Positions 1-64,000 of a DNA stretch of 64,000 nt are shown here, piece by piece. The stretch's first letter is position 1. The number at the start of each line of letters is the position of its first letter. Source of the DNA: Actinomycetes bacterium (lineage in GTDB: Bacteria; Actinomycetota; Thermoleophilia; RBG-16-64-13); assembly GCA_024637035.1 (NCBI GenBank), contig JAGXFW010000004.1, forward strand, positions 62,001 through 126,000, written 5' to 3'. The translations under genes and the position numbers were made by a program. The notes below the pieces were generated by a model that saw only the letters and a list, made by a program, of their open reading frames with translations, searched no databases and was not told the DNA's origin.

Positions 1-356
1 TCCGTGGGCTGGCCGTGTACTACTGGTCGCTGGCCGACCCATTCCCATGCCCGCTCGAGGGTGCAGTTGTCGACCGTTTCTCGGGATTGGAACATGCGGT
101 GGCGTCCGAGCTGTATCCGGTGCTGGCGGCGACAGATCGCCCCACGCTGTCCGAGATGCAGATATCGGTGGCGGGCTTCATCGAGACTCTCCTTCCGCTT
201 GGGGATGGACCCGAGGAGTACCTGCGTCGCATGGCGGATTCGGGCGACTTCCTGCCGGAACTTCTGTTCGCCGGGTGGCCGGATGTGCTGGAAAGAGCGC
301 GAAACAGCCCCGCTGCCGAATGGAAGGTTCTCAATCTGGGGCGACGGCCTCGCTGA
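1..356 (+). CDS. C-terminal part of an AbiEii/AbiGii-like nucleotidyltransferase (truncated by window edge)
   Basis: The frame is open from the left edge (codon at 3) to a TGA at 354-356, about 117 residues. The tail EEYLRRMADSGDFLPELLF followed by a PAAEWKVLNL ending matches the closing helices of AbiEii/DUF1814 nucleotidyltransferases, which usually end with a PELLF stretch and HPALxWK. Family members are toxins of type IV toxin-antitoxin or abortive-infection pairs that transfer nucleotides to RNA targets. The catalytic N-terminal half lies outside the window, so activity cannot be judged. It overlaps by a few bases, tail to tail, the pseudogene that follows. Assignment rests on the C-terminal pattern only. 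Confidence 0.5.
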   Translation, partial: RGLAVYYWSLADPFPCPLEGAVVDRFSGLEHAVASELYPVLAATDRPTLSEMQISVAGFIETLLPLGDGPEEYLRRMADSGDFLPELLFAGWPDVLERARNSPAAEWKVLNLGRRPR

Positions 357-1039
357 GGCTCAGACTCCCACTCACAACCCGCACGCCCCCACCCTCGATG
401 ACCGCGTAGCGATACCTCCCGGGGTCCCGCAACCCTGAACGCGGCTCCCGGTGGACCACTGGATCGACCATGTGCACGTGGCTGCCGAGACGCTCCGAGG
501 GGGGCGAGTGACCCACCACCTGCTCGAAGCGCTCCGAGAGCCGGGTGCCCGGGCACTCGAAGCGGCGGAATCTCAGGGGACCGCAGCGGCCGAGGATGCC
601 CTTCTCGTCCCAGAGTCCCGTGGCGAGTTCGTGCTCGATGGCCTCGCGGGCCTGGCGGTTGAGCAGGGCGGCGATTGCGGCGGGGTCGCCGCCGCACTCC
701 TCGGTGAGGAGCGCGTCGTAGGCCGCGGTCACCCCCGCGTGCGAGACCACCACACCTTCCATGCTGGCCACGCCCTCCCACCGCCGGGCGGGGTCGTCAT
801 CGAGGTAGAGGGCGCGCAGTCGGTCGCGGAACCCCCCGACCACGCCCTCCCACGGCTCACCCGAGTCAGGATCGTGCTCCAGCTCGGCCAGACGCTCGTC
901 GAGCAACTGGTCCATCCAGGGTGGGAGCGCAAGCTCGGGGCTGTCCGGCGAGATGCTGTCCCAGAGATCCTCAGCTAGCTGGATGCGTTCCGCATCGGTG
1001 AGGGCTCGGCACGCGTTGCCGCATCAGGTACCGCCGCAT
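331..1039 (-). pseudogene. Addiction-module antitoxin remnant joined to C-terminal half of a metallophosphoesterase
   Basis: The minus frame is open from 1023 to 331. Its first part, LTDAERIQLAEDLWDSI then LDERLAELEHDP and PWEGV, is the TIGR02574-type putative addiction-module component. It runs straight into a calcineurin-like phosphoesterase half: VVVSHAGV, then QVVGHSPP, then a closing strand pair RYRYAVIEGGGVRVV. The metal-binding N-terminal phosphoesterase motifs (GDxHG, GDxxDRG, GNHE) are missing. No ATG, GTG or TTG lies in frame before 915. An ATG at 1039 or 1024 sits in another frame, so the start appears frameshifted. I read it as a deletion-fused relic just downstream of the GntR operon. 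A short product from ATG 915 is formally possible. Confidence 0.6.
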
Positions 1040-1046
1040 ACGAAGC

Positions 1047-1430
1047 CTACCCGCGCCTGCCGAGAGCTCGTTGCACAGCCTCGTCTACGGCTTCGTCGGT
1101 GACCCCAAGCAGACGCGCGTGCGCCACGAAGTCCGCTGCCTGCGATACAAGCAATCGCTGCTGTTCTTGCGGCGAGAGGGTGCGGGGAGTCTTGGCGACG
1201 GTCGTGCCGCCGCCTCGACGGCTTGCCACAAGGCCTCCCGATTCGAGCTCGGAATAGGCTCGCATGACGGTACCGGCCGCGATGCCAAGATCGGCTGCCA
1301 GTTGCCGCACGGTCGGCAGCCGAGTGCCGGGAGCCAAGGCCCCGGACATGATCGCAGTTGCGAGCTGCCGGTTCAGTTGCTCGTAGGGCGGGGTGGGGTC
1401 CTGACCGTCGACCCTCAGCGCGAGGGTCAT
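1047..1430 (-). CDS. GntR-family transcriptional regulator, YtrA type
   Basis: A 127-residue protein beginning MTLALRVDGQDPTPPYEQL. The N-terminal winged helix-turn-helix (residues about 10-75) has the GntR pattern GTRLPTVRQLAADLGIA and a recognition helix GTVMRAYSELESGG. The short C-terminal helical part and absence of a large effector domain fit the YtrA subfamily, which usually represses a neighbouring ABC or membrane-protein operon. The ATG overlaps the stop of the upstream membrane gene (ATGA, 1427-1430), so the two are translationally coupled. An upstream in-frame start at 1481 would add 17 residues inside the previous gene and is less likely. Twin palindromes near 2357-2425 are its probable operators. 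Confidence 0.88.
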   Translation of the reverse strand: MTLALRVDGQDPTPPYEQLNRQLATAIMSGALAPGTRLPTVRQLAADLGIAAGTVMRAYSELESGGLVASRRGGGTTVAKTPRTLSPQEQQRLLVSQAADFVAHARLLGVTDEAVDEAVQRALGRRG

Positions 1431-2347
1431 GACGGCTTCACCGTTCCGGAGCCGGGCACCAGGACGAGCACGGCGCACCATGACGCGAGTGCCAGCGCGC
1501 CCAGCGCCGCCGCGCCCAGCGCCGCCATGGCAAGCGCGTAGTTCAAGTACACCCCATACTCGGCCATCCCTTTGAGTGAGATCGCCGCGCCGACGGCCAC
1601 CCCGAGGAGGCTGATGCTCACCGCCAGGCCGACAGCGGCCATGATGCCCTCGGCGGTCTGCCTGCGCAGGGCGTCGTCGGCGGGGACGAGTCCAGGATCG
1701 GCACCGTTCCGCGGGCGCCGCGCCGTCAGCCAGAGCCCGATGGCGCCCAGAACCAGGACGATCGGCAGCCCGAGCGCAAGCATCGAAGTGTAGAAGGCGC
1801 CGGGGAAGGGGCCGCGCCTGCTCCCCACCGTGACGACTTCGTGGCCACCCGTTTCTGTCGCGATGATCTCGGTGCCTGTCACGGCGAACGCTCGGTAGAG
1901 CCCGAAATCGTCCGGGCTCGCTGCCAGAGTCGTCCAGGCTGCCGAGGCGGCAAGCACGGCCAAGAACAGCACGACGGCGACCGTGAGGCTACGGGGCAGG
2001 TAGTCCCTGATCCGGCGGTGCTCGACTCCGGCGACACCAGTCGTGCGGGCGCTGCCGTACGCCAGCTGCTGGCCGATCATGACTGCAAGAACCAGGACAG
2101 CCCCGGCGGCGGCAGGAGCGAGGAACAGTCCTCGGCCAAGTCGACTCAAGTTCGCCACCACGATGAACACTGCCACGCCGGCCGCCAGGCCCGCATATCG
2201 GGCCGTCACGGTCGAGCGCCGTAGGGCGACCAGGCCGGGGTACTGGTCCTCATCGAACACGATCGCCCGGTTGCGACGGACCGCCCAGAGAATCAGGACG
2301 GCCGCCACGATGATTGGCAACAGAATAAGAGACATGAGCGCGAACAC
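1427..2347 (-). CDS. Multi-pass membrane protein of a YtrA-like GntR operon
   Basis: A 306-residue protein with about seven hydrophobic segments, starting FALMSLILLPIIVAAVLILWAV after a GTG start. The GTG at 2345-2347 is preceded by AAGGAGGAC at about 5 nt, an excellent ribosome-binding site; an internal ATG four codons later is an alternative. No ATPase or catalytic motif is visible. It heads a two-gene operon with the GntR regulator, which overlaps it by 4 nt. In related Gram-positive operons such proteins are integral membrane partners of cell-envelope stress regulators. Here no ABC ATPase is present, so the exact role is unknown. Confidence 0.75.
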   Translation of the reverse strand: MFALMSLILLPIIVAAVLILWAVRRNRAIVFDEDQYPGLVALRRSTVTARYAGLAAGVAVFIVVANLSRLGRGLFLAPAAAGAVLVLAVMIGQQLAYGSARTTGVAGVEHRRIRDYLPRSLTVAVVLFLAVLAASAAWTTLAASPDDFGLYRAFAVTGTEIIATETGGHEVVTVGSRRGPFPGAFYTSMLALGLPIVLVLGAIGLWLTARRPRNGADPGLVPADDALRRQTAEGIMAAVGLAVSISLLGVAVGAAISLKGMAEYGVYLNYALAMAALGAAALGALALASWCAVLVLVPGSGTVKPS

Positions 2348-2356
2348 TGCGTCCTC

Positions 2357-2380
2357 CTTGTATCAAGTAAGAGATACAAG
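2357..2380 (-). promoter_or_regulatory. Operator 1: perfect inverted repeat downstream of the -10
   Basis: CTTGTATC, 8 nt, GATACAAG: perfect 8-bp arms directly downstream of the -10 box and next to the ribosome-binding site. This is a typical GntR palindrome position, and the regulator encoded in the same operon is the likely ligand. Confidence 0.75.
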
Positions 2381-2381
2381 C

Positions 2382-2411
2382 AGCATACGCGCTGCCCCAC
2401 CCATGTGTCAA
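2382..2411 (-). promoter_or_regulatory. Promoter of the membrane protein-GntR operon
   Basis: On the minus strand the -35 TTGACA (2406-2411) and -10 TATGCT (2382-2387) are separated by 18 nt. The -35 lies inside operator 2 and the -10 abuts operator 1, so a bound repressor would block polymerase at both ends. Confidence 0.72.
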
Positions 2412-2425
2412 GTCTCTGATACAAG
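2403..2425 (-). promoter_or_regulatory. Operator 2: second copy of the palindrome over the -35
   Basis: ATGTGTC, 8 nt, GATACAA: the same architecture as operator 1 with one degenerate arm. Centre-to-centre distance to operator 1 is 45 bp, roughly four helical turns, compatible with cooperative binding of two dimers. Confidence 0.62.
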
Positions 2426-2458
2426 ATGCCCTTGCGGGCGATCTGTGACCGCCGCGAT

Positions 2459-2757
2459 CTACGCCGCTCCGTCACTCGATCTGACTCGCCCGTCGGGGTT
2501 CAGGCGGCAAAGCTGTCCGAGGGCCTCTCCCACTATCTCGAACTGACGCTCCACAGCGGAGCGGAGCATCACGTCACTCCGGTAGTCGTCCAACGAGCGC
2601 CCAGCCACGAACGACGCCACGTGATCGGCCGCCTCGCGTGCCTCCCAGAGGTACATCCGGGAATCACGGTCCGTAGACCCGCTCCCGGCTCTTCTGAATG
2701 GCCGCCCGGAAGCACGGGTTCCTCCCGGATCGTCCGGCTCCAATCGTACGGCGCGTA
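2459..2757 (-). pseudogene. MNT/HepT toxin-antitoxin relic (both genes truncated)
   Basis: From ATG 2656, MYLWEAREAADHVASFV and SAVERQFEIVGEAL match the first half of HepT/DUF86 HEPN toxins. The frame then ends without the RNxxVH-type active-site half, so the toxin is cut after about 55 residues. Immediately upstream, in another frame ending at 2664, NPCFRAAIQKSRERVYGP matches the tail of MNT nucleotidyltransferase antitoxins, itself offset from a preceding RLEPDD stretch by a frameshift. Order and 7-nt spacing (MNT then HepT) are those of intact modules. Both pieces look non-functional. Confidence 0.6.
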
Positions 2758-2840
2758 AGCTGGAAATGGTGGTTCGTGCTTGTCATGTGCGCGGAAGGAT
2801 GGTGAGGCGGGTGAAGCGGACGCGTAATCTCAAGGAATAG

Positions 2841-2960
2841 TCACGCCATGGCCTCACCTCCCTTGGGCCGCACAGGGCCTTTCGGGCTGTAGCTTGGACC
2901 GTTGATGGCGACCGCGTCACAGTGATGGCGTAGCCGATCGAGGGCGGGAGGCGGATTCAT
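2841..2960 (-). pseudogene. IstB-like (IS21-family helper ATPase) C-terminal remnant
   Basis: A 39-residue frame contains ALDRLRHHCDAVAINGPSY, resembling the C-terminal end of IstB (DRLxHHxxxxxxxGxSYR) of IS21-family elements. Nothing else of the element is seen. The rest of 2758-3111 holds no recognisable gene. The fragment may mark an old insertion next to the decayed toxin-antitoxin loci. Confidence 0.4.
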
Positions 2961-3111
2961 TCGTGGGCCCCGCGTGCATCAACATCTCGGCCTCGCTCAG
3001 CGACCGGATGATGCAGTGCTGCACCCGAGATAGTGCGTCTTGCGCCAGCCACGATCCGCGTGTACTGTGGCGCCGTCGATTTCGGTATCAACACTAGCGA
3101 AGGTGGTTGCC

Positions 3112-5715
3112 ATGAGGTGGTCCCGCGCGCGCTCGATCCTCGCCATGGTGTGGGTCTGCTCCATGCTGATCGCATTCGGTCCCACCTCCGCGGCCGACGC
3201 ACGCAAGGCGACCGTGCCCCCTCCGACCGATACGCTCACGTTGTCCGCCGCGCTTGCCCCCTTCGCCTCCGTCGCCCAGCAGGGGGCCGCCGTGGGGCGG
3301 GTAGCCTACACGGACGCCCAGGGCGACTCCGGCTGGGCCTACGACTTGAAGGAGCTCGAGGTGGGATACGACCCCACGGAGACCTCGTTCAACTTCTGGC
3401 TGCACTTCTACGACCCGTACTACGGTGTCACACCCAACGACTCCCTGATCATCTATATGGACACCGACGGGAACACGAGCACCGGGGTAGGCTGGCCGGG
3501 CGACAACGTCGGCACCGACTACGCGATCGTGTTCGAGGGGGATGGTTCCGCGACGGTCGCCTACTTGCTGGACACTCCGAACGACGACCAGAACCAGTGG
3601 ACCCTGGTGGACTACCTCGATGGATACGAAGACGTCGGCGCTGGGGAACTCTTCGCGGCCGTCCCCCTCGGATGGCTCGACGGGGCGACGTCGTTGCGGA
3701 TGATCGTGGAGTCCTACTACGAGGACGCGGAAGGCTACGACGTCGACTGGCTGCCCGAGACCGGAAGTCGGCAGTACCGGCGAGACGTCGACCCGCCCAC
3801 GGTATCTCCGAGCAGACCGTACTACGGGGTCACGTATGTCGAGTCGGTAGTCCCCGAACTGAACGTGTACGACACCAACCTGGCCTCCGTCGAGGCGACG
3901 CTTGATGGAGCACCGTACGTGCTCACCATATCGCCAACAACCTCCTCCGGGTACGTCGGCCCCGCGATCACCGGCGTCGGCTCTCACACACTCGTGGTGA
4001 CCGCTACCGACGAGAGTCTGAACGAAACGGTGGTCTCGGTATCGTTCAAGATCGTCGCGGACACATTCCCCCCTGTGATCTTCGTCGATGGAGTCGTGGA
4101 GGGGGGAGTCTACGCGCACCCCGTGATCCCAGCCTTCGGGGCACAGGACCACTCCGAAATGGCGATATCGGCCACACTCAATGGCAAGCCCTTCGTGTCC
4201 GGAACTAGATTACGGGCCGCGCGCGCTCACATCCTCGTCGTGACGGCCGAGGACGTGCACGGGAACAAGGCCGAGGTGACTGTCCGCTTCACGATCGTCC
4301 CCGACACGACGGCTCCCCTCCTCGAGATCTGGAACGTCACCGACGGCGCGACCTACTCCTGGCCGGTCAGGCCCACGGCATACGTGAGCGATGCCTCCAG
4401 ATCCTGGGTCTCCTCCGCCACCCTGAACGGACAGCCGCTGCAGCCCGTCACCACACGTGACTACCCTGGGCGGTATTATTACCCGGCCATCGAGACGAAC
4501 GGCGTCTACACCCTGGTGGTCACGGCTGAGGATGAGTTCGGCAATACGACCACGAAGACGGTCGGCTTCACGGTCGCGATTGACAGCATCCCACCACAGG
4601 TGACAGTGACCGGGGTCGCCGAAGGGGAGACCTACCGGGTCGCCGTATCTCCGGAGTTCTCCGCCTCTGACGCCAACCTCGACTTTGTCAGTGCACTGCT
4701 CAACGGCCAGCCGTTCCTCTCCGGGCAGGCGATCTCAGCCGAAGGCTCGTACACGCTTGTGGTTCGGGCGGTCGACCGGTCGGCCAACTCGACGACTGTG
4801 ACCATCAAGTTCACGATCTCCTACAAGCTCGTGCGCGAGTACGTCATCCTCCGCGGCACCGACCGCTACCAGACCGCCCTACAGGTGTCGCAGAGGGCGT
4901 ACCCCGGCACCGCTCCGGCGGTGCTCCTGGCCACCGGCGAGAACTTCCCCGATGCCTTGTGCGCTGCGCCCCTTGCCACGGCTGTCGACGGCCCGTTGCT
5001 CTTGACTCCCACGGGCAGCCTCTCCGTGGCCGTGAAGGACGAGATCCTGCGTCTGCAGCCGTCGAAGGTGTATGTCATCGGTCTGCCCGACGGGCCGGAG
5101 AACGCGCTGCGGGCAGCACTTCCCCCGGGGGTGGAGATCAAGCGCATCCGCGGCACCGACCGCTACGACACGGCGAAGCGGGTGGCGGAGGAGCTCCTCA
5201 AGCTGCTCGGTCCGCGCAAGAAGGTGGTGATCGCCCCAGGCGACAGCTTCCCCGACGCGTTGTCGGCCGCTCCCCTGGCGGCAGCGAACGGGTGGCCCAT
5301 CCTGCTGACCCCGCAGTTCTCGCCTGCAGTCCCGGCCCCGACATCCGCCGCCATCAAAGCCCTCGGAGCGACGTCGGCGCTGGTGGTGGGCACCCACTCC
5401 GACCCGGGGATAGCCAGAGTGAAGCTCGTCGGCGTGGACCGCTATGACACGTGCGGCAAAATCGCCGACTACGCCCGTGGGTTCGGCATGAGCTACTCGC
5501 ACATCGGGCTCGCCACGGGGCAGAACTTCCCCGATGCGCTGGCCGCGGGGCCCTTCTTGGCCGCCGATCACGGCATCCTCCTGCTCACCGGGACGCTCTC
5601 GGTGCCGGTGAGCACACAGAGCCGCGTCGGAATCAACCGTGCCGTCATAGAGCAGGCGGTCTTCATCGGACTGAGCGACGGGGTCATCAACGTAGTGAAG
5701 GGCCTTATGCCGTAG
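3112..5715 (+). CDS. Secreted surface protein: Ig-like repeats plus three CWB2 cell-wall-binding repeats
   Basis: An 867-residue exported protein. MRWSRARSILAMVWVCSM opens a signal peptide ending near ADA (residues 1-30). Residues about 55-220 form a beta-rich domain of unknown family. Residues about 226-570 hold four Ig-like repeats, each with a TLNGxPF core and an LVVTAxD strand. Residues about 577-863 hold three CWB2 repeats (GTDRYQTA, GTDRYDTA and VDRYDTC, with NFPDAL/SFPDAL motifs). CWB2 modules bind anionic wall polymers non-covalently, so the protein is probably wall-attached. ATG 3112 follows AAGGTGG; an earlier in-frame start at 3040 would hide the signal peptide. A second CWB2 protein lies at 59917. 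Confidence 0.88.
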   Translation: MRWSRARSILAMVWVCSMLIAFGPTSAADARKATVPPPTDTLTLSAALAPFASVAQQGAAVGRVAYTDAQGDSGWAYDLKELEVGYDPTETSFNFWLHFYDPYYGVTPNDSLIIYMDTDGNTSTGVGWPGDNVGTDYAIVFEGDGSATVAYLLDTPNDDQNQWTLVDYLDGYEDVGAGELFAAVPLGWLDGATSLRMIVESYYEDAEGYDVDWLPETGSRQYRRDVDPPTVSPSRPYYGVTYVESVVPELNVYDTNLASVEATLDGAPYVLTISPTTSSGYVGPAITGVGSHTLVVTATDESLNETVVSVSFKIVADTFPPVIFVDGVVEGGVYAHPVIPAFGAQDHSEMAISATLNGKPFVSGTRLRAARAHILVVTAEDVHGNKAEVTVRFTIVPDTTAPLLEIWNVTDGATYSWPVRPTAYVSDASRSWVSSATLNGQPLQPVTTRDYPGRYYYPAIETNGVYTLVVTAEDEFGNTTTKTVGFTVAIDSIPPQVTVTGVAEGETYRVAVSPEFSASDANLDFVSALLNGQPFLSGQAISAEGSYTLVVRAVDRSANSTTVTIKFTISYKLVREYVILRGTDRYQTALQVSQRAYPGTAPAVLLATGENFPDALCAAPLATAVDGPLLLTPTGSLSVAVKDEILRLQPSKVYVIGLPDGPENALRAALPPGVEIKRIRGTDRYDTAKRVAEELLKLLGPRKKVVIAPGDSFPDALSAAPLAAANGWPILLTPQFSPAVPAPTSAAIKALGATSALVVGTHSDPGIARVKLVGVDRYDTCGKIADYARGFGMSYSHIGLATGQNFPDALAAGPFLAADHGILLLTGTLSVPVSTQSRVGINRAVIEQAVFIGLSDGVINVVKGLMP

Positions 5716-5826
5716 GTCGTCGGGCAAAGCCGCCGGGCGACCGAGGAGCAGGTGCGCGGGGTGGCTTCGGCGCCGACCGGCGTCCGACGCGCGGACCGGT
5801 CCCAGGAACTGGACATACCTCGTCGA

Positions 5827-5853
5827 GGTGGTCGCGCCGTTCCCGCGACCACC
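5827..5853. terminator. Probable bidirectional terminator between convergent genes
   Basis: Perfect 10-bp stem GGTGGTCGCG/CGCGACCACC with a 7-nt loop, located between the stop of the CWB2 gene (5715) and the stop of the convergent flavin-binding gene (5873). There is no strong U tract. Confidence 0.5.
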
Positions 5854-5872
5854 GTTCCCCTATTCTCCCGAA

Positions 5873-6253
5873 CTACACTCCCGCACCAATCAGCGGCAGT
5901 TCCTCATCGATTCTGAACACGACCAAGAACCGGGGATCCTTGACTTGCAGATCACTGGGATAGCAGCGTCGGCAGAGCTCGGCGATCAGCTCTGAATCCT
6001 GCTCTTCTCTGATCTTTGTCAGGAAGAGGCGCTTGCCGCGATATCCCGTGCCTTCTTCGAGAAACAAGTACACGGCATGCGGATTGGTCTGTAGGTTCTT
6101 ATGGGTGAGCCGATCGCCCATGATCGACGCGATCGTCCCGTCTTCCATCACATGTGGTCGTGAATAGACCGCCGCATCGACTTTTCCCTGATCATCCGAG
6201 GTCGATAAGACCCCGAAACCCTTGGTGTTCTCAAAGTATTCCTTCAGATCCAT
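5873..6253 (-). CDS. Pyridoxamine 5'-phosphate oxidase-family (split-barrel flavin-binding) protein
   Basis: 126 residues with the FMN-binding split-barrel pattern: MDLKEYFENTKGFGVLSTSD, then DAAVYSRPHV and LTHKNLQTNPHAVYLF. Related small proteins bind FMN, F420 or heme and catalyse uncharacterised redox steps. The ATG is preceded by AGGTGG about 8 nt upstream. It is monocistronic and convergent with the CWB2 gene. A second, only distantly similar split-barrel protein is encoded at 23970. Substrate cannot be deduced. Confidence 0.8.
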   Translation of the reverse strand: MDLKEYFENTKGFGVLSTSDDQGKVDAAVYSRPHVMEDGTIASIMGDRLTHKNLQTNPHAVYLFLEEGTGYRGKRLFLTKIREEQDSELIAELCRRCYPSDLQVKDPRFLVVFRIDEELPLIGAGV

Positions 6254-6404
6254 GCTATGCCCACCTCATGTCTGTCTGTGTGAAATCCAGATTTAGGGAC
6301 CCTGCGATCTCCCATAGTTACCCGGCCAATAGGCCTCAGGAAACGCCGCCCTATCCTGCTCCCCTCCGACCGCACCATCGCGAGCCGATGCGGGCGGCCA
6401 CGGA

Positions 6405-8531
6405 CTACCGTGCGCGACGGGCGAGCTTCGAGGGCCACCAGACCCTGTCGCCGACGTCGTGCACTAGTGCCGGCACGAACAAGGCGCGCACGACGAGCGC
6501 ATCGAGCAGTACGCCGAAGGCGACGATGATCGCGAGCTGCACCAGGAATAGGATGGGGATCACGGCCAAGGCCGCGAAGGTCGCGGCCAACACGACTCCC
6601 GCCGAGGTGATCACGCCACCGGTGGCGACGAGCCCGCGCAACACACCCTCCGTGGTGCCGTGCGCCAGAGACTCCTCCCGTACACGGGTCATCAGGAAGA
6701 TGTTGTAGTCGATGCCGAGGGCGACCAGGAACACGAACCCGTAGAGCGGCACCGACGGGTCGGAGCCGGGGAATCCGAGCACGTTGTTGAAGAACACACT
6801 TGTGACACCCAAGGCCGTGCCGAAACTCACGACCGTTGTGAACGTTAGCAGCAGCGGGGCGACGATACTGCGGAGCAACATCATCAGGATCAGCGTGATG
6901 ACCACGAGAACCACCGGGATGATCAGGTTGCGGTCACGCGTGCTTGTGAGGTTCGAGTCGAGAGAGGTGGCTGTTGGCCCACCGACCATGATCGACGAGT
7001 CGACCGAGTGGAGCGCCGTGCGCAGGTTCGTGACCGTCTGCTCGGCCGCGCGCGAGTCCGCAGTGTCTTTGAGGGTGAGCTGCAGCATGACGTCGCCGCC
7101 GGCCACGGTCGGCGTAGCCTGTGCCAGCGGCCCCGCCGGAGGGGCGGGGATCGGGATCGAGCCGCTTGGCGAATCCCTCGATACCACGGAGGCGCTGCTC
7201 ACTCCCGCGTCTTCAAGGGCGCGTGCGGCGGCCTCGTTCAGCTTCCCCTCCGGCACGATCACTTGCACGGGCTGACCCGAGCCGCCGGGGAAGTGGGCGG
7301 CGAGGACGTTCTGCCCGTCACGCGCCTGCGACGGACCGAGCAGCAGGTCGCTGGCCGGGACACCGTCGGCCTTCAGTCCGGCGATGCCGAGGCTACCGGC
7401 TACCAGGAGTATCCCGACGACGATCCACATCGGCCGGGCCCGTGTCGCGACCATCCCGGCGATCCTGACCCAGCCGTTCTTGGGGTTCTGCTCGGTGGGC
7501 AGGATGGCGTAGTCGGTGTGCCGAGGCCAGAACGCGGTTCGTCCGGCCAAGAGGAGCATCGCCGGAACGAACGTCAGCGCGACCAGAACCGCGAAGACGA
7601 TGCCGACGGCGGCGACCGGGCCCAACGCCTTGTTCGAGGCCAGGTCCGAGAGGAGCAGGCACAAGAGGCCCGCGATGACGGTGCCGCCGGAGGCGATGAT
7701 CGGCTCGACGGATCCCTTCCACGCGATCTTCGTGGCGCCCCAGACCGACGGGTTGTCGCGCAGGGCCTCACGGAAGCGCGAGACGTACAGCAGCGAGTAG
7801 TCGGTCGCCGCTCCGATGACCAGGATGAAGAGGATCCCCTGCACCTGGGCGTTGATCTTGAAGAGGTCGGCCTTCGCGAGATAGAAGTTCGTCACCACGG
7901 CTGCGCACAGCGCACTCATCGCGGCGAGGAGCACCATGAGCGGCAGCAGCGGCGACCGGTAGACGACCACCAGGATGATGAGTACGGCCGCCACGGCGAC
8001 AAGGAGCAACAACCCGTCAACGCCGGCGAACCCGTTGCCGAGGTCGGCGCTCAGTCCGGCCGCGCCGGTGACGTAGACCGCGAGGCCTTCGGGGGCCCCC
8101 TCGAGGCTCGTGCGAAGGTCGGCGACACCGTCTCTGACGTCGGCCTCGGTGGACAGCGGCACGAAGATCTGTGCCGCCTCGCCGTCCGCGGAGGGGATGG
8201 CCGGGGAGACACCACCGGAGATGGCGGGGACCTCCGCGGGCAGCTTCGCGGACTGCGCTGCGAGCCAGGCCAAGTCCTCGGCAGACAGCCCGCCGGCACG
8301 CGTGGCCACCACCACGCCGGGGATCGCGTCGCCTCCGAAGAAGTCGGTGAGCCGCTTCTGCACCTGGGTGGATTCGGCGCTGCTTGGGAGGTACGAAGCC
8401 TGGTCGTTGGTCGCGACTTCATCGATCCGGCCGAAATACGGGCCGCCGATTCCGGTAACAGCAACCCACGCGAGAGTCAGCACGATCCCGACCACAGGTC
8501 GAATCCAGCGTCGTGAGGATCGTGAGGTCAT
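6405..8531 (-). CDS. MMPL-family RND transporter
   Basis: 708 residues with two MMPL halves: an N-terminal membrane segment, a periplasmic-type loop (about residues 60-180), five or six helices including a GAATDYSLLYVSRFRE motif, a second external loop and a second helical block with ALGIDYNIFLMTRVREE. The paired GxxxDY motifs are the proton-relay signature of MmpL/HAE exporters, which move lipids or drugs across the membrane using the proton gradient. ATG 8529-8531 has AGGAG 6 nt upstream; an ATG further upstream overlaps a permease remnant and is not preferred. No regulator is adjacent. Confidence 0.88.
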   Translation of the reverse strand: MTSRSSRRWIRPVVGIVLTLAWVAVTGIGGPYFGRIDEVATNDQASYLPSSAESTQVQKRLTDFFGGDAIPGVVVATRAGGLSAEDLAWLAAQSAKLPAEVPAISGGVSPAIPSADGEAAQIFVPLSTEADVRDGVADLRTSLEGAPEGLAVYVTGAAGLSADLGNGFAGVDGLLLLVAVAAVLIILVVVYRSPLLPLMVLLAAMSALCAAVVTNFYLAKADLFKINAQVQGILFILVIGAATDYSLLYVSRFREALRDNPSVWGATKIAWKGSVEPIIASGGTVIAGLLCLLLSDLASNKALGPVAAVGIVFAVLVALTFVPAMLLLAGRTAFWPRHTDYAILPTEQNPKNGWVRIAGMVATRARPMWIVVGILLVAGSLGIAGLKADGVPASDLLLGPSQARDGQNVLAAHFPGGSGQPVQVIVPEGKLNEAAARALEDAGVSSASVVSRDSPSGSIPIPAPPAGPLAQATPTVAGGDVMLQLTLKDTADSRAAEQTVTNLRTALHSVDSSIMVGGPTATSLDSNLTSTRDRNLIIPVVLVVITLILMMLLRSIVAPLLLTFTTVVSFGTALGVTSVFFNNVLGFPGSDPSVPLYGFVFLVALGIDYNIFLMTRVREESLAHGTTEGVLRGLVATGGVITSAGVVLAATFAALAVIPILFLVQLAIIVAFGVLLDALVVRALFVPALVHDVGDRVWWPSKLARRAR

Positions 8532-8803
8532 GAGATCTCCTGTCGGTGATCGATCTTGGAAGCGATGGCGTCCCAGGAACTGGTGCATGAACATCGTGGT
8601 TCGCGTTCTGTTGGCCGGCTACTCATGCAATCGAATCTCAGTAGCGCCACCACGCCCGCCAGCGCAAAGGCCACAGGCGTGCCGCCGTGCGCCAACTGCA
8701 CCGCCAACCCCAGCACCGCAAAGATCCCGCCGCCGACCATCCCGCCCACGCCGATGGCGACGACCGCCACCAACCCGAGTTTGGCGTCGCCTGCTTTGTC
8801 CAT
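8528..8803 (-). pseudogene. N-terminal stump of an APC-family amino-acid permease
   Basis: ATG 8803 (AAGGA just upstream) begins MDKAGDAKLGLVAVV and continues with GVGGMVGGGIFAVLG, the first-helix signature of APC amino-acid/polyamine permeases, then a second helix LAGVVALL. Similarity stops at about 8639 after 55 residues and the frame runs out at 8528 over the MMPL start. A real permease has about 450 residues and 12 helices, so this is a deletion remnant. Another start at 8845 would add 14 residues. Confidence 0.6.
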
Positions 8804-9012
8804 GTGTCCTTGGATGGATGCCTCCGTCGCCCGCAGAGGCTTCATTGTCTCAAACGTGACAGTCCTCAGGAAGTCTGCGGTGTTGGTGTCTCGGGTCCAC
8901 TTAATTGTGTTGCTGTCGTCGTTTGTGGGAACGAGCCGTGCTGAGTAGTCGTGCCGCTCCCGCGTGGCACGGGTCGGGGAACCAAAGCGCGCACAACCAA
9001 GCGGAGGCCCAT

Positions 9013-9516
9013 ATGGCATCGGATCGGGTTGAAGAACTGCTGACACGACTGGGGGACGGTGACGGCGGTGTGCGCCTACGGGCCCGGGAGACATTGGTCG
9101 CCATAGGCGAACCGGCCGTGCCGTCGCTCGTGGAGTTGCTCGGGAGCCCCGAGGTTCGTCTGCGCTGGGAGGCTACCAAAGCCCTGACCGAGATCCCCGA
9201 TCCGGCCGCGATCCCCGGCTTGGTGTCACTCCTTGCCGACGACGAATCCGGCATTCGCTGGCTGGCGGCCGTCGGGCTCATCCAAGTGGGCTGCCGTTCC
9301 GTCCCCCCGGTGTTGCAGGCCCTGACCGTGGGGGCGGAGTCCAAAGGCCTGCGGGGCGCGTCGCACCACATCTTTCACGACCTGTCCGAACGCAATGGGG
9401 TCGCACGGGAGATACTCCAGCCCGTGCTTGCCGTTCTCGGCGACACCGACGCGATCGGAGTCATCGCTGCCCGAGCCGAGGTGGCGCTTGTTGAGTGGCG
9501 GGCGCTTGGCGGCTAG
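9013..9516 (+). CDS. HEAT-repeat protein
   Basis: A 167-residue soluble protein made of tandem two-helix units, for example VRLRARETLVAIGEPAVPSL, VRLRWEATKALTEIPDP and SGIRWLAAVGLIQVG, each of about 30 residues as in HEAT/PBS-lyase-like repeats. Such repeats are protein-protein scaffolds. ATG 9013 follows GCGGAGG. The gene stands alone between divergent and downstream unrelated genes, and no partner can be named from context. Confidence 0.75.
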   Translation: MASDRVEELLTRLGDGDGGVRLRARETLVAIGEPAVPSLVELLGSPEVRLRWEATKALTEIPDPAAIPGLVSLLADDESGIRWLAAVGLIQVGCRSVPPVLQALTVGAESKGLRGASHHIFHDLSERNGVAREILQPVLAVLGDTDAIGVIAARAEVALVEWRALGG

Positions 9517-9738
9517 ACCGCTCGCCTCTCGCCCTCGTCGGCCGGCACCCCATCCGCTTCTCCGACAACGTGCGCGCCCCTGGCCGCACGGTCACGTGGG
9601 CTCCCGTACTATGGCGGCGGCAGAGCATGGTCCGCCGGCACGGTCGGCGGCCGCCCAGGGTTTGGGCGACGCCCACGAGGGTGAGTATCGGTGTGTCATG
9701 GTCCTTTGTCATAGTAGTACTTCTCAGGTTGTCGACTC

Positions 9739-12700
9739 ATGAGTGACGGTCCCGCGCGCGCAGCGGATGGCCCCGAAGCGAAAGAAGCGGCGTGTCTGGT
9801 CGTGGGCTCCGACCGCTTCGACGCCGTCCTGTTCGACATGGACGGCGTGCTCACCACTACCGCGCGCATGCACGCCGCCGCCTGGAAGCGTACCTTCGAC
9901 GGCTTCCTCGACGACTGGGACACGGAACACGGTTCTCACACTCCCCCGTTCTCCGTAGCCGAGGATTACCCGACCTCCGTCGACGGGAAGCCGCGACAGG
10001 AGGGTGTGCGCGACTTCCTGGCCTCGCGGGACATCGATCTGCCTGCGGGCACGCCGGACTCTCCTCCGACCGAGTGGTCGGTCTACGGTGTGGGGAACCG
10101 CAAGCAGGAGTTCGTCGAGGAGGCCCTGCGGGCGGAAGGGGTCGAGGTCTTCCCGGGGTCGGTTGCCTGGGTGAGGGAGCTGAGGGAGATGGGCCTCGGA
10201 ACGGCCGTGGTCACCTCCAGCAGGAACTGCGACGTCATACTGAGCGCGGCCGGCATCACCGACCTGTTCGACGCCCAGGTGGACGGCAACACGGCGATCG
10301 AGCTCAGCCTGACGGGCAAGCCCGCCCCAGACATCTTCCTGGAGGCCGCGCGCCGCCTTGGGGCCGCGCCGGCGCGGGCGGTGGTGGTCGAAGACTCCCG
10401 AGCCGGCGTCGAAGCAGGCCGCGCGGGGGGCTTCGGCTTGGTGATCGGGGTCGATCGCGCCGACCAGGCCGAAGAGTTGCGGCAGGCGGGGGCGGATATC
10501 GTCGTCGCGGACTTGGCCGAGCTCGTCCCCTGCGAGCCCGACGTGCGCCATCCGGCCGGGCCGAGGCGGCACCGTCTGCGCGCGAGCGCCATCCGCCTGC
10601 TCGCCGCGGAAGGTGACTTTCCCGTCGACGAACACCGCTTGGTAGAGCGTCGCTTCAACCCCCAGTACGTTCCCCAGCTGGAGAGCATCTTCGCCCTCGC
10701 CAACGGCTATCTCGGCCTGCGGGGCACGCAGGACGAAGGTCGTCCGGTCTACGATCCCGCTCCCATGCTGAACGGCTTCTACGAGACCTGGCCCCTGGTG
10801 TACCCGGAGCGCGCCCACGGATTCCCGGACACCGGACAGACCATAGTGGGAGTGCCGGACGGCGCGATACTGCGCCTGTACGTCGACGACGAGGCCTTCT
10901 CCCTGGAACACGCAGACGTCCTCGAGTACGAGCGGGTCCTCGATATGCGCGCAGGCACCCTCGAGCGACGGGTGGTGTGGCGCGCGACCGACGGGAGTCG
11001 GTTCTCCGTCAGGTCCCGGCGCCTCGTCTCGTTCGATAACCGGCACTTGGCCTGCATTCAGTACGAGGTACTATCTCTCGACCGAGCCGCCCACCTCACC
11101 ATCTCTTCCGACCTCATGATCCACCCTGAGAACGGTTCTCTCGACTCCAAGGATCCTCGTCGCAGCCAAGCCCTGGAACCAGGAGTGCTCCAGAAGACCG
11201 GGGAGCACGTCAACGATCAGCGGGTGGTCCTGGCCTACCAGGCTCGGGCGAGCGGACTGCAGATGGCCTGCGGCATGGACCACCGGCTGACGAGCGGCAC
11301 GCCGGAGGCACCACCCCAGGCGGTGGTCGAAGGAGACTGGGCACGGGTCGTCTACCGGATCGCAGCGGAGCCGGACGAGCCGGTGCGCCTCGTCAAGCAC
11401 CTGGCCTACCACTACGATGGCCAGGAGCCGGCCGCGGAGTTGTCCTTCCGCGTGGGCCAGACCCTCGAACGCGCCGCGGCCGAGGGAATCGATAGCGTCC
11501 TAGCCGCCCAGCAGGCCTATGTGCAGGACTTCTGGACTCGCAGCGATGTCATCACCGAGGGTGCACCGCTGTTGCAGCAGGCCGTTCGCTTCAATCTGTT
11601 CCAGCTGCTCCAGGCCTCCGCCCGTCTGGAGGGACACGGAATGCCGGCCAAGGGCCTGACCGGTCGCGGCTATGAGGGCCACTACTTCTGGGATGCCGAG
11701 ATCTACGTCATGCCCTTCCTCACCTACACGGCTCCTCATATCACCAGGAACCTGTTGCTCAACCGGTATGCGATGCTCGACAAAGCCCGGCAAAGAGCCC
11801 TCGAAGTGAGTCAGCGGGGAGCGCTGTTTCCTTGGCGGACGATCAACGGTGAGGAAGCCTCCGCCTACTATGCGGCGGGAACCGCCCAGTACCATATCAA
11901 TGCGGACATAGCCTACGCTCTCACGCAGTACGTCCGCACCACGGGAGACACCGAGTTCCTCGCCCGCCAGGGCGCCGAGATCCTGGTGGAGACGGCCCGT
12001 ATGTGGGTCAGCCTGGGCTTCTTCTCCGACCGCAAGGACGGCCGCTTCGTCATCAACGGGGTCACCGGGCCGGACGAGTACAGCGCTCTCGTCGACAACA
12101 ACACCTTCACCAATATGATGGCGCAAGAGAACCTGCGCCAGGCGGTGCGCGTGGTAGAGCAGTTGGGCGTTTCGAACCCGGAAGCCCACGCGGGTCTGGT
12201 CGAGCGCACCCACCTCGACGACGCGGAACTCGAGCTCTGGCAACGGGCTGCCGACCTCATGTACGTGCCCTACGATCAAGAACTGGGTCTGCACCTGCAG
12301 GACGACGGCTTCCTCAATCTCGAACGCTGGGACTTCGAGAACACCCCTCTGGAGGACTATCCGCTCCTTCTCCATTACCATCCCCTGGTGCTCTACCGCC
12401 ACCAGGTGATCAAGCAGGCGGACGTCGTCCTCGCCACCTTCCTCCTCGGCGACATGTTCACCGCCGAAGACAAGCGGAAGATCCTCGACTACTACGACCC
12501 GCTCACCACCAGTGACTCCTCCCTGTCGGAGTGCATCCAGTGCATCATGGCCGCCGAGGTCGGTGACGATCTGCGCGCCGCGGAGGAGTACTTCATCGAC
12601 GCAGTGGGGATCGACCTGGGCGATGTGGCGGGCAACGTGCGTGACGGCGTGCACGTCGCCTCGGCCGGAGGCACGTGGATGGCCCTGGTCTACGGATTCG

Positions 12701-12969
12701 GCGGCATGCGAGACCGGAATGGAGAACTCTCCTTCCGGCCCCGCCTACCCGAGCGCATGAGTCGCCTGTCGTTCAAAGTGCACCCGAGGGGTGCGACCCT
12801 GGGAGTCGACATCACCGCAGCGGGAGCGACGTATCGCCTGGAATCCGAGGACGAACTGACCATCGTCCACTGCGGGGAGAGTCTGCGTCTTCGATCCGGC
12901 ACCCCCGTCACCCGGCCCCTGGTCACGCGCGTCCAGGAGGAAGACCCGACGAGCGTGAACCGGCCGTGA
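9739..12969 (+). CDS. Fusion of HAD beta-phosphoglucomutase and GH65 disaccharide phosphorylase
   Basis: 1076 residues. Residues about 25-265 form a HAD phosphatase/beta-phosphoglucomutase module with nucleophile motif FDMDGV (D33, D35) and a KPAPDIF plus VVEDSRAGVEAG pair. Residues about 295-1060 form a GH65 phosphorylase; NGVTGPDEY supplies the general acid (E780). GH65 enzymes phosphorolyse trehalose, maltose or kojibiose to beta-glucose 1-phosphate, which the mutase converts to glucose 6-phosphate, so the fusion would channel the intermediate. Mycobacteria carry similar enzymes as adjacent genes. Which disaccharide is used cannot be read from sequence. The ATG has no obvious ribosome-binding site. 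Confidence 0.9.
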   Translation: MSDGPARAADGPEAKEAACLVVGSDRFDAVLFDMDGVLTTTARMHAAAWKRTFDGFLDDWDTEHGSHTPPFSVAEDYPTSVDGKPRQEGVRDFLASRDIDLPAGTPDSPPTEWSVYGVGNRKQEFVEEALRAEGVEVFPGSVAWVRELREMGLGTAVVTSSRNCDVILSAAGITDLFDAQVDGNTAIELSLTGKPAPDIFLEAARRLGAAPARAVVVEDSRAGVEAGRAGGFGLVIGVDRADQAEELRQAGADIVVADLAELVPCEPDVRHPAGPRRHRLRASAIRLLAAEGDFPVDEHRLVERRFNPQYVPQLESIFALANGYLGLRGTQDEGRPVYDPAPMLNGFYETWPLVYPERAHGFPDTGQTIVGVPDGAILRLYVDDEAFSLEHADVLEYERVLDMRAGTLERRVVWRATDGSRFSVRSRRLVSFDNRHLACIQYEVLSLDRAAHLTISSDLMIHPENGSLDSKDPRRSQALEPGVLQKTGEHVNDQRVVLAYQARASGLQMACGMDHRLTSGTPEAPPQAVVEGDWARVVYRIAAEPDEPVRLVKHLAYHYDGQEPAAELSFRVGQTLERAAAEGIDSVLAAQQAYVQDFWTRSDVITEGAPLLQQAVRFNLFQLLQASARLEGHGMPAKGLTGRGYEGHYFWDAEIYVMPFLTYTAPHITRNLLLNRYAMLDKARQRALEVSQRGALFPWRTINGEEASAYYAAGTAQYHINADIAYALTQYVRTTGDTEFLARQGAEILVETARMWVSLGFFSDRKDGRFVINGVTGPDEYSALVDNNTFTNMMAQENLRQAVRVVEQLGVSNPEAHAGLVERTHLDDAELELWQRAADLMYVPYDQELGLHLQDDGFLNLERWDFENTPLEDYPLLLHYHPLVLYRHQVIKQADVVLATFLLGDMFTAEDKRKILDYYDPLTTSDSSLSECIQCIMAAEVGDDLRAAEEYFIDAVGIDLGDVAGNVRDGVHVASAGGTWMALVYGFGGMRDRNGELSFRPRLPERMSRLSFKVHPRGATLGVDITAAGATYRLESEDELTIVHCGESLRLRSGTPVTRPLVTRVQEEDPTSVNRP

Positions 12970-13051
12970 GACGTCCACTGTGCCCGGACCGGCCGGCGAT
13001 CAAGCGGAGGTGCGCGAGGAGATACTCGACTTTCGCATGCGTTCTGTGTCG

Positions 13052-14383
13052 CTATTCTTCGAGGATCCGTATCACGGTGTCGCGCCGAATCTGCACAGCT
13101 CGACGGTCCTCGTATTCAGGCAGCCCACCGAGGGCTCCACGGGCGACCATGTCCGTGTGGCGAAGTATCGCCGCCCGGTCTTCCGGTCGGCGGGCAAAAC
13201 CCGCGATCGTGGCCAGGGTCTCCAGCAGTAGCTCCGTCACGGCTGTGCTCGGACGGCCATACTCTCTGATCTGGTTGAAGGCAGCGTCTAGGACTTCCGG
13301 GAAGGCGAGAGGGCGGCCGACCACGCGTAGATGGTGCTCGTCATCGAAGTACGTCCCGGGAGGGGATTCCCTCTGTGCGAGTCGACAGAGAGCGGATCCC
13401 AATCGGTCAACGGCCGCTATCGCCGTGAAGGGGTCGTTCACTCCTGGAGAGAGCGCCCGCACCGCGATCTCGACGAGCTGGATCACCGTGAACTCGAAGT
13501 CTTGCTCGGGGGCCCGTTGACTGCCAACGACGAACGCAGAACCAGCCCGGTCCTCCACGTCCCCGTCCCCGGTCAGGCGGTCGCCCGGCCAGATGCTCAC
13601 CAGTGGCGCACCGGAGACGACGTACTCGCCGACCCGCCGTTCCAGGCGTAGGATGGCCTCCTCCTCTTCCGCGAGCCTCGTCAGCGCATCGGTGTCGATC
13701 CGGAGGACGTAGCCGTCATCCGGACTGCCGATCACGCGGGCTTCCTGATCGAATGCGTCGGGCACGGCGGCATCGGGACGCCCTTCGCCGGGCGGAGCGT
13801 CGTCCGGGGACGCGGCGTCCGGATACAGACGGTCGACGGCCCGCAGCAACTCGTCGCCGATCTGCGCCACCATCCGGTCGGCCTGGATCGAAACCGAGAC
13901 GTGGTGGATGAAGAAGATCAACACCCCCAAGCTTGCGAGCGCAAAGCCTACGCTGATCGTGACCGAAAGGTGCGGTACGAAGACGTCACCGCTTCGGACG
14001 ATGGATCGTAGGACGAGCAGGCAGTAGAGGAAGGTTGCGACGAACGTGCCCAGGACGAGCTGGGTGGTGGTGTCCCGCATGAAATTGCGCAGGACCCGAG
14101 GACCGAGCTGAGATGAGGCGAGTGACAATGCGATCAAGGTCAAGGAGAATACGACGCCCGCGATCGTGATCATCGATCCGGCTATGGTCTGGAGTACCGC
14201 GCTGGCCCCTTCGGCACCGCCGGAGTAGGCCCAGCCCACGCTCCCGAACCGCTCGGACAGCACCGCCCTGTCGAAGGCTATCGCTCCGAACGCCAGAGCG
14301 ATCGCAGCCGCGGCCATGGCTGACGGCAGGAACCAGAAGTTGGACCGGAGGTTACCCCAGTACCTGCTTACGAGGAGCTTCAT
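13052..14383 (-). CDS. DUF2254 integral membrane protein
   Basis: 443 residues. Four hydrophobic segments lie in the first about 170 residues (including LIFFIHHVSVSIQADRMV), followed by a cytoplasmic part with PGVNDPFTAIAAVDRLG, the hallmark of DUF2254 membrane proteins. Function of the family is unproven; channel-like roles have been proposed. ATG 14383 follows GGGAGGTC. It is convergent with the GH65 fusion. The region 14384-14841 upstream contains no clear promoter. Confidence 0.85.
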   Translation of the reverse strand: MKLLVSRYWGNLRSNFWFLPSAMAAAAIALAFGAIAFDRAVLSERFGSVGWAYSGGAEGASAVLQTIAGSMITIAGVVFSLTLIALSLASSQLGPRVLRNFMRDTTTQLVLGTFVATFLYCLLVLRSIVRSGDVFVPHLSVTISVGFALASLGVLIFFIHHVSVSIQADRMVAQIGDELLRAVDRLYPDAASPDDAPPGEGRPDAAVPDAFDQEARVIGSPDDGYVLRIDTDALTRLAEEEEAILRLERRVGEYVVSGAPLVSIWPGDRLTGDGDVEDRAGSAFVVGSQRAPEQDFEFTVIQLVEIAVRALSPGVNDPFTAIAAVDRLGSALCRLAQRESPPGTYFDDEHHLRVVGRPLAFPEVLDAAFNQIREYGRPSTAVTELLLETLATIAGFARRPEDRAAILRHTDMVARGALGGLPEYEDRRAVQIRRDTVIRILEE

Positions 14384-14841
14384 CCCCTAGGACCTCCCAG
14401 ACTCCGATTCCCCGACCTTCCGAGACCTGCGGCGCTCCTCTACCCAGCGCGATCGCAGTTCACGCCTCGATGGAGGCCCGAATCGAGGTCACGAACTCGA
14501 CGAGGTCGGCGGATGGCAGGTGCTCTGTCCCACCCCCCGCCTACGCACCTCCCTCGTCGCAGTGATCCCGGCCGCCGTTGCTGCAATCGGATCCCGACGC
14601 CGCACGCACGGGCAGACGAGCGGAACGTCTACCTGTCCGCTCTTGCCTTGCTCGCGCGGCCTAAGGTGCCTCGGAGATCGACAGAGCAGCCCAGCTGCTC
14701 AGCCAGATCGTGGAAGGGTCACGCGGTGCGTAGCTGCCGAGGCATCTAGTGGTGATAAGCGGTGCCAGGCTCCGGGCCGCCGAGGTTGCAGAACGGTCGA
14801 GGGGTCAACTCGCTCCGGGATTCCCGCGCCGCCCTGCGCCG
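14384..14841. other. Gene-poor interval
   Basis: I see no convincing gene, RNA or repeat here. Short plus-strand frames exist but lack ribosome-binding sites and recognisable motifs. Confidence 0.5.
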
Positions 14842-15051
14842 TCACTGCAGATCGTTATCACGCGGGAGATCCTGCCGGCTGACAGGCTTCCGGATCAAGC
14901 GCCGGTAGATGGCAATGATGAAGCCGACCACGCCGACCAGCATCAGTATCAATCCGGCAAGTTGGATGTCGAAACCGGACAACTCCGCGGTCACCGCGTA
15001 GCGAAGAATTGCTCCCACCGCGATAAGAAAGAGCGCGCTACCTATCTCCAT
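14842..15051 (-). CDS. DUF6458 small membrane protein
   Basis: 69 residues with two transmembrane helices: MEIGSALFLIAVGAILRYAV, then a VGVVGFIIAIY helix and a basic tail. The opening pattern is typical of the actinobacterial DUF6458 family. GGCGGAAG precedes the ATG. It starts a set of small stress-type envelope proteins (14842-16526). Function unknown. Confidence 0.75.
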   Translation of the reverse strand: MEIGSALFLIAVGAILRYAVTAELSGFDIQLAGLILMLVGVVGFIIAIYRRLIRKPVSRQDLPRDNDLQ

Positions 15052-15139
15052 GACTTCCGCCCCTCTCCGACTTCACCGTAGTACCCCTCTGTTCGAAGGT
15101 AGTTCCATATCCGTGAGTACGAACTGCCCAGGAGTCGCA

Positions 15140-15165
15140 AGCCTCAAACCGTAGCCTCAAACCGT
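15140..15165. repeat. Perfect 13-bp tandem duplication
   Basis: AGCCTCAAACCGT occurs twice head to tail (15140-15152 and 15153-15165) in the region upstream of the GlsB-type gene. It could be a duplicated regulator site or slippage. Confidence 0.8.
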
Positions 15166-15285
15166 TCTTGCCCCGGGCAATGAGTCAAGGCCGGGTTTGA
15201 CGCCGGCGACGTTACGCGGTCACGGGTTCTGGGCACTACACGCAGAGACTCGATAGGCAACACGATCTCAGCGGGGGGTTCGACC

Positions 15286-15555
15286 ATGAGTATTCTGGCG
15301 TGGATCGTCTTCGGTGGCTTGGCGGGCTTCGTAGCCAGCCGCCTTACGGGCGGCGGTGGAGGCATGATCTTCGACATCATTGTGGGCATTGTGGGAGCGA
15401 TGTTGGGCGGATTCCTGATGAATCAATTCGGGCAATCCGGCGTGACGGGATGGAACTGGCCGAGCTTTGGGGTGGCCGTCCTGGGAGCGGTAGTGCTCCT
15501 GGTCATCCTGCGTCTGGTACGAGGAGGGGGAGGATTCCGGGGGCGCGGGCGCTAG
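15286..15555 (+). CDS. GlsB/YeaQ/YmgE-family stress-response membrane protein
   Basis: 89 residues, three hydrophobic helices with the family Gly pattern: MSILAWIVFGGLAGFVASRL, GGGGGMIFDIIVGIVGAMLG and a final helix LLVILRLV. Family members (formerly called transglycosylase-associated) are induced by envelope, acid or osmotic stress. The ATG follows GCGGGGGG. Neighbours CsbD, DUF6458 and LapA are also typical of stress regulons. Confidence 0.88.
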   Translation: MSILAWIVFGGLAGFVASRLTGGGGGMIFDIIVGIVGAMLGGFLMNQFGQSGVTGWNWPSFGVAVLGAVVLLVILRLVRGGGGFRGRGR

Positions 15556-15652
15556 AGCGCTGCTCGAACGTTATTGTGCAGAGAAGGTTCGGGTAGCGGA
15601 CTGATGGCACTGCCTCGCACGTGAGTCCCGCTACCCGACCAAGAAATGACGG

Positions 15653-15742
15653 TTACCTGCCCCGTCGGGACCATCCCCATCCGCCCCCACCGAACACCAC
15701 CAACAATACTACGATAAGGATTATCCAGCCTGTTGTACTCAT
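15653..15742 (-). CDS. 29-residue single-helix membrane peptide
   Basis: ATG 15740-15742 is preceded by a strong GGAGGGGGG site. The product begins MSTTGWIILIVVLLVVFGGG and ends with a basic WSRRGR tail, so it would form one transmembrane helix with a Gly hinge. It resembles the very short DUF3309-like peptides often found beside GlsB and CsbD genes. It is followed 27 nt before by the CsbD gene on the same strand. Only the ribosome-binding site and composition support it, but both are good. Confidence 0.65.
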   Translation of the reverse strand: MSTTGWIILIVVLLVVFGGGGWGWSRRGR

Positions 15743-15769
15743 ATGACTTCACCCCCCTCCAGATAGAAC

Positions 15770-15985
15770 TCAGATCTTGTCCGCCTCATCCTGCTGCTCC
15801 GCCCATTCATCCGCACGCCGATGGGCCTCGTCACTCGCGTATCCGTACTTCTGCTGCAGCTTGCCGACGAGGCGATCCTTCTTGCCCCCGACTTCCTCAA
15901 GCTCGTCGTCGGTCAGATCACCCCACTGTTCCCGCGCACGTCCTTTGAGTTCTTTCCACTTGCCCTCGATGATGTTCCAGTCCAT
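15770..15985 (-). CDS. CsbD-family stress protein
   Basis: 71 residues: MDWNIIEGKWKELKGRAREQ, then WGDLTDDELEEVGGKKDRL and an Ala/Asp-rich tail. This is the CsbD signature, a small acidic helical protein under general-stress control in Bacillus and abundant in actinobacteria. Molecular role unknown. ATG 15985 follows AAGGGGTG; an upstream start would add 16 unrelated residues. It is likely cotranscribed with the 29-residue membrane peptide. Confidence 0.88.
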   Translation of the reverse strand: MDWNIIEGKWKELKGRAREQWGDLTDDELEEVGGKKDRLVGKLQQKYGYASDEAHRRADEWAEQQDEADKI

Positions 15986-16175
15986 GAGCACCCCTTCTCG
16001 CATGCGGCTGCGACTGCAGGATCGCATGGTCAAAGCAAGCTACCCCCTCTGAGGCATGGCGAAACGTGGGCAGCCGATCCGCCGTCGGACGTCGCGAAGC
16101 CCGTCGCCGGCGTTTTCGGCCCCTGGTCAAGGGCTCTTGAAAGACTTTGCAGGGGGTGATCGGGGGAGAGAGCAC

Positions 16176-16526
16176 ATGCGCGTCTTCTTGTCCGTCATGG
16201 TGATCCTGTTGATCCTGCTCCTCGTCTTCGCCGTGCAGAACACCGGATCGACGGAGGTGACGTTCCTTACATTCTCGTCGACCGTGTCGCCGCTGCTCAA
16301 CATCCTGGCTTCGGTGGTCGTGGGTCTGCTACTCGGGCTGGCCGTCATGCTCCCGCGCGACAGCGGCCTTTTGCACGCGACGATAGGATCCACACTCAGG
16401 CGCCGCGCTTCGACCATGGAGATCGGCCGGCATCGCTACCTGGGGTCTCGCCTATCTTCGTGTGAAACGGCGCCGGCTTCTCGCGCACCTCGGTGGGCCC
16501 GCAGTCGACACACCCTGCATATGTAA
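16176..16526 (+). CDS. LapA (DUF1049)-domain membrane protein
   Basis: 116 residues. Two helices, MRVFLSVMVILLILLLVFAV and LLNILASVVVGLLLGLAVML, flank the conserved QNTGSTEVTFL strand typical of LapA-domain proteins. The remaining 50 residues are basic and not conserved. GGGGGAGAG precedes ATG 16176. In enterobacteria LapA helps lipopolysaccharide assembly control; in Gram-positive relatives the role is unknown. The last codons run to 16526, overlapping the promoter of the downstream toxin-antitoxin pair. Confidence 0.7.
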   Translation: MRVFLSVMVILLILLLVFAVQNTGSTEVTFLTFSSTVSPLLNILASVVVGLLLGLAVMLPRDSGLLHATIGSTLRRRASTMEIGRHRYLGSRLSSCETAPASRAPRWARSRHTLHM

Positions 16527-16541
16527 GTACAATGTACTCAC
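16505..16541 (+). promoter_or_regulatory. Promoter and overlapping palindrome of the TacAT-type module
   Basis: -35 TCGACA (16505-16510), 17 nt, -10 TACAAT (16528-16533). The palindrome GTAAGTAC-3 nt-GTACTCAC (16523-16541, one mismatch) covers the -10, the expected place for autorepression by the DUF1778 antitoxin. Confidence 0.65.
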
Positions 16542-16572
16542 AGAAGACACCGTCTGAGGAGAAGCTCCGACC

Positions 16573-16863
16573 ATGGCCCTCACTTCCGACTCGACGACCA
16601 AGACCGAACGGCTCAACATCCGCACCACCCCGGAGGAGAAGGGGCTTGTAGAGCAGGCCGCACGGCTGACCCACGTCAGCGCGAGCCAGTTCGTCCTCCG
16701 CGCTGCGTTGCTGTCCGCCGAGGATGTGCTCGTGGGCCAGACCCGTTTCGTCCTCTCCCCAGAAGAGATGAGCGCGTTCACCGTCCTGCTCGATCGCCCC
16801 GCGCGTGCCATCCCGGCCCTGGCCGAGGCTGCCTCGAAGCCAAGTCCGTTCAGTGCGGCGTGA
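16573..16863 (+). CDS. DUF1778 (TacA-type) ribbon-helix-helix antitoxin
   Basis: 96 residues. The N-terminal strand and helices TERLNIRTTPEEKGLVEQAA then SASQFVLRAAL form the ribbon-helix-helix DNA-binding part. The C-terminal FVLSPEEMSAFTVLLDRPAR followed by SKPSPF is the toxin-binding tail of DUF1778 antitoxins. It should neutralise the overlapping GNAT toxin and repress the promoter just upstream. The stop overlaps the toxin start by 11 nt, so the two are coupled. Confidence 0.88.
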   Translation: MALTSDSTTKTERLNIRTTPEEKGLVEQAARLTHVSASQFVLRAALLSAEDVLVGQTRFVLSPEEMSAFTVLLDRPARAIPALAEAASKPSPFSAA

Positions 16864-17413
16864 ACCTCTGGGCGTGCCTCAACCGCTCGCCCCTCTCCAC
16901 GAGCTCGACGACTTCCACTGCGGAGCGCCCGCGCTCGATGCCTATCTGAAGGAGCGGGCTCTCAGTGATCAGAGAGCCGAGAAGTCGCGCACCTATGTAG
17001 CCACGCGGGGACAAGCGGTGGTGGCATACTTCACCCTCGCGGCGGCGGGGGTCGAGCCGGAAGAGGCGACAGCCAGGGTGGCCAAAGGGCAGGGGAGACA
17101 CGCCATCCCGGTGGTTCTGCTGGCGCGGCTTGCGGTGCGCCTCGACGAACAGGGCCGTGGCCTCGGTGAAGCCATGCTCGTGGATGCACTCCGCAGGTGC
17201 GCTCAGGCCGCCGACGTGATCGGCGCGCGGGCGGTCCTCGTCCATGCGAAGGACGAGCGGGCTCGCGGCTTCTACGTCAGGTACGGATTCGAGCGCTCAC
17301 CGACGAACCCGCTCCACCTGATCGTGTTGATGAAGGATGTGAGAGCGAGCATCCAAGCCGGCATCGGGCTGCAGAAGGGCGGCGAGGCGGGTGGGGGGGC
17401 GGAAACGACATGA
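16853..17413 (+). CDS. GNAT-family (TacT-like) toxin
   Basis: 186 residues from GTG 16853. The FHCGAPALDAYLKERAL opening, ARLAVRLDEQGRGLGEAML (acetyl-CoA loop QGRGLG) and RGFYVRYGFERSP (with the usual catalytic Tyr) are the pattern of TacT toxins, which acetylate the amino group of aminoacyl-tRNA and stop translation. Family length is about 160-175; the extra C-terminal part is Gly-rich. Other in-frame starts exist (16805, 16874), but 16853 keeps the normal short overlap with the antitoxin. Confidence 0.85.
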   Translation: MRREPLGVPQPLAPLHELDDFHCGAPALDAYLKERALSDQRAEKSRTYVATRGQAVVAYFTLAAAGVEPEEATARVAKGQGRHAIPVVLLARLAVRLDEQGRGLGEAMLVDALRRCAQAADVIGARAVLVHAKDERARGFYVRYGFERSPTNPLHLIVLMKDVRASIQAGIGLQKGGEAGGGAETT

Positions 17414-17534
17414 CAACCCCTTGCGTGGCGAGACGACGTTCGCGTAGGCTGTGCAGATGACCGACCCGGCCAAGGATGCCCACATCTCTCGGCTCCGACA
17501 GCTTGGCCGCGATCCATCGATCCGAGGAGGGGGC

Positions 17535-18335
17535 ATGTCGAACACGACAATAGTAGTGCTGGCGATCGTCGCCATCGTGGTCGTGGCAGCGATCGCGGTG
17601 TACGTGTGGTTGTGGCTCAGGAAGCGTAGACGGATCGACGAGATGACGCCCGAGGAGCGCGAGTTCTACGAAGCGAAGAGACAACGCGACCAAGCCATCG
17701 CACTGTCTGAGAAGACGTTGAAGACTACGGTCGAAGCTTGGACCGCTCCGGTGAAGATGGCGGAGCAGTCGCTGGCGGCCGCCCACAGCATCGGTGCGCG
17801 ACCGCTCGGATCGTTCGAGAAGGTCCGGCTGTTCGAAGATCACGTCGAGACGCCACAGGGCACCTTCAGGTTCGAGAACGGCGCGGTGGAGGCCGTTGTG
17901 GACACTGCCGCCAACCTCGCGCGAGTGAAGGAGGCCGTTCTGTCGCGGGCCGACAAGCAGGTCTTCGCGGACTTCGTCTCCCGCACCGGCAGACCGGAAG
18001 GTGCGCAAGCCCTCTACTTGGTGGTCGAGACCCCCATATTCGTCACGCTGATCGCGCTTGGAACGGGGGATGAGCCCGACGCCCGGCAGTTCTCTTTGAG
18101 CGTGAACGGAGCGGCCGTTTCGGCCGCTGGGCACCAGGCGAGCAGGGAGTCGGCCGTGGCACGGGCGCAGGCCGATCTCGAGCGGGTTCTCGCCGACAAG
18201 GCCGCCGCGGTCCAATCGGCTCAGACGGAACTCGAAGCCGTCGCGGTGGACACCCGGCGATTGGACGCCGCGACCAGAGCCGTGGAAGAGGCCGCCGTGC
18301 GCTCGGCTCCCCCTCGCTCGGCTCCCCCTGAGTGA
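17535..18335 (+). CDS. Single-pass membrane protein of unknown function
   Basis: 266 residues. TTIVVLAIVAIVVVAAIAVY is a transmembrane helix at residues 3-22, followed by a basic stop-transfer stretch and an EMTPEEREFYEAKRQRDQAI amphipathic segment. The middle (residues about 90-200) is predicted beta-rich, and the end (about 200-250) is a charged coiled coil rich in Ala and Glu. ATG 17535 follows GAGGAGGGGG. An upstream in-frame ATG at 17457 would add 26 residues. I do not recognise the family. It directly follows the TacAT pair but shares no overlap. Confidence 0.6.
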   Translation: MSNTTIVVLAIVAIVVVAAIAVYVWLWLRKRRRIDEMTPEEREFYEAKRQRDQAIALSEKTLKTTVEAWTAPVKMAEQSLAAAHSIGARPLGSFEKVRLFEDHVETPQGTFRFENGAVEAVVDTAANLARVKEAVLSRADKQVFADFVSRTGRPEGAQALYLVVETPIFVTLIALGTGDEPDARQFSLSVNGAAVSAAGHQASRESAVARAQADLERVLADKAAAVQSAQTELEAVAVDTRRLDAATRAVEEAAVRSAPPRSAPPE

Positions 18336-18481
18336 TCCGCCTCCGCTGGCGCCGGACTGCAGAAGAGCTGCTGACCGGCGAGGAAGACGCCTGATTCACG
18401 CGGTTGTCTATGGCAACGATCGCCGATTTGCGCACGCAGGTTGACGCGCGCCGTGGACGCGCTCGAGGTCTGGCGCCTCCG

Positions 18482-19666
18482 CTAGACCACCCAGACCTGG
18501 TCGTCACCCGGGGTGAGCGACTGGAGGCCGTCCGCGGTCACCAGGCAGGTGTCCTCGATGCCCACCGCGCCTCGTCCGGGGATGCGGATCTTCGGCTCGA
18601 CGGCGACCACGTGACCCTCCGCCAGAAGCATGTCCAAGCCGCGCCCGAGGACGGGGAGCTCGTCCACCTCTAGCCCGATCCCGTGTCCGACGAAGCTCAC
18701 TTGCGCAGGGAACGCTCCCATGAAGGTCGTCCGGTACCCCGCGTCGTCCGCCGATCGCAGTGCGAGGTCATACACATGCGCGCACGTTACGCCCGGTCGC
18801 GCGGCCGTCGCGATCTCGTGGTAGATGTCTCGGCAGGTGTCGTAGGCACGCTGGAGGTCATCGGGGAGCGGCCCGATCGAGAGGGTTCGGGTCTGGTCCG
18901 CGACATATCCGTCGACCGAGCCGCCGACGTCTATCACGACCGCTTCGCCCCTCTGGATGGGGCGGTTGCTCGCGCCTTGCGGGACCGCGGGTGTGGACCC
19001 GCGCCCTCCGAAGGGGGCCTCCGACCCGGAGGCCATGCCGGCATCGGGGCCCGCGAACACGTGGGCGAGCGGCATCTCCTGGTTGAAGCCACGCATGCGC
19101 AGGAGACCGGGGTGTCCGCCGCGCACGAGCGTCGCGCCCACGATCGAGGCGAGCTCCGATTCCGTCATGCCGGGTCTGAGCGCGGCGGCGGCGGCCTCGA
19201 AGGCGGCCGCCGACCGGAGGCCCGCGGAGCGCACCCGCTCGATCTCCCAGGGGCTCTTCACGGCTCGTATCTCGCGCATCGTAGCACCGAAATCCACGAA
19301 CTCGGCCTTCGGAAGAAGTTGCTCGTACCGGCGGAAGTTCGTTACCGGGAGGACGTCCAACTCCAGACCTATGCGGCTCTCGCCCGAGATCCCCAGGCGG
19401 GCCAAGACCGCGGGAAGGTCACGGAAGCTGCGGAAGTCCTCGATCATGGTAAGGGGGGATTCCGCCCGGGCACGATCCAAGTCGCGGCGGACGAGCAGCA
19501 GGGGTTCGCCCAGCGCGGGGACGATCAGGTGTGCCTGTTGGGCCGTCCCCGTGAGGTAGAAAAGGTCGACCGTCTGCACGAGGACGGCCGCGTCGATCCG
19601 CCTGCGCACGAGCTCTGTTCGGGTCCGTGCGAGCCGGCTCTCGAGCTCGTTCAACGGAACTGTCAT
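18482..19666 (-). CDS. M24-family metallopeptidase (Xaa-Pro dipeptidase type)
   Basis: 394 residues. Residues about 1-130 form a creatinase-type N-terminal domain. The pita-bread catalytic domain carries all five metal ligands: VIDVGGSVDGYVADQTRT (two Asp), FVGHGIGLEVDELP (His), VAVEPKI (Glu) and GIEDTCLV (Glu). This supports a dinuclear-metal aminopeptidase acting on Xaa-Pro or related substrates. An insertion rich in Gly, Ser and Pro lies between the first helix pair and the metal site. ATG 19664-19666 follows GGGGGACCG. It is monocistronic. Confidence 0.88.
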   Translation of the reverse strand: MTVPLNELESRLARTRTELVRRRIDAAVLVQTVDLFYLTGTAQQAHLIVPALGEPLLLVRRDLDRARAESPLTMIEDFRSFRDLPAVLARLGISGESRIGLELDVLPVTNFRRYEQLLPKAEFVDFGATMREIRAVKSPWEIERVRSAGLRSAAAFEAAAAALRPGMTESELASIVGATLVRGGHPGLLRMRGFNQEMPLAHVFAGPDAGMASGSEAPFGGRGSTPAVPQGASNRPIQRGEAVVIDVGGSVDGYVADQTRTLSIGPLPDDLQRAYDTCRDIYHEIATAARPGVTCAHVYDLALRSADDAGYRTTFMGAFPAQVSFVGHGIGLEVDELPVLGRGLDMLLAEGHVVAVEPKIRIPGRGAVGIEDTCLVTADGLQSLTPGDDQVWVV

Positions 19667-19761
19667 CGGTCCCCCGAGGCTGGTGGTGGAAGGTCGTGAC
19701 GTGTGACGATACCGGATGAAGACCAGTGAGGGTACCGTAGCATGCCCGCCGTTGCCCTTTC

Positions 19762-20178
19762 CTAGCACCCCACCGTGACGAGCCCCATCGACCGAGCCGC
19801 CGCCCCCAGGGCGGCGACGTGGGTGGCCATGACCGGCGCCTCCCCGGTGAGATCCGTCCAGAGAAGGGCGGTCGCGAGGTGCAGTGCGTCGAGGGTGCCG
19901 AGGGTGACGGGGAACGGCTGCTCCGCCCGCCGGAGGACGGGGGCAGTGACGGCCACCGCCTCCATTGACTCCAACAGCCTGACGACGGCCTCCCGGCGTG
20001 TCGCCACCTCGCCCTCGGGGAATCCGTGGGCGACGCGCAGGCGGTCGAGGGTGCGCAGGCACTCGACCTGGACGAGAGCGCTCACCACCCCGCGTTCGAT
20101 CTGTGGCCACTCGGCGAGCGACCCCTCCTGGCCCAGCACCACCCGCAGGAGCACCGAAGAGTCGACGTAGGCGATCAC
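19762..20178 (-). CDS. PIN-domain toxin (VapC-like)
   Basis: 138 residues. The acidic PIN active site is seen as IAYVDSSVLLRVVLGQ (Asp6), ALVQVECLRTL (Glu) and LGTLDALHLATALL (Asp). PIN toxins cleave RNA, usually tRNA or rRNA. The start overlaps the stop of the upstream Phd-type antitoxin by 4 nt (20175-20178), the standard arrangement. The length fits VapC. Confidence 0.85.
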   Translation of the reverse strand: MIAYVDSSVLLRVVLGQEGSLAEWPQIERGVVSALVQVECLRTLDRLRVAHGFPEGEVATRREAVVRLLESMEAVAVTAPVLRRAEQPFPVTLGTLDALHLATALLWTDLTGEAPVMATHVAALGAAARSMGLVTVGC

Positions 20179-20444
20179 CGCTCCCCGCGCTCCGCGAGGA
20201 GCAGGTCGAGGATGTCTCCCACTCGCTCGAGGCCGGGCATCGGCGCCGGGAAGGGGGCACGGCCTGGAGGAAGAGCGTCTGCCCTCGGGGAGCGCACCTC
20301 GAGCAGCCTCCCGGGAGCCTGCAGGGGCGACAACTCTGCGACCGGCACGTCTCGGCTTAGCACGGTGAAGCGCTCTCCGCGCCTGACATCGCGGAGGTAA
20401 CGGCTGAGGTTGTTCTTGAGATCGGCGATCGTGACGGTTCTCAT
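20175..20444 (-). CDS. Phd/YefM-family antitoxin
   Basis: 89 residues: MRTVTIADLKNNLSRYLRDV then RGERFTVLSRDVPVAEL is the Phd/YefM fold, with a Pro-rich linker and an LERVGDILDLLLAERGE tail that should wrap the toxin. It neutralises the overlapping PIN toxin. The ATG (20442-20444) lies only 6 nt after a perfect TATAAT and has no Shine-Dalgarno sequence, so the mRNA is probably leaderless. Confidence 0.85.
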   Translation of the reverse strand: MRTVTIADLKNNLSRYLRDVRRGERFTVLSRDVPVAELSPLQAPGRLLEVRSPRADALPPGRAPFPAPMPGLERVGDILDLLLAERGER

Positions 20445-20450
20445 TCTCTG

Positions 20451-20480
20451 ATTATAGCTATGAATAGCTATATATGGCCA
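20451..20480 (-). promoter_or_regulatory. Promoter with 20-bp palindromic operator for Phd/VapC
   Basis: Minus strand: -10 TATAAT (20451-20456), weak -35 TGGCCA (20475-20480), 18-nt spacer. A perfect palindrome TATAGCTAT-GA-ATAGCTATA (20453-20472) fills the spacer and overlaps the -10. Predicted transcription start coincides with the ATG. Confidence 0.7.
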
Positions 20481-20671
20481 GAAACCGGTCGAAGTCCTCG
20501 CGGACGGTCCCGCCGCACACCGCTCGAGGGTCGCCCGAAGCCTGCTCGCCGGGTGGGATCTCGGGTGCTCAGGGTACCCCGCAGGAGGGCGGCGGTCCGT
20601 GGGCCCAAGGATGGAGCGCGGTGCTCCGGACGGGATGTCCAAGCGCACCTTCCCACGCGAGCCCCACGGCG

Positions 20672-21085
20672 CTACACCTCTCTTACTGCCAGACCTTCCA
20701 TCCGCGCCGCCTCGGCCTGCTTCCGGTCGGCCGTGACGAACAGGTCGGGAAGGGTCGCCCGAGCGCAGGCCAGCTGAAGTGCGTCAAGAGTCCGGAGCGG
20801 ATGGCGCTCGAGATGATCGACGGCGAGTTCCAGCACCTCGGGCACGACGTGGCAGACCGCGGCGTCGTCGAGGTCGCCCAGCAGGTGGTTCTTCAACCGC
20901 TCGTACTCCCCTTCGCTCACGTGTCCATCGCGGGTGAGTCGCCTGAAGGCGGAGATGCATTCGGGCAGACAGAGTGATGACACGACGAGGTCCTCCGCCT
21001 CGGCCAGGACCGCGGCGACCGCATCGCTGCCCGGTTCCTCTACGTAGCGTTTCACGAACGCCGAGGTGTCGAGGAACACCTTCAC
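20672..21085 (-). CDS. PIN-domain toxin (VapC-like), second module
   Basis: 137 residues from GTG 21083-21085, which follows GGCGGAGAA. VKVFLDTSAFVKRYVEEPGS (Asp at the first strand), SSLCLPECISAF (Glu) and PLRTLDALQLACA (Asp), with LFVTADRKQ near the end, give the PIN active site. It should be an RNase toxin. The GTG overlaps the antitoxin stop (21082-21085). A longer frame to 21163 lies inside the antitoxin gene and is not used. Confidence 0.85.
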   Translation of the reverse strand: MKVFLDTSAFVKRYVEEPGSDAVAAVLAEAEDLVVSSLCLPECISAFRRLTRDGHVSEGEYERLKNHLLGDLDDAAVCHVVPEVLELAVDHLERHPLRTLDALQLACARATLPDLFVTADRKQAEAARMEGLAVREV

Positions 21086-21303
21086 TTCTCCGCCCGGTCC
21101 TGAGTGACCGCGTCGGATGCTCGTGCTCCGCGCATCATGAGGCGGGCGACGGGGCGCTTCCACGCCGGCTCTTCGGGCGGGATGGGCACCACGTCGGCGA
21201 TCGGACGTCCATTTCGATAGACGCGTACCACGTCGCCTGCCTCGACGGCGTCGAAGAAGTCCTTGGCATGGCGTCTGAACTCGGTGAAGGTGGTCTGCCG
21301 CAC
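21082..21303 (-). CDS. Phd/YefM-type antitoxin, second module
   Basis: 73 residues from GTG 21301-21303, chosen because GGAGGA lies 7 nt upstream and because TTFTEFRRHAKDFFDAVEAG is the usual Phd opening. An ATG at 21366 or 21333 would add residues that overlap the operator. VVRVYRNGRPIADVVPIPP completes the DNA-binding fold and the rest is a short toxin-binding tail. It pairs with the overlapping PIN toxin. Confidence 0.75.
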   Translation of the reverse strand: MRQTTFTEFRRHAKDFFDAVEAGDVVRVYRNGRPIADVVPIPPEEPAWKRPVARLMMRGARASDAVTQDRAEK

Positions 21304-21323
21304 GAGAGCGTCCTCCAGGGGTG

Positions 21324-21341
21324 TGTACATCATATTGTACA
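21324..21341 (-). promoter_or_regulatory. TGTACA repeat palindrome upstream of the second Phd gene
   Basis: TGTACA-6 nt-TGTACA, an imperfect 18-bp palindrome with a possible minus-strand -10 TATGAT (21329-21334) inside it. Likely antitoxin operator. No good -35 was seen. Confidence 0.5.
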
Positions 21342-21451
21342 TTGAAATCGGCAACCCATGGTGCACGCCCCGGACACGACCTCGACTTTTCGGCCCGAAG
21401 GTATCAAGCGCGCGCCGCCGAGGCGATAGGCCCTTGGTTGCAGGCTTGAGC

Positions 21452-22302
21452 CTACTCCTCCCTCCAGTGCCAGTCCCTGCCCCCGTTGAACACGTTCGCG
21501 TTCATCTCGTTGCTCAGGTGGAGCAGGTCGGCCTCGGGGAAGCGTTCGGCCATGGCGTAGTAGAAGCTGGCGACGTCGTCGGTGAGCGCCAGCTCCACCT
21601 CGGTGGCGATGAGGTACTCCTTGGTGAAGTCGAGCGAGCTCCGGTCGAACTGCATGCCGGGCTTCTGGTGGCCCGGGATGATCACCTCGGCGCCCATGGC
21701 GTCGATCGCGTCGATGGCGGTGATCCACTGCTGCCGCTCCTCGGCCGTGACCTCGCACGTGAAGGGGTGCGCCTGGTTGAAGAGCACGTCGCTGGCGTAC
21801 AGCGTCTTGATCGACGGGATTCACACCATGCTGTTGTAGCGCATGTCGCCCATGACTTCCGGGAAGATCACGAGGCTATGGCCATCGACTTCGATGATGC
21901 CCTCTTCGAACGCCTCCACCTGAACGGTCTTCCGGCAGACGTTGTGGGGGCCGATCACCGCCTCCCAGATCTCCGCCTTGCCGAAGAACTGCCGGTTGAT
22001 CATCTCGGCGTCATCGGGCAGCGCCAGCACCCGGCCCGTGGGAAGGCCGCGGCGATCGTGCCGGCCCCGAAGTAGTGGTCGGGGTGAGCGTGGGTGATGT
22101 AGATGGTGGTGAGACGTCTCCCGGTTTCGAGGATCTCCGCGATGAGCCGGTGCGCGTTCGACAGCGTCCACTGGGCGTCGATGAGCATCGCCTCGGTTTT
22201 CCCCATGACGATGACCGAGGCGACCTCGAACCCCGCTTCGTCACTGAAGAAGACCTTGGTGGCGAGTGCGTTCTGTCCGTTGGCCGTCAGCCTGACCTCC
22301 AT
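21452..22302 (-). pseudogene. Metallo-beta-lactamase-fold hydrolase with a frameshift and an in-frame stop
   Basis: ATG 22302 follows GGGAGGACGG. The first part has the metal motif THAHPDH, as in MBL-fold hydrolases. The frame is lost near 22040, inside AAAFP: the continuation TGRVLALPDDAEM is one frame over. A TGA at 21821-21823 then interrupts RYNSMV/IPSIKTLYASDVLF in the same frame, and the rest (GAEVIIPGHQKPG, with a metal His) runs to 21452. The remainder is well preserved, so decay is recent or one lesion is an assembly error. Relatives are putative aryl-sulfatase-like or quorum-quenching-like hydrolases; substrate unknown. Confidence 0.8.
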
Positions 22303-22409
22303 GCTACCGTCCTCCCTCGGGATGTCCTCCCGTTGTGGTATTTTCAAGGTGGAGAGCCGGATATGTCGCCACAGTGTGGGCTCCAGCGTCGTCCCGACGA
22401 GAGGATCGC

Positions 22410-23885
22410 ATGAACGACTCCCAGTCTTCCGCGACCGGGGATACGTGCGCTTCGCCGTACGAACCCTCACCCATCCTACCGTTCCGAGCGTGGCGCTACG
22501 ATCCCGCTCGCGTCGGGGGGTTGGAGAAGGTGGTGCTGCGTGATCCGATCACTCCGAGCGTCCGCGAGTCGGCCCTGGCCCGGAGTCCGTATAACTTGGC
22601 CCACGTGGCACTGGGCCGCACGTTCTCCGACGACGACGAGTCGAACAACCGCTTCACGCGGGGGCGCGAGACACTGGGGGAGTGGATCAGGGACGGGGTG
22701 CTGGTGCGCGACGCCACGCCGACGATCACCCTGATCGAGGAATCGCGTCCGGCCGACGACCCCGACCCCGACGACTCCGACCCGCCAGACGACCCCGCCG
22801 GCCCCTGGCTGCGGCGTGCCCTGTTGGTCGCGGTGGAGTTGGTCCCGTACGGTGAGGGGCGCGTGTCTCCCCACGAGGCCACCTTCCCGCAGGTGAAGGC
22901 CGACTACCGCCGCCTGCTCACCGCCACTGAAGTGAACGTGGCTCCACCGCTGCTCCTCTACTCCCTGCCGGGCGATGAGATCGTACGCTCCTGGTGCGTG
23001 TCCGGAGCGTCCGAAGAGGGTCGCGACGGCTCGCCCGCGCGCAGTCGACTGGCCGCGGACTTCGTGGACGCCGAGGGTATTCGGACCAAGGTGTTCGTGA
23101 GCGCCGCCCCGGGTCTGCTTGGCGAGACCATCAGGCTGCTCTCTTCCCTCCCGCTCCTCATCGCCGACGGACACCACCGGTACGAGGCCTCGCTGGAGTA
23201 CGCGGAGTGGCGAAGCGATCGGGGGGACGACGACGGGCCGTGGAACTACATCCCGGCCTACCTGGTCAATACCGCCGACGAGGGCCTCTCGCTCATAGGC
23301 ACACACCGTCTGGTGCGGAACGCGCCGCCGGAACTCGTGAGCCGCCTGCTCTCCGCCCTGGGCACGCATTTCGAGGTGACCCGCCTGGCCGACCGGGGTG
23401 CGCCCGCCTCGTCCGATCTGGACTGCTTCATGCAGGAGTGCCGGGGCGACGTGGGCGCTTTGGGGCTCTACGCCCCGGCGCTGGGCGGGGCCTTCGGCCT
23501 TCGGCTTCGCGACAAGGGGGTGGTCGAGGCCGCCGTTCCGGGGCGCTCGTCGACCTACCAGGAACTCGATGTCACGGTGCTCCACAAGCTCGTGCTCGAG
23601 CCCCTGTTGGCGATCGAACCCGGGGCGACCGTGGGGAGCGCGAACGTCGACTTCACCAACTCGGTCGAGGAGGCGTTCGGCCGCGTGGACCGCGGCGAGT
23701 GTCAACTGTGCTTCTATCTGCGTCCCGCGCGGGTCTCCCAGGTGCGGAGCCTGGCCTTCGCCGGCGAGACGATGCCACCCAAATCGACCTGTTTCTCTCC
23801 CAAGCCCCCTCAGGGGATAGCCTTGCTCGATCTGAGCGACGCGTGGGCCGGCGACCAAGCGGAGGCGACACCCGAGGACGTATGA
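22410..23885 (+). CDS. DUF1015-family protein
   Basis: 491 residues. PFRAWRYDPARVGGLEKVV at the N-terminus, SPYNLAHVALG, LPLLIADGHHRYEAS in the middle and EAFGRVDRGECQLCFYLRPA toward the end are the conserved blocks of DUF1015, a soluble family common in anaerobes and actinobacteria. DGHHR suggests a metal or phosphate site, but the reaction is unknown. ATG 22410 follows GAGAGGATC. An acidic Asp/Pro insert occurs near residue 115. It is divergent from the broken MBL gene. Confidence 0.88.
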   Translation: MNDSQSSATGDTCASPYEPSPILPFRAWRYDPARVGGLEKVVLRDPITPSVRESALARSPYNLAHVALGRTFSDDDESNNRFTRGRETLGEWIRDGVLVRDATPTITLIEESRPADDPDPDDSDPPDDPAGPWLRRALLVAVELVPYGEGRVSPHEATFPQVKADYRRLLTATEVNVAPPLLLYSLPGDEIVRSWCVSGASEEGRDGSPARSRLAADFVDAEGIRTKVFVSAAPGLLGETIRLLSSLPLLIADGHHRYEASLEYAEWRSDRGDDDGPWNYIPAYLVNTADEGLSLIGTHRLVRNAPPELVSRLLSALGTHFEVTRLADRGAPASSDLDCFMQECRGDVGALGLYAPALGGAFGLRLRDKGVVEAAVPGRSSTYQELDVTVLHKLVLEPLLAIEPGATVGSANVDFTNSVEEAFGRVDRGECQLCFYLRPARVSQVRSLAFAGETMPPKSTCFSPKPPQGIALLDLSDAWAGDQAEATPEDV

Positions 23886-23969
23886 TGGGCACATAGGCGC
23901 CACGCTCCCCGAGACTGTCGGGTGGCGGCGATCCGTCCGGGCCATCCCGACGCTGAAGGAGACGCTTCG

Positions 23970-24368
23970 ATGCCAGAGTTGACACAAGACATGAAGGACA
24001 TGATCGGAAGCCAGCAGTGTTTCGTCGGCACTACGAACAAGGAGTGCGCGCCCAATGTGGCTCCGAAGAGATCCACGAGGGTGTTGGACGACTCGACGTT
24101 GATCTTCACCGAGGGCACCGGCGGAACCACGTATCGGAACATCCTGGATGGCTCGACGGTCGCGGTCGCCGTGGTGAACAGGGAGATACCCGACGGATAC
24201 CGGTTCATGTGTCGAGCCGAGTTCCAGACCGACGGCGAGCTCTACGAGCAGGCCAAGGAATTGTCGATGAAGACAGTCGGACGCGCCCCCTTCGGCGTGG
24301 TTCTGTTACATATCGAGGATATCCACTCGCTCAAGCCCGGGCCGACAGCCGGCAAGAGTGTCGTCTGA
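23970..24368 (+). CDS. Pyridoxamine 5'-phosphate oxidase-family protein
   Basis: 132 residues: MPELTQDMKDMIGSQQCFVG, then CAPNVAPKRSTRVLDDSTLI, NILDGSTVAVAVVN and YRFMCRAEFQTDGE match the FMN/F420-binding split barrel. AAGGAGA lies upstream of ATG 23970. It follows DUF1015 by 84 nt and could share its transcript. Substrate unknown. Confidence 0.82.
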   Translation: MPELTQDMKDMIGSQQCFVGTTNKECAPNVAPKRSTRVLDDSTLIFTEGTGGTTYRNILDGSTVAVAVVNREIPDGYRFMCRAEFQTDGELYEQAKELSMKTVGRAPFGVVLLHIEDIHSLKPGPTAGKSVV

Positions 24369-24432
24369 GTCGTAGGGGAGCACGGTGGTGGCGCCGCGCT
24401 CGCGTGGCGGCGCCGGGATGGAAGGAGGGTCG

Positions 24433-25302
24433 ATGGCTGGCAGTTCGATCTTCGCGCGGCGACTGGCGCCGCCGGCCGCGTTGCTGTTCCTCGCGGTGGC
24501 CGTGGCGCTCTTTGGTCTGAGCTGCGCCCAGCCTGCCGACACCACCCCCACCGCCGGCCCTCCCGGTAGCGGCTCCGCGACCACCGCGCCGAGTGGCGTC
24601 CCGATGACCGGGCCTCCCCTCAGTGGCACCCCCTACTACCCCGAAGAGGGCCACCTCGGAGCGGGTCCGGGCTCGGTGCGAGGGCGTGTCACGACCGCGG
24701 GCGGCCACGACCCGGGCACGGTGCTCGTGGGCCTTCTGGATGCTTCCGGCGAAGCGGTCATCCAAGTCTACGCCCGGCCTGACTTCCTCTTCGACGGCCT
24801 ACCGCCCGGCGAGTACCGGATGGCGACCTACACGATGAACTCCGGGTACATCTCCCAGTGGTACGGAGGCCTTCCCGTGCAGACCCACCCCGTGTCCGAC
24901 TCGCAGATCCTGACCGTGGGGTCGGGGGAGACCCGGGCGGATTTCGTGCTGGAGCCCGGTCGGGCCATCAGTGGTCGAGTCACCTGGTCCGGCGCACCCC
25001 GGTCGGGAGGCTGGGTCTGGGCCTTCGATGAGGACGGGCGCGAGGTCCCCGGTCATGGGTCCGGCTTCTATGGTGAGAGCAGCCCTACGTACGTCATCAT
25101 CGGACTCGTCCCCGGCCGCTACAAGGTGGGGGCGACCGACGACGCCAACCAGGGCCCGCGAGGCTGGTACGGCGGGGGGCGGTCGGCGGACGAAGCGGCC
25201 GTGGTGGACGTGACCGAGACCGACGGTACGGGCATCGACATCGACATGGGTCGCCTGCCCCCCACCACGGCCCTCGTCTCGCCGCAGACCACGGTCCCCT
25301 AG
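24433..25302 (+). CDS. Lipoprotein with carboxypeptidase-regulatory-like (Ig-type) repeats
   Basis: 289 residues. A basic n-region, a hydrophobic stretch and a GLSC lipobox (Cys31) predict a lipid-anchored exported protein. A Thr/Pro/Gly linker follows. Two or three beta-sandwich repeats then appear, each with a GxVxxxGG strand and a LPPGEYRM or LVPGRYKVGA strand like MSCRAMM/SdrD B-like or carboxypeptidase regulatory domains. These are adhesive or structural folds. ATG 24433 follows AAGGAGGG. A GTRG-type catalytic site is absent. Confidence 0.78.
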   Translation: MAGSSIFARRLAPPAALLFLAVAVALFGLSCAQPADTTPTAGPPGSGSATTAPSGVPMTGPPLSGTPYYPEEGHLGAGPGSVRGRVTTAGGHDPGTVLVGLLDASGEAVIQVYARPDFLFDGLPPGEYRMATYTMNSGYISQWYGGLPVQTHPVSDSQILTVGSGETRADFVLEPGRAISGRVTWSGAPRSGGWVWAFDEDGREVPGHGSGFYGESSPTYVIIGLVPGRYKVGATDDANQGPRGWYGGGRSADEAAVVDVTETDGTGIDIDMGRLPPTTALVSPQTTVP

Positions 25303-25556
25303 TCAGCTCTCGACGGCGGCCCGCCAGTGTCCGAGATGCCCGTGGATGATCCGGCCGGCGAACCGGGCGCGCAGCTCCCGGGGGAACGATAGATCTCGAG
25401 CGGCGATGGCAGGCTCCGATCGGTCCCCCACGAGTTTCGGTAGCGGTACGTGACGAAGTCGCCCACCGACAGGTTCTCAAGCACCCATCGCGGCGAACGG
25501 TCTACCTCCCTGATCGTGCGGTCGACGGTGTTGCGGGAGCCAGGAACATCCGGCAC
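25303..25556 (-). pseudogene. Small unidentified gene with probable frameshift
   Basis: The minus frame from 25556 gives VDRSPRWVLENLSVGDFVTY and continues with RNSWGTDRSLPSPLEIYRSP. At a C5G3 run near 25379 the coding signal moves one frame to RELRARFAGRIIHGHLGHW and ends at TGA 25303, directly after the convergent lipoprotein stop. The product would be about 80 residues. I do not recognise it. Confidence 0.35.
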
Positions 25557-25630
25557 GCAGCTCTCGCGGCGTCGGGCCGAAGATGGCAGGTGGAGAAGGT
25601 TTGGTAAACGGGGATTGGCGGAGGGTTACG

Positions 25631-26227
25631 CTACCTCGTGGGGAATCGATCCAGGCTGGCCGATCTCTCGCCCCGCTGATCGATATAGAAGATGTCTACC
25701 GACTGCAGCGGGCTGTTGAACTGCACCACCAATGATCCGACGAGAAGCTGTCGGCTCGTTTCGGAGAGCTTGGAATCGAACGTCTCGTAGCTGCATGTCG
25801 GGTTGTCTGTGATGAACACCGCCGGAGCCGCCACGGAGACGTCGGCTGGGGCCGTCGTGCTGTTGACGATGGAATCGCCACCGCCGCCGTCGACCAGCGG
25901 ATTGACGTAGCGCGCCGCGCCTTCGGCCTGCTCGAGCACGTATTCCAATCGATTGCTCAGGTACTTCTCGGGGCTTCCCTGGCCGGCCTGGTGATAGGTG
26001 GAGTCCAGTCCCTGGAGCATCTCCTCTGACGCAAGACTGGCCAGGTTGTTCGCGTTTCCGCGCAGTACCGCGCTCTCGCTCGAACGGTGCAACTTTGGTA
26101 CGCCGATCGCGGCGACGACGGAGACGATGGCAACGATGACCACGATCTCCATGGCGCTGAAGCCGCCGGAATCGGAGAATCCGTGTGGGGCAGAGCCGGG
26201 GCCTCGAGGACGTGAGCGAAATAGCAC
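25631..26227 (-). CDS. Type IV pilin-like (pseudopilin) protein
   Basis: 198 residues from GTG 26227. A 22-residue leader ends in GG, followed by FSAMEIVVIVAIVSVVAAIG: prepilin peptidase would cut after Gly22, leaving Phe+1 and Glu+5, with the conserved hydrophobic assembly helix. The C-terminal part is globular and contains one Cys (TDNPTCSYETF). No pilin peptidase, ATPase or platform gene is nearby, so it must use machinery encoded elsewhere. The gene lies 12 nt downstream of a membrane protein gene and is probably cotranscribed with it. Confidence 0.75.
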   Translation of the reverse strand: MLFRSRPRGPGSAPHGFSDSGGFSAMEIVVIVAIVSVVAAIGVPKLHRSSESAVLRGNANNLASLASEEMLQGLDSTYHQAGQGSPEKYLSNRLEYVLEQAEGAARYVNPLVDGGGGDSIVNSTTAPADVSVAAPAVFITDNPTCSYETFDSKLSETSRQLLVGSLVVQFNSPLQSVDIFYIDQRGERSASLDRFPTR

Positions 26228-26239
26228 GGCAACTACCCG

Positions 26240-27100
26240 CTACTCTGGCATGGCGGGTTCGGGTTCTTCTCTATCGGTCCGGGCGAACTCCACATAGCTC
26301 GCCCATGCGAACAGGATCCATGACACCATGAATCCGGCGTCGGACAATCCGCCAGCCTGAAGTGCGCCCTGCATGGCCTCGTAGCCGTATACCACGTCGG
26401 CTCCCAGCCCTACCACAAGTCCCACCCCAAGTATCGCAATCGAACCGTGAAGGTGATGTGCCCCGCGCCGGATGATGAGCGTGGCCAAGCCCGCGAGCAG
26501 AAGCAGATCCCCCGTCGGGTAGCCGGCGGAGAGCGAATAGGCCAGCAGGTTGTCTTGGGGGGATCCGAGAGTCGGGAGCAGGTAGACGTACCCCACTGTC
26601 ACGCTGCCGGCCAGCATGAGGACGGTCAAGCTCACCGACAGGAGGCCGTGCCGGACGCGTTCAGGACTCCCTCCCGACAGGAAGATCAGGCCGGCGAACA
26701 TCAATGGGTAGTAGGCTAGGTAGCCCACGTCCGCCACCGAGGGGAAGGGCGTCCTTCCGAGCACGTTCTGATAGATGAAATACAAGAAGTCGCCCGCGAA
26801 GAAGCAGCCGAAACTGATGGAGAGTATCCGCCAAGCCACCCTCGACTGCCGATCGGGCCGATTCTGTGCGGCGCTCCACGCGAGAAGCGTGGCCGCCAAC
26901 CCCACGGGGAGCATGCCCAGATTCGAGTAGAGGGATCGTTCCGCCGCGTTTCCCCAGTTGAACAGGACCCCAAGGAGGTATGCGGCGCACAGCCCGGTGG
27001 CCGCGAAGATCGTGAGGAACCAGGGGCGACCGATCTGGCTCTTGACCGCCTCCGCGATCGACCGCGAACGACCTGTCGCACTCGTCTCTGCTCTCGCCAT
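26240..27100 (-). CDS. Seven- or eight-helix membrane protein, sensor-like
   Basis: 286 residues with about eight transmembrane helices and short loops. The stretch TPFPSVADVGYLAYYPLMFA is typical of the membrane-sensing half of GGDEF/EAL and histidine kinase proteins, but no output domain follows: the chain ends soon after the last helix with an acidic tail. It may be a stand-alone sensor or a truncated receptor. GAGGTCG precedes ATG 27100. It is cotranscribed with the pseudopilin gene. Confidence 0.65.
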   Translation of the reverse strand: MARAETSATGRSRSIAEAVKSQIGRPWFLTIFAATGLCAAYLLGVLFNWGNAAERSLYSNLGMLPVGLAATLLAWSAAQNRPDRQSRVAWRILSISFGCFFAGDFLYFIYQNVLGRTPFPSVADVGYLAYYPLMFAGLIFLSGGSPERVRHGLLSVSLTVLMLAGSVTVGYVYLLPTLGSPQDNLLAYSLSAGYPTGDLLLLAGLATLIIRRGAHHLHGSIAILGVGLVVGLGADVVYGYEAMQGALQAGGLSDAGFMVSWILFAWASYVEFARTDREEPEPAMPE

Positions 27101-27485
27101 GTTCGACCTCGAAGCACCCGTCGGAGACTCGCTGGCCTCAGTGGCCGAGACTCGCTCGCCTCGGTGGCCGACCAGGGTTCTTCTGGCCTCTTCTTGTATC
27201 GGATGCGGCGGCCAGAGAGTTGAGTGGCTTGATCCGGGGGCAAGATCTGCTGTCAGGCGCGTATTCAGAGAACCTTGAGGGTCACCCTCCCTGCGTGCGC
27301 AGTTGGGTGTTCAGTGCACCCGCCAAGCGTGACAGCGCCGGCTCACGGAACCCCCTGCAGGAATCGGTGCGCGAGAACGAGCGACGAGCGACCGTTCTCT
27401 TCGACATGCAGACCCTCCGGCCCAAGGCGCACCCCATCGTCCGACCGTCCGCCGAAGCGGCGACGCATTCGCTGTCGCATACTCC
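27101..27485. other. Gene-poor interval with tandem repeat
   Basis: No gene recognised. Contains the 23-bp tandem repeat at 27124-27169, just upstream of the sensor-like membrane gene. Confidence 0.5.
27124..27169. repeat. Imperfect 23-bp tandem repeat
   Basis: GAGACTCGCTGGCCTCAGTG followed by GCC, repeated immediately with two substitutions (27124-27146 and 27147-27169). It lies about 24 bp upstream of the start of the membrane protein gene. Confidence 0.8.
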
Positions 27486-27680
27486 TCAGGTGCTCAATAG
27501 ACCTGCCACCGAAAGGTCTTCATCCAGTTCGGTCCAGTTGATGCCTACGCCTCCGCCGATCAGTCGCCACGCTTCCCGGTCACACGCCCAAGACGAATGG
27601 GCGACCGGTAGGCGGTGTCGTCGGGGGCGCCCCGGCGGCACGTGCGCCGCGCGGCCCGTCGCCTGTTCGGGAAGCGTCAT
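27486..27680 (-). CDS. DUF2442-family protein, short or degenerate
   Basis: The C-terminal WRLIGGGVGINWTELDEDLS then VAGLL matches the GIHWPDLDEDLSVEGLL ending of DUF2442 proteins, which usually sit beside DUF4160 toxins. The N-terminal part RLPVAHSSW fits the family's vPLxxSSW strand, but the region before it is poorly matched. The start (ATG 27680 or GTG 27683) is uncertain. No DUF4160 partner was found. It may be a solo or a decaying antitoxin. Confidence 0.45.
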   Translation of the reverse strand: MTLPEQATGRAAHVPPGRPRRHRLPVAHSSWACDREAWRLIGGGVGINWTELDEDLSVAGLLST

Positions 27681-27727
27681 CACCCGCGCAGCAGACTCTG
27701 CCGCGGACGCCGGCGGATGGGTCACGC

Positions 27728-28039
27728 GTGTCCGCCCCAGCGCCATACAACACCCTCGCCTTGCAGTCAGCCGGTGGGAATACCGTTGTCGCCGGACAGG
27801 CTCGTCACTGCCGGCACTGCGGCAGTACTGAGGTGTACATGCGCTACGCTCGTACCAGTCACCCGTACTTCTGCCGGTGCCGCCAATGTGGTGGTAACAC
27901 ACCCGCCGGGTGGCACTGCACGGCCTGCGGAGCCGAAGCGCGCATCAGCAAACGCGGGCGGGACTACTCTCGAGTCTGCCGTGCCTGCGAAACTACCGTG
28001 CACATCTTCACGAACCCCGAGGACGCCCCTTCCGATTGA
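27728..28039 (+). CDS. Small zinc-ribbon protein
   Basis: The stretch ARHCRHCGSTEVYMRY, then FCRCRQCGGNTPAGWHCTAC and SRVCRACETTVHIF holds four CxxC-type knuckles, enough for two zinc ribbons. An acidic tail NPEDAPSD closes it. The start is unclear: GTG 27728 lacks a ribosome-binding site, and ATG 27839 would remove the first knuckle. The family is not recognised. Frames on the opposite strand overlap, but the regular Cys spacing supports this one. Confidence 0.45.
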   Translation: MSAPAPYNTLALQSAGGNTVVAGQARHCRHCGSTEVYMRYARTSHPYFCRCRQCGGNTPAGWHCTACGAEARISKRGRDYSRVCRACETTVHIFTNPEDAPSD

Positions 28040-28180
28040 TCGGGCGGGCGTCCCTGGGGGCCTGGAGCCCGACGTCCCCGCTATCCCGCCGCCGCCTCTC
28101 GCGGGGCTTCGGAACGTTTCCTCCGGCTCACGACCGGGGTACGCGAACATGCATCGACTTCGGATGCAAGAGGGGGCGCC

Positions 28181-28780
28181 ATGAGGAAGCCGCTGGTCGT
28201 ACTGACGGTGATGGTGTTGATACTCGGGCTGGCGGGCTGTGGAGAGACAGCTACCACGACCACCGTCCAGGGGGCGGGGGCCACGACGACGACCACCCCT
28301 TCCGCCGAAGTCACCACCACCCAGGCACCCGCTACTACGGCGGCTCCTACGACCACGACTGCAGAGCCAATCACCACCACAACGTTCCCGCCGCCGCCCA
28401 CCGCCGCTTCGGTGTGGACGCGGATCGTGGCGGGTCAGGCCTACCGCTCGTGGCAGACCGCTCCGGGCCACGAGACGCCGCAGCCGGCCACCGGCCCTCA
28501 CGGCGCGAAGGACCAGGTCTTCGCCAACGACATCTTCATGCAGGCCTTCGAGGGACCCGTGGCCTCCGCGTGGCCGGTGGGCTCGATCATCGTCAAGGAT
28601 GTGTACAACACCAGTGGGACCCTCTTCGTCTTCGAGTTCATGCAGCGGACTGACGAGGGCTGGTACTATGCGTCGTTCGACTCCGATGGGCAGGTCGAGA
28701 CCGAGGGTCTTGAGATCAAGGGGTGTCATGGCTGTCACGGTGGGGGGTCGGACGCGGTGTTCACATTCGATCTACCGTAA
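28181..28780 (+). CDS. Lipoprotein with Thr-rich linker and cytochrome P460-like domain
   Basis: 199 residues. MRKPLVVLTVMVLILGLAGC is a lipoprotein signal with Cys20. Residues about 24-75 are a Thr/Ala/Pro linker. The C-terminal domain has WPVGSIIVKDVYNT, WYYASFDSDG and ends in CHGCH (182-186), the heme c attachment motif found at the end of cytochrome P460-like proteins. It would be a lipid-anchored, extracytoplasmic monoheme protein. ATG 28181 follows AGAGGGGG. No cytochrome c maturation genes are in the window. Confidence 0.75.
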   Translation: MRKPLVVLTVMVLILGLAGCGETATTTTVQGAGATTTTTPSAEVTTTQAPATTAAPTTTTAEPITTTTFPPPPTAASVWTRIVAGQAYRSWQTAPGHETPQPATGPHGAKDQVFANDIFMQAFEGPVASAWPVGSIIVKDVYNTSGTLFVFEFMQRTDEGWYYASFDSDGQVETEGLEIKGCHGCHGGGSDAVFTFDLP

Positions 28781-28929
28781 CCCGGAGCTCTGATTCCCCG
28801 AGTCCCCCGTGCGGCACCGCCCGGGCACCTTGACCCGCCTCGGGCATTGTGAGAAGAAGAAGCCTCGGCTCTCGACACCTCGAGCGGATGAGAGCGAGAA
28901 GCAGCGATGACCGGCCCGTCAGGAGCGTC

Positions 28930-30852
<1,923 letters not shown>

Positions 30853-30970
30853 CAGGGGCAGGGTAGTGCTTGGCGGAGTGAAGGGGGAGGGCGCGTATGG
30901 GCCACAGAAGAGCCGCGACTCCGCCGAGGGTTCGTGGCCATCCGACCACCGAGCCAACAGGGGGGTCATC

Positions 30971-31177
30971 GTGTCGCCAAAGCGGATCTACGGCGATTCC
31001 TTCACGGTCCTGGTCAATCCAGACAGGGAATACTCGTTGATCGCGGCCGGGTCGCCGGTTCCGAGCGGCTGGAAACCCGCCGGCCGGGAAGGGACCAAGG
31101 ACCAGTGCATCGACTTCATCGAGGAAGTCTGGACTGACATGCGACCTCTCGATAGGGAGCGCCTGCTGCGCTTGTAG
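30971..31177 (+). CDS. Orphan MbtH-like protein
   Basis: 68 residues from GTG 30971 (AGGGGGG 6 nt upstream). FTVLVNPDREYSL, VPSGWKP, CIDFIEEVWTDMRPL fit the MbtH signature. MbtH proteins bind and activate NRPS adenylation domains. One of the usual signature Trp residues (SLWP) is replaced here: SLIA. No NRPS gene is in the window, although an AMP-forming ligase is encoded at 32695. It sits 118 nt after glnS on the same strand. Confidence 0.8.
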   Translation: MSPKRIYGDSFTVLVNPDREYSLIAAGSPVPSGWKPAGREGTKDQCIDFIEEVWTDMRPLDRERLLRL

Positions 31178-31232
31178 TTCCGAACGAGCGATCTACGTGT
31201 CGCCTTCGCCTGGCGGGCGCGGGTGCGTAAGA

Positions 31233-31773
31233 TCAGCCGATGGGGCCGTCGGCCATGCGCCCGTTCTCGTGGGTGCGGTACCATTCCCCGTCGACCAGGA
31301 GCCAATCGATGTCGACGAGCGCCTCGGCCTGCTGACCGTTCTCGTCGCGGTAGTAGTCCTTCACCCGGGCGACGCCCGAGGTGCCGTCGGGCTTGACGAG
31401 CACTTCCACGACCTCGTCCGCAGGTAGCCCTTGCGAGCTGCTCCCGGCATTGCGTTCGGCCAGCACGCGGGCCCACTCGGAGGCACCGTCTCCGGGCGCT
31501 ACCAGGACAACGATCTCGTCGATGGTCTCGGGCGTGGGCTGTTCGACCGATGAGAGGGTGGCGAGTAGCTGCTCGGTCCTCGCGCGGAGCTGGTTTTCAG
31601 GCGGAAGAGCCGCCGATGTCGCCGAAGCCCCCGACGTCGTCGACGCTCCGGAAGTGGCGGTCGTGGGGGCGCCCGTCGTGGGCGTACCGCCGCATCCGAC
31701 TGTGGCGAGGACCAGGATCAGAATGGAGCAGAGGAGCGCCCCGGTGGTTGTCGTGTCTACGCGGTGCCCCCAT
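31233..31773 (-). CDS. Putative lipoprotein, start uncertain or frameshifted
   Basis: One open frame encodes a hydrophobic stretch SILILVLATVGC (lipobox ATVGC), a Thr/Ser/Ala-rich linker, and a soluble part including TIDEIVVLVAPGDGASEW and VDIDWLLVDGEWYRTHENG. In this frame no ATG, GTG or TTG precedes the signal sequence. An ATG at 31773 begins MGAPRRHDNHRGA in another frame and would join after a 1-nt change in a GGGG run. I therefore suspect a frameshift or sequence error near the start. Function unknown; the C-terminal part resembles small protein-stability domains only loosely. Confidence 0.5.
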
Positions 31774-31959
31774 TACACAGGGGATCGGCCCCGGGAGTCA
31801 AGACGGAGCCGGTAGCGCCCGGGCAGCTCGACAAGTGGCATTCGCTCCAACACGCCGACGACGCGTTCGGGCATAGCAGATCCCGAGCGCCGTACCTGCA
31901 CGCGCGGGATCTGTGACCACGGGATATTCGAACGCGCCACTACGAGCGTGACGCGGCAC

Positions 31960-32505
31960 TTACGAGCGCGAGGTCTTCAACACGCGCCTCCGGTCCGCGA
32001 ACTGCTCGAAGACCCCGAGACCGGCACCGAAGATGAGATACGCGCCGAGTACCATCCAGGCTGCGAACCGGCTCTCGGCCCCGAAGTAGAAGAGTCGATA
32101 GTCTGAGATCGCGGTGATGAGGTAGTCCGCGACGAGCGGCAGAATAGCGTACTGCATCGCCACCCAGACGATCGCTCCGAACGCCACGCCGCTTACGATC
32201 GGCTCCACCTTGACGTACGAAAATGCGTACGTCCATACCACGCCGAGGGTGGCCGCGACTGCCAGATGCGTGATGAGTCCGACGAGGATCACCGTCGCAC
32301 CGGTCGTCACGGCGCCGTACCAAACTGAACCTATGAGTTCGAGCGGGCGGAAGAACCCGTCGCCCGCTATGGCCATGGCCACCATGAGGGAGAGACCCAT
32401 GACCACCGCGGCGGCCAAGCCTCCCACGAGCCCATGTTGCCAGGCAACCGTCCTATGAGCCAATAGTCGTCGCTCGAGAGGGCGATCGATAGTGAATTCA
32501 GCCAC
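31960..32505 (-). CDS. Integral membrane protein of unknown function
   Basis: 181 residues with five or six helices: GLVGGLAAAVVMGLSLMVAM, VILVGLITHLAVAATLGVVW, GVAFGAIVWVAMQYAILPLV and a last one near AAWMVLGAYLIFGAGLG. GTG 32503-32505 follows GGAGGTGG at 6 nt; a TTG start 30 nt upstream is less likely. No catalytic motifs seen. Monocistronic. Confidence 0.7.
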   Translation of the reverse strand: MAEFTIDRPLERRLLAHRTVAWQHGLVGGLAAAVVMGLSLMVAMAIAGDGFFRPLELIGSVWYGAVTTGATVILVGLITHLAVAATLGVVWTYAFSYVKVEPIVSGVAFGAIVWVAMQYAILPLVADYLITAISDYRLFYFGAESRFAAWMVLGAYLIFGAGLGVFEQFADRRRVLKTSRS

Positions 32506-32694
32506 CCGTACCACCTCCGAACTAGTGCCCGCCAACCCCAGTGCTTCTGTCCGGCTGAGCGGGCGCCGAATCGAGATCCCGAAGGGACCCGTCCGGGCTG
32601 GAATGCGCTTCTCTCTCTAAGTTCCCTTTGTGTAGAATTGAGAAACCGCGGACCCGAGGGAATACGGAGGCTGGTGCAGTATGGGGGCGACAGC

Positions 32695-34338
32695 TCAGTG
32701 GCGGGCGCGGAGCTCCCTCCGCAGCACCTTGCCCGTGGCCGTGCGCGGCAGGGTGTCGATGAACTCGACGGTCTTCGGCACCTTGTAGCCGGCCAGGTGC
32801 TGCCGGCAGAAGAGCCGCAGTTCCTCGGCAAGGGCGGCGTCCGCCGCCGCAGCGTCCTCGGCCTCCCCCGGCGGCGTGGGCAAACCCGCCGCGACCGCCT
32901 CCAGCACCACCACCGCATGCACCTTCTCGACCCAGTAGGCGTCGGGCAGGCCGATGACCGCCGCCTCCCTCACGGCCGGGTGGCGGCAAAGGATCTGCTC
33001 CACCTCGTACGGGTAGACGTTCTCTCCGCCGGTCACGATCATGTCCTTCTTGCGGTCGACCAGATAGAGATAGCCTTCGGAGTCGAAGCGGCCCATGTCC
33101 CCGGTGTGGAGCCAGCCGTCCACGATCGCTTCGGCCGTGGCCTCGGGTTGCCGCCAGTATCCGACCATCAACGACTTGCTGCGCACGGTGATCTCGCCGG
33201 TCTCGCCCAAGGGGACCTCGCGGCGCTCCTCGTCGACGATCCTCACCTGCACGCCCACGCACGGGCGGCCGGCGGAGCGGAGCACCTCCTGCCGCTCGGG
33301 GGGCAGGTCGAGCACGTCATGCTCGGCTCGAGGGAACGAGGTGATGTTGGGGCCTGCCTCCGACTGTCCGTACGACTGCACGAAGATCGGGCCGAACTTC
33401 TCCAGCCCGCGGCGCAACAAGTCCACCGGCATGGGGGAGGCGGCGTAGAGGATGCGCGTGAGGGCGCTGAGATCGGGACGCATGGTCTCAGCCGTGTCGA
33501 GGATGGAGACGAGCTGAGTCGGGACGATCTGGAGGAAGGTGATCTTCTCGCTCTCCAGCGCGCGCGCGGTGGTCTCCGCGTCGAAGGACCGGTTGGCAAG
33601 GATCACGTGCGTAGCGCCCACGTACATGAAGGCAAGGATGATGGTGCCTGCGATGTGGAACAGAGGTTGCACGAGCATCGCCCGGTCTCGTGGTTCCGCG
33701 GTCAGGTTGAGGGCCCAGAGCTTGGCGTCCTCCATCTTGCGACGATGCGAGTAGAGCGCGCCCTTGGGGGAACCCGTTGTGCCGCTGGTGTAGATGATGA
33801 GGAAGGGGTCGTCCTCATCTATGTCACCGTCGGGTTCCGTGTCCGCATGACCGGCGACGAGATCGCCGTACGGGGTCATATCCGCCACGTCGGGCGCACA
33901 TGAGACGTAATGCTCCACATGCTTCAACCGCGGTCGGATGCGCTCGACCACCTCCTCGCAGCCGACCCCGACCACCAGGACCCTGGCGGCCGAATCATCG
34001 ACCACGTGGGTGAGCTCGTCTTCACGCAGCCGGGTGTTCATGGGGGCGACGATGAAGCCGCCCTTCATGGCCGCCCCGTACGCGTCAAGCACCTCGACGC
34101 AGTTCCAGGAGACCACGCCGATGGTCTCACCCTTGGCCAGACCGAGCGCGCGGAGGGCGTGCACCAGCCGGTTGGCCCGGGCGTTGAAGTGGGCGAAGGT
34201 GACCCGGTCCGGGCCGCAGACGAAGGCTTCCTTTTCGGGATAGAGCAGGGAGTTCCTGTACATGATGTCCGCGAAAGCGCCCAGCGGATACCGGTCGAGA
34301 CTTCCCTGAAAGCTGGATTGCGGCAACGTCGCCTCCAT
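32695..34338 (-). CDS. AMP-forming acyl/aryl-CoA ligase
   Basis: 547 residues. IIYTSGTTGSPKGALYSH (P-loop), a YGQSEAGP motif, GWLHTGDMGRF, the hinge DRKKDMIVTGGENVYPYEVE and a C-terminal LPRTATGKVLRREL with the catalytic Lys are all present. These enzymes make an acyl-adenylate, then a CoA thioester. The gene is last in the run with the three molybdo-hydroxylase subunits, starting 46 nt after the FAD subunit, so an aromatic or hydroxy-aromatic acid is a likely substrate. The start is uncertain (34338 or 34362; no clear Shine-Dalgarno). An Ala/Pro insert precedes the last domain. Confidence 0.88.
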   Translation of the reverse strand: MEATLPQSSFQGSLDRYPLGAFADIMYRNSLLYPEKEAFVCGPDRVTFAHFNARANRLVHALRALGLAKGETIGVVSWNCVEVLDAYGAAMKGGFIVAPMNTRLREDELTHVVDDSAARVLVVGVGCEEVVERIRPRLKHVEHYVSCAPDVADMTPYGDLVAGHADTEPDGDIDEDDPFLIIYTSGTTGSPKGALYSHRRKMEDAKLWALNLTAEPRDRAMLVQPLFHIAGTIILAFMYVGATHVILANRSFDAETTARALESEKITFLQIVPTQLVSILDTAETMRPDLSALTRILYAASPMPVDLLRRGLEKFGPIFVQSYGQSEAGPNITSFPRAEHDVLDLPPERQEVLRSAGRPCVGVQVRIVDEERREVPLGETGEITVRSKSLMVGYWRQPEATAEAIVDGWLHTGDMGRFDSEGYLYLVDRKKDMIVTGGENVYPYEVEQILCRHPAVREAAVIGLPDAYWVEKVHAVVVLEAVAAGLPTPPGEAEDAAAADAALAEELRLFCRQHLAGYKVPKTVEFIDTLPRTATGKVLRRELRARH

Positions 34339-34384
34339 AGGGGGGATTGTCGGGGGGATCATCGGGCGGGCGTCGGGCGGGCGG

Positions 34385-35431
34385 TCATCGGCACATGTCT
34401 CGGAGCGCGCGACGCGCAAGCACGGGGATCATGGCCTTGCGGTACGTCGAACCGGCCGCCGTGTTCCCCGCGAACTTGACGCTCTTCTGAAGGAGTTCGC
34501 CCAGCTCCACGGCGAGTGCTTCGTCCACTTCGCGCCCCTCGAGCAGCGCGCCGGCCTCGGGCAGCAGCAGGGGGGCGGGCCCTGTCGCGTTGAGTACCAC
34601 TCGGGCACCGTGGAGACGCGCCCCGACCACCGATGCGTCTGCCCCCGGCGTGTCGGGCCTGGGAGTGTCAGCCCCGGGTGCGTCGACCTCTGGCGTATCG
34701 ACCTCCGCAAAGAGCGAGACCCCGGCCAAGGGGAAGTCGAGCGTGTCCCTGAGGCGCAGCTTCTGGTACGAGAACCGGGTGGTCGGCGGCGGCTTCGGGA
34801 TCTCGATCTCGACGAGGATCTCGTCCGGTCCAAGGCCCAACGGATGGATGCCCTCACCGGTGAAGAGGTCGTTCACCGCGAGCTTCCTCCGTCTGCCCTC
34901 CGCCGTCGCGATGGTCGCCGTCGCCGACCAGGCGATGAGCGGGCCGGCTAGGTCGCCCGAGTAGACGGCGTGGCAAGAGGTGCTCCGCCGCACGGCGTGG
35001 CAGGTTCCGCCCCCCAGCTTGAGGCACGGTCCCCAGCGCGCACGGAAGATCGGCGGCTGGTTGTAGAAGGTGCAACGCGTGTCGAGGCAGAGGTTCCCGC
35101 CGACCGTCCCCGCGTTGCGGAGGAGCGGGGAACTCGTCTGGCGGATCGCGTCGCTCAGGCTCGCCCACTCGGGGTGAGTCGAAGCCCAGTCGGCGAGTTC
35201 GGTGAGCGTCGTAGCGGCGCCGACTCTGAGGCCATCCTCGTCCGTGCGCGCGATACCTCGCAACTCGGCGATGCCCGCGAGCCCGATCACGCGAAGCGGC
35301 GCGTGGAGGCGCTGCTTCATGCACACGAGGAGGTCGGTGCCGCCCGCCAGGAACGCGGAGTCCACGTCGGCGAGCGCGCACGCCTCCTCCACTGACGCGG
35401 GAGCCAGGTATTCGAACCGAGGGAGGGTCAC
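34385..35431 (-). CDS. hcrB: FAD subunit of a molybdenum hydroxylase, 4-hydroxybenzoyl-CoA reductase beta type
   Basis: 348 residues. FLAGGTDLLVCMK (28-40) and NAGTVGGNLCLD (106-117) bind FAD. Between them and the C-terminal domain is an inserted loop with Cys120, Cys136, Cys144 and Cys153. The spacing (15, 7 and 8 intervening residues) equals that of the [4Fe-4S] loop known in Thauera 4-hydroxybenzoyl-CoA reductase beta (Cys122/138/146/155). This loop is absent from ordinary xanthine or CO dehydrogenase FAD subunits and marks enzymes running reductively. A Pro/Asp/Thr-rich linker (about 245-275) is unusual. GTG 35431 overlaps the upstream subunit stop by 4 nt. Confidence 0.82.
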   Translation of the reverse strand: MTLPRFEYLAPASVEEACALADVDSAFLAGGTDLLVCMKQRLHAPLRVIGLAGIAELRGIARTDEDGLRVGAATTLTELADWASTHPEWASLSDAIRQTSSPLLRNAGTVGGNLCLDTRCTFYNQPPIFRARWGPCLKLGGGTCHAVRRSTSCHAVYSGDLAGPLIAWSATATIATAEGRRRKLAVNDLFTGEGIHPLGLGPDEILVEIEIPKPPPTTRFSYQKLRLRDTLDFPLAGVSLFAEVDTPEVDAPGADTPRPDTPGADASVVGARLHGARVVLNATGPAPLLLPEAGALLEGREVDEALAVELGELLQKSVKFAGNTAAGSTYRKAMIPVLARRALRDMCR

Positions 35432-37806
35432 GCCGACTCCCCGTCGCGGGAGCGGCCGTCATCCCGGCTGTCCCGACGAGCGTCGGCGCCCCGCCGGGCG
35501 TCGGCGTTCTGTGCGGCCTCGGCGCCCCGCCCGAGGGCCTCTACCACGACCTCCGGGGTGATGGGCACCTCCTTGAACCACACGCCGACAGCGTCGTGCA
35601 CCGCGCTCACCAGGGCGGGCATGACGGCCACCTGCACACCTTCCCCGCTCTCCTTGGCGCCGAAGGGCCCCATCTCGTCCACCGTGTCGGTGTGGGTCAC
35701 TTCCACCGGGCAGGCGTCCAGGGCCGTGGGCATGCGGTATTCGAGGAACGAGGCGTTCATGGTCTGCCCGCGCCGCCGCTGGATGGTCTCGGTGAACGTG
35801 TGGCCGATGCCCCCGATCGATGAGCCCTCGAGTTGCCCTTCCACCAGCATCTCGTTGATGGGTTGCCCGCAGTCGTGCGACACGGCGAGGCGCAGCACCT
35901 TCACCCTGCCCGTCTCGGTGTCCACCTCCACTTCGGCCACCTGCGTGCCGAAGGAGTAGGCGCCCGACTGGTTGCCCATGCCGGTGTCAAAACGAGGCAG
36001 GTCGATGTCCTCCGGAGCCCAGTAGCCCCTGCCGAGGATGGTCATGCCTGTGCCCGAGTACTGCGCCGACTTGACGAGCTTGGCGAAGGGGAGACCGCGG
36101 TCGGGTTCGTCTCGCACGAAGACCCGTCGGTCGCGGAACTCCAGGTCGTCCGGCTCCGCGTCGAGCAGTCCGGCCGCGACTCCGGCGAGCTGGGCGCGGA
36201 CGTCCTCGGCGGCCCATTTGACCGCGTTCCCGGTGATGAACGTCACCCGGCTACCGAACACTCCTGGGTCCAAGGGCACGATCTCGGAGTCCATGCCCCC
36301 GTACTGGACATCGTCCAGGTGGATGCCGAGTACTTCGGCGGCGATCTGGGAGAGCACGGTGTCGGAGCCCTGTCCGCAGTCGGTGGACCCGGTGACCAGG
36401 CCCACGCGGCCGTCCTCGTGCACCTTGATGAGAGCCGCCGACGTGTTGTGGCCCGCCATGCGGGGTCCGCTGAGGTAGCCGTACGAGGCTACGCCGATGC
36501 CGCGCTTCAGGTGTGGCTCGCTGTCGGCCGGAGTCTCCCCGCGCCAGCGTTCCACGATCCCGCGGGCCTCGAGCAGGGTCTCACTGAGCCCGCAGCTGGT
36601 GATCTCGAAACCGTTCCCGGTGGTGTCGCCGGACTGGATGGCGTTCTTGAGGCGGATCTCCAGAGGATCCAGGCCCAGCTCGCGAGCGGCCATGTCGAGT
36701 TGTACCTCGGCGGCGTAGCGCACCTGGGGGACGCCGTGGCCGCGCATCGCGCACGACGGCTGGGTGTTGGTGTAGACGCGGCACCCCTTGGCTCGGAGGT
36801 TCGCCACGCGGTAGGGGAGCGCGAGGAACGTGCACATCAGGTAGAGGCTGAGCGCACCGATGCCCTTGTATGCTCCGCCCTCGGCGACGATCTCGGCGTC
36901 GACCGCCACCAGCGTGCCGTCTTTCATGAAGCCGGATTGGAGCTTGATCCAGGCGGGATGACGTTGGCGATACGCGTAGAGCACCTCTTCCTGGCTCACC
37001 ACGATCCTAACGGGGCGCCTGGTCTTCATGGACAAGAGAGCGGCGCAGAAGTCGAGGTTGAACATCTCGTTCTTCCCGCCGAAGCCCCCGCCCAGGTAGG
37101 ACTGCATGATACGGACCTTGCTCATGGGGATGTCGAGCGCCTTCGCCATGTTCCTGTAGGTGAAGTAGGGACTCTGTTTTGAGCCCCAGAAGGTCAGGCG
37201 CCCAGAGGTGTCCCAACTGGCCAGTGCGGCGTGGGGCTCGATGAACCCGTGGCGGATGGGCGCCGTCTTGAATTCGTCGTAGCGCACGTAGTCGCAGGTG
37301 GCGAAGGCCCGTTGCGCGTTGCCGAAGCTCAGGTCGGTCTCGAAGGAGATGTTGCCGGGGGCATCGTCGTGCACCAGCGGAGAACCGGGGGCCATGGCAG
37401 CGAAAGGGTCGAGAACCGGATCGAGGAGTTCGTACTCGACGTCGATGAGCGCCAGGGCCCGCTCGGCGGTCTCCTCGTCGACCGCCGCGACGGCCGCGAC
37501 GGCATCGCCCACGAAACGGACCTTCTCGAAAGCCAGGTACGGCTCGTTGCCGGGTGAGGCGATGCCGCCGGCCAGGAACTTCAGCGTGTCCTCGCCGGTG
37601 ATGACGGCGCGCACTCCCTCAAGGGTCAGGGCGGGCGCCGTGTCGACCTTGAGCAGGCGGGCGTGGGGGTGAGGGCTGCGCAGCAGCTTACCGTGCAGCA
37701 TCCCCGGCAGCGAGAGGTCTCCCGTGTACATGGCCTCGCCCGCTGCCTTGACCATGCCGTCCACCCGCGGTAGACGCCCACCGATGTTGACGTATTCGCG
37801 CTTCAT
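35428..37806 (-). CDS. hcrA: Molybdopterin-binding large subunit, xanthine dehydrogenase/4-hydroxybenzoyl-CoA reductase alpha type
   Basis: 792 residues. SYLGGGFGGK (236-245) and VTGSTDCGQGSDTVLSQIAA bind the molybdopterin cytosine dinucleotide; GPFGAKESGEG near the C-terminus supplies the catalytic Glu (about 719). Residues about 1-130 form the a/b hammerhead. The final 30 residues are a low-complexity Ala/Arg/Asp tail not seen in relatives. With the FAD and [2Fe-2S] subunits it should form a heterotrimer dimer in the cytoplasm. Substrate assignment depends on the FAD subunit loop. ATG 37806 lies 28 nt after the [2Fe-2S] gene and has only a weak ribosome-binding site. Confidence 0.85.
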   Translation of the reverse strand: MKREYVNIGGRLPRVDGMVKAAGEAMYTGDLSLPGMLHGKLLRSPHPHARLLKVDTAPALTLEGVRAVITGEDTLKFLAGGIASPGNEPYLAFEKVRFVGDAVAAVAAVDEETAERALALIDVEYELLDPVLDPFAAMAPGSPLVHDDAPGNISFETDLSFGNAQRAFATCDYVRYDEFKTAPIRHGFIEPHAALASWDTSGRLTFWGSKQSPYFTYRNMAKALDIPMSKVRIMQSYLGGGFGGKNEMFNLDFCAALLSMKTRRPVRIVVSQEEVLYAYRQRHPAWIKLQSGFMKDGTLVAVDAEIVAEGGAYKGIGALSLYLMCTFLALPYRVANLRAKGCRVYTNTQPSCAMRGHGVPQVRYAAEVQLDMAARELGLDPLEIRLKNAIQSGDTTGNGFEITSCGLSETLLEARGIVERWRGETPADSEPHLKRGIGVASYGYLSGPRMAGHNTSAALIKVHEDGRVGLVTGSTDCGQGSDTVLSQIAAEVLGIHLDDVQYGGMDSEIVPLDPGVFGSRVTFITGNAVKWAAEDVRAQLAGVAAGLLDAEPDDLEFRDRRVFVRDEPDRGLPFAKLVKSAQYSGTGMTILGRGYWAPEDIDLPRFDTGMGNQSGAYSFGTQVAEVEVDTETGRVKVLRLAVSHDCGQPINEMLVEGQLEGSSIGGIGHTFTETIQRRRGQTMNASFLEYRMPTALDACPVEVTHTDTVDEMGPFGAKESGEGVQVAVMPALVSAVHDAVGVWFKEVPITPEVVVEALGRGAEAAQNADARRGADARRDSRDDGRSRDGESA

Positions 37807-37834
37807 GACCCTGGGTTGGTGGCGTCGAGGGTCT

Positions 37835-38338
37835 TCATGAGTCCGCGTTGGTCGCGCCGGTCGTCCCCGCGCCGGTTTTCCCCGCCGCAGCACCCCTCTG
37901 GACTGCCTCGACGATCTTCACGTAACCGGTGCAGCGACACAGGTTCCCGGACATGGCTTCCTTGATCTCGTCCTCGGTCGGGTCGGAGTTCCTCCCGAGG
38001 AGGGCTCGCGCGGTGATGATCATGCCCGGGGTGCAGAACCCGCACTGGATGGCTCCGACCTCGTGGAAGGCGGTCTGCAGCGCATCCATCCGGCCGTCGC
38101 GGGCCAGGCCCTCGATGGTCACGATGGCCTTGCCCTGCGCCTGCACGGCCAAGACCAGGCACGACTGCATCGCCGTCCCATCGATGAGCACGGTACACGC
38201 CCCGCACTCACCGTGATCGCACCCTTTCTTGGCGCCGGTGAACCCGAGCGAATCCCTGAGAACGTCGAGCAGGGTCCAGTGGTCTTCGACCCCGACCTTG
38301 TACGAGCTATGGTTCACATCGAGAGTGATCTCGACCAC
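37835..38338 (-). CDS. hcrC: [2Fe-2S] subunit of the molybdenum hydroxylase
   Basis: 167 residues. The plant-ferredoxin-type cluster uses Cys40, Cys45, Cys48 and Cys60 (GCDHGECGACTV); the second cluster uses Cys99, Cys102, Cys134 and Cys136 (QCGFCTPGM and NLCRCTGY). It carries electrons between the flavin and molybdenum subunits. The first gene of a minus-strand operon (small, large, FAD subunit, then CoA ligase). GTG start at 38338. An Ala/Gly/Thr tail follows the fold. Divergent from the amidase gene. Confidence 0.9.
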   Translation of the reverse strand: MVEITLDVNHSSYKVGVEDHWTLLDVLRDSLGFTGAKKGCDHGECGACTVLIDGTAMQSCLVLAVQAQGKAIVTIEGLARDGRMDALQTAFHEVGAIQCGFCTPGMIITARALLGRNSDPTEDEIKEAMSGNLCRCTGYVKIVEAVQRGAAAGKTGAGTTGATNADS

Positions 38339-38477
38339 GAGTCCGTGCCCCCGCTCCCGATCAGCGCGGACCTCCCAAGGCCCGCGATCAGTCGCATTCT
38401 ACCAGGGTCGGAAGCGCCCCCGCCGTGCTCCGAAGACGCGAGATCGCTCTTAAACCGGTGCCTACCTCATGGTAGAG

Positions 38478-38499
38478 TCAAGTGACATACGGCACTTGA
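38478..38499. promoter_or_regulatory. Inverted repeat between divergent reductase operon and amidase
   Basis: TCAAGTG-8 nt-CACTTGA, perfect 7-bp arms, in the 183-bp divergent intergenic region and close to the amidase start. A dimeric regulator could control both directions. No matching regulator gene is adjacent. Confidence 0.5.
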
Positions 38500-38521
38500 T
38501 ATGCGACCGAAGGGGGGATCG

Positions 38522-40138
38522 GTGGTAGGGATGGTGGGGTCTCGTGACCCTGGCAGCGGCGTCCGTGACGCCCTGACGTCTTCGACTGCGTCGGAACTGG
38601 CCCGCCTAGTCCGTGAGGGTAGTGTCACGGCCAAGGAGGTGGTGCAGGCGCACATCGACCGCATCGAGGAGGTCGATGGGCGGCTCAACGCAGTGGTGGT
38701 GCGGCGGTTCGAGGCGGCGATGGCCGAAGCGGACGAGGCCGATCGCGCCCAGGAGCGGGGCGACGCATTGGGCCCCCTCCACGGAGTTCCTGTGACCATC
38801 AAGGAACAGTACCTCGTCGCCGACACACCCACCACGTTCGGATTGCCGTCGCGGACTTCGCACCGAGCCGAGCGGGACGGACCGCTCACAGCGCGACTGC
38901 GTGAGGCGGGCGCGATAGTCCTCGGGAAGACCAACGTCAGCCAGATGCTCATCTACTTCGAGAGCGACAATCCGGTATACGGACGAACGAACAACCCATG
39001 GGCGCTCGACCGCACCCCCGGTGGCTCGAGCGGCGGCGAGGCGGCCATCATCGCGGCGGGCGGCTCGCCGCTTGGTCTTGGGGGCGACCTGGGCGGGAGC
39101 ATCCGGGCCCCCGCCCACTACTGCGGCATCGCCGGCCTCAAGCCCACGTCGGGGCGTCTCTCGCTCCTCGACACCCCGGGCGGCGTCTTCTTCGAGCAGG
39201 ACGTGATCGTGTATCAGGCAGGCCCGATGGCGCGGAGTGTGGCGGATCTCGGTCTGGCTATGTCGGTTCTTGTCTCTCCGGAACGGGACGCACTCGACCC
39301 CACCGTAGACGCGCACGCATGGCCCGATTTCGCGTCGGTGGATGTGGCTGGACTCCATCTAGGTGTGTTCGAAGACAACGGGTGGTTCCCGGCTTCTCCG
39401 GGTATCCGCCGGGGCGTTCGGCGAGCCGCGGCGGCGCTGGAGGAGCGGGGGGCCCGCATCTCGGCGTTCCGTCCCCCTCCGGCCGGTGAGGCGCTGCGGG
39501 TGCTCCTCTCCGTCCTGAGTTGCGACGGTCTGGCCGCGTTCCGCACGGCTCTTGACGGTCAGCAGGTGGACGATCGACTCAAGGGTTTCCTTATGGCCGC
39601 GTCCATCCCGAAGGTGGTGCGGCCTCTCATCGCTGCTGTGATGGGCCTGGCCGGGCTGCAGCATATGGCCTTGGCGCTGCGCGCCGTGGGTCCGTGGACC
39701 GGTGAGAGCCTCAGGGCGCTGGCCGACGATGTGGGCCGCTTGCAGTCGGACTACCTCGCCGCGCTCGACGCAGCGAAGGTGGACGCACTGGTGTGTCCGC
39801 CGAACGGCCTACCAGCTCTGGTCCATGGGCTCAGCGACGATCTTACTGTCCACACGGCGGGGAGCTACACGTCTGTGATCAACACGCTCGGCTTTCCCGC
39901 CGGCGTGGTGCCCGTGACGCGAGTGCGAGCGGGGGAGGAGAGCGACCGCCCCGCCGGGCGGGGCCCGGTGGTACGCAAGGCGCTCGAGGTGGAGCGAGGC
40001 AGTGCCGGCCTGCCCGTGGGAGTGCAGGTCATCGGCCGACCCTGGAGGGAGGATGTGGTGCTGGCCGTGATGGCGGCGGTGGAGGACGCCTGCCGCCACG
40101 ATCTCGACTACCCGGTCACCCCGACCATGGTGGCTTAG
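38522..40138 (+). CDS. Amidase-signature hydrolase
   Basis: 538 residues. The amidase-signature triad is visible: Lys in VPVTIKEQY, cis-Ser in TPGGSSGGEAA and nucleophile Ser in GGDLGGSIRAPAHYCG. The family hydrolyses amides to acid and ammonia. Its divergent position next to the CoA ligase and hydroxybenzoyl-CoA-reductase-like genes suggests release of an aromatic acid from its amide, which is inference. GTG 38522 is chosen because AAGGGGGG lies 6 nt upstream; ATG 38501 or 38531 are alternatives. Confidence 0.85.
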   Translation: MVGMVGSRDPGSGVRDALTSSTASELARLVREGSVTAKEVVQAHIDRIEEVDGRLNAVVVRRFEAAMAEADEADRAQERGDALGPLHGVPVTIKEQYLVADTPTTFGLPSRTSHRAERDGPLTARLREAGAIVLGKTNVSQMLIYFESDNPVYGRTNNPWALDRTPGGSSGGEAAIIAAGGSPLGLGGDLGGSIRAPAHYCGIAGLKPTSGRLSLLDTPGGVFFEQDVIVYQAGPMARSVADLGLAMSVLVSPERDALDPTVDAHAWPDFASVDVAGLHLGVFEDNGWFPASPGIRRGVRRAAAALEERGARISAFRPPPAGEALRVLLSVLSCDGLAAFRTALDGQQVDDRLKGFLMAASIPKVVRPLIAAVMGLAGLQHMALALRAVGPWTGESLRALADDVGRLQSDYLAALDAAKVDALVCPPNGLPALVHGLSDDLTVHTAGSYTSVINTLGFPAGVVPVTRVRAGEESDRPAGRGPVVRKALEVERGSAGLPVGVQVIGRPWREDVVLAVMAAVEDACRHDLDYPVTPTMVA

Positions 40139-40178
40139 GGGCAAGGAGCGCCGGCGGGCGGCGAGTGGGACGTGATCG

Positions 40179-40224
40179 GCCGGCCCGCCAGCGGCGAATG
40201 GGCCCCCGCCGCTGGCGGGCCGGC
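40179..40224. terminator. Strong bidirectional hairpin
   Basis: Perfect 18-bp stem (GCCGGCCCGCCAGCGGCG and its complement) with a 10-nt loop between the amidase stop and the convergent DUF4389 pseudogene stop. No U tract. Confidence 0.65.
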
Positions 40225-40236
40225 TGACCTCAGGGG

Positions 40237-40748
40237 TCAGTCGAGGCTGAACGGCGGATAGCGATCCGTCACCAGCAAGCTCACGTATGCCTGCACCCGC
40301 AATCCCCACCTGCCCACGCCGACCACGTAGTCGAAGAGCGCCCGTGGGTAGCGGCCGGTGAAGAGGATGGCGAACCAGGCGATGATGATCGCGAAGACGG
40401 CGATCACCCCGAGTACGATGAGCACGATGTAGTGCGGGATGGCAAGGAACCACTTCACCAACGGCATCCAACGGTTGAGATCTCGCTCTACGTCGGGGTA
40501 GTCGATCTCGAGATGAACCGACTGCTCTTCCACCGTCGAGGGATACTGATCGGTGAGTAGGGCCGCATAGGCTCCTATCCGCGCCCCGAAACGGGTGAGT
40601 TCCCGCGCGAAGTCGAACCACCAACGTGGGTAGCGCTGATGACGATCGGGATGAGCCAGATCAAGCGGAAGAACGAACTCAGCCGGTCGAGCTTCTCCGG
40701 GTAGTCCACGTCGAGGCGGGCTGGGTACGTTTCTGACTCTGTCTCCAT
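40237..40748 (-). pseudogene. DUF4389 membrane protein with internal deletion and frameshift
   Basis: ATG 40748 follows AAGGAGACA. The first part YPARLDVDYPEKLDRLSSFF and LIWLIPIVI begins a DUF4389 unit, but the frame then shifts near 40640: RYPRWWFDFARELTRFGARI continues one frame over and most of the first transmembrane segment is absent. The second unit (IPHYIVLIVLGVIAVFAIII, FTGRYPRALFDYVVG and a YPPFSL ending) is intact. So roughly 20 or more residues and the reading frame were lost. Function of DUF4389 is unknown. Confidence 0.7.
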
Positions 40749-40912
40749 GAGGATGTCTCCTTCGTCCTGAAATGATCGGCCAGACAGGCGCGAGGCGCGG
40801 CACGTCCTCGATGAGGGAGCAGCCGCCCGAGCCTGGGCGCCACCTATGCGGGCGCGTCGTATCCTTCTACGAGCGCGCGACTCTCGGTGTTTCACTCTGA
40901 TAGATTCCAGTC

Positions 40913-42115
40913 ATGGATCGCACCTGCCCCACCGCCGAGCCCTTCCGCGACGTTGCCGGCAGCGTCGTCTTCGTCACGCTGCTTTTCTTCGTCCCCTTCC
41001 TCGCCCGCCTGATCTTCTCTCCGCTGATGCCCGTGATCGCGGACGACATCAGCATCACCGCCGGCCAGGTCGGGTCGTTGTTCTTCTTCGGGTCTCTGGG
41101 CGGGCTGCTGGGATCTCTCTCCGCGGGCACGATCTCTACTCGGTTCGACCACAGGGGAGCTTTTCTGACGTCGATGTTCGGAATCGCGGGGGTGCTGGTG
41201 GCCGCGGCGATGGCCGGCTCCGTGTGGTCGCTCGGTGTGGCGTTCTTCGCGCTCGGGGTGTTGGCCGGCATCAACCAACCCTCCGTGGTGGCCACCATCA
41301 CCGCGATGGTGCAGCGGCGGGATTGGGGCAAGGCGCTCTCGGTGCAGCAGGCGGCTCCACCGTTAGGCTTGGTGGCGGCGCCATTGGTGGCCGTCGCGTT
41401 ACTCACGTTCGCATCGTGGCGGGCGAGCCTCGTGGCCGTGGGCGTTTTCGTGGCGCTCGTGGGGGTGGCCCTGCTGAGGTTCCGGGGTCTCGCACAGTTC
41501 CCCGGCGACCCGCCCCGGCTGCGCCTCGTAGGACCGATTCTTCGCAGACATTCGTTCTGGTTGATGATCGGCCTCATGGCGCTCGGCATGGGTGCCCAAG
41601 TGGGCGTGTACACGATGCTGCCGCTCTTCCTCACCCAAGAGAAACTCATGACCACCGAGGGAGCCAACGCGCTGCTGGGCGTGGCCAACCTGCCACCTCT
41701 GGCAGTAGTGTTCGCGGCAGGTTGGGTCAGCGACCGGATAGGAGAGCGGTGGGCCATGTTCGGCGCCCTGGCGCTCACGGGCGCCGCGACGGTCTTGGTG
41801 GGTGTGAGTGACGGGGTCTGGCTGCGCATCGGCATCTTCATGGTGCCGGCGTTCGCCGTCTGCTTCTTCCCTCCGGCGTTCTCGGCGCTCTCGCGCATCG
41901 TCCAGCCCAACCTGCGCAGCGTGGTGGCCGCTCTCGCTCCGCCGATCGCCTTCATCTTGGGTGGAGGTCTGCTGCCCCTCGGCCTGGGCTACATGGGCGA
42001 GAACCACACCTTCGCCCAGGGGATCGTGATCGCCGGGACGGTAATGGTCATCGGGTCGGGGGTCGCGTTCTTCGTGCGACTGCTGCGGGAGGACGAGATG
42101 GAAGAGGGCTGCTAG
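40913..42115 (+). CDS. MFS transporter
   Basis: 400 residues, 12 predicted helices. The loop 2-3 motif appears as SLSAGTISTRFDHRGA and a matching motif AAGWVSDRIGERWAMFG follows helix 8. The first helix LLFFVPFLARLIFSPLMPVI resembles anion or organic-acid importers of the MFS. It could carry a substrate for the nearby aromatic-acid genes, but this is only context. ATG 40913 lacks a clear Shine-Dalgarno. Its stop overlaps that of the convergent MFS gene by 4 nt. Confidence 0.82.
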   Translation: MDRTCPTAEPFRDVAGSVVFVTLLFFVPFLARLIFSPLMPVIADDISITAGQVGSLFFFGSLGGLLGSLSAGTISTRFDHRGAFLTSMFGIAGVLVAAAMAGSVWSLGVAFFALGVLAGINQPSVVATITAMVQRRDWGKALSVQQAAPPLGLVAAPLVAVALLTFASWRASLVAVGVFVALVGVALLRFRGLAQFPGDPPRLRLVGPILRRHSFWLMIGLMALGMGAQVGVYTMLPLFLTQEKLMTTEGANALLGVANLPPLAVVFAAGWVSDRIGERWAMFGALALTGAATVLVGVSDGVWLRIGIFMVPAFAVCFFPPAFSALSRIVQPNLRSVVAALAPPIAFILGGGLLPLGLGYMGENHTFAQGIVIAGTVMVIGSGVAFFVRLLREDEMEEGC

Positions 42116-43458
42116 GCGCTCGAGAAGCGTCGCGCTCGACCGAGGCGCACCAGTAGGAGTACGATCGCCACGAACGGGGGCACCGCCGCCAACGTGAAGA
42201 CGTTGCCCAGGCCGATCACTCCGGCGAGGAAGCCTCCGCCCACCGCTCCCACGGTCGTGCCCAGATCGTAGGCGAAGAAGAACAGGGCCGTGGCCGAGCC
42301 GATGCGGTGGGTCGGTGTGTTAGCTACCAGCATGGCTTGGAGGGAGGGCTGTGCGGCACCGTAGCCGATGCCGTACAGCACTGCCGAGACGAGCAGCACC
42401 CAAGGACTGTGAGCCGAAGCCATCACCACCAGACCGATGACGGCGAACCCGAATCCCCCTGTCGCCGTCTGCGCGTAGCCGAGACGATCGGACACGCGAC
42501 CCGAGAACAAGCGCGAGAGGCTCAGCATCACCGCGTAGAGGGTGAACCAGGCTCCCACGCTGGCGATGCCGCGCTCGCGGCCGAAGATGGCGAGCATCGC
42601 CAGGATGACGCCAAGGCTCGAGATGAGCAGGAACATGAGCGTCGACGGGAAGATCGCACTGCGCACGAACATGGAGAAGACGCGCGCCCGCACTCCGATC
42701 GCCCGGACGACAGCGACGCGGGGCACTCGCACGACGAGGGCCAGCACCAGCGATGCTGCGGTGAACGCCGCGGCCAGCCAGAACAGGGCCGAGAACTGCC
42801 CGCGGCTCGCCAGCCAGATGCCGATCGGGGGGGCGATGCCGAGCGGGATGCCCATGGTCAGGGCAAAGAGACCCATGCCCTCTCCAAGTCGGGACCGCGG
42901 CACAAGGTCGGCGGCGAGGGCACCTCCAGCGGTCGAGGCGAAGCCGAAGCCGAACCCGTTGACCATGCGCAGGACGATGAGAGCCCCGAGCGTCGCCGCC
43001 CACTCCTGGGCGACGATCAGACCGATGCAGAAGACGGTGCCGAACAGGAGGACGGCGCGGCGGCCGTACGCGTCGAGAGCCCACCCCGTGAGCGGCCGCG
43101 CCAGCATGGCCGCCAGCGTGAACAACCCGGTCACCAGGCCGGCCGAGGCCTCCGTTCCACCTAGGTGGACCACGTACAGTGGCATCGACGCGAGCAGCAC
43201 CTGAAAGCCCGAGTAGAAGGTGACGGTGATGCCCAGGAGCAGGAGGAAGTCGCGGGTCCAGAGGGGCGGTCGCGCTGCGGAGGACGTCGCGGCCGTCGTC
43301 GAGGCGGCGGCGGGGTGGCCAGCCGGGTCGGCGCTGGGTCGGTCAGCGAGGTCGGCAGCCGCGGGATCAGCGGCGGCGGGATCAGCGGCGGCGGCTTGGG
43401 TCGCGGACTCGGCTGCGGGGTCGGTGACGGGGTCGGTGGGCGGTTCGAGCATCAACAT
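42112..43458 (-). CDS. MFS transporter
   Basis: 448 residues. A cytoplasmic Ala/Asp/Pro-rich N-terminus of about 70 residues contains near-repeats (AAADPAAADPAAADLAD) and precedes 12 helices. The motif RPLTGWALDAYGRRAVLLFG and its C-terminal counterpart FSGRVSDRLGYAQ are typical MFS loops. Probably a drug or metabolite exporter. ATG 43458 (MLML) has a second in-frame ATG six bases later. Convergent with the other MFS gene. Confidence 0.82.
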   Translation of the reverse strand: MLMLEPPTDPVTDPAAESATQAAAADPAAADPAAADLADRPSADPAGHPAAASTTAATSSAARPPLWTRDFLLLLGITVTFYSGFQVLLASMPLYVVHLGGTEASAGLVTGLFTLAAMLARPLTGWALDAYGRRAVLLFGTVFCIGLIVAQEWAATLGALIVLRMVNGFGFGFASTAGGALAADLVPRSRLGEGMGLFALTMGIPLGIAPPIGIWLASRGQFSALFWLAAAFTAASLVLALVVRVPRVAVVRAIGVRARVFSMFVRSAIFPSTLMFLLISSLGVILAMLAIFGRERGIASVGAWFTLYAVMLSLSRLFSGRVSDRLGYAQTATGGFGFAVIGLVVMASAHSPWVLLVSAVLYGIGYGAAQPSLQAMLVANTPTHRIGSATALFFFAYDLGTTVGAVGGGFLAGVIGLGNVFTLAAVPPFVAIVLLLVRLGRARRFSSA

Positions 43459-43544
43459 ATAGTATCGCGCGCCTCTCAGGTATTATCGAGGACCGATGAC
43501 GGCTGGCGCCGAGCGAGCCGGGTGACAACGCGAAGGAGGACGAC

Positions 43545-44006
43545 GTGACGGACCGATGGATCGAAGCCAAAGAGGTCGCGATGGCGGGGTTCCGTGATCC
43601 CGGGCCGACGCACCTCAACTGCGCGCAGGCTGTGGTGCTCTTCGCCGCCCACGGCTTCGACCTCGACCCTGCGGCGGTGACCCTGGCCCGCTACATGGGC
43701 GGCGGCTCGGTGGGCATGGGCGAGATCTGCGGGGCGGTCGAGGGTGTCGTCGTCTCGCTCGGCATGCGCGACTACTTCGATCCGTTGGAGCATCCCGGGG
43801 TCGATGCGGGAGAGAAGGCGTCGTTGCAGGCGCTCATCAAGGATTTTAGCGATCAGTTCGGGTCAGCCACCTGCCGGGGCCTCACCGGGCACGACATCAG
43901 CACGAAGGAAGGCTACGACACGTTCAAGGCCGACCCCATCTCTCAGCGCTGTGACGAGTACGTTGCCTGGGCCTGCGACCATCTTCGCTCGCTGCTGGGG
44001 CACTGA
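43545..44006 (+). CDS. C_GCAxxG_C_C family redox protein
   Basis: 153 residues from GTG 43545 with AAGGAGGA upstream. The defining Cys/Gly set is present: LNCAQAVVLF, GEICGAVEGVVVS, ATCRGLTGHD and QRCDEYVAWAC. The family is common in anaerobes and is thought to have a thiol redox role; no reaction is proven. It lies between an MFS gene and an alcohol dehydrogenase gene and is monocistronic. Confidence 0.85.
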   Translation: MTDRWIEAKEVAMAGFRDPGPTHLNCAQAVVLFAAHGFDLDPAAVTLARYMGGGSVGMGEICGAVEGVVVSLGMRDYFDPLEHPGVDAGEKASLQALIKDFSDQFGSATCRGLTGHDISTKEGYDTFKADPISQRCDEYVAWACDHLRSLLGH

Positions 44007-44038
44007 GGTAGTTCCGAGCGGCTCGGCATGATCGACGC

Positions 44039-44059
44039 GGCCCGGCGCGCCGCCGGGCC
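44039..44059. terminator. Hairpin between convergent genes
   Basis: GGCCCGGC-5 nt-GCCGGGCC, perfect 8-bp stem, followed by TCTCGTCTTCC on the plus strand. It lies between the C_GCAxxG_C_C stop (44006) and the alcohol dehydrogenase stop (44095). Confidence 0.55.
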
Positions 44060-44094
44060 TCTCGTCTTCCGTCACTCCGCGGGGTCCCTCCGTC

Positions 44095-45204
44095 TCAGTC
44101 CCACTCACACACCCAACGGCCGGTGAGCTGGCGCTTCGCCATCTTCTCGGCGATGTCGTTGATGTCCTCGAGCTTGAACTTGCCGGCCACCAGCTTGTCG
44201 AGCTTCATCTCGCCGGTCATGGCCAGATCGACCAGTTTGGGGATGTCGTTGTGGGTGGAGATGGACCCGTAGAGCCCACCGTGGATCGACTTCTGGTGGA
44301 ACGGCAGGAGTTGCAGCGGCAGGTCGGCGGTCTCGTCGTGCCGCATTACGCCGGCCACTACCAGCTTGCCGAGGGCGGCGAGGGCCCACCACGCCTGCAC
44401 GATAGCCCCGGGACTGCCGATGGCCTCGAAGATGATGTCCGCCCCGCCACCGGTGAGGTCTTGGATGATCGGAACCGGGTCCGTTCCGTCGTTGCAGATG
44501 AAGTGGGTGGCGCCGAACTCGCGGGCGATCTCCTCACGTTCCGGCTGGATGTCCACCGCGATGAGCGGGTTGGCCTGCCGCATCTTCGCCGCCCGCAGGA
44601 TGTTCAGACCAACGCCGCCCATGCCCCACACCGCCACCGAATCGCCCGGCTTCACCTTCGCGATGTTGGCGACCGTCCCCCAGCCGGTGGGGATGCAACA
44701 AGCCATGAGCGCGGCGTACTCCAGGGGGAAGTCCTTGCGGATGGGGATCACGCCGTCCTCGGGCACCACAGAGTAGCTGGAGAAGCCGGAGACGAAGCTG
44801 TTGTGTTGAACGGTCTTGCCGTCCTTGTCGGTGTACCGGCTGGTGCCGTCCAATAGCACCCCGGCGGCGAAGTTCTCGAAGTTTCCCATGCACACGTTGC
44901 CGAAGCCTTCTCGACATGTGTAGCACTGACCGCAGGGCACCATCCACGTGGACACGATGTGGTCGCCCACTTTCGCCTTGGTGACGCCCGGGCCCACGGC
45001 CTCGACGACGCCGGCGCACTCGTGGCCTACCACCTTCGGCATGGTCTCGATGATGCCGCCCTGCTTGATCGAGAGGTCGCTGTGGCAGTAGCCGGTGTAG
45101 GCATACTTGACCAGGACCTCGCGCTCCTTGGGATCCGCGAGTTCGAGTTCCTCGATCCGGTAGGGCTCGTTGACCCCCCGTAGCACCGCCGCTTTCACCT
45201 TCAT
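44095..45204 (-). CDS. Zinc-dependent alcohol dehydrogenase (MDR, class III-like)
   Basis: 369 residues. Catalytic zinc ligands: Cys in YTGYCHSDLS, His-Glu in VVGHECAGVVE and Cys in ALMACCIPTGWG. The structural zinc site is CGQCYTCREGFGNVC. The NAD-binding VAVWGMGGVGLNILRAAK follows. This layout resembles class III and NDMA-dependent dehydrogenases, oxidising alcohols or aldehyde adducts. An NDMA-dependent type would need mycofactocin genes, which are not in the window. The start is followed by MKVKAAVLRG and preceded by GGGGG about 11 nt away. Confidence 0.9.
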   Translation of the reverse strand: MKVKAAVLRGVNEPYRIEELELADPKEREVLVKYAYTGYCHSDLSIKQGGIIETMPKVVGHECAGVVEAVGPGVTKAKVGDHIVSTWMVPCGQCYTCREGFGNVCMGNFENFAAGVLLDGTSRYTDKDGKTVQHNSFVSGFSSYSVVPEDGVIPIRKDFPLEYAALMACCIPTGWGTVANIAKVKPGDSVAVWGMGGVGLNILRAAKMRQANPLIAVDIQPEREEIAREFGATHFICNDGTDPVPIIQDLTGGGADIIFEAIGSPGAIVQAWWALAALGKLVVAGVMRHDETADLPLQLLPFHQKSIHGGLYGSISTHNDIPKLVDLAMTGEMKLDKLVAGKFKLEDINDIAEKMAKRQLTGRWVCEWD

Positions 45205-45357
45205 GATCGACGTACCCCCGTTCGGTTGATCCGCTTTCGAGTGTCTGTTGTCTGATTACTTTTTCACGTTGTCCGGATCATCGCAATGGTACTGAACCAG
45301 GGCGCGGGGCGCCGTCATCCCAACCGGCGCAGCTACGCGGTCGCTCGAGCGGTCAGG

Positions 45358-46677
45358 TCAAGCCACGGGCAGGACGAGCCGGTCTTCCACCCGCGGGCGG
45401 CTTGTGGACGGCGGGCGCACGAATTGTATGAGGACGGCCGAGATCAGACACAGCGCGCCAAGATATCCGAACACCAACGGGTATCCGCCCCCGGTGTCCG
45501 CCAGCGTACCAGCCAGGAGGGGTCCGAGGGCGCCCGCTACGAATCCGTATGCGGTGAATATCAGGCCGTACACCGCGCCGAAGTGTCCGATCCCGAAACA
45601 GTCGACCGCCAGAGGGGCCGACACCGCGAAGAGCGTGCCGAACCCGAAGCCGACGATCGCCGCGAGCACCGCGATCGTTGCCAACGAATCGACGTGCGGC
45701 AGCATGAAGTAGGCCAGGCCCGCGGCGAGGAACGTAGCCCCCATGGTCCGCACTCGGTGGATACGATCGGAGAAGTAGCCGGTGACGATGCGGCTCAGCC
45801 CATTGGTGACATTGAAAGCGGTGAGGATCACCACGGCCGACTCGAACTCGAACCCGCGTGACACGCCGTAGTCCACCGACAGAGAGACCAGCGATACGCA
45901 GGCGGCGCCGTTGAGAGCCCACACCGTCCAGATGAGCCAGAAGTTCCGAGTGCGCAGACTCTGCCGCACTGTGAGGGAAAGAGCGGCCTGGGAGGCACCA
46001 CGTTGTGCGTCCGAACCGATCCGGTTCCCGGCCGCGGATGTCTCGCCGGATGTCTCGCCGGCCGGTGCGCCGGCCCTCTCCACGTCGGCGTCGCCGGGCA
46101 CGGAGACCAGCCGGGATAGGGCCACTCCGAACCCCAGTGCGAGGACCCCCGCCACCACGCACATGGCTCGGTAGCCCATCGCCCCCAGCGCCAGTGCGAA
46201 GAGCGGCGACATGATGGCACCCGCCGAACCGAACACCAGGTTCACGACTCCCGAGACCAGGCCCCGCCGCGCCGGATACCAGCGCTGCACCACGGTCAGA
46301 GCTGGGATCATGACGAAGCACGAAGAAGCTCCGCTGACGAAGGCCCACGCGTACACCAGGTAGATGTTCGACGCGAAGGGCAGGGCCACGACGCTCGACC
46401 CGGCCAGTGCCGCGCCGATGGCGAGCATCATCTTGGGCCCCAGTCGCTCCTGCCAGGTGCCCACCAGGAACATGAAGACACCGAGCGCCGCGAGCATGAA
46501 GAAGATGATCGCTCCCACCGCCCCACGACCCACCCCGAAGGCCTGCTGCCAGTGCGGCCCGAGGACCCCCGGCAGGCCGAAGGCGAAGGCCCCGGGCCAG
46601 AACAGCGCGAGTGCGCCGCCGGCGACGGCCAGTTTGCCCGCGCGGGACGAAGCGCGGGGAGCGGAGGTTGTCGTCAC
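45358..46677 (-). CDS. MFS transporter, oxalate/formate antiporter-like
   Basis: 439 residues, 12 helices, from GTG 46677. The opening GALALFWPGAFAFGLPGVLG, VVQRWYPARRGLVSGVVNLV and LSRIVTGYFSDRIHRV match the OFA (oxalate:formate/monocarboxylate) MFS family. A charged loop of about 40 residues with GETSGETS repeats joins the halves. The substrate is presumably a monocarboxylate. Start choice: GTG with GGGACG nearby; a longer frame upstream covers the short-chain dehydrogenase remnant and is not used. Confidence 0.82.
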   Translation of the reverse strand: MTTTSAPRASSRAGKLAVAGGALALFWPGAFAFGLPGVLGPHWQQAFGVGRGAVGAIIFFMLAALGVFMFLVGTWQERLGPKMMLAIGAALAGSSVVALPFASNIYLVYAWAFVSGASSCFVMIPALTVVQRWYPARRGLVSGVVNLVFGSAGAIMSPLFALALGAMGYRAMCVVAGVLALGFGVALSRLVSVPGDADVERAGAPAGETSGETSAAGNRIGSDAQRGASQAALSLTVRQSLRTRNFWLIWTVWALNGAACVSLVSLSVDYGVSRGFEFESAVVILTAFNVTNGLSRIVTGYFSDRIHRVRTMGATFLAAGLAYFMLPHVDSLATIAVLAAIVGFGFGTLFAVSAPLAVDCFGIGHFGAVYGLIFTAYGFVAGALGPLLAGTLADTGGGYPLVFGYLGALCLISAVLIQFVRPPSTSRPRVEDRLVLPVA

Positions 46678-46723
46678 GTTCGTCCCATTCTGCTCTGATC
46701 GACGCGAACGGGACCCGTGGGCA

Positions 46724-47331
46724 TCAGTCGTCCGAAGACGAGGATCGCATCTCCTCCGGGTGCTCCGGGCCTGGGGCCAGCACCACCTCGGCCTCCCCGG
46801 TGCGGATGGCGCGGGCGACAGCCGTTGCCACATACTCGGCCGTGTGGGGCGTGAAGCGACCGGATCCCCCCACGTGTCCGGCTCGCAGACTCTCATGGAA
46901 CTCGGTGGCTGTGACCCACGGATACACCAGCGAGACCACGATGCCGTCTGGCGCGAGTTCCTCTCGAGCTACGAAGGAGAGCATGTTGAGGGCCGACTTG
47001 GTTGCCGCATACGCGCCCAGGCCGGGGATGACCGTGCGAGTGGTGCCCGAACTGATGTTCACGATGGCCCCTCCACCTTGCCGGCGCATATGGGGACTCG
47101 CCCGAAGCGTTCGACGGTCGTCTCGACCATGGCGCGCACCTGCTCGGGCTGCCGCATGTCGACGGCCAGGGGCCGGGCGCCGTCCAGTTCGCGGGCAAGT
47201 GCATCCAGGCGCTCGAGGCGACGCGCGGCCAGGACGGGCACCGCTCCCAGCCGGTGCAGCAGGCGAGCGGTCGCTTCCCCGATGCCCGAGGAGGCCCCCG
47301 TGACGATAACGACCTTTCCGGATAGCTCCAT
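46724..47331 (-). pseudogene. Short-chain dehydrogenase with internal deletion
   Basis: ATG 47331 begins MELSGKVVIVTGASSGIGEA (the TGxxxGIG cofactor motif) and runs to VERFGRV near 47105. There the frame changes and the sequence resumes at MRRQGGGAIVNISSG, with YAATKSALN (catalytic YxxxK) and the C-terminus to 46724. The NNAG strand and about 45-50 following residues are missing. With the shift in frame the enzyme cannot be made. An ATG at 47343 is an alternative start. Confidence 0.75.
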
Positions 47332-47446
47332 GACGGTGAGCATACCGGCCAAGAGGTCGTGTGCCCACCGCGCAGCCGAGACCCCCTTGTCGCGAAAACG
47401 ATTCCGTGCAAAACTGTTTCGGGCAAAACGAACGCCTGAGGGGTCG

Positions 47447-47531
47447 GCCCCCGAGTCGGCCCTCGAATCGGCCCCGGGAAGTCCCCCGGGAGGTCCCGGA
47501 GAGGTCCCCGAGAGGCCCCCGAGAAGCCCCA
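47447..47531. repeat. GC-rich degenerate tandem tract
   Basis: Iterations of GTCGGCCCCCGAG and of GGTCCC(C)GAGAGG-like units over about 85 bp in the divergent region between the broken dehydrogenase and the MarR gene. A short palindrome AAACTGTTT lies 36 bp to the left (about 47413-47421). Confidence 0.6.
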
Positions 47532-47551
47532 CTAGAAGGACGTGTCACATC

Positions 47552-48127
47552 GTGCATCACCCAACCGGCAGCCCCCATCCTCTGACGCTGGAGTTCGAAG
47601 GCGTCGATGAACTCACTGCCCAGGTGTTCCATGCCTTCAGACGGGCGATCCAGCTTCAGCGCCAGCTGGTCATGAAGACCTTGGCGCTGCAAGGTGGGCA
47701 CCATGGGGAGGCGTTCTGCCTGCGTGTGCTCGCCGAGAACGACGGCATGAGTCAGCGCGACTTGGCGGCTGTGCTGCACCTGTCGCGACCCCGCGTGACC
47801 AAACTCCTACAGGCTTTGGAGGCGACCGGCGCGGTGGCGCGGCGCACCGACGAACGCGACCGCCGTCTCACCCGGGTGTTCCTCACGGCGGATGGGCGAC
47901 GGCGTGAGGGCGAGTTGCACGCGAGGTGGGCGGATCACGTCAACATGACCATCGGCGTCCTCTCGGAGGCCGATCGGCGAGAACTGGGGCGTCTCTTGGA
48001 CGAAGTGTCCGATCGCTCCGCCCTCCTCCTGGGCGACATCGAGGCGCCACACGCGGCGTCGGTCGAAGCGCCTGCGGCACCAGTGGCTCCACCGACACCT
48101 GCGTCCGGGAAGGGGTCGGTCCGATGA
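47552..48127 (+). CDS. MarR-family regulator
   Basis: 191 residues from GTG 47552 (AAGGA upstream). FRRAIQLQRQLVMKTLALQG starts the dimer helices; LRVLAENDGMSQRDLAAVLH and SRPRVTKLLQALEATGAVAR form the helix-turn-helix, with the wing RRTDERDRRLTRVFLT. The C-terminus is an Ala/Pro tail. Its stop overlaps the first ABC exporter gene by 4 nt (ATGA), so it is the operon's own regulator, likely derepressed by a transported compound. Confidence 0.87.
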   Translation: MHHPTGSPHPLTLEFEGVDELTAQVFHAFRRAIQLQRQLVMKTLALQGGHHGEAFCLRVLAENDGMSQRDLAAVLHLSRPRVTKLLQALEATGAVARRTDERDRRLTRVFLTADGRRREGELHARWADHVNMTIGVLSEADRRELGRLLDEVSDRSALLLGDIEAPHAASVEAPAAPVAPPTPASGKGSVR

Positions 48128-49866
48128 CTCGACTCCTGGTGGTCCTCCTCAAGAACTACCGCAGGGCGATAGCACTCGTCGTGTTGCTGGCGCTCGCACA
48201 GACCTTCGCCAACCTGTACCTCCCCGACCTGAACGCCAAGATCATCAACGACGGCGTCGTCAAGGGTGACACCGGCTACATCCTGCGCATGGGCGGGTTC
48301 ATGCTGCTCGTGACGGTGTTGCTCGTGGCCGTGTCCGTGATGCTGGCGTACTGGGGCTCCAAAGTCGCTATGTCCTTCGGGCGCGACCTGCGCAGCGATC
48401 TCTTCCGAAAGGTGGAGAGCTTCTCGCAGAACGAGGTGAACCAATTCGGCGCACCCTCCCTGATCACCCGCGGCACCAACGACGTGCAGCAGGTGCAGAT
48501 GGTCGTGGCGATCGGTCTCACCATGATGATCGTGGCCCCCCTTATGGGATTCGGGGGTATCGTCATGGCCGTGCGTCAGGACGTGCCTTTGTCCGCCCTG
48601 CTCGTGGTCATCATCCCGGTGATGGGCGTGGTGCTGGGGCTGATCATCGTGCGCGCTGTGCCCCTCTTCCGCTCGATACAGGTGAAGATCGACCGCATAA
48701 ACCAAGTGACGCGCGAGGTGCTCACCGGCATGCGGGTGATCCGCGCCTTCGCCCGAGGTGAGTACGAGGAGCAGCGGTTCGACGAGGCCAACCTGGACCT
48801 CACCGACACGGGTCTGCGGGTCGCGCGGTTGTTCGCGCTCATGTTCCCCGCCTTGTTCGGCATCTTCAACCTCTCCACAGTCGCGATCATGTACTTCGGT
48901 GCGTTCCGCGTGGACAGCGGGGAGATGCCCATCGGTAATCTCACCGCGTTCCTCGCGTATGTCATGCAGATCCTCATGTCGGTGATGATGGCCACCATGA
49001 TGCTGGCCATGGTCCCGCGCGCGGCAGCCTCGGGCGACCGCATCCAGGAGGTGCTCGACGTGGAGCCGTCTGTGGCCGACCCGGCGACCCCACTCCGGCT
49101 GGTCGTCACGGACGGCGCACGACGCGGCCGGGTCGAGTTCAAGAGCGTGGAGTTCGGGTATCCGGGTGCGGAGAACCCCGTGCTCTGCGACATATCGTTC
49201 ACGGTCGCGCCCGGGCGCACGACGGCCATCGTCGGGAGCACGGGAAGCGGCAAGTCGACGCTCATCAGCCTGATACCCCGCTTCTACGACGTGACGGGCG
49301 GGAGTATCGAGATGGATGGCCATGATATCCGTGCGGTGGATCGGGATGATCTGTGGAGCCAGATCGGGTTCGTTCCGCAGAAAGCCTTCCTCTTCACGGG
49401 CACGATCGCGAGCAATCTGCGCTTCGGGTCGGAGACAGCCTCAGATGCCGACCTGTGGCACGCCCTCTCCATCGCTCAGGCGAAGGAGTTCGTGGCCGAC
49501 ATGCCCGACGGGCTGGAATCGCCCGTCAAGCAAGGGGGAAGCAACCTCTCGGGCGGCCAGCGACAGCGGCTCGCCATCGCTCGCGCCCTCGTGAAGAAGC
49601 CGGACATCTACGTGTTCGACGACAGCTTCTCGGCTCTCGACTTCAAGACCGACTCCAAGCTGCGCGCGGCCCTGAAGAGCGAGGTCGGCGGCGCCGCGGT
49701 CATCATCGTCGCGCAACGTGTGAGCAGCATCATGCAGGCAGACCAGATCGTGGTGCTCGACAAGGGTACGGTCGCCGGGATCGGCACCCACCCTGAGCTC
49801 ATGGAGACGTGCGAAACCTACCGCGAGATCGTGTACTCACAGCTGTCGGCGGAGGAGGTGGCATGA
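48124..49866 (+). CDS. ABC exporter half-transporter (degenerate NBD)
   Basis: 580 residues. Six helices occupy about residues 15-320. NBD motifs: Walker A VGSTGSGKST, Q-loop FVPQKAFLF, signature NLSGGQRQRLAIARAL, Walker B IYVFDDSFSALD. Asp replaces the catalytic Glu after Walker B, as in the degenerate half of heterodimeric exporters such as LmrCD or BmrCD. It overlaps the MarR gene upstream and its partner downstream, each by 4 nt. Probable multidrug or lipid export. Confidence 0.92.
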   Translation: MTRLLVVLLKNYRRAIALVVLLALAQTFANLYLPDLNAKIINDGVVKGDTGYILRMGGFMLLVTVLLVAVSVMLAYWGSKVAMSFGRDLRSDLFRKVESFSQNEVNQFGAPSLITRGTNDVQQVQMVVAIGLTMMIVAPLMGFGGIVMAVRQDVPLSALLVVIIPVMGVVLGLIIVRAVPLFRSIQVKIDRINQVTREVLTGMRVIRAFARGEYEEQRFDEANLDLTDTGLRVARLFALMFPALFGIFNLSTVAIMYFGAFRVDSGEMPIGNLTAFLAYVMQILMSVMMATMMLAMVPRAAASGDRIQEVLDVEPSVADPATPLRLVVTDGARRGRVEFKSVEFGYPGAENPVLCDISFTVAPGRTTAIVGSTGSGKSTLISLIPRFYDVTGGSIEMDGHDIRAVDRDDLWSQIGFVPQKAFLFTGTIASNLRFGSETASDADLWHALSIAQAKEFVADMPDGLESPVKQGGSNLSGGQRQRLAIARALVKKPDIYVFDDSFSALDFKTDSKLRAALKSEVGGAAVIIVAQRVSSIMQADQIVVLDKGTVAGIGTHPELMETCETYREIVYSQLSAEEVA

Positions 49867-51842
49867 GCGAGCGGGAGGAGATCGCCTCCGACGATGTCGC
49901 CAAGAAACGGACGCCGCCCAGCGGCCCTGGATTCGGCCCGCCCGGGCTCCATGGCACCGGAGCGAAGGCAAAGGACTTCAAAGGCTCGTTCAAGCGCCTC
50001 GCCGGGCGATTGCAGCCCGAACTGTGGAAGATATGTCTGATCGTGACCCTGGCTGTGGCCAGCGTGGTCCTGACCGTGGCCGCACCGAAGATCCTCGCCC
50101 AGGCCACCGACCTGATCTTCGAGGGAGCCATCAGCAGCCAGCTCTCCGAAGGTGTGACCCAGGAGCAGGCGATCGCCGCGCTCAAGGCGCAGGGGCAGGA
50201 CCAGCTTGCCAGCATGCTCTCCAGCATGGACCTCCACCCGGGCCAAGGCATCGACATGGGTGCGGTGGGCGACGTGCTCTTGCTTGTCTTGGGACTGTAC
50301 CTGGCGGGCGCGCTCTTCACCTGGCTCCAGGCCTACCTCATGGCCGGCGTGGTCCAGAGGGTGGTGTATCGCCTTCGACGTGAGGTCGACCTGAAACTCG
50401 CCCGGCTCCCGCTTCAATACTTCGACGGTCACGCCCGCGGCGACACCTTGAGCCGTTTGACCAACGACATCGACAACATCCAGCAGACCCTGCAGCAGAC
50501 GCTTACGCAGATCATCACCGCCATCCTCACGCTGGTCGGCGTGCTCGCGATGATGTTCTGGATCAGCCCCTTGTTGGCGGCGATCTCGCTGATCAGCGTG
50601 CCGCTGTCGGTCGTCGTGACCATGCTCATCGCCAAGCGTTCGCAGAAGCAGTTCGCCGTGCAGTGGGAAGCCACGGGTAGCCTGAGCGGGCACGTGGAGG
50701 AGATGTTCACCGGCCATAACATCGTGAAGGTCTTCGGCCGGCAGAAGGAGGCGATCGCCAAGTTCGACGAGGAGAACGACAAGCTCTTCCGGGCGAGCTT
50801 CAAGGCCCAGTTCATCTCGGGCATCATCATGCCGTCGATGATGTTCATCGGCAATCTCAACTATGCGGCCATCGCCGTGCTCGGCGGGCTGCGGGTTGCG
50901 AGCGGCACCATGTCTCTGGGCGACGTACAGGCGTTCATCCAGTACTCGCGCCAGTTCACTCAGCCCATCACCCAAACCGCCAGCGTGGCCAACGTGCTGC
51001 AATCAGCTCTGGCTTCGTCGGAGCGGGTCTTCGAGCTCCTCGACGAGGCTGAGGAGACGCCGGACGTGGTCGAGCCAGCCGTGCTCACGAAGATCAGTGG
51101 TCGCCTCAGCCTCAAGGGCGTCTCGTTCCGCTACCTGCCCGACACCCCCCTGATCGAGAACCTCGACCTCGAGGTCGCTCCCGGGCAGACGGTGGCGATC
51201 GTCGGGCCGACCGGAGCCGGCAAGACGACCCTCGTCAACCTGCTGATGCGCTTCTACGAGATCGACAGCGGCAGCATCTTCATCGACGACGTCGACACTC
51301 GGAACATGGCGCGGGCCGACCTTCGTCGACTGTTCGGCATGGTGCTTCAGGATGCCTGGCTGTTCGGCGGCACTATTCGCGAGAACATCGCCTATGGGAA
51401 GGACGACACGACCGAGGAGGAGATCCAGGCCGCCGCCGAGGCGGCTCACGTGGACCACTTCGTGCGTACCCTGGCCGAGGGCTACGACACTCGGCTCGAC
51501 GACGATTCCGCGCACGTGTCGCAGGGCGAGCGCCAGTTGCTCACGATCGCACGCGCGTTCCTGGTCGATCCGCAGATACTCATCCTCGATGAGGCCACCA
51601 GCTCGGTGGACACCCGCACCGAGGTCTTGATCCAGAAGGCCATGTCCCGGCTGCTGCGCGGCCGCACCAGCTTCGTCATCGCTCACCGGCTCTCGACGAT
51701 CCGCGACGCCGATGTCATCCTGGTGATGAACGAAGGCAGCATCATCGAGAAGGGCACCCACGAGGAACTCCTGACCGCGCGCGGCTTCTACTACGACCTG
51801 TATAGCAGTCAGTTTGCGGAGGCCCTCGCCGAGGCATCATAG
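49863..51842 (+). CDS. ABC exporter half-transporter (catalytic NBD)
   Basis: 659 residues. A cytoplasmic N-terminus of about 50 residues precedes six helices with a large insertion (about residues 80-135) between helices 1 and 2 (SEGVTQEQAIAALKAQGQ), absent in the partner. NBD: Walker A VGPTGAGKTT, Q-loop MVLQDAWLF, signature HVSQGERQLLTIARA (VSQGE instead of LSGGQ), Walker B ILILDEATSSVD with the catalytic Glu, and H-loop FVIAHRLSTI. It should form the heterodimer with the preceding protein. ATG 49863 overlaps the previous stop. Confidence 0.92.
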   Translation: MSEREEIASDDVAKKRTPPSGPGFGPPGLHGTGAKAKDFKGSFKRLAGRLQPELWKICLIVTLAVASVVLTVAAPKILAQATDLIFEGAISSQLSEGVTQEQAIAALKAQGQDQLASMLSSMDLHPGQGIDMGAVGDVLLLVLGLYLAGALFTWLQAYLMAGVVQRVVYRLRREVDLKLARLPLQYFDGHARGDTLSRLTNDIDNIQQTLQQTLTQIITAILTLVGVLAMMFWISPLLAAISLISVPLSVVVTMLIAKRSQKQFAVQWEATGSLSGHVEEMFTGHNIVKVFGRQKEAIAKFDEENDKLFRASFKAQFISGIIMPSMMFIGNLNYAAIAVLGGLRVASGTMSLGDVQAFIQYSRQFTQPITQTASVANVLQSALASSERVFELLDEAEETPDVVEPAVLTKISGRLSLKGVSFRYLPDTPLIENLDLEVAPGQTVAIVGPTGAGKTTLVNLLMRFYEIDSGSIFIDDVDTRNMARADLRRLFGMVLQDAWLFGGTIRENIAYGKDDTTEEEIQAAAEAAHVDHFVRTLAEGYDTRLDDDSAHVSQGERQLLTIARAFLVDPQILILDEATSSVDTRTEVLIQKAMSRLLRGRTSFVIAHRLSTIRDADVILVMNEGSIIEKGTHEELLTARGFYYDLYSSQFAEALAEAS

Positions 51843-51872
51843 CGGTACCGGCGGCACACCCGCTCCGCCTGC

Positions 51873-51890
51873 CCCGCCGCGTGCGGCGGG
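51873..51890 (+). terminator. Possible hairpin after the ABC operon
   Basis: CCCGCCGC-GT-GCGGCGGG, 8-bp stem with a tight loop, 31 bp after the ABC stop. No T tract. Confidence 0.35.
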
Positions 51891-51947
51891 CGGTGAGACG
51901 CAGCAGGCGGGGAGGCGCGGCGCGAATCTGTTTGTGGAGGGGATCCC

Positions 51948-53096
51948 ATGCTCTATCGCACATTAGGCCGCTCCGGCCCGGAGGTCTCGATCCTCGGCTT
52001 CGGCTGCATGCGCCTGCCCGTGCTCGGCGAGCGCCACGACCGCATCGACGCACCCAGGGCCACCGCCATGCTCCACGAGGCCATCGAAGCCGGTGTCAAC
52101 TACGTGGACACCGCGTATCCCTACCACGGTGTCTCTCACACCGAACCGGGCATGAGCGAGATGTTTGTGGGTGAGGCACTGAAGGGCGGCTACCGCGACC
52201 GGGTGCTTCTTGCCACCAAGCTGCCCAGCTGGTTGGTGGACACTCGCAAGGACATGGACCGCTTCTTGAACAGCCAGCTCAAGCGTCTCCAGACCGATCA
52301 CATCGACTGCTACCTGCTCCACGGTCTGAACGCGGGCACGTGGCAGAGCCTGCAGCACCTCGGCGTGTTCGAGTTCCTCGACTCGGCCCTGGCCGACGGT
52401 CGTATCAAGTGGGCCGGGTTCTCCTTCCACGACCAAGCCGACGTGTTCTCTCCGATCGTCGACGCGTACGACTGGACGTTCTGCCAGATCCAGTACAACT
52501 ACATGGACAGGGCCTTCCAAGCGGGCGAGGCCGGTCTGCGGTATGCGGCCGAGCGTGGCCTCGGGGTGATCGTGATGGAGCCCTTGCGCGGCGGCCGACT
52601 GGCCCAGCGCGTCCCCGCGACCGTCCAAGAGGTGTGGTCCCGGGCCGCGGTGCGGCGCCTACCCGCCGCCTGGGCGCTCCGCTTCGTGTGGGACGATCCC
52701 GACGTCAGCATGCTGCTGAGCGGCATGAGCGCGCTCGATCAGGTGCGGGAGAATCTTGCCACCGCGGAGGACGCGCACCCCCGCTCCCTCTCCCTATCGG
52801 AGCTTGCCTCGATCGAAGAAGCCGCCCAGGCCTACCGGGCGCGCATCGTGGCCGACTGCACCGAATGCGGCTACTGCCTGCCGTGCTCATCGGAGGTGGA
52901 CATCCCGCGGGTGCTGGCCCACCTCAACGACGCCTCCTTCTACGACGACGTCAACGGGATACGCGAGCTCTACAACATGCGCGCGTTCGGCAAGGCCTCC
53001 ATGTGCACCGAGTGTGGCGAGTGCGAGGAGTTGTGCCCGCAGGGCCTCCCCATTCAGGAGCTGATGAAGGGCGCCGTGCGCCTGTTCGAGGAGTAG
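51948..53096 (+). CDS. Aldo/keto reductase with C-terminal ferredoxin domain
   Basis: 382 residues. The TIM barrel starts MLYRTLGRSGPEVSILGFGC, with the AKR tetrad Asp in NYVDTAYPYHG (Tyr near it), Lys in LLATKLPSW and His in YLLHGLN. The C-terminus carries two cysteine blocks, CTECGYCLPC and CTECGECEELCPQ, so [4Fe-4S] clusters. Such ferredoxin-fused AKRs are frequent in anaerobes; substrates are unknown. It follows the ABC operon with a 105-bp gap that contains a hairpin, so it is probably a separate unit. Confidence 0.88.
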   Translation: MLYRTLGRSGPEVSILGFGCMRLPVLGERHDRIDAPRATAMLHEAIEAGVNYVDTAYPYHGVSHTEPGMSEMFVGEALKGGYRDRVLLATKLPSWLVDTRKDMDRFLNSQLKRLQTDHIDCYLLHGLNAGTWQSLQHLGVFEFLDSALADGRIKWAGFSFHDQADVFSPIVDAYDWTFCQIQYNYMDRAFQAGEAGLRYAAERGLGVIVMEPLRGGRLAQRVPATVQEVWSRAAVRRLPAAWALRFVWDDPDVSMLLSGMSALDQVRENLATAEDAHPRSLSLSELASIEEAAQAYRARIVADCTECGYCLPCSSEVDIPRVLAHLNDASFYDDVNGIRELYNMRAFGKASMCTECGECEELCPQGLPIQELMKGAVRLFEE

Positions 53097-53148
53097 CGTC
53101 CGGCCGACTCACTCGTCGCACGCCCGGCTCACTCAGCTTGCGCCACGC

Positions 53149-54564
<1,416 letters not shown>

Positions 54565-54730
54565 GCCGAAGGCCTCCTCTTCGCTGCCGTGTGGGTGTGC
54601 CGGTTGTCTCCCCATGGCGTCGTGTGGGGAAACGACGGCCGACATGTTGGGCGCGGTCGCACGCGCCACGTCCATCCAGGTGCGGCGACAGCCGGTGCGT
54701 GAGCCGGCCTGTCGGTAGGCTGCAGAGCCC

Positions 54731-56062
54731 TCACCTCGCGAGGTCGTCGGCGAACTCCGACAGCAGACGGAACCATCGCCCGAGCGAGATGCCTTCAGCG
54801 GCCCCATTCCGCACGACGACCACGCCGGTGTCGGGCGAGACGAAGATGATCTGCCCGTACTTGCCCCAAGCCATGAAGTCGCGGCGACCGGACTCCGCGG
54901 CGCCGACCACCGGCGCGGTCGGCGCGTCTCCAGAGTCGCCCGAGTCACCGGCTGCAGTGCCTCCAGCGTCGCCCGCCCCCGCGGCGTCGCCCGCGACATC
55001 GAGCGTCCACCACATCAACCCGTAGCCCAATGAGAACTCGTCGAGCGTGTACCCGTCGGGGTAGTAGCCGGGAGCCCGGCCGTGGGGGGTGGTCGAGAGC
55101 TCGACCCATTCCGCGGGGATCAGTTGCTCGCCGCCCCACCTGCCGCCGTCGAGGAGGAGCTGCCCGAACTTGCCGAAGTCGATGGCCCGTCCGTTGACGC
55201 CGCTCTCCATCTTGGGGAAGGCTTTCTCGGGGCTGTCGATGCTCCACGACCCCTCGTACTCCATGCCCAGGGGCCGCCATAGCCGCTCCTCGAGGTATGT
55301 CGCCACGGGCACTCCGGTGGCCCGTTCGAGTATGAGTCCCAGCAGCAGCGGATGGTAGTTGTTGTAGTGGAAGGTGAGGTCGGGCGGGCCTTCGATCTTG
55401 GTCTCTTCCAAGGCGAGGGTGCGCAGGTCGGGGTAGTAGTAGGTCTTGGCGTCGTCGCCGTGGAAGAAGGGCACCTCCTCGTAGCGGATTCCCGACGACA
55501 TCGAGAGCAGGTGGCGCACGGTCACAGCCGTGAACGCAGCGTCGCGCTGCTCGAGCTCGGGGAGGTACGCCGTGATCGGGTCATCGAGACTCTCGATACT
55601 CCCTTCGGCCACGGCGATGCCCACCAGCGCCGACGTGAACGACTTGCCCACCGAGAACGAGGTGACCACCGTGTCGCGGGTCGCCCCATCGAAGTAGCCC
55701 TCGTAGAGCACCCGCCCGTCCTGGATGACGATGAAGGCCTGGGTATCGGCGTCCGCGAGGAAGGCGTCGAGGTCGGCCGCCGCGGCGCCGGCGCCGGAGG
55801 TTCCGCCGAGGTCGGCCGCCTGATCGAGCGAGGCGAAGACCCGTCGCACCCGGTCGTCGTCGCGGGCGTCCGCGAATGTGAAGGGATCGGAGGCGGCGGC
55901 GAGCGGCGTGGCGGCGAAGCGCTCGATGTCGCCCACGTCGGAGTTGCGCCAGGCGAGCAGGCGGTACACGTACTCGGGCGGGTACGTGAGCAGGGCGACT
56001 CCGAGGCCGCCGATGATCACTGCCAGCAGTGTGATCACGGCGATTGTCAGGATGCGGCGCAT
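54731..56062 (-). CDS. Membrane-anchored serine hydrolase, class C beta-lactamase fold
   Basis: 443 residues. An N-terminal helix ILTIAVITLLAVIIGGLGVA anchors or exports it. SFSVGKSFTS gives the SxxK nucleophile (Ser137, Lys140), FHYNN the YxN motif (Tyr233, Asn235). A Gly/Asp/Ala-rich low-complexity stretch (about 365-385) interrupts the C-terminal part. Relatives include esterases and D-amino-acid peptidases; a true antibiotic role is unproven. Alone on the minus strand. Confidence 0.88.
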   Translation of the reverse strand: MRRILTIAVITLLAVIIGGLGVALLTYPPEYVYRLLAWRNSDVGDIERFAATPLAAASDPFTFADARDDDRVRRVFASLDQAADLGGTSGAGAAAADLDAFLADADTQAFIVIQDGRVLYEGYFDGATRDTVVTSFSVGKSFTSALVGIAVAEGSIESLDDPITAYLPELEQRDAAFTAVTVRHLLSMSSGIRYEEVPFFHGDDAKTYYYPDLRTLALEETKIEGPPDLTFHYNNYHPLLLGLILERATGVPVATYLEERLWRPLGMEYEGSWSIDSPEKAFPKMESGVNGRAIDFGKFGQLLLDGGRWGGEQLIPAEWVELSTTPHGRAPGYYPDGYTLDEFSLGYGLMWWTLDVAGDAAGAGDAGGTAAGDSGDSGDAPTAPVVGAAESGRRDFMAWGKYGQIIFVSPDTGVVVVRNGAAEGISLGRWFRLLSEFADDLAR

Positions 56063-56316
56063 TATCTACGCATACCCGTGGTCGGGTCGATCGATTCCGG
56101 CGGGGTGGTGACGTCACCCGAATCACCGATAGCTCGAAGTCCACCAGGCTCCACCCGAAGACCCATTCTCGCCGGCGCGAAGGCAGGGTACATTCGATGG
56201 CATGACCGGCGTTCGGCGCGAGCCTATCTCTGATTCCATGACCCTCGGGAGGGCCCCGCGTCGCTCATGAATTTCGGTCGGGGCGTCCTGATCAGTCGCA
56301 GCCCCCACTCCTATGG
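56063..56316. other. Gene-free interval
   Basis: Intergenic between the serine hydrolase start and the RHH/VapC promoter. No gene recognised. It shares a 16-nt string (56148-56163) with 62017-62032. Confidence 0.45.
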
Positions 56317-56363
56317 TTGCGCAACGCATGCATGTAGCGCTATCATGATGCGGCATACTATGC
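56317..56363 (+). promoter_or_regulatory. Promoter and palindrome of the RHH/VapC module
   Basis: -35 TTGCGC (56317-56322), 18 nt, -10 TATCAT (56341-56346). The palindrome GCATA-C-TATGC (56353-56363) sits at the expected transcription start, a normal place for antitoxin repression. Confidence 0.5.
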
Positions 56364-56386
56364 AGTCATCTGAGCAAGGGGTGGAG

Positions 56387-56638
56387 ATGACCGTCCTCAC
56401 GGTGCGCGGCATCGACGACGAACTCGATGCCGCCCTGCGGCGCGAAGCGGGTATCCGGGGCGTCAGCGTCAACGCGTTGGTGCGCGAGGTGCTCCGACGG
56501 GGTCTCGGTCTGGCCGAGGGTCCTCGACTCCATGACGATCTGGATGCCCTCGCAGGTAGCTGGACGGCCCCCGAGCTCGAGGCGTTCGTGACCGCGAGCG
56601 CGCCGTTCGCGAACGTCGATCCCGACCTCTGGGAATGA
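56387..56638 (+). CDS. FitA-like ribbon-helix-helix antitoxin
   Basis: 83 residues: MTVLTVRGIDDELDAALRRE then VSVNALVREVLRRGLGL is a ribbon-helix-helix DNA-binding domain of the FitA/VapB group. The tail DALAGSWTAPELEAFV should contact the toxin. AGGGGTGGAG precedes ATG 56387. The stop overlaps the PIN toxin start (ATGA 56635-56638). Confidence 0.85.
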   Translation: MTVLTVRGIDDELDAALRREAGIRGVSVNALVREVLRRGLGLAEGPRLHDDLDALAGSWTAPELEAFVTASAPFANVDPDLWE

Positions 56639-57045
56639 ACGCCGTCTTCCTCGACACCAATGCGTACGGCTTCTTCCTGGCGGGTGATGACGATATGGTC
56701 GCCGCTGTGCGGAGGGTGGAGAAGATCCTCGTGAGCGTCGTGGTGCTTGGGGAGTTGCTCGCCGGATTCGAAGCCGGTGCCCAGGTGCAACGCAACCGCC
56801 GCGAACTCTCCACCTTCCTGGGGTCACCACGGGTGGGGGTCGCTCCGATCACAGCCACCACAGCCGAGTTCTATGCGGCCGTATACGGGGGATTGCGCCG
56901 GAAGGGGTGCCCGATACCCACGAACGACCTGTGGATCGCGGCCGGTGCCTTCGAGCACGGCGCCGCGCTCCTCACGCGCGACGAGCACTTCACCCAGATC
57001 GAAGGTCTCCTGGTGGCACGGGGAGCGGACGACCTCCTGCCCTGA
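56635..57045 (+). CDS. PIN-domain toxin (VapC/FitB-like)
   Basis: 136 residues. MNAVFLDTNAYGFFLAGDDD (Asp7), SVVVLGELLAGFEAG (Glu), PIPTNDLWIAAGAFEHG (Asp) and LLTRDEHF give a complete PIN active site. It is an RNase toxin of the FitB/VapC type and pairs with the overlapping RHH antitoxin. Confidence 0.88.
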   Translation: MNAVFLDTNAYGFFLAGDDDMVAAVRRVEKILVSVVVLGELLAGFEAGAQVQRNRRELSTFLGSPRVGVAPITATTAEFYAAVYGGLRRKGCPIPTNDLWIAAGAFEHGAALLTRDEHFTQIEGLLVARGADDLLP

Positions 57046-57126
57046 TCCTTGCCGACCGGCCGGGGGCACTACCGGTCCCGATGGCCCGACCTCTCTTCCG
57101 AAGATCGGGCCGCGCGCCGGAGCTCC

Positions 57127-57753
57127 CTACCGCACGAACCTCCGTACCAGGTCGAGCACGCGCTCCACGTCTTCGGTCTCGAGCAGGTCGAGAAGTTCGA
57201 CGAGCTCTTGACGGGCGGCGCGCCGGAACGCGCGCTCCGCCTGCGTCGGCGGGCGGGTCGGCACCGGCTCCTGGTCGAACAACTCGCGCGGGGCGCCTGC
57301 GCGCGCCGAGCGCGAGAACCAGGAGGACCGTGTCTCCTGGCGGTGTGCTTCCTTCCGTCTGACGTCGCGCTGCCCCGATGCCTGTTCGAGGCGCGCGTCG
57401 AGGCGCATGAAGGCCGGGGCCTCGGGCGCCGCCGGCATGGGCAGCTGGCCCCCGTAGACGCCGGAGGGGCCGCCGGCGCTCGCGTCGAAGCCGGCGCCTT
57501 CCGCCATGCGGTCCTCCGCTACACGGTCCTCGGCCCCCGCGAGGAGATCCGATGACCGCACGCCCAGCGCCTCGGCGATTCGGCCGAACACCGTCGTCGA
57601 CGGTGGCTTGACCCCGTTCTCGATCTCCGTGAGGTAGGAGTAGGAGATGTCGGCAGCTCGAGCGAGGTCCTTACGCTCGATGCCCCGATCGACCCGCAGC
57701 ACCTTGATGGTGCGCCCCAGGGCCGGCCCGAACTCCTCGATCGACTCGTCCAT
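57127..57753 (-). CDS. XRE-family regulator
   Basis: 208 residues. The helix-turn-helix occupies residues about 10-66 (IKVLRVDRGIERKDLARAAD, SYSYLTEIENGVKPPS). The middle is a flexible Ala/Gly/Pro linker. The last 45 residues form a charged helix pair QAERAFRRAARQELVELLDL then VERVLDLVRRFV. AAAGGACA precedes ATG 57753. It is divergent from the GATase-like gene, with the TAGCG palindrome array between them, so it probably regulates both. Confidence 0.8.
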   Translation of the reverse strand: MDESIEEFGPALGRTIKVLRVDRGIERKDLARAADISYSYLTEIENGVKPPSTTVFGRIAEALGVRSSDLLAGAEDRVAEDRMAEGAGFDASAGGPSGVYGGQLPMPAAPEAPAFMRLDARLEQASGQRDVRRKEAHRQETRSSWFSRSARAGAPRELFDQEPVPTRPPTQAERAFRRAARQELVELLDLLETEDVERVLDLVRRFVR

Positions 57754-57827
57754 AGCGCCGTGTCCTTTCCCGTGCGGTGTTCGACTCGTGCGTCCGTTTC
57801 TGTCCGCGCGCAGTGGTACTATGTCAA

Positions 57828-57878
57828 CTATAGCGATATAATGACGCTAATAGCGTGCTACAGCGATATTCTATCGCC
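57828..57878. promoter_or_regulatory. Palindrome array between XRE regulator and GATase-like gene
   Basis: Contains TATAGCGATA with an overlapping -10 TATAAT (57838-57843, plus), ACGCTA-A-TAGCGT (57845-57857, perfect), and GCGATA-TTC-TATCGC (57864-57878, perfect). On the minus strand TTGACA (57823-57828) adjoins the array as a likely -35. All elements share the half-site TAGCGATA or its core. Confidence 0.65.
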
Positions 57879-57915
57879 TACGGACGGAGAAACCAAACCG
57901 AAAGGGGATGTCGAC

Positions 57916-58806
57916 ATGGGAGAGAACAACAACGGCGGGGGCAACGGCGACGGGGGCTCCGCGGGCCGAGGTGATGCACAGGCCAGGGCCTACCGCGCAG
58001 GTGCCCGCATCAGTCGCGACCGCATGAAGAAGGACGACCCGCGGGCCGCCGAAGCGCTCGCCCGATCCGGCGACGGCGACATCCTCGTCGTGGGGGGCGT
58101 CTACGACCACGTCGAACTGGTGCTCGATGCTCTCGAGCTGGAATATACGATGGTCACCCCGGAGAGCCTGCTTCGGAGGAAGCTCGATCCCGGCTCCTTG
58201 CTCGTGGTCAACTGCCCGGGCAACCTGCCTGTCCGCGCACTACCACGGGTGCGCAGGTTCGTGGAGCGCGGTGGCAGCCTCTTCACCACCGACTGGGCTC
58301 TGCGGAACGTGATCGAACCCGCCTTCCCGGGAGTCCTCGCCTACAACGAACGGCCCACGGCCGACGACGTGGTGAGGGTGGAGATCTGCGACCACGACAA
58401 CCCGTTCCTCGACGGGGTGCTCGACGCGGGCGACGAGCCGGTCTGGTGGCTCGAAGGTTCCTCCTACCCGATACGGGTGCTCGACAGGGACAAAGTGCAG
58501 GTGTTGCTGCGCAGCAAGGAACTCGGGAAGAAGTACGGCGAGCAGCCGGTGGCGGTCACCTTCGCCTGGGGTAAGGGTGAGGTGTTCCATATGATCTCCC
58601 ACTACTTCCTGCAGAGGACCGAACTCCGCACCAGCCGGCAGAAGACGACCGCCTTGTGCTACGCGAACGAGAAGGGCTACGCTGCAAGCCCCCTGGAACT
58701 CGCCGACATGGATGGTCTCGCCTACGGCGAAGTGGAAGCCGCGGCGGCGTCCAGCCGGTTCCTCGGCAACATCGTGGCTCAGAAGCGACTGCGGCGCGAG
58801 GAGTAG
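57916..58806 (+). CDS. Class I glutamine amidotransferase-like (ThuA/DUF4159-like) protein
   Basis: 296 residues. An N-terminal Asn/Gly-rich segment (about 1-25) precedes a flavodoxin-like core: GDILVVGGVYDHVELVLDAL, SLLVVNCPGNL, VRRFVERGGSLFTTDWALRN, then VAVTFAWGKGEVFHMISHYF. These blocks match GATase-like/ThuA folds used for carbohydrate or signalling roles. No obvious Cys-His-Glu triad is seen (the nucleophile elbow is NCPG). AAAGGGGATG precedes ATG 57916. Divergent from an XRE regulator; I do not know a characterised equivalent. Confidence 0.6.
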   Translation: MGENNNGGGNGDGGSAGRGDAQARAYRAGARISRDRMKKDDPRAAEALARSGDGDILVVGGVYDHVELVLDALELEYTMVTPESLLRRKLDPGSLLVVNCPGNLPVRALPRVRRFVERGGSLFTTDWALRNVIEPAFPGVLAYNERPTADDVVRVEICDHDNPFLDGVLDAGDEPVWWLEGSSYPIRVLDRDKVQVLLRSKELGKKYGEQPVAVTFAWGKGEVFHMISHYFLQRTELRTSRQKTTALCYANEKGYAASPLELADMDGLAYGEVEAAAASSRFLGNIVAQKRLRREE

Positions 58807-58867
58807 GAGGTGCGGCGCCTCAGCGAGATGGCGCTTCGGGCACGCGGCGGATGGGGAGCGGGTGCGC

Positions 58868-59344
58868 TCAGGCGTCATGCCGTCGGAGACTGCCCGCCGG
58901 CACTGTATTGATCGCGTCCTGGTGTGCGCCGGTGAAGAGCTGCCCCCACGAGTTGGCGGCGCGATACGTCCCGGTCTCGGGATCGACGAGGAACACGCTC
59001 TGCACGATCGCCCACTGGTTGTCGATGCGGGCGACGTGGCGCGACGGGTCGACGTCGCTTCCGCCGAGACCGGGCGCGACGACGACGGCCTGGATACCGA
59101 TGCCCCGCGGTACGGGGAAGAACCGGCAGCGGCGCGCCACCTGCGTGCGGAGTCGGCGCATGTAGCCCGTGAAGTCGCTCGGTGTCTCCGGCACCTCTAC
59201 CACCACGACCGCTCGGTTAGTGTTCCACGTCTGCCGTTTCATCAGGAGCAGTGCTTCGGCGATGGTCTTTGAGGGATCCGCGACCTCACAATAGCGGTGC
59301 TCGCTGATAGCAGCGATGAGCTCGGGGAGGAAGGTGTGCGTCAC
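58868..59344 (-). CDS. Conserved hypothetical protein of the PIN/NERD module, left copy
   Basis: 158 residues from GTG 59344. Conserved blocks shared with the right copy (62312-62814): NTNRAVVVV, QVARRCRFFPV, GIGIQAVVVAPG, HVARIDNQWAIVQSVFLVDP and SWGQLFTG. The pattern of hydrophobic strands suggests a compact alpha/beta domain, but no known family or catalytic motif is recognised. It lies 39 nt downstream of the PIN fragment. This copy is intact, unlike the right one. Confidence 0.7.
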   Translation of the reverse strand: MTHTFLPELIAAISEHRYCEVADPSKTIAEALLLMKRQTWNTNRAVVVVEVPETPSDFTGYMRRLRTQVARRCRFFPVPRGIGIQAVVVAPGLGGSDVDPSRHVARIDNQWAIVQSVFLVDPETGTYRAANSWGQLFTGAHQDAINTVPAGSLRRHDA

Positions 59345-59383
59345 GGCTGGGAAGTCCCCTCCGGATCGGTCGGGAGCGCCATG

Positions 59384-59594
59384 CTACGCGAGTAGTCTGC
59401 AGCGCATGGCCAGCTGTTCCGCGGCCTTGTGCAGGTGTTGGTCACAGGTGATCAGCTCCGCCCCCGTCTCCCGGCACGCCGCGATATGGAGCGCGTCGAG
59501 CGTACCGATGGGCACGACTCTCCGGAGGAGCCAGTCGCGGGCGCGTCCGTAGGCGAGCGGTGGCACCGGGGTCAGGTCGAGCAGTCCGGCTCGT
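59384..59594 (-). pseudogene. C-terminal PIN fragment, left copy
   Basis: Reading from 59593: RAGLLDLTPVPPLAYGRARD, then TLDALHIAACRETGAEL and LITCDQHLHKAAEQLAM. These match the last 70 residues of the right-copy PIN toxin (62869-63306). The N-terminal half with its catalytic Asp and Glu is absent. The fragment abuts the NERD fragment at about 59592, so one deletion removed the PIN start and the antitoxin. Confidence 0.82.
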
Positions 59595-59709
59595 GTTCGA
59601 CGACGAAGTCGCGGAGATCGATCACCTCGTGCTCCGCCGTGGAGGCATGGTGCTCATCGAGAGCCGGAACGTGACGGGAGAAGTCCACGTGAACGAGCAC
59701 GGTGAGTGG
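59590..59709 (+). pseudogene. NERD-domain fragment, left copy
   Basis: LVFDDEVAEIDHLVLRRGGM then VLIESRNVTGEVHVNEHGEW corresponds to the start of the NERD domain at the right edge (EVVEIDHLVLHRGGM, IESRSVTGEV). It has no start of its own and loses similarity after about 59709. The frame happens to continue into the second CWB2 protein, but that gene has its own signal peptide and ribosome-binding site. Confidence 0.72.
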
Positions 59710-59916
59710 ATGCGTTGCGCGGGATCCCTCTACCCGTGGCCGGACGGAACGATTCGGTTTGGGCCGCGCGGGTCTTCTCAGGCGGCGCGGCTTGTGCATT
59801 CGGCTACGCTGCCCGTGAGTCGGGCCTTTGTCGCCCAGGGTTGTTCGTGTAGATTGCTACGTACTAGCATCGAGGACGCGTACCGCGACCACACACGGCT
59901 CGACAGGGGGAGAGCG

Positions 59917-61959
59917 ATGCGACAAGCTACACGGCACGAGCCGACGTTTCTCCGGGTGATGCTCCTTGGGTCTGTCGCCGCCCTGTGGGCGCTCTCGATC
60001 CTGGCCGGCCCGGCCTCGGCCGCGCTCGAGGTGAGCACGTACGCGGGCAAGGCCAACGTGATCGGCGCCGCGAATGGCGACAGGTTGGCGGCCCGCTTCA
60101 AAGGGCCCGGTGGGATCGCCCTCGACGCCTACGGCAACAAGTACATCGCCGACACTCAGAACCACGTGATCCGCAGGATCTCACCTACCGGTGTGGTCAG
60201 CACGTTCGCGGGCAAGGCAGGGGTGATCGGCAGCGCCGACGGGAAGGGCGGTTCGGCTCGCTTCTCCTACCCGGTCGACGTGGACGTCGATTCCCAGGGC
60301 AACGTGTACGTGGCCGATACCGGCAACAACACGATCCGCAGGATCAGACCGTCGGGATTGGTGACCACGGTGGCGGGCACGGCCGGGGTCACGGGGAGCA
60401 AGGACGGCCTCGGGACCGTTGCGCTCTTCGACTATCCGGCCGCTATCGCGGTCGATAAGGGCACGGGATCGGTGTACGTGGCGGACCGCCTCAATCACAC
60501 GATCCGCGCGATCGTCACCGACGGGCAGGCCATCGTGTGGCACGTCTCGACGATCGCTGGAAAGGCGGGAGTGAAGGGCAGCGCGGACGGAGCGGGCTCG
60601 GTGGCCCGGTTCAACGAGCCCATGGGCATCGCGGCCACCACGCAAGGTGGCACCCTTCTTGTCTACGTCGCGGATCAGGGGAATAGCACCATCCGGAAGC
60701 TTTCCTATTGGGTGGTCAACTCCACTGATTGGGAGGTCGAGACCATAGCGGGGAAGGCCGGGGTGCCCGGGAGTGCCGACGGTCTGGACGCACGGTTCTC
60801 GGTTCCTATGGGGCTCGCTCTCGACGGGCCTGAAACACTCTACGTGGCCGACTTCGCAAACAACACGATCCGCAAGGTGGTCAGGCTGGGTATTCTGGTC
60901 GGTCAAGCCTGGGCGGTATACACGGTGGCCGGAGCCCCGGGCCAATCTGGAACCGCGGACGGTTCGACCAACGCTGCTCGATTCGGGCATCCGATGGACG
61001 TTGCTCTCCACCCCGCCGGCGCTCTCTACGTGGCCGACACGTACAACAGCACCATCCGCCGCATCGCCACCCTTCCCACCTTCTCCCAGTTCGTGGGTCC
61101 CGACCGCTACGCGACCGCCATCCTGGTCTCCAAAGCCGCCTACCCCGGCACCGCTCCAGCCGTGGTCTTAGCCAAAGGTGACGACTTCCCCGATGCCCTG
61201 GCCGCCGCCCCCTTGGCCCGCGCCTACAACGGCCCCGTGATCCTGACGCCCTCGGGGGGTCTTACCCAGGCTGTACGGAACGAGTTCCTCCGTCTGAAAC
61301 CGAAGACCGTGCTCTTCGTAGGACTCCCGACCAAGGTGAGAGATCAGGTGCAGGCGCTCCTGCCCACCGCCCAGGTCAAGTCCTTCGTCGGCACCGACCG
61401 CTACCACACCGCCACCCTCCTCGCCGAGGAGTTGAAGACGAAGAAGGGTTCGGTGCCCTGGGTGGTCCTCGTGCCCGGGGACACGTTCCCCGACGCCCTC
61501 TCCGTGGCTCCACTCGCCGCGCGCAAGGGGTGGGCTATCCTCCTCACCCCCCAAGGTGGACCCTTGCCCACCGTCACCCGGAACGAGATCCAGGGTCTCG
61601 GCGTCACCAGGGTCCTGCGGGTGGGTACCTGGGTGAGTCCTCCGGCCTCGGTGACCCAGGTGGTATCCAAGGTGGGCACCGACCGCTACCAAACCAGTGC
61701 GCTCGTGGCCGCCTGGGGGGACTCTATGGGGCTCTCCTACGACCACCTCGCCGTGGCCACGGGAGAGAACTTCCCCGATGCGCTCGTGGTGGGACCCTAC
61801 CTGGCCAAGGACGCAGGCATCCTCCTGCTCACCCATCCCACCTCCCTGCCCGCACCTATCCGGACCGAGCTCGTCATCAATCGGGACTGGGTCGCGCAGG
61901 TGGACTTCCCGGGGCTGCCGGCTGGGATGATCGCTGTGGTCAAGGGGGTGTTGGAGTAG
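59917..61959 (+). CDS. Secreted protein: NHL repeats plus three CWB2 cell-wall-binding repeats
   Basis: 680 residues from ATG 59917 (GGGGGAGAG upstream). A signal peptide ends near PASA (residue 35). Residues about 36-385 hold six NHL-type propeller blades, with units such as YVADTGNNTIRRI, IAGKAGVKGSADG and FSVPMGLALDG. Residues about 391-680 hold three CWB2 repeats (GPDRYATA, GTDRYHTA, GTDRYQTS with DDFPDAL and NFPDAL). NHL propellers bind other molecules; CWB2 holds the protein on the wall. It shares the C-terminal architecture of the protein at 3112 but differs in the exposed part. The frame is open upstream to 59560 through the NERD fragment. Confidence 0.9.
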   Translation: MRQATRHEPTFLRVMLLGSVAALWALSILAGPASAALEVSTYAGKANVIGAANGDRLAARFKGPGGIALDAYGNKYIADTQNHVIRRISPTGVVSTFAGKAGVIGSADGKGGSARFSYPVDVDVDSQGNVYVADTGNNTIRRIRPSGLVTTVAGTAGVTGSKDGLGTVALFDYPAAIAVDKGTGSVYVADRLNHTIRAIVTDGQAIVWHVSTIAGKAGVKGSADGAGSVARFNEPMGIAATTQGGTLLVYVADQGNSTIRKLSYWVVNSTDWEVETIAGKAGVPGSADGLDARFSVPMGLALDGPETLYVADFANNTIRKVVRLGILVGQAWAVYTVAGAPGQSGTADGSTNAARFGHPMDVALHPAGALYVADTYNSTIRRIATLPTFSQFVGPDRYATAILVSKAAYPGTAPAVVLAKGDDFPDALAAAPLARAYNGPVILTPSGGLTQAVRNEFLRLKPKTVLFVGLPTKVRDQVQALLPTAQVKSFVGTDRYHTATLLAEELKTKKGSVPWVVLVPGDTFPDALSVAPLAARKGWAILLTPQGGPLPTVTRNEIQGLGVTRVLRVGTWVSPPASVTQVVSKVGTDRYQTSALVAAWGDSMGLSYDHLAVATGENFPDALVVGPYLAKDAGILLLTHPTSLPAPIRTELVINRDWVAQVDFPGLPAGMIAVVKGVLE

Positions 61960-62311
61960 GGGGACGAGACCGGCGACAGCTGGGCCGCGTCAGCGCCCGC
62001 CACGTTCTACCGCCACGCTCCACCCGAAGACCGATGCCGTCGCGTCGGCGCATGCGCTACCTTCGGCACATGTCACGCGTATTGTTCAACCTCCTCTGAT
62101 CTTATGACCGCTCGCGGCGGTCGCGTGGCCCCGGAATGCGCCGCGGCGCCGTATGGGTGCCGACCCGCTACCGCTCCGCCGGTTGCGGGGTGCCTGCACG
62201 CGGAGGACGCACCGCCGCCCCTGATGATCACGTTCTCGAGGCGGCCGGTGATCGCGCCGAAAGGGAGGCCGCGGCGGCGTCAAGCCGTTCGGATCTACTA
62301 GGGAAGACCCA
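61960..62311. other. Gene-free interval
   Basis: No convincing gene. Short frames on both strands lack motifs. It separates the CWB2 gene from the right copy of the PIN/NERD module. Confidence 0.45.
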
Positions 62312-62814
62312 CTAGCCGCGCCGTCGGAAGCTTCCGGCGAGCACCCGGTCGATGGTGTCCTGATGCTTGCCCGTGAAGATCTGGCCCCAGGAGCTGGCAG
62401 CATCGTACGTGCCGGCTTCCGGGTCCACGAGGAACACGCTCTGCACGATGGCCCACTGGTTGTCCACGCGGGCGACATGCTGGGCCGGTTGGATGCCGCT
62501 TCGGGCGAACCCAGGCGCCAGCACGACCACCTGGATGCCGATCGCCCACAGCACGGGCAGGAATCGGCACCGGCGGGCCACCTGCCCGCGAAGTCGCTTC
62601 ACGTATGGGCGAAGTCGGCCGGAGTCGGTGCCTCCGCCAGGTCGACCACGACCACCGCCCTATTGGTGTTCCTCGTCTGCCGCTTGAGTGGGAGTATCCC
62701 GCCGTCGATGGTCCGGGAGGCGTCGGGAACCTCGCGGTAGCCCTGATCCGTCAGCGCCGCGGTGAGTGATGCGGTCAGCGCCGCCGTCAGTCGCGGCAGG
62801 AAGTCATCGGCCAT
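62312..62814 (-). pseudogene. Hypothetical protein of the PIN/NERD module, right copy, frameshifted
   Basis: ATG 62814 begins MADDFLPRLTAALTASLTAA and continues NTNRAVVVVDLAEAPTPADF, then stops early at 62599. One frame over, VKRLRGQVARRCRFLPVLWA, HVARVDNQWAIVQSVFLVDP and SWGQIFTG resume and end at 62312. Alignment to the left copy (ending DFTGYMRRLRTQVARRC) indicates one missing base in a C run near 62604. Either decay or a single-base assembly error. Confidence 0.78.
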
Positions 62815-62868
62815 CGGCGGGCCGCCCCAGTCGCCCCAGTCGAATGTTGTCCGGACCGCCCCGACACG

Positions 62869-63306
62869 CTACGCCAGCAGCCGAGAGCGCACCGCCAGCT
62901 GTTCCGCCGCTTGGTGCAGGTGTTCGTCGCAGGTGATCAATTCGGCGCCCGTCTCGTGACACGCGGCCAGATGGAGAGCGTCCAGGGTATCGAGCGGTAC
63001 CGCACGCTTCAGGAGCCAGTCACGGGCGCGCCCGTACGCCAGCGCGGGCACCGGCGTCAGATCGAGTAGGCCGGCGCGCAGGTCTTCCAGGTAAGCGTTC
63101 TCGATGAGCAGCGCCTGTGGCTCGTCCAATTCGCCTATGCTCACCCAACGAGCGAGCGTCGCCGCCAATTCTGCCTCAGCCAGCCGGCTCACCTTCACCG
63201 GGCTCGACAGCGACTGCAAGAACTCCTCGACCGCCCTACTCGCCGGCTCTTCGCGGTAGTAGGGGAGGAGGGCGCTCGTGTCGAGGTAGTGCTCGGGTTC
63301 AGTCAT
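62869..63306 (-). CDS. PIN-domain toxin (VapC-like), right copy
   Basis: 145 residues: EHYLDTSALLPYYREEPASR (Asp), RLAEAELAATLARW (Glu), LDTLDALHLAACHETGAELI (Asp) and ITCDEHLH give a full PIN active site. It overlaps the Phd antitoxin by 8 nt and lies 54 nt upstream of the hypothetical gene. Probable RNase toxin. Confidence 0.87.
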   Translation of the reverse strand: MTEPEHYLDTSALLPYYREEPASRAVEEFLQSLSSPVKVSRLAEAELAATLARWVSIGELDEPQALLIENAYLEDLRAGLLDLTPVPALAYGRARDWLLKRAVPLDTLDALHLAACHETGAELITCDEHLHQAAEQLAVRSRLLA

Positions 63307-63580
63307 GTTCGCTCCTCATGTCGCCCGTCATGTCGCCCGTAGGGCCGCGATCCCTCATGTCGCGGATGGGTCGAAGGCTCGCCCGAGTGCTCGGGGGCAG
63401 GCTTCCGCGCAGTTCGACCCTGCTTGGGAAGGCGATCGTCCGGATCGGCCCCCCGGCCATCGCGACGAGTCGCGCTACCGGTATGCCGCGCCTGGTGATG
63501 ACCACTTCCTCGCCCGCTCCGGCCGCATCGAGGAGGCTGGTGATGTCCGCCCTCGCTTGGCGTATGCCAACCTCACGCAT
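63299..63580 (-). CDS. Phd-type antitoxin, right copy
   Basis: 93 residues from ATG 63580 (GGGGGAA upstream): MREVGIRQARADITSLLDAA then EEVVITRRGIPVARLVAM is the Phd/YefM fold. The C-terminus is Arg/Asp-rich and contains GDMTGDMR repeats, presumably the toxin-binding tail. An ATG at 63622 lies inside the operator. Its gene overlaps the PIN gene. The left copy of the module has lost this gene. Confidence 0.82.
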   Translation of the reverse strand: MREVGIRQARADITSLLDAAGAGEEVVITRRGIPVARLVAMAGGPIRTIAFPSRVELRGSLPPSTRASLRPIRDMRDRGPTGDMTGDMRSEHD

Positions 63581-63597
63581 CGGTTCCCCCGTCCCTT

Positions 63598-63626
63598 TTA
63601 TGTGTACATAAGAAGTGTACACATAA
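63598..63626. promoter_or_regulatory. 11-bp-arm palindrome in the divergent Phd/NERD region
   Basis: TTATGTGTACA-7 nt-TGTACACATAA, perfect 11-bp arms, 18 bp upstream of the Phd ATG and 67 bp upstream of the NERD ATG. Probable Phd operator that could also control the NERD gene. Confidence 0.72.
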
Positions 63627-63692
63627 GAGAAGCCGAGCGCGAGAGTCTCGGAACCACTCCAGATTCGCCTGGACCCTGCCGATAGTCATCCC

Positions 63693-64000
63693 ATGATCGT
63701 CAAGGCGCCCGACAGCGACCGTTCAGCCGGCGTCACCGACGCTGCCGAGCCTCCCACCGAACAGGCCGTCGCTTCCCACCTTCGCCGCGCCTTCAAGACG
63801 GACCCGGATGTGTTCGTCTTCAACGACCTGACACTGTTCTTCGAAGGCGAGGTCGTGGAGATCGATCATCTCGTGCTCCATCGAGGAGGCATGGTGGTCA
63901 TCGAGAGCAGGAGTGTCACCGGGGAAGTCGTGGTGAACGCGCTGGCCGAGTGGACTCACTGGGCGGAGACACCTCTGGAAGGCGAACTGTCTCCCGCGCA
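63693..64000 (+). CDS. NERD-domain protein (truncated by window edge)
   Basis: From ATG 63693 about 102 residues are seen, open at the right edge. After a helical segment EQAVASHLRRAF comes VFVFNDLTLFFEGEVVEIDH, LVLHRGGMVVIESRSVTGEV and GEL near the end. This is the NERD (nuclease-related) domain with its EID and IESR active-site strands. Some NERD proteins act in DNA processing or in defence. Divergent from the Phd/PIN pair. A fragment of a paralogue is at 59590. Confidence 0.72.
   Translation, partial: MIVKAPDSDRSAGVTDAAEPPTEQAVASHLRRAFKTDPDVFVFNDLTLFFEGEVVEIDHLVLHRGGMVVIESRSVTGEVVVNALAEWTHWAETPLEGELSPA

Follow-up and report, generated by a model that had tools for sequence, protein, structure and literature searches.

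Organisation of the operon

The window, meaning the whole stretch of 64,000 nucleotides that was analysed (positions 62,001 to 126,000 of contig JAGXFW010000004.1, assembly GCA_024637035.1), comes from an Actinomycetes bacterium and carries on its minus strand, from 38338 to 32695, four intact and close-packed genes in the order gamma-alpha-beta-ligase (Table 1). An ORF check and the Pfam domains of the products confirm the original prediction that three enzyme subunits and a CoA ligase lie in one run. The alpha subunit contains the Ald_Xan_dh_C, MoCoBD_1 and MoCoBD_2 domains and the beta subunit FAD_binding_5 and CO_deh_flav_C, and the start of the beta gene overlaps the stop of the alpha gene by 4 bp. 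The complex belongs to the xanthine oxidase family, having a molybdenum cofactor-binding alpha subunit, a FAD-binding beta subunit, a gamma subunit with two [2Fe-2S] clusters and the conserved catalytic Glu. The alpha and ligase reading frames are open to 37893 and 34419, respectively; alpha probably starts at the ATG at 37806, leaving the 29 preceding residues untranslated, and the ligase likely starts at the ATG at 34362. No sigma-70-like site was found in a promoter scan.

Table 1. Genes and features of the operon and its divergent neighbour, in window positions.
Feature	Positions	Strand	Evidence and remarks
Gamma subunit, two [2Fe-2S] clusters	37835..38338	-	GTG start; Pfam Fer2 and Fer2_2; TIGR03193, 200 bits (cut-off 258)
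Alpha subunit, molybdenum cofactor-binding, catalytic	35428..37806	-	792 aa from the probable ATG at 37806; TIGR03194; 1rm6_A
Beta subunit, FAD-binding, four-Cys loop	34385..35431	-	TIGR03195; AF2 model; 1rm6_B
Predicted [4Fe-4S] loop, beta Cys120 to Cys153, spacing 16/8/9	34973..35074	-	Cys-for-Cys alignment with 1rm6_B; spacing table
His386 (alpha ORF numbering), MRGHG motif	36736..36738	-	88-row alpha alignment
Glu748 to Glu751 (alpha ORF numbering), in GAKESGEG	35641..35652	-	88-row alpha alignment; 1rm6_A match
AMP-forming acyl-CoA ligase, final gene of the operon	32695..34362	-	Pfam AMP-binding; NF004837, 492 bits (above cut-off 476)
Divergent amidase-signature protein, neighbour	38501..40138	+	Pfam Amidase; membership of the system not supported

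An orthologous operon was found in only one of 60 relatives (locus L114 in genome G012), with the same gamma-alpha-beta-ligase order and identities of 76, 84, 69 and 75%, respectively; in the other genomes of a 397-genome sample of the phylum there was no beta match above 42% identity. The divergent amidase had been taken to contribute a first step of amide hydrolysis. It has no homologue beside the one orthologous operon, and its best homologues in relatives, 34-49% identical, are located elsewhere, so that its membership of the pathway is not supported.

For the window ligase the classification is only generic, to a broad fatty-acyl/MenE-like group. Its 25 best families do not include the benzoate-CoA ligase model, and an anthranilate-CoA ligase is among its PDB matches. 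CoA ligases that are not orthologous to that of the window adjoin complexes resembling 4-hydroxybenzoyl-CoA reductase (HCR) in other lineages, two of them in the sister clade described below. Across the 80 public loci, 11 ligases were counted in 1060 kb, five of them within 200 bp of the complex, against an estimated two or so if genes were shuffled, which is a modest enrichment. Aromatic acids are favoured because the top family of the ligase of Desulfomonile (L074) is dihydroxybenzoate adenylation and because regulators in the sister clade (L006, L121) weakly match the PcaR/PobR (IclR) family.

Relationship to 4-hydroxybenzoyl-CoA reductase

HCR is the nearest characterised enzyme for both large subunits in profile, PDB sequence and fold searches, in keeping with the original prediction. 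Among NCBIfam models it is the top family for alpha and beta and a close second for gamma, and HCR profiles score well above those of xanthine dehydrogenase (708 vs 527 bits for alpha, 242 vs 117 bits for beta). None of the three subunits reaches its HCR equivalog cut-off, however; in addition to gamma, alpha falls short of 994.6 bits (TIGR03194) and beta of 404.6 bits (TIGR03195). Sequence searches of the PDB place HcrABC of Thauera aromatica first (1rm6_A for alpha, E 3.2e-147; 1rm6_B for beta), and the same structure is the top fold match of a good AF2 model of alpha (pLDDT 83.5; E 3.1e-84) and of a confident model of beta (pLDDT 90.5; E 5.6e-33). The window and Thauera enzymes share the three-subunit architecture, all cofactor sites, the loop spacing and the MRGHG and GAKE..EG motifs, but identity over the fold alignments is only about 37% for alpha and 34% for beta, and in the window the CoA ligase is a fourth operon gene.

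Phylogenetic analysis separates the two further. In a quick alpha tree of 88 rows and a careful one of 32 rows, the known HCRs make up a clade with full support, to which the window does not belong, and acidobacterial and other uncharacterised lineages lie nearer to HCR than the window does. Clade tests on the 32 rows rejected membership of the window alpha in the clade of HcrA and its proteobacterial relatives (p-AU 3.18e-68). They also rejected forcing the window and its orthologue together with loop-less and oxidative references (p-AU 0.007), and the window thus stands apart from the oxidative enzymes tested, as had been expected. In a beta tree from which the loop columns were excluded, and whose internal support is weak, the window again falls neither in the HCR clade nor in the loop-less group. 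A xanthine or CO dehydrogenase would lack the FAD-subunit loop and have an alpha subunit placed with the loop-less oxidative references, and the window shows neither feature. The grouping of the FAD subunit with xanthine or CO dehydrogenases that was to count against the prediction did not occur in the alpha or beta trees, yet the window is not HCR proper, since these trees leave it outside both groups. The stronger claim that the operon encodes HCR itself is not supported, given the profile scores and the exclusion from the HCR clade. The comparisons place the enzyme instead in a separate, uncharacterised branch.

The window and its orthologue group with loci from a deltaproteobacterium (L037), Desulfomonile (L074), a relative (L121) and the same genome (L006). 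The nearest in the alpha tree are L074, L037 and the paralogue L006 (contig C8), at 45-47% identity. These three share the loop and active-site signature of the window, and in L074 a CoA ligase lies next to the complex as well. They differ in that the ligases are non-orthologous (about 28% identity), the gene order is beta-gamma-alpha and IclR-type regulators or TRAP transporters lie nearby; moreover, all three are uncharacterised, and support for the sister grouping is only 93/92.

The four-cysteine loop and the molybdenum site

The beta subunit has cysteines at exactly positions 120, 136, 144 and 153, each of which aligns with a loop cysteine of Thauera HcrB (phmmer against 1rm6_B, E 1.9e-48), the loop beginning NLCLDTRCTFYNQ in the window and NLCQDTRCTFYNQ in HcrB. 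The one-to-one alignment bears out the predicted HcrB-type spacing of 16/8/9, and a [4Fe-4S] cluster may form here. This spacing was found in 85 loci in all, the window and HCR included. The public loci, 80 of which were kept while at least 538 relatives were confirmed, came from two search patterns, one of which contained the first loop cysteine; with that reservation, recurrence in the 85 examined loci puts the spacing far beyond chance.

The original prediction had also treated the loop as a mark setting reductive enzymes apart from oxidative ones, and in this it is not supported. The runners-up to 1rm6_B in the phmmer search were Escherichia coli PaoB (5g5g_B) and 5y6q_B, both from oxidative aldehyde oxidoreductases with cysteines in the homologous insert, and the loop was therefore rejected as proof of reduction. 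A four-Cys [4Fe-4S] motif in the FAD subunit has been described as characteristic of PaoABC (preprint, PMC13404670), which is of the same family as the window enzyme. The spacing does distinguish the window and HCR from PaoB, in which it is 10/9/19, and a third loop type (15/8/18) occurs in the genome of the window and its relatives. Nevertheless, 16/8/9 spacing should not be taken to mean reduction, because most of the loci that have it are uncharacterised; the 80 public loci span many phyla, including Gemmatimonadota, Acidobacteriota and Thermosporothrix. Nor is an HCR-type loop proof of reduction, since such loops are frequent in bacteria not known as anaerobes.

The molybdenum subunit appears more informative. 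Across 88 aligned alpha subunits, a Glu748 and His386 pair is present in HcrA, the window and most HCR-like rows with 16/8/9 spacing (62 of 88 with Glu or Gln at 751). PaoC, quinoline 2-oxidoreductase (QorL), CO dehydrogenase (CoxL) and the loop-less references have Gly at the Glu748 site and Pro, Val, Cys, Tyr or Phe at the His386 site. The catalytic Glu conserved across the xanthine oxidase family is also retained in the window, where it corresponds to Glu751. The window thus combines the spacing and the signature that define the HCR-like group, and differs from the PaoABC type in both respects, the latter having Gly and Pro at the Glu748 and His386 sites. Judged from the alignment, this signature ties the window to HCR more than the loop does.

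Genomic context

Of the five FAD_binding_5 proteins in the genome, three have a Cys loop. Away from the operon, the genome also encodes the ring-opening 6-oxocyclohex-1-ene-1-carbonyl-CoA hydrolase (TIGR03200, 546.8 bits, above the cut-off of 464.5), whose presence commonly marks the anaerobic breakdown of benzoyl-CoA, and boxB is absent. No complete benzoyl-CoA reductase was recognised in the genome. A class I candidate on contig C10 was rejected, as its BzdN/O-like pair lies far below cut-off and is better regarded as a 2-hydroxyacyl-CoA dehydratase; the adjacent BzdQ-like activase is the sole member passing its cut-off. For class II (BamB), seven of the 15 AFOR-family proteins encoded in the genome were compared with the PDB, and all seven are nearer to aldehyde oxidoreductases than to BamB. 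The host had been described as a Gram-positive anaerobe. Its genome encodes COX1 of an aerobic-type heme-copper oxidase (E 2.6e-158), which makes the label of anaerobe unsafe and argues against a strict anaerobe. WhiB was not found in the genome, and the only 16S gene of the assembly is partial, with about 80% identity to Bacillus relatives on plasmids.

Proposed function and alternatives

The operon is best read, at a probability of roughly 0.58, as encoding an HCR-like reductase that acts on an aromatic acyl-CoA made by the adjacent ligase. Their products would probably activate an aromatic acid with CoA before a hydroxyl or similar group is lost from it by reduction, the reaction direction, substrate and electron donor all being putative. 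The ligase would form the CoA thioester of an aromatic carboxylic acid that is probably hydroxylated. Electrons from a low-potential donor, ferredoxin for example, would enter at the putative [4Fe-4S] cluster of beta and reach the molybdenum site of alpha by way of FAD and both [2Fe-2S] clusters of gamma. At this site the thioester-activated hydroxyl would be lost reductively as water, and the product, benzoyl-CoA or a substituted analogue, could enter the anaerobic benzoyl-CoA route. Such a reading is supported by the top HCR matches, the four-Cys spacing, Glu748 and His386, the ligase order kept in G012, and the presence of the hydrolase with no boxB. It is weakened by sub-cut-off scores, a position outside the HCR clade, the lack of a recognised complete benzoyl-CoA reductase, the generic ligase and the aerobic-type oxidase.

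An oxidative molybdenum hydroxylase or aldehyde oxidoreductase with an HCR-type loop, whose carboxylic acid product is used by the ligase, is unlikely. Most enzymes of the xanthine oxidase family are oxidative, PaoABC oxidises aldehydes despite the [4Fe-4S] motif in its FAD subunit, HCR-type spacing is widespread among mostly uncharacterised loci and the genome encodes a heme-copper oxidase. The Glu748 and His386 pair of the window is nevertheless unlike every oxidative reference, the PaoB loop is spaced differently, and the alpha tree rejects grouping with loop-less and oxidative references.

The remaining alternatives keep a reductase and change its substrate. Removal of an amino group, by reductive deamination of an aminobenzoyl-CoA supplied by the adjacent ligase, is considered improbable. 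An acyl-CoA synthetase with an HCR-like enzyme has been proposed for 4-aminobenzoyl-CoA in Desulfatiglans anilini (PMC7500099), and both the anthranilate-CoA ligase match and the position of the window outside the HCR clade would fit; that assignment is itself only a proposal, however, and no window gene points to an amino substrate. A little less credible still is a plain 4-hydroxybenzoyl-CoA reductase with a 4-hydroxybenzoate-CoA ligase that has diverged only through host phylogeny. The rank of HCR as top match for both large subunits in every comparison and the complete loop and active-site signature speak for it, whereas the equivalog scores, the clade exclusion (p-AU 3e-68), the benzoate-CoA ligase model outside the top 25 families and the lineages that lie nearer to HCR than the window speak against it.

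Significance

Amide hydrolysis, CoA activation and reductive loss of a hydroxyl in a Gram-positive anaerobe had been put forward as a combination not known from a described pathway. A CoA ligase feeding HCR is, however, described in Thauera and proposed in Geobacter (PMC1924859), in addition to the Desulfatiglans proposal. Urolithin C dehydroxylase (Ucdh) of the clostridial anaerobe Enterocloster bolteae, also of the xanthine oxidase family, has been shown to perform a reductive dehydroxylation, and its closest characterised relative is HCR (PMC12771579). The Ucdh substrate is a lactone, not a CoA ester. Within Actinomycetota, strains of the lineage OPB41 were reported in 2022 to have no HCR genes, and according to the same paper no anaerobic aromatic degradation had been reported before in the phylum (PMC9686372).

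Known reductive dehydroxylases are very scarce in the xanthine oxidase family: after HCR, Ucdh has been counted as the second (PMC12771579). With the ligase encoded alongside, this compact operon is a small, testable system in which a further substrate could be sought. The chemistry has its precedent in 4-hydroxybenzoyl-CoA reductase, but the window enzyme belongs to a separate branch. It is a tentative and on balance doubtful possibility that the operon represents a separate lineage of the family whose members reductively dehydroxylate or deaminate some aromatic CoA thioester, not 4-hydroxybenzoyl-CoA, in a bacterial family with, to our knowledge, no known anaerobic aromatic pathway. More generally, the Glu748 and His386 signature could help to separate the many HCR-like complexes that lack annotation from oxidative ones, a task for which the loop alone does not suffice.

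Related gene clusters in the genome

Besides the window operon, its genome (G000) encodes two further molybdenum complexes with Cys-loop FAD subunits. A thiolase gene adjoins that of the benzoyl-CoA pathway hydrolase on contig C33, near which no benzoyl-CoA reductase was recognisable. In the dehydratase-like cluster, the 2-hydroxyacyl-CoA-dehydratase-like pair is accompanied by a CoA ligase, a reductase resembling PanE and two activases, of which one scores above the BzdQ cut-off. The HGD-D genes of L140 are possibly frameshifted or decayed. Genome-wide, there are 15 matches to the AFOR family (tungsten aldehyde oxidoreductases), alongside an encoded heme-copper oxidase. MFS transporters and a zinc alcohol dehydrogenase neighbour the redox protein of the window.

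Features located in G000 and in the window
Feature	Locus	Position	Remark
HCR-like complex	L006	G000:C8:11197-11844	alpha 45% identity
Cys-loop FAD subunit	L007	G000:C30:117744-118475	third loop spacing, 15/8/18
6-oxocyclohex-1-ene-1-carbonyl-CoA hydrolase	L154:17602-18735	G000:C33:227619-228701	above NCBIfam cut-off
2-hydroxyacyl-CoA-dehydratase-like cluster	L138	G000:C10:115032-125583	
HGD-D domain matches	L140	G000:C5:104289-106455	split across different frames
C_GCAxxG_C_C redox protein		window 43545-44006	near HCR-like operon

Glutamine at the catalytic position

In an alignment of 88 alpha subunits, the Glu that is catalytic in xanthine oxidase family enzymes is replaced by Gln in 19 HCR-like sequences (loci L046, L052, L056, L059, L060, L062, L064, L067, L069, L070, L072, L073, L080, L083, L086, L089, L109, L110 and L113), all of which retain the Glu748/His386 pair. 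Most of them belong to Acidobacteriota, Gemmatimonadota or Betaproteobacteria, and the 19 form a single clade in a quick 88-row alpha tree. These Gln-bearing subunits may carry out a different chemistry.
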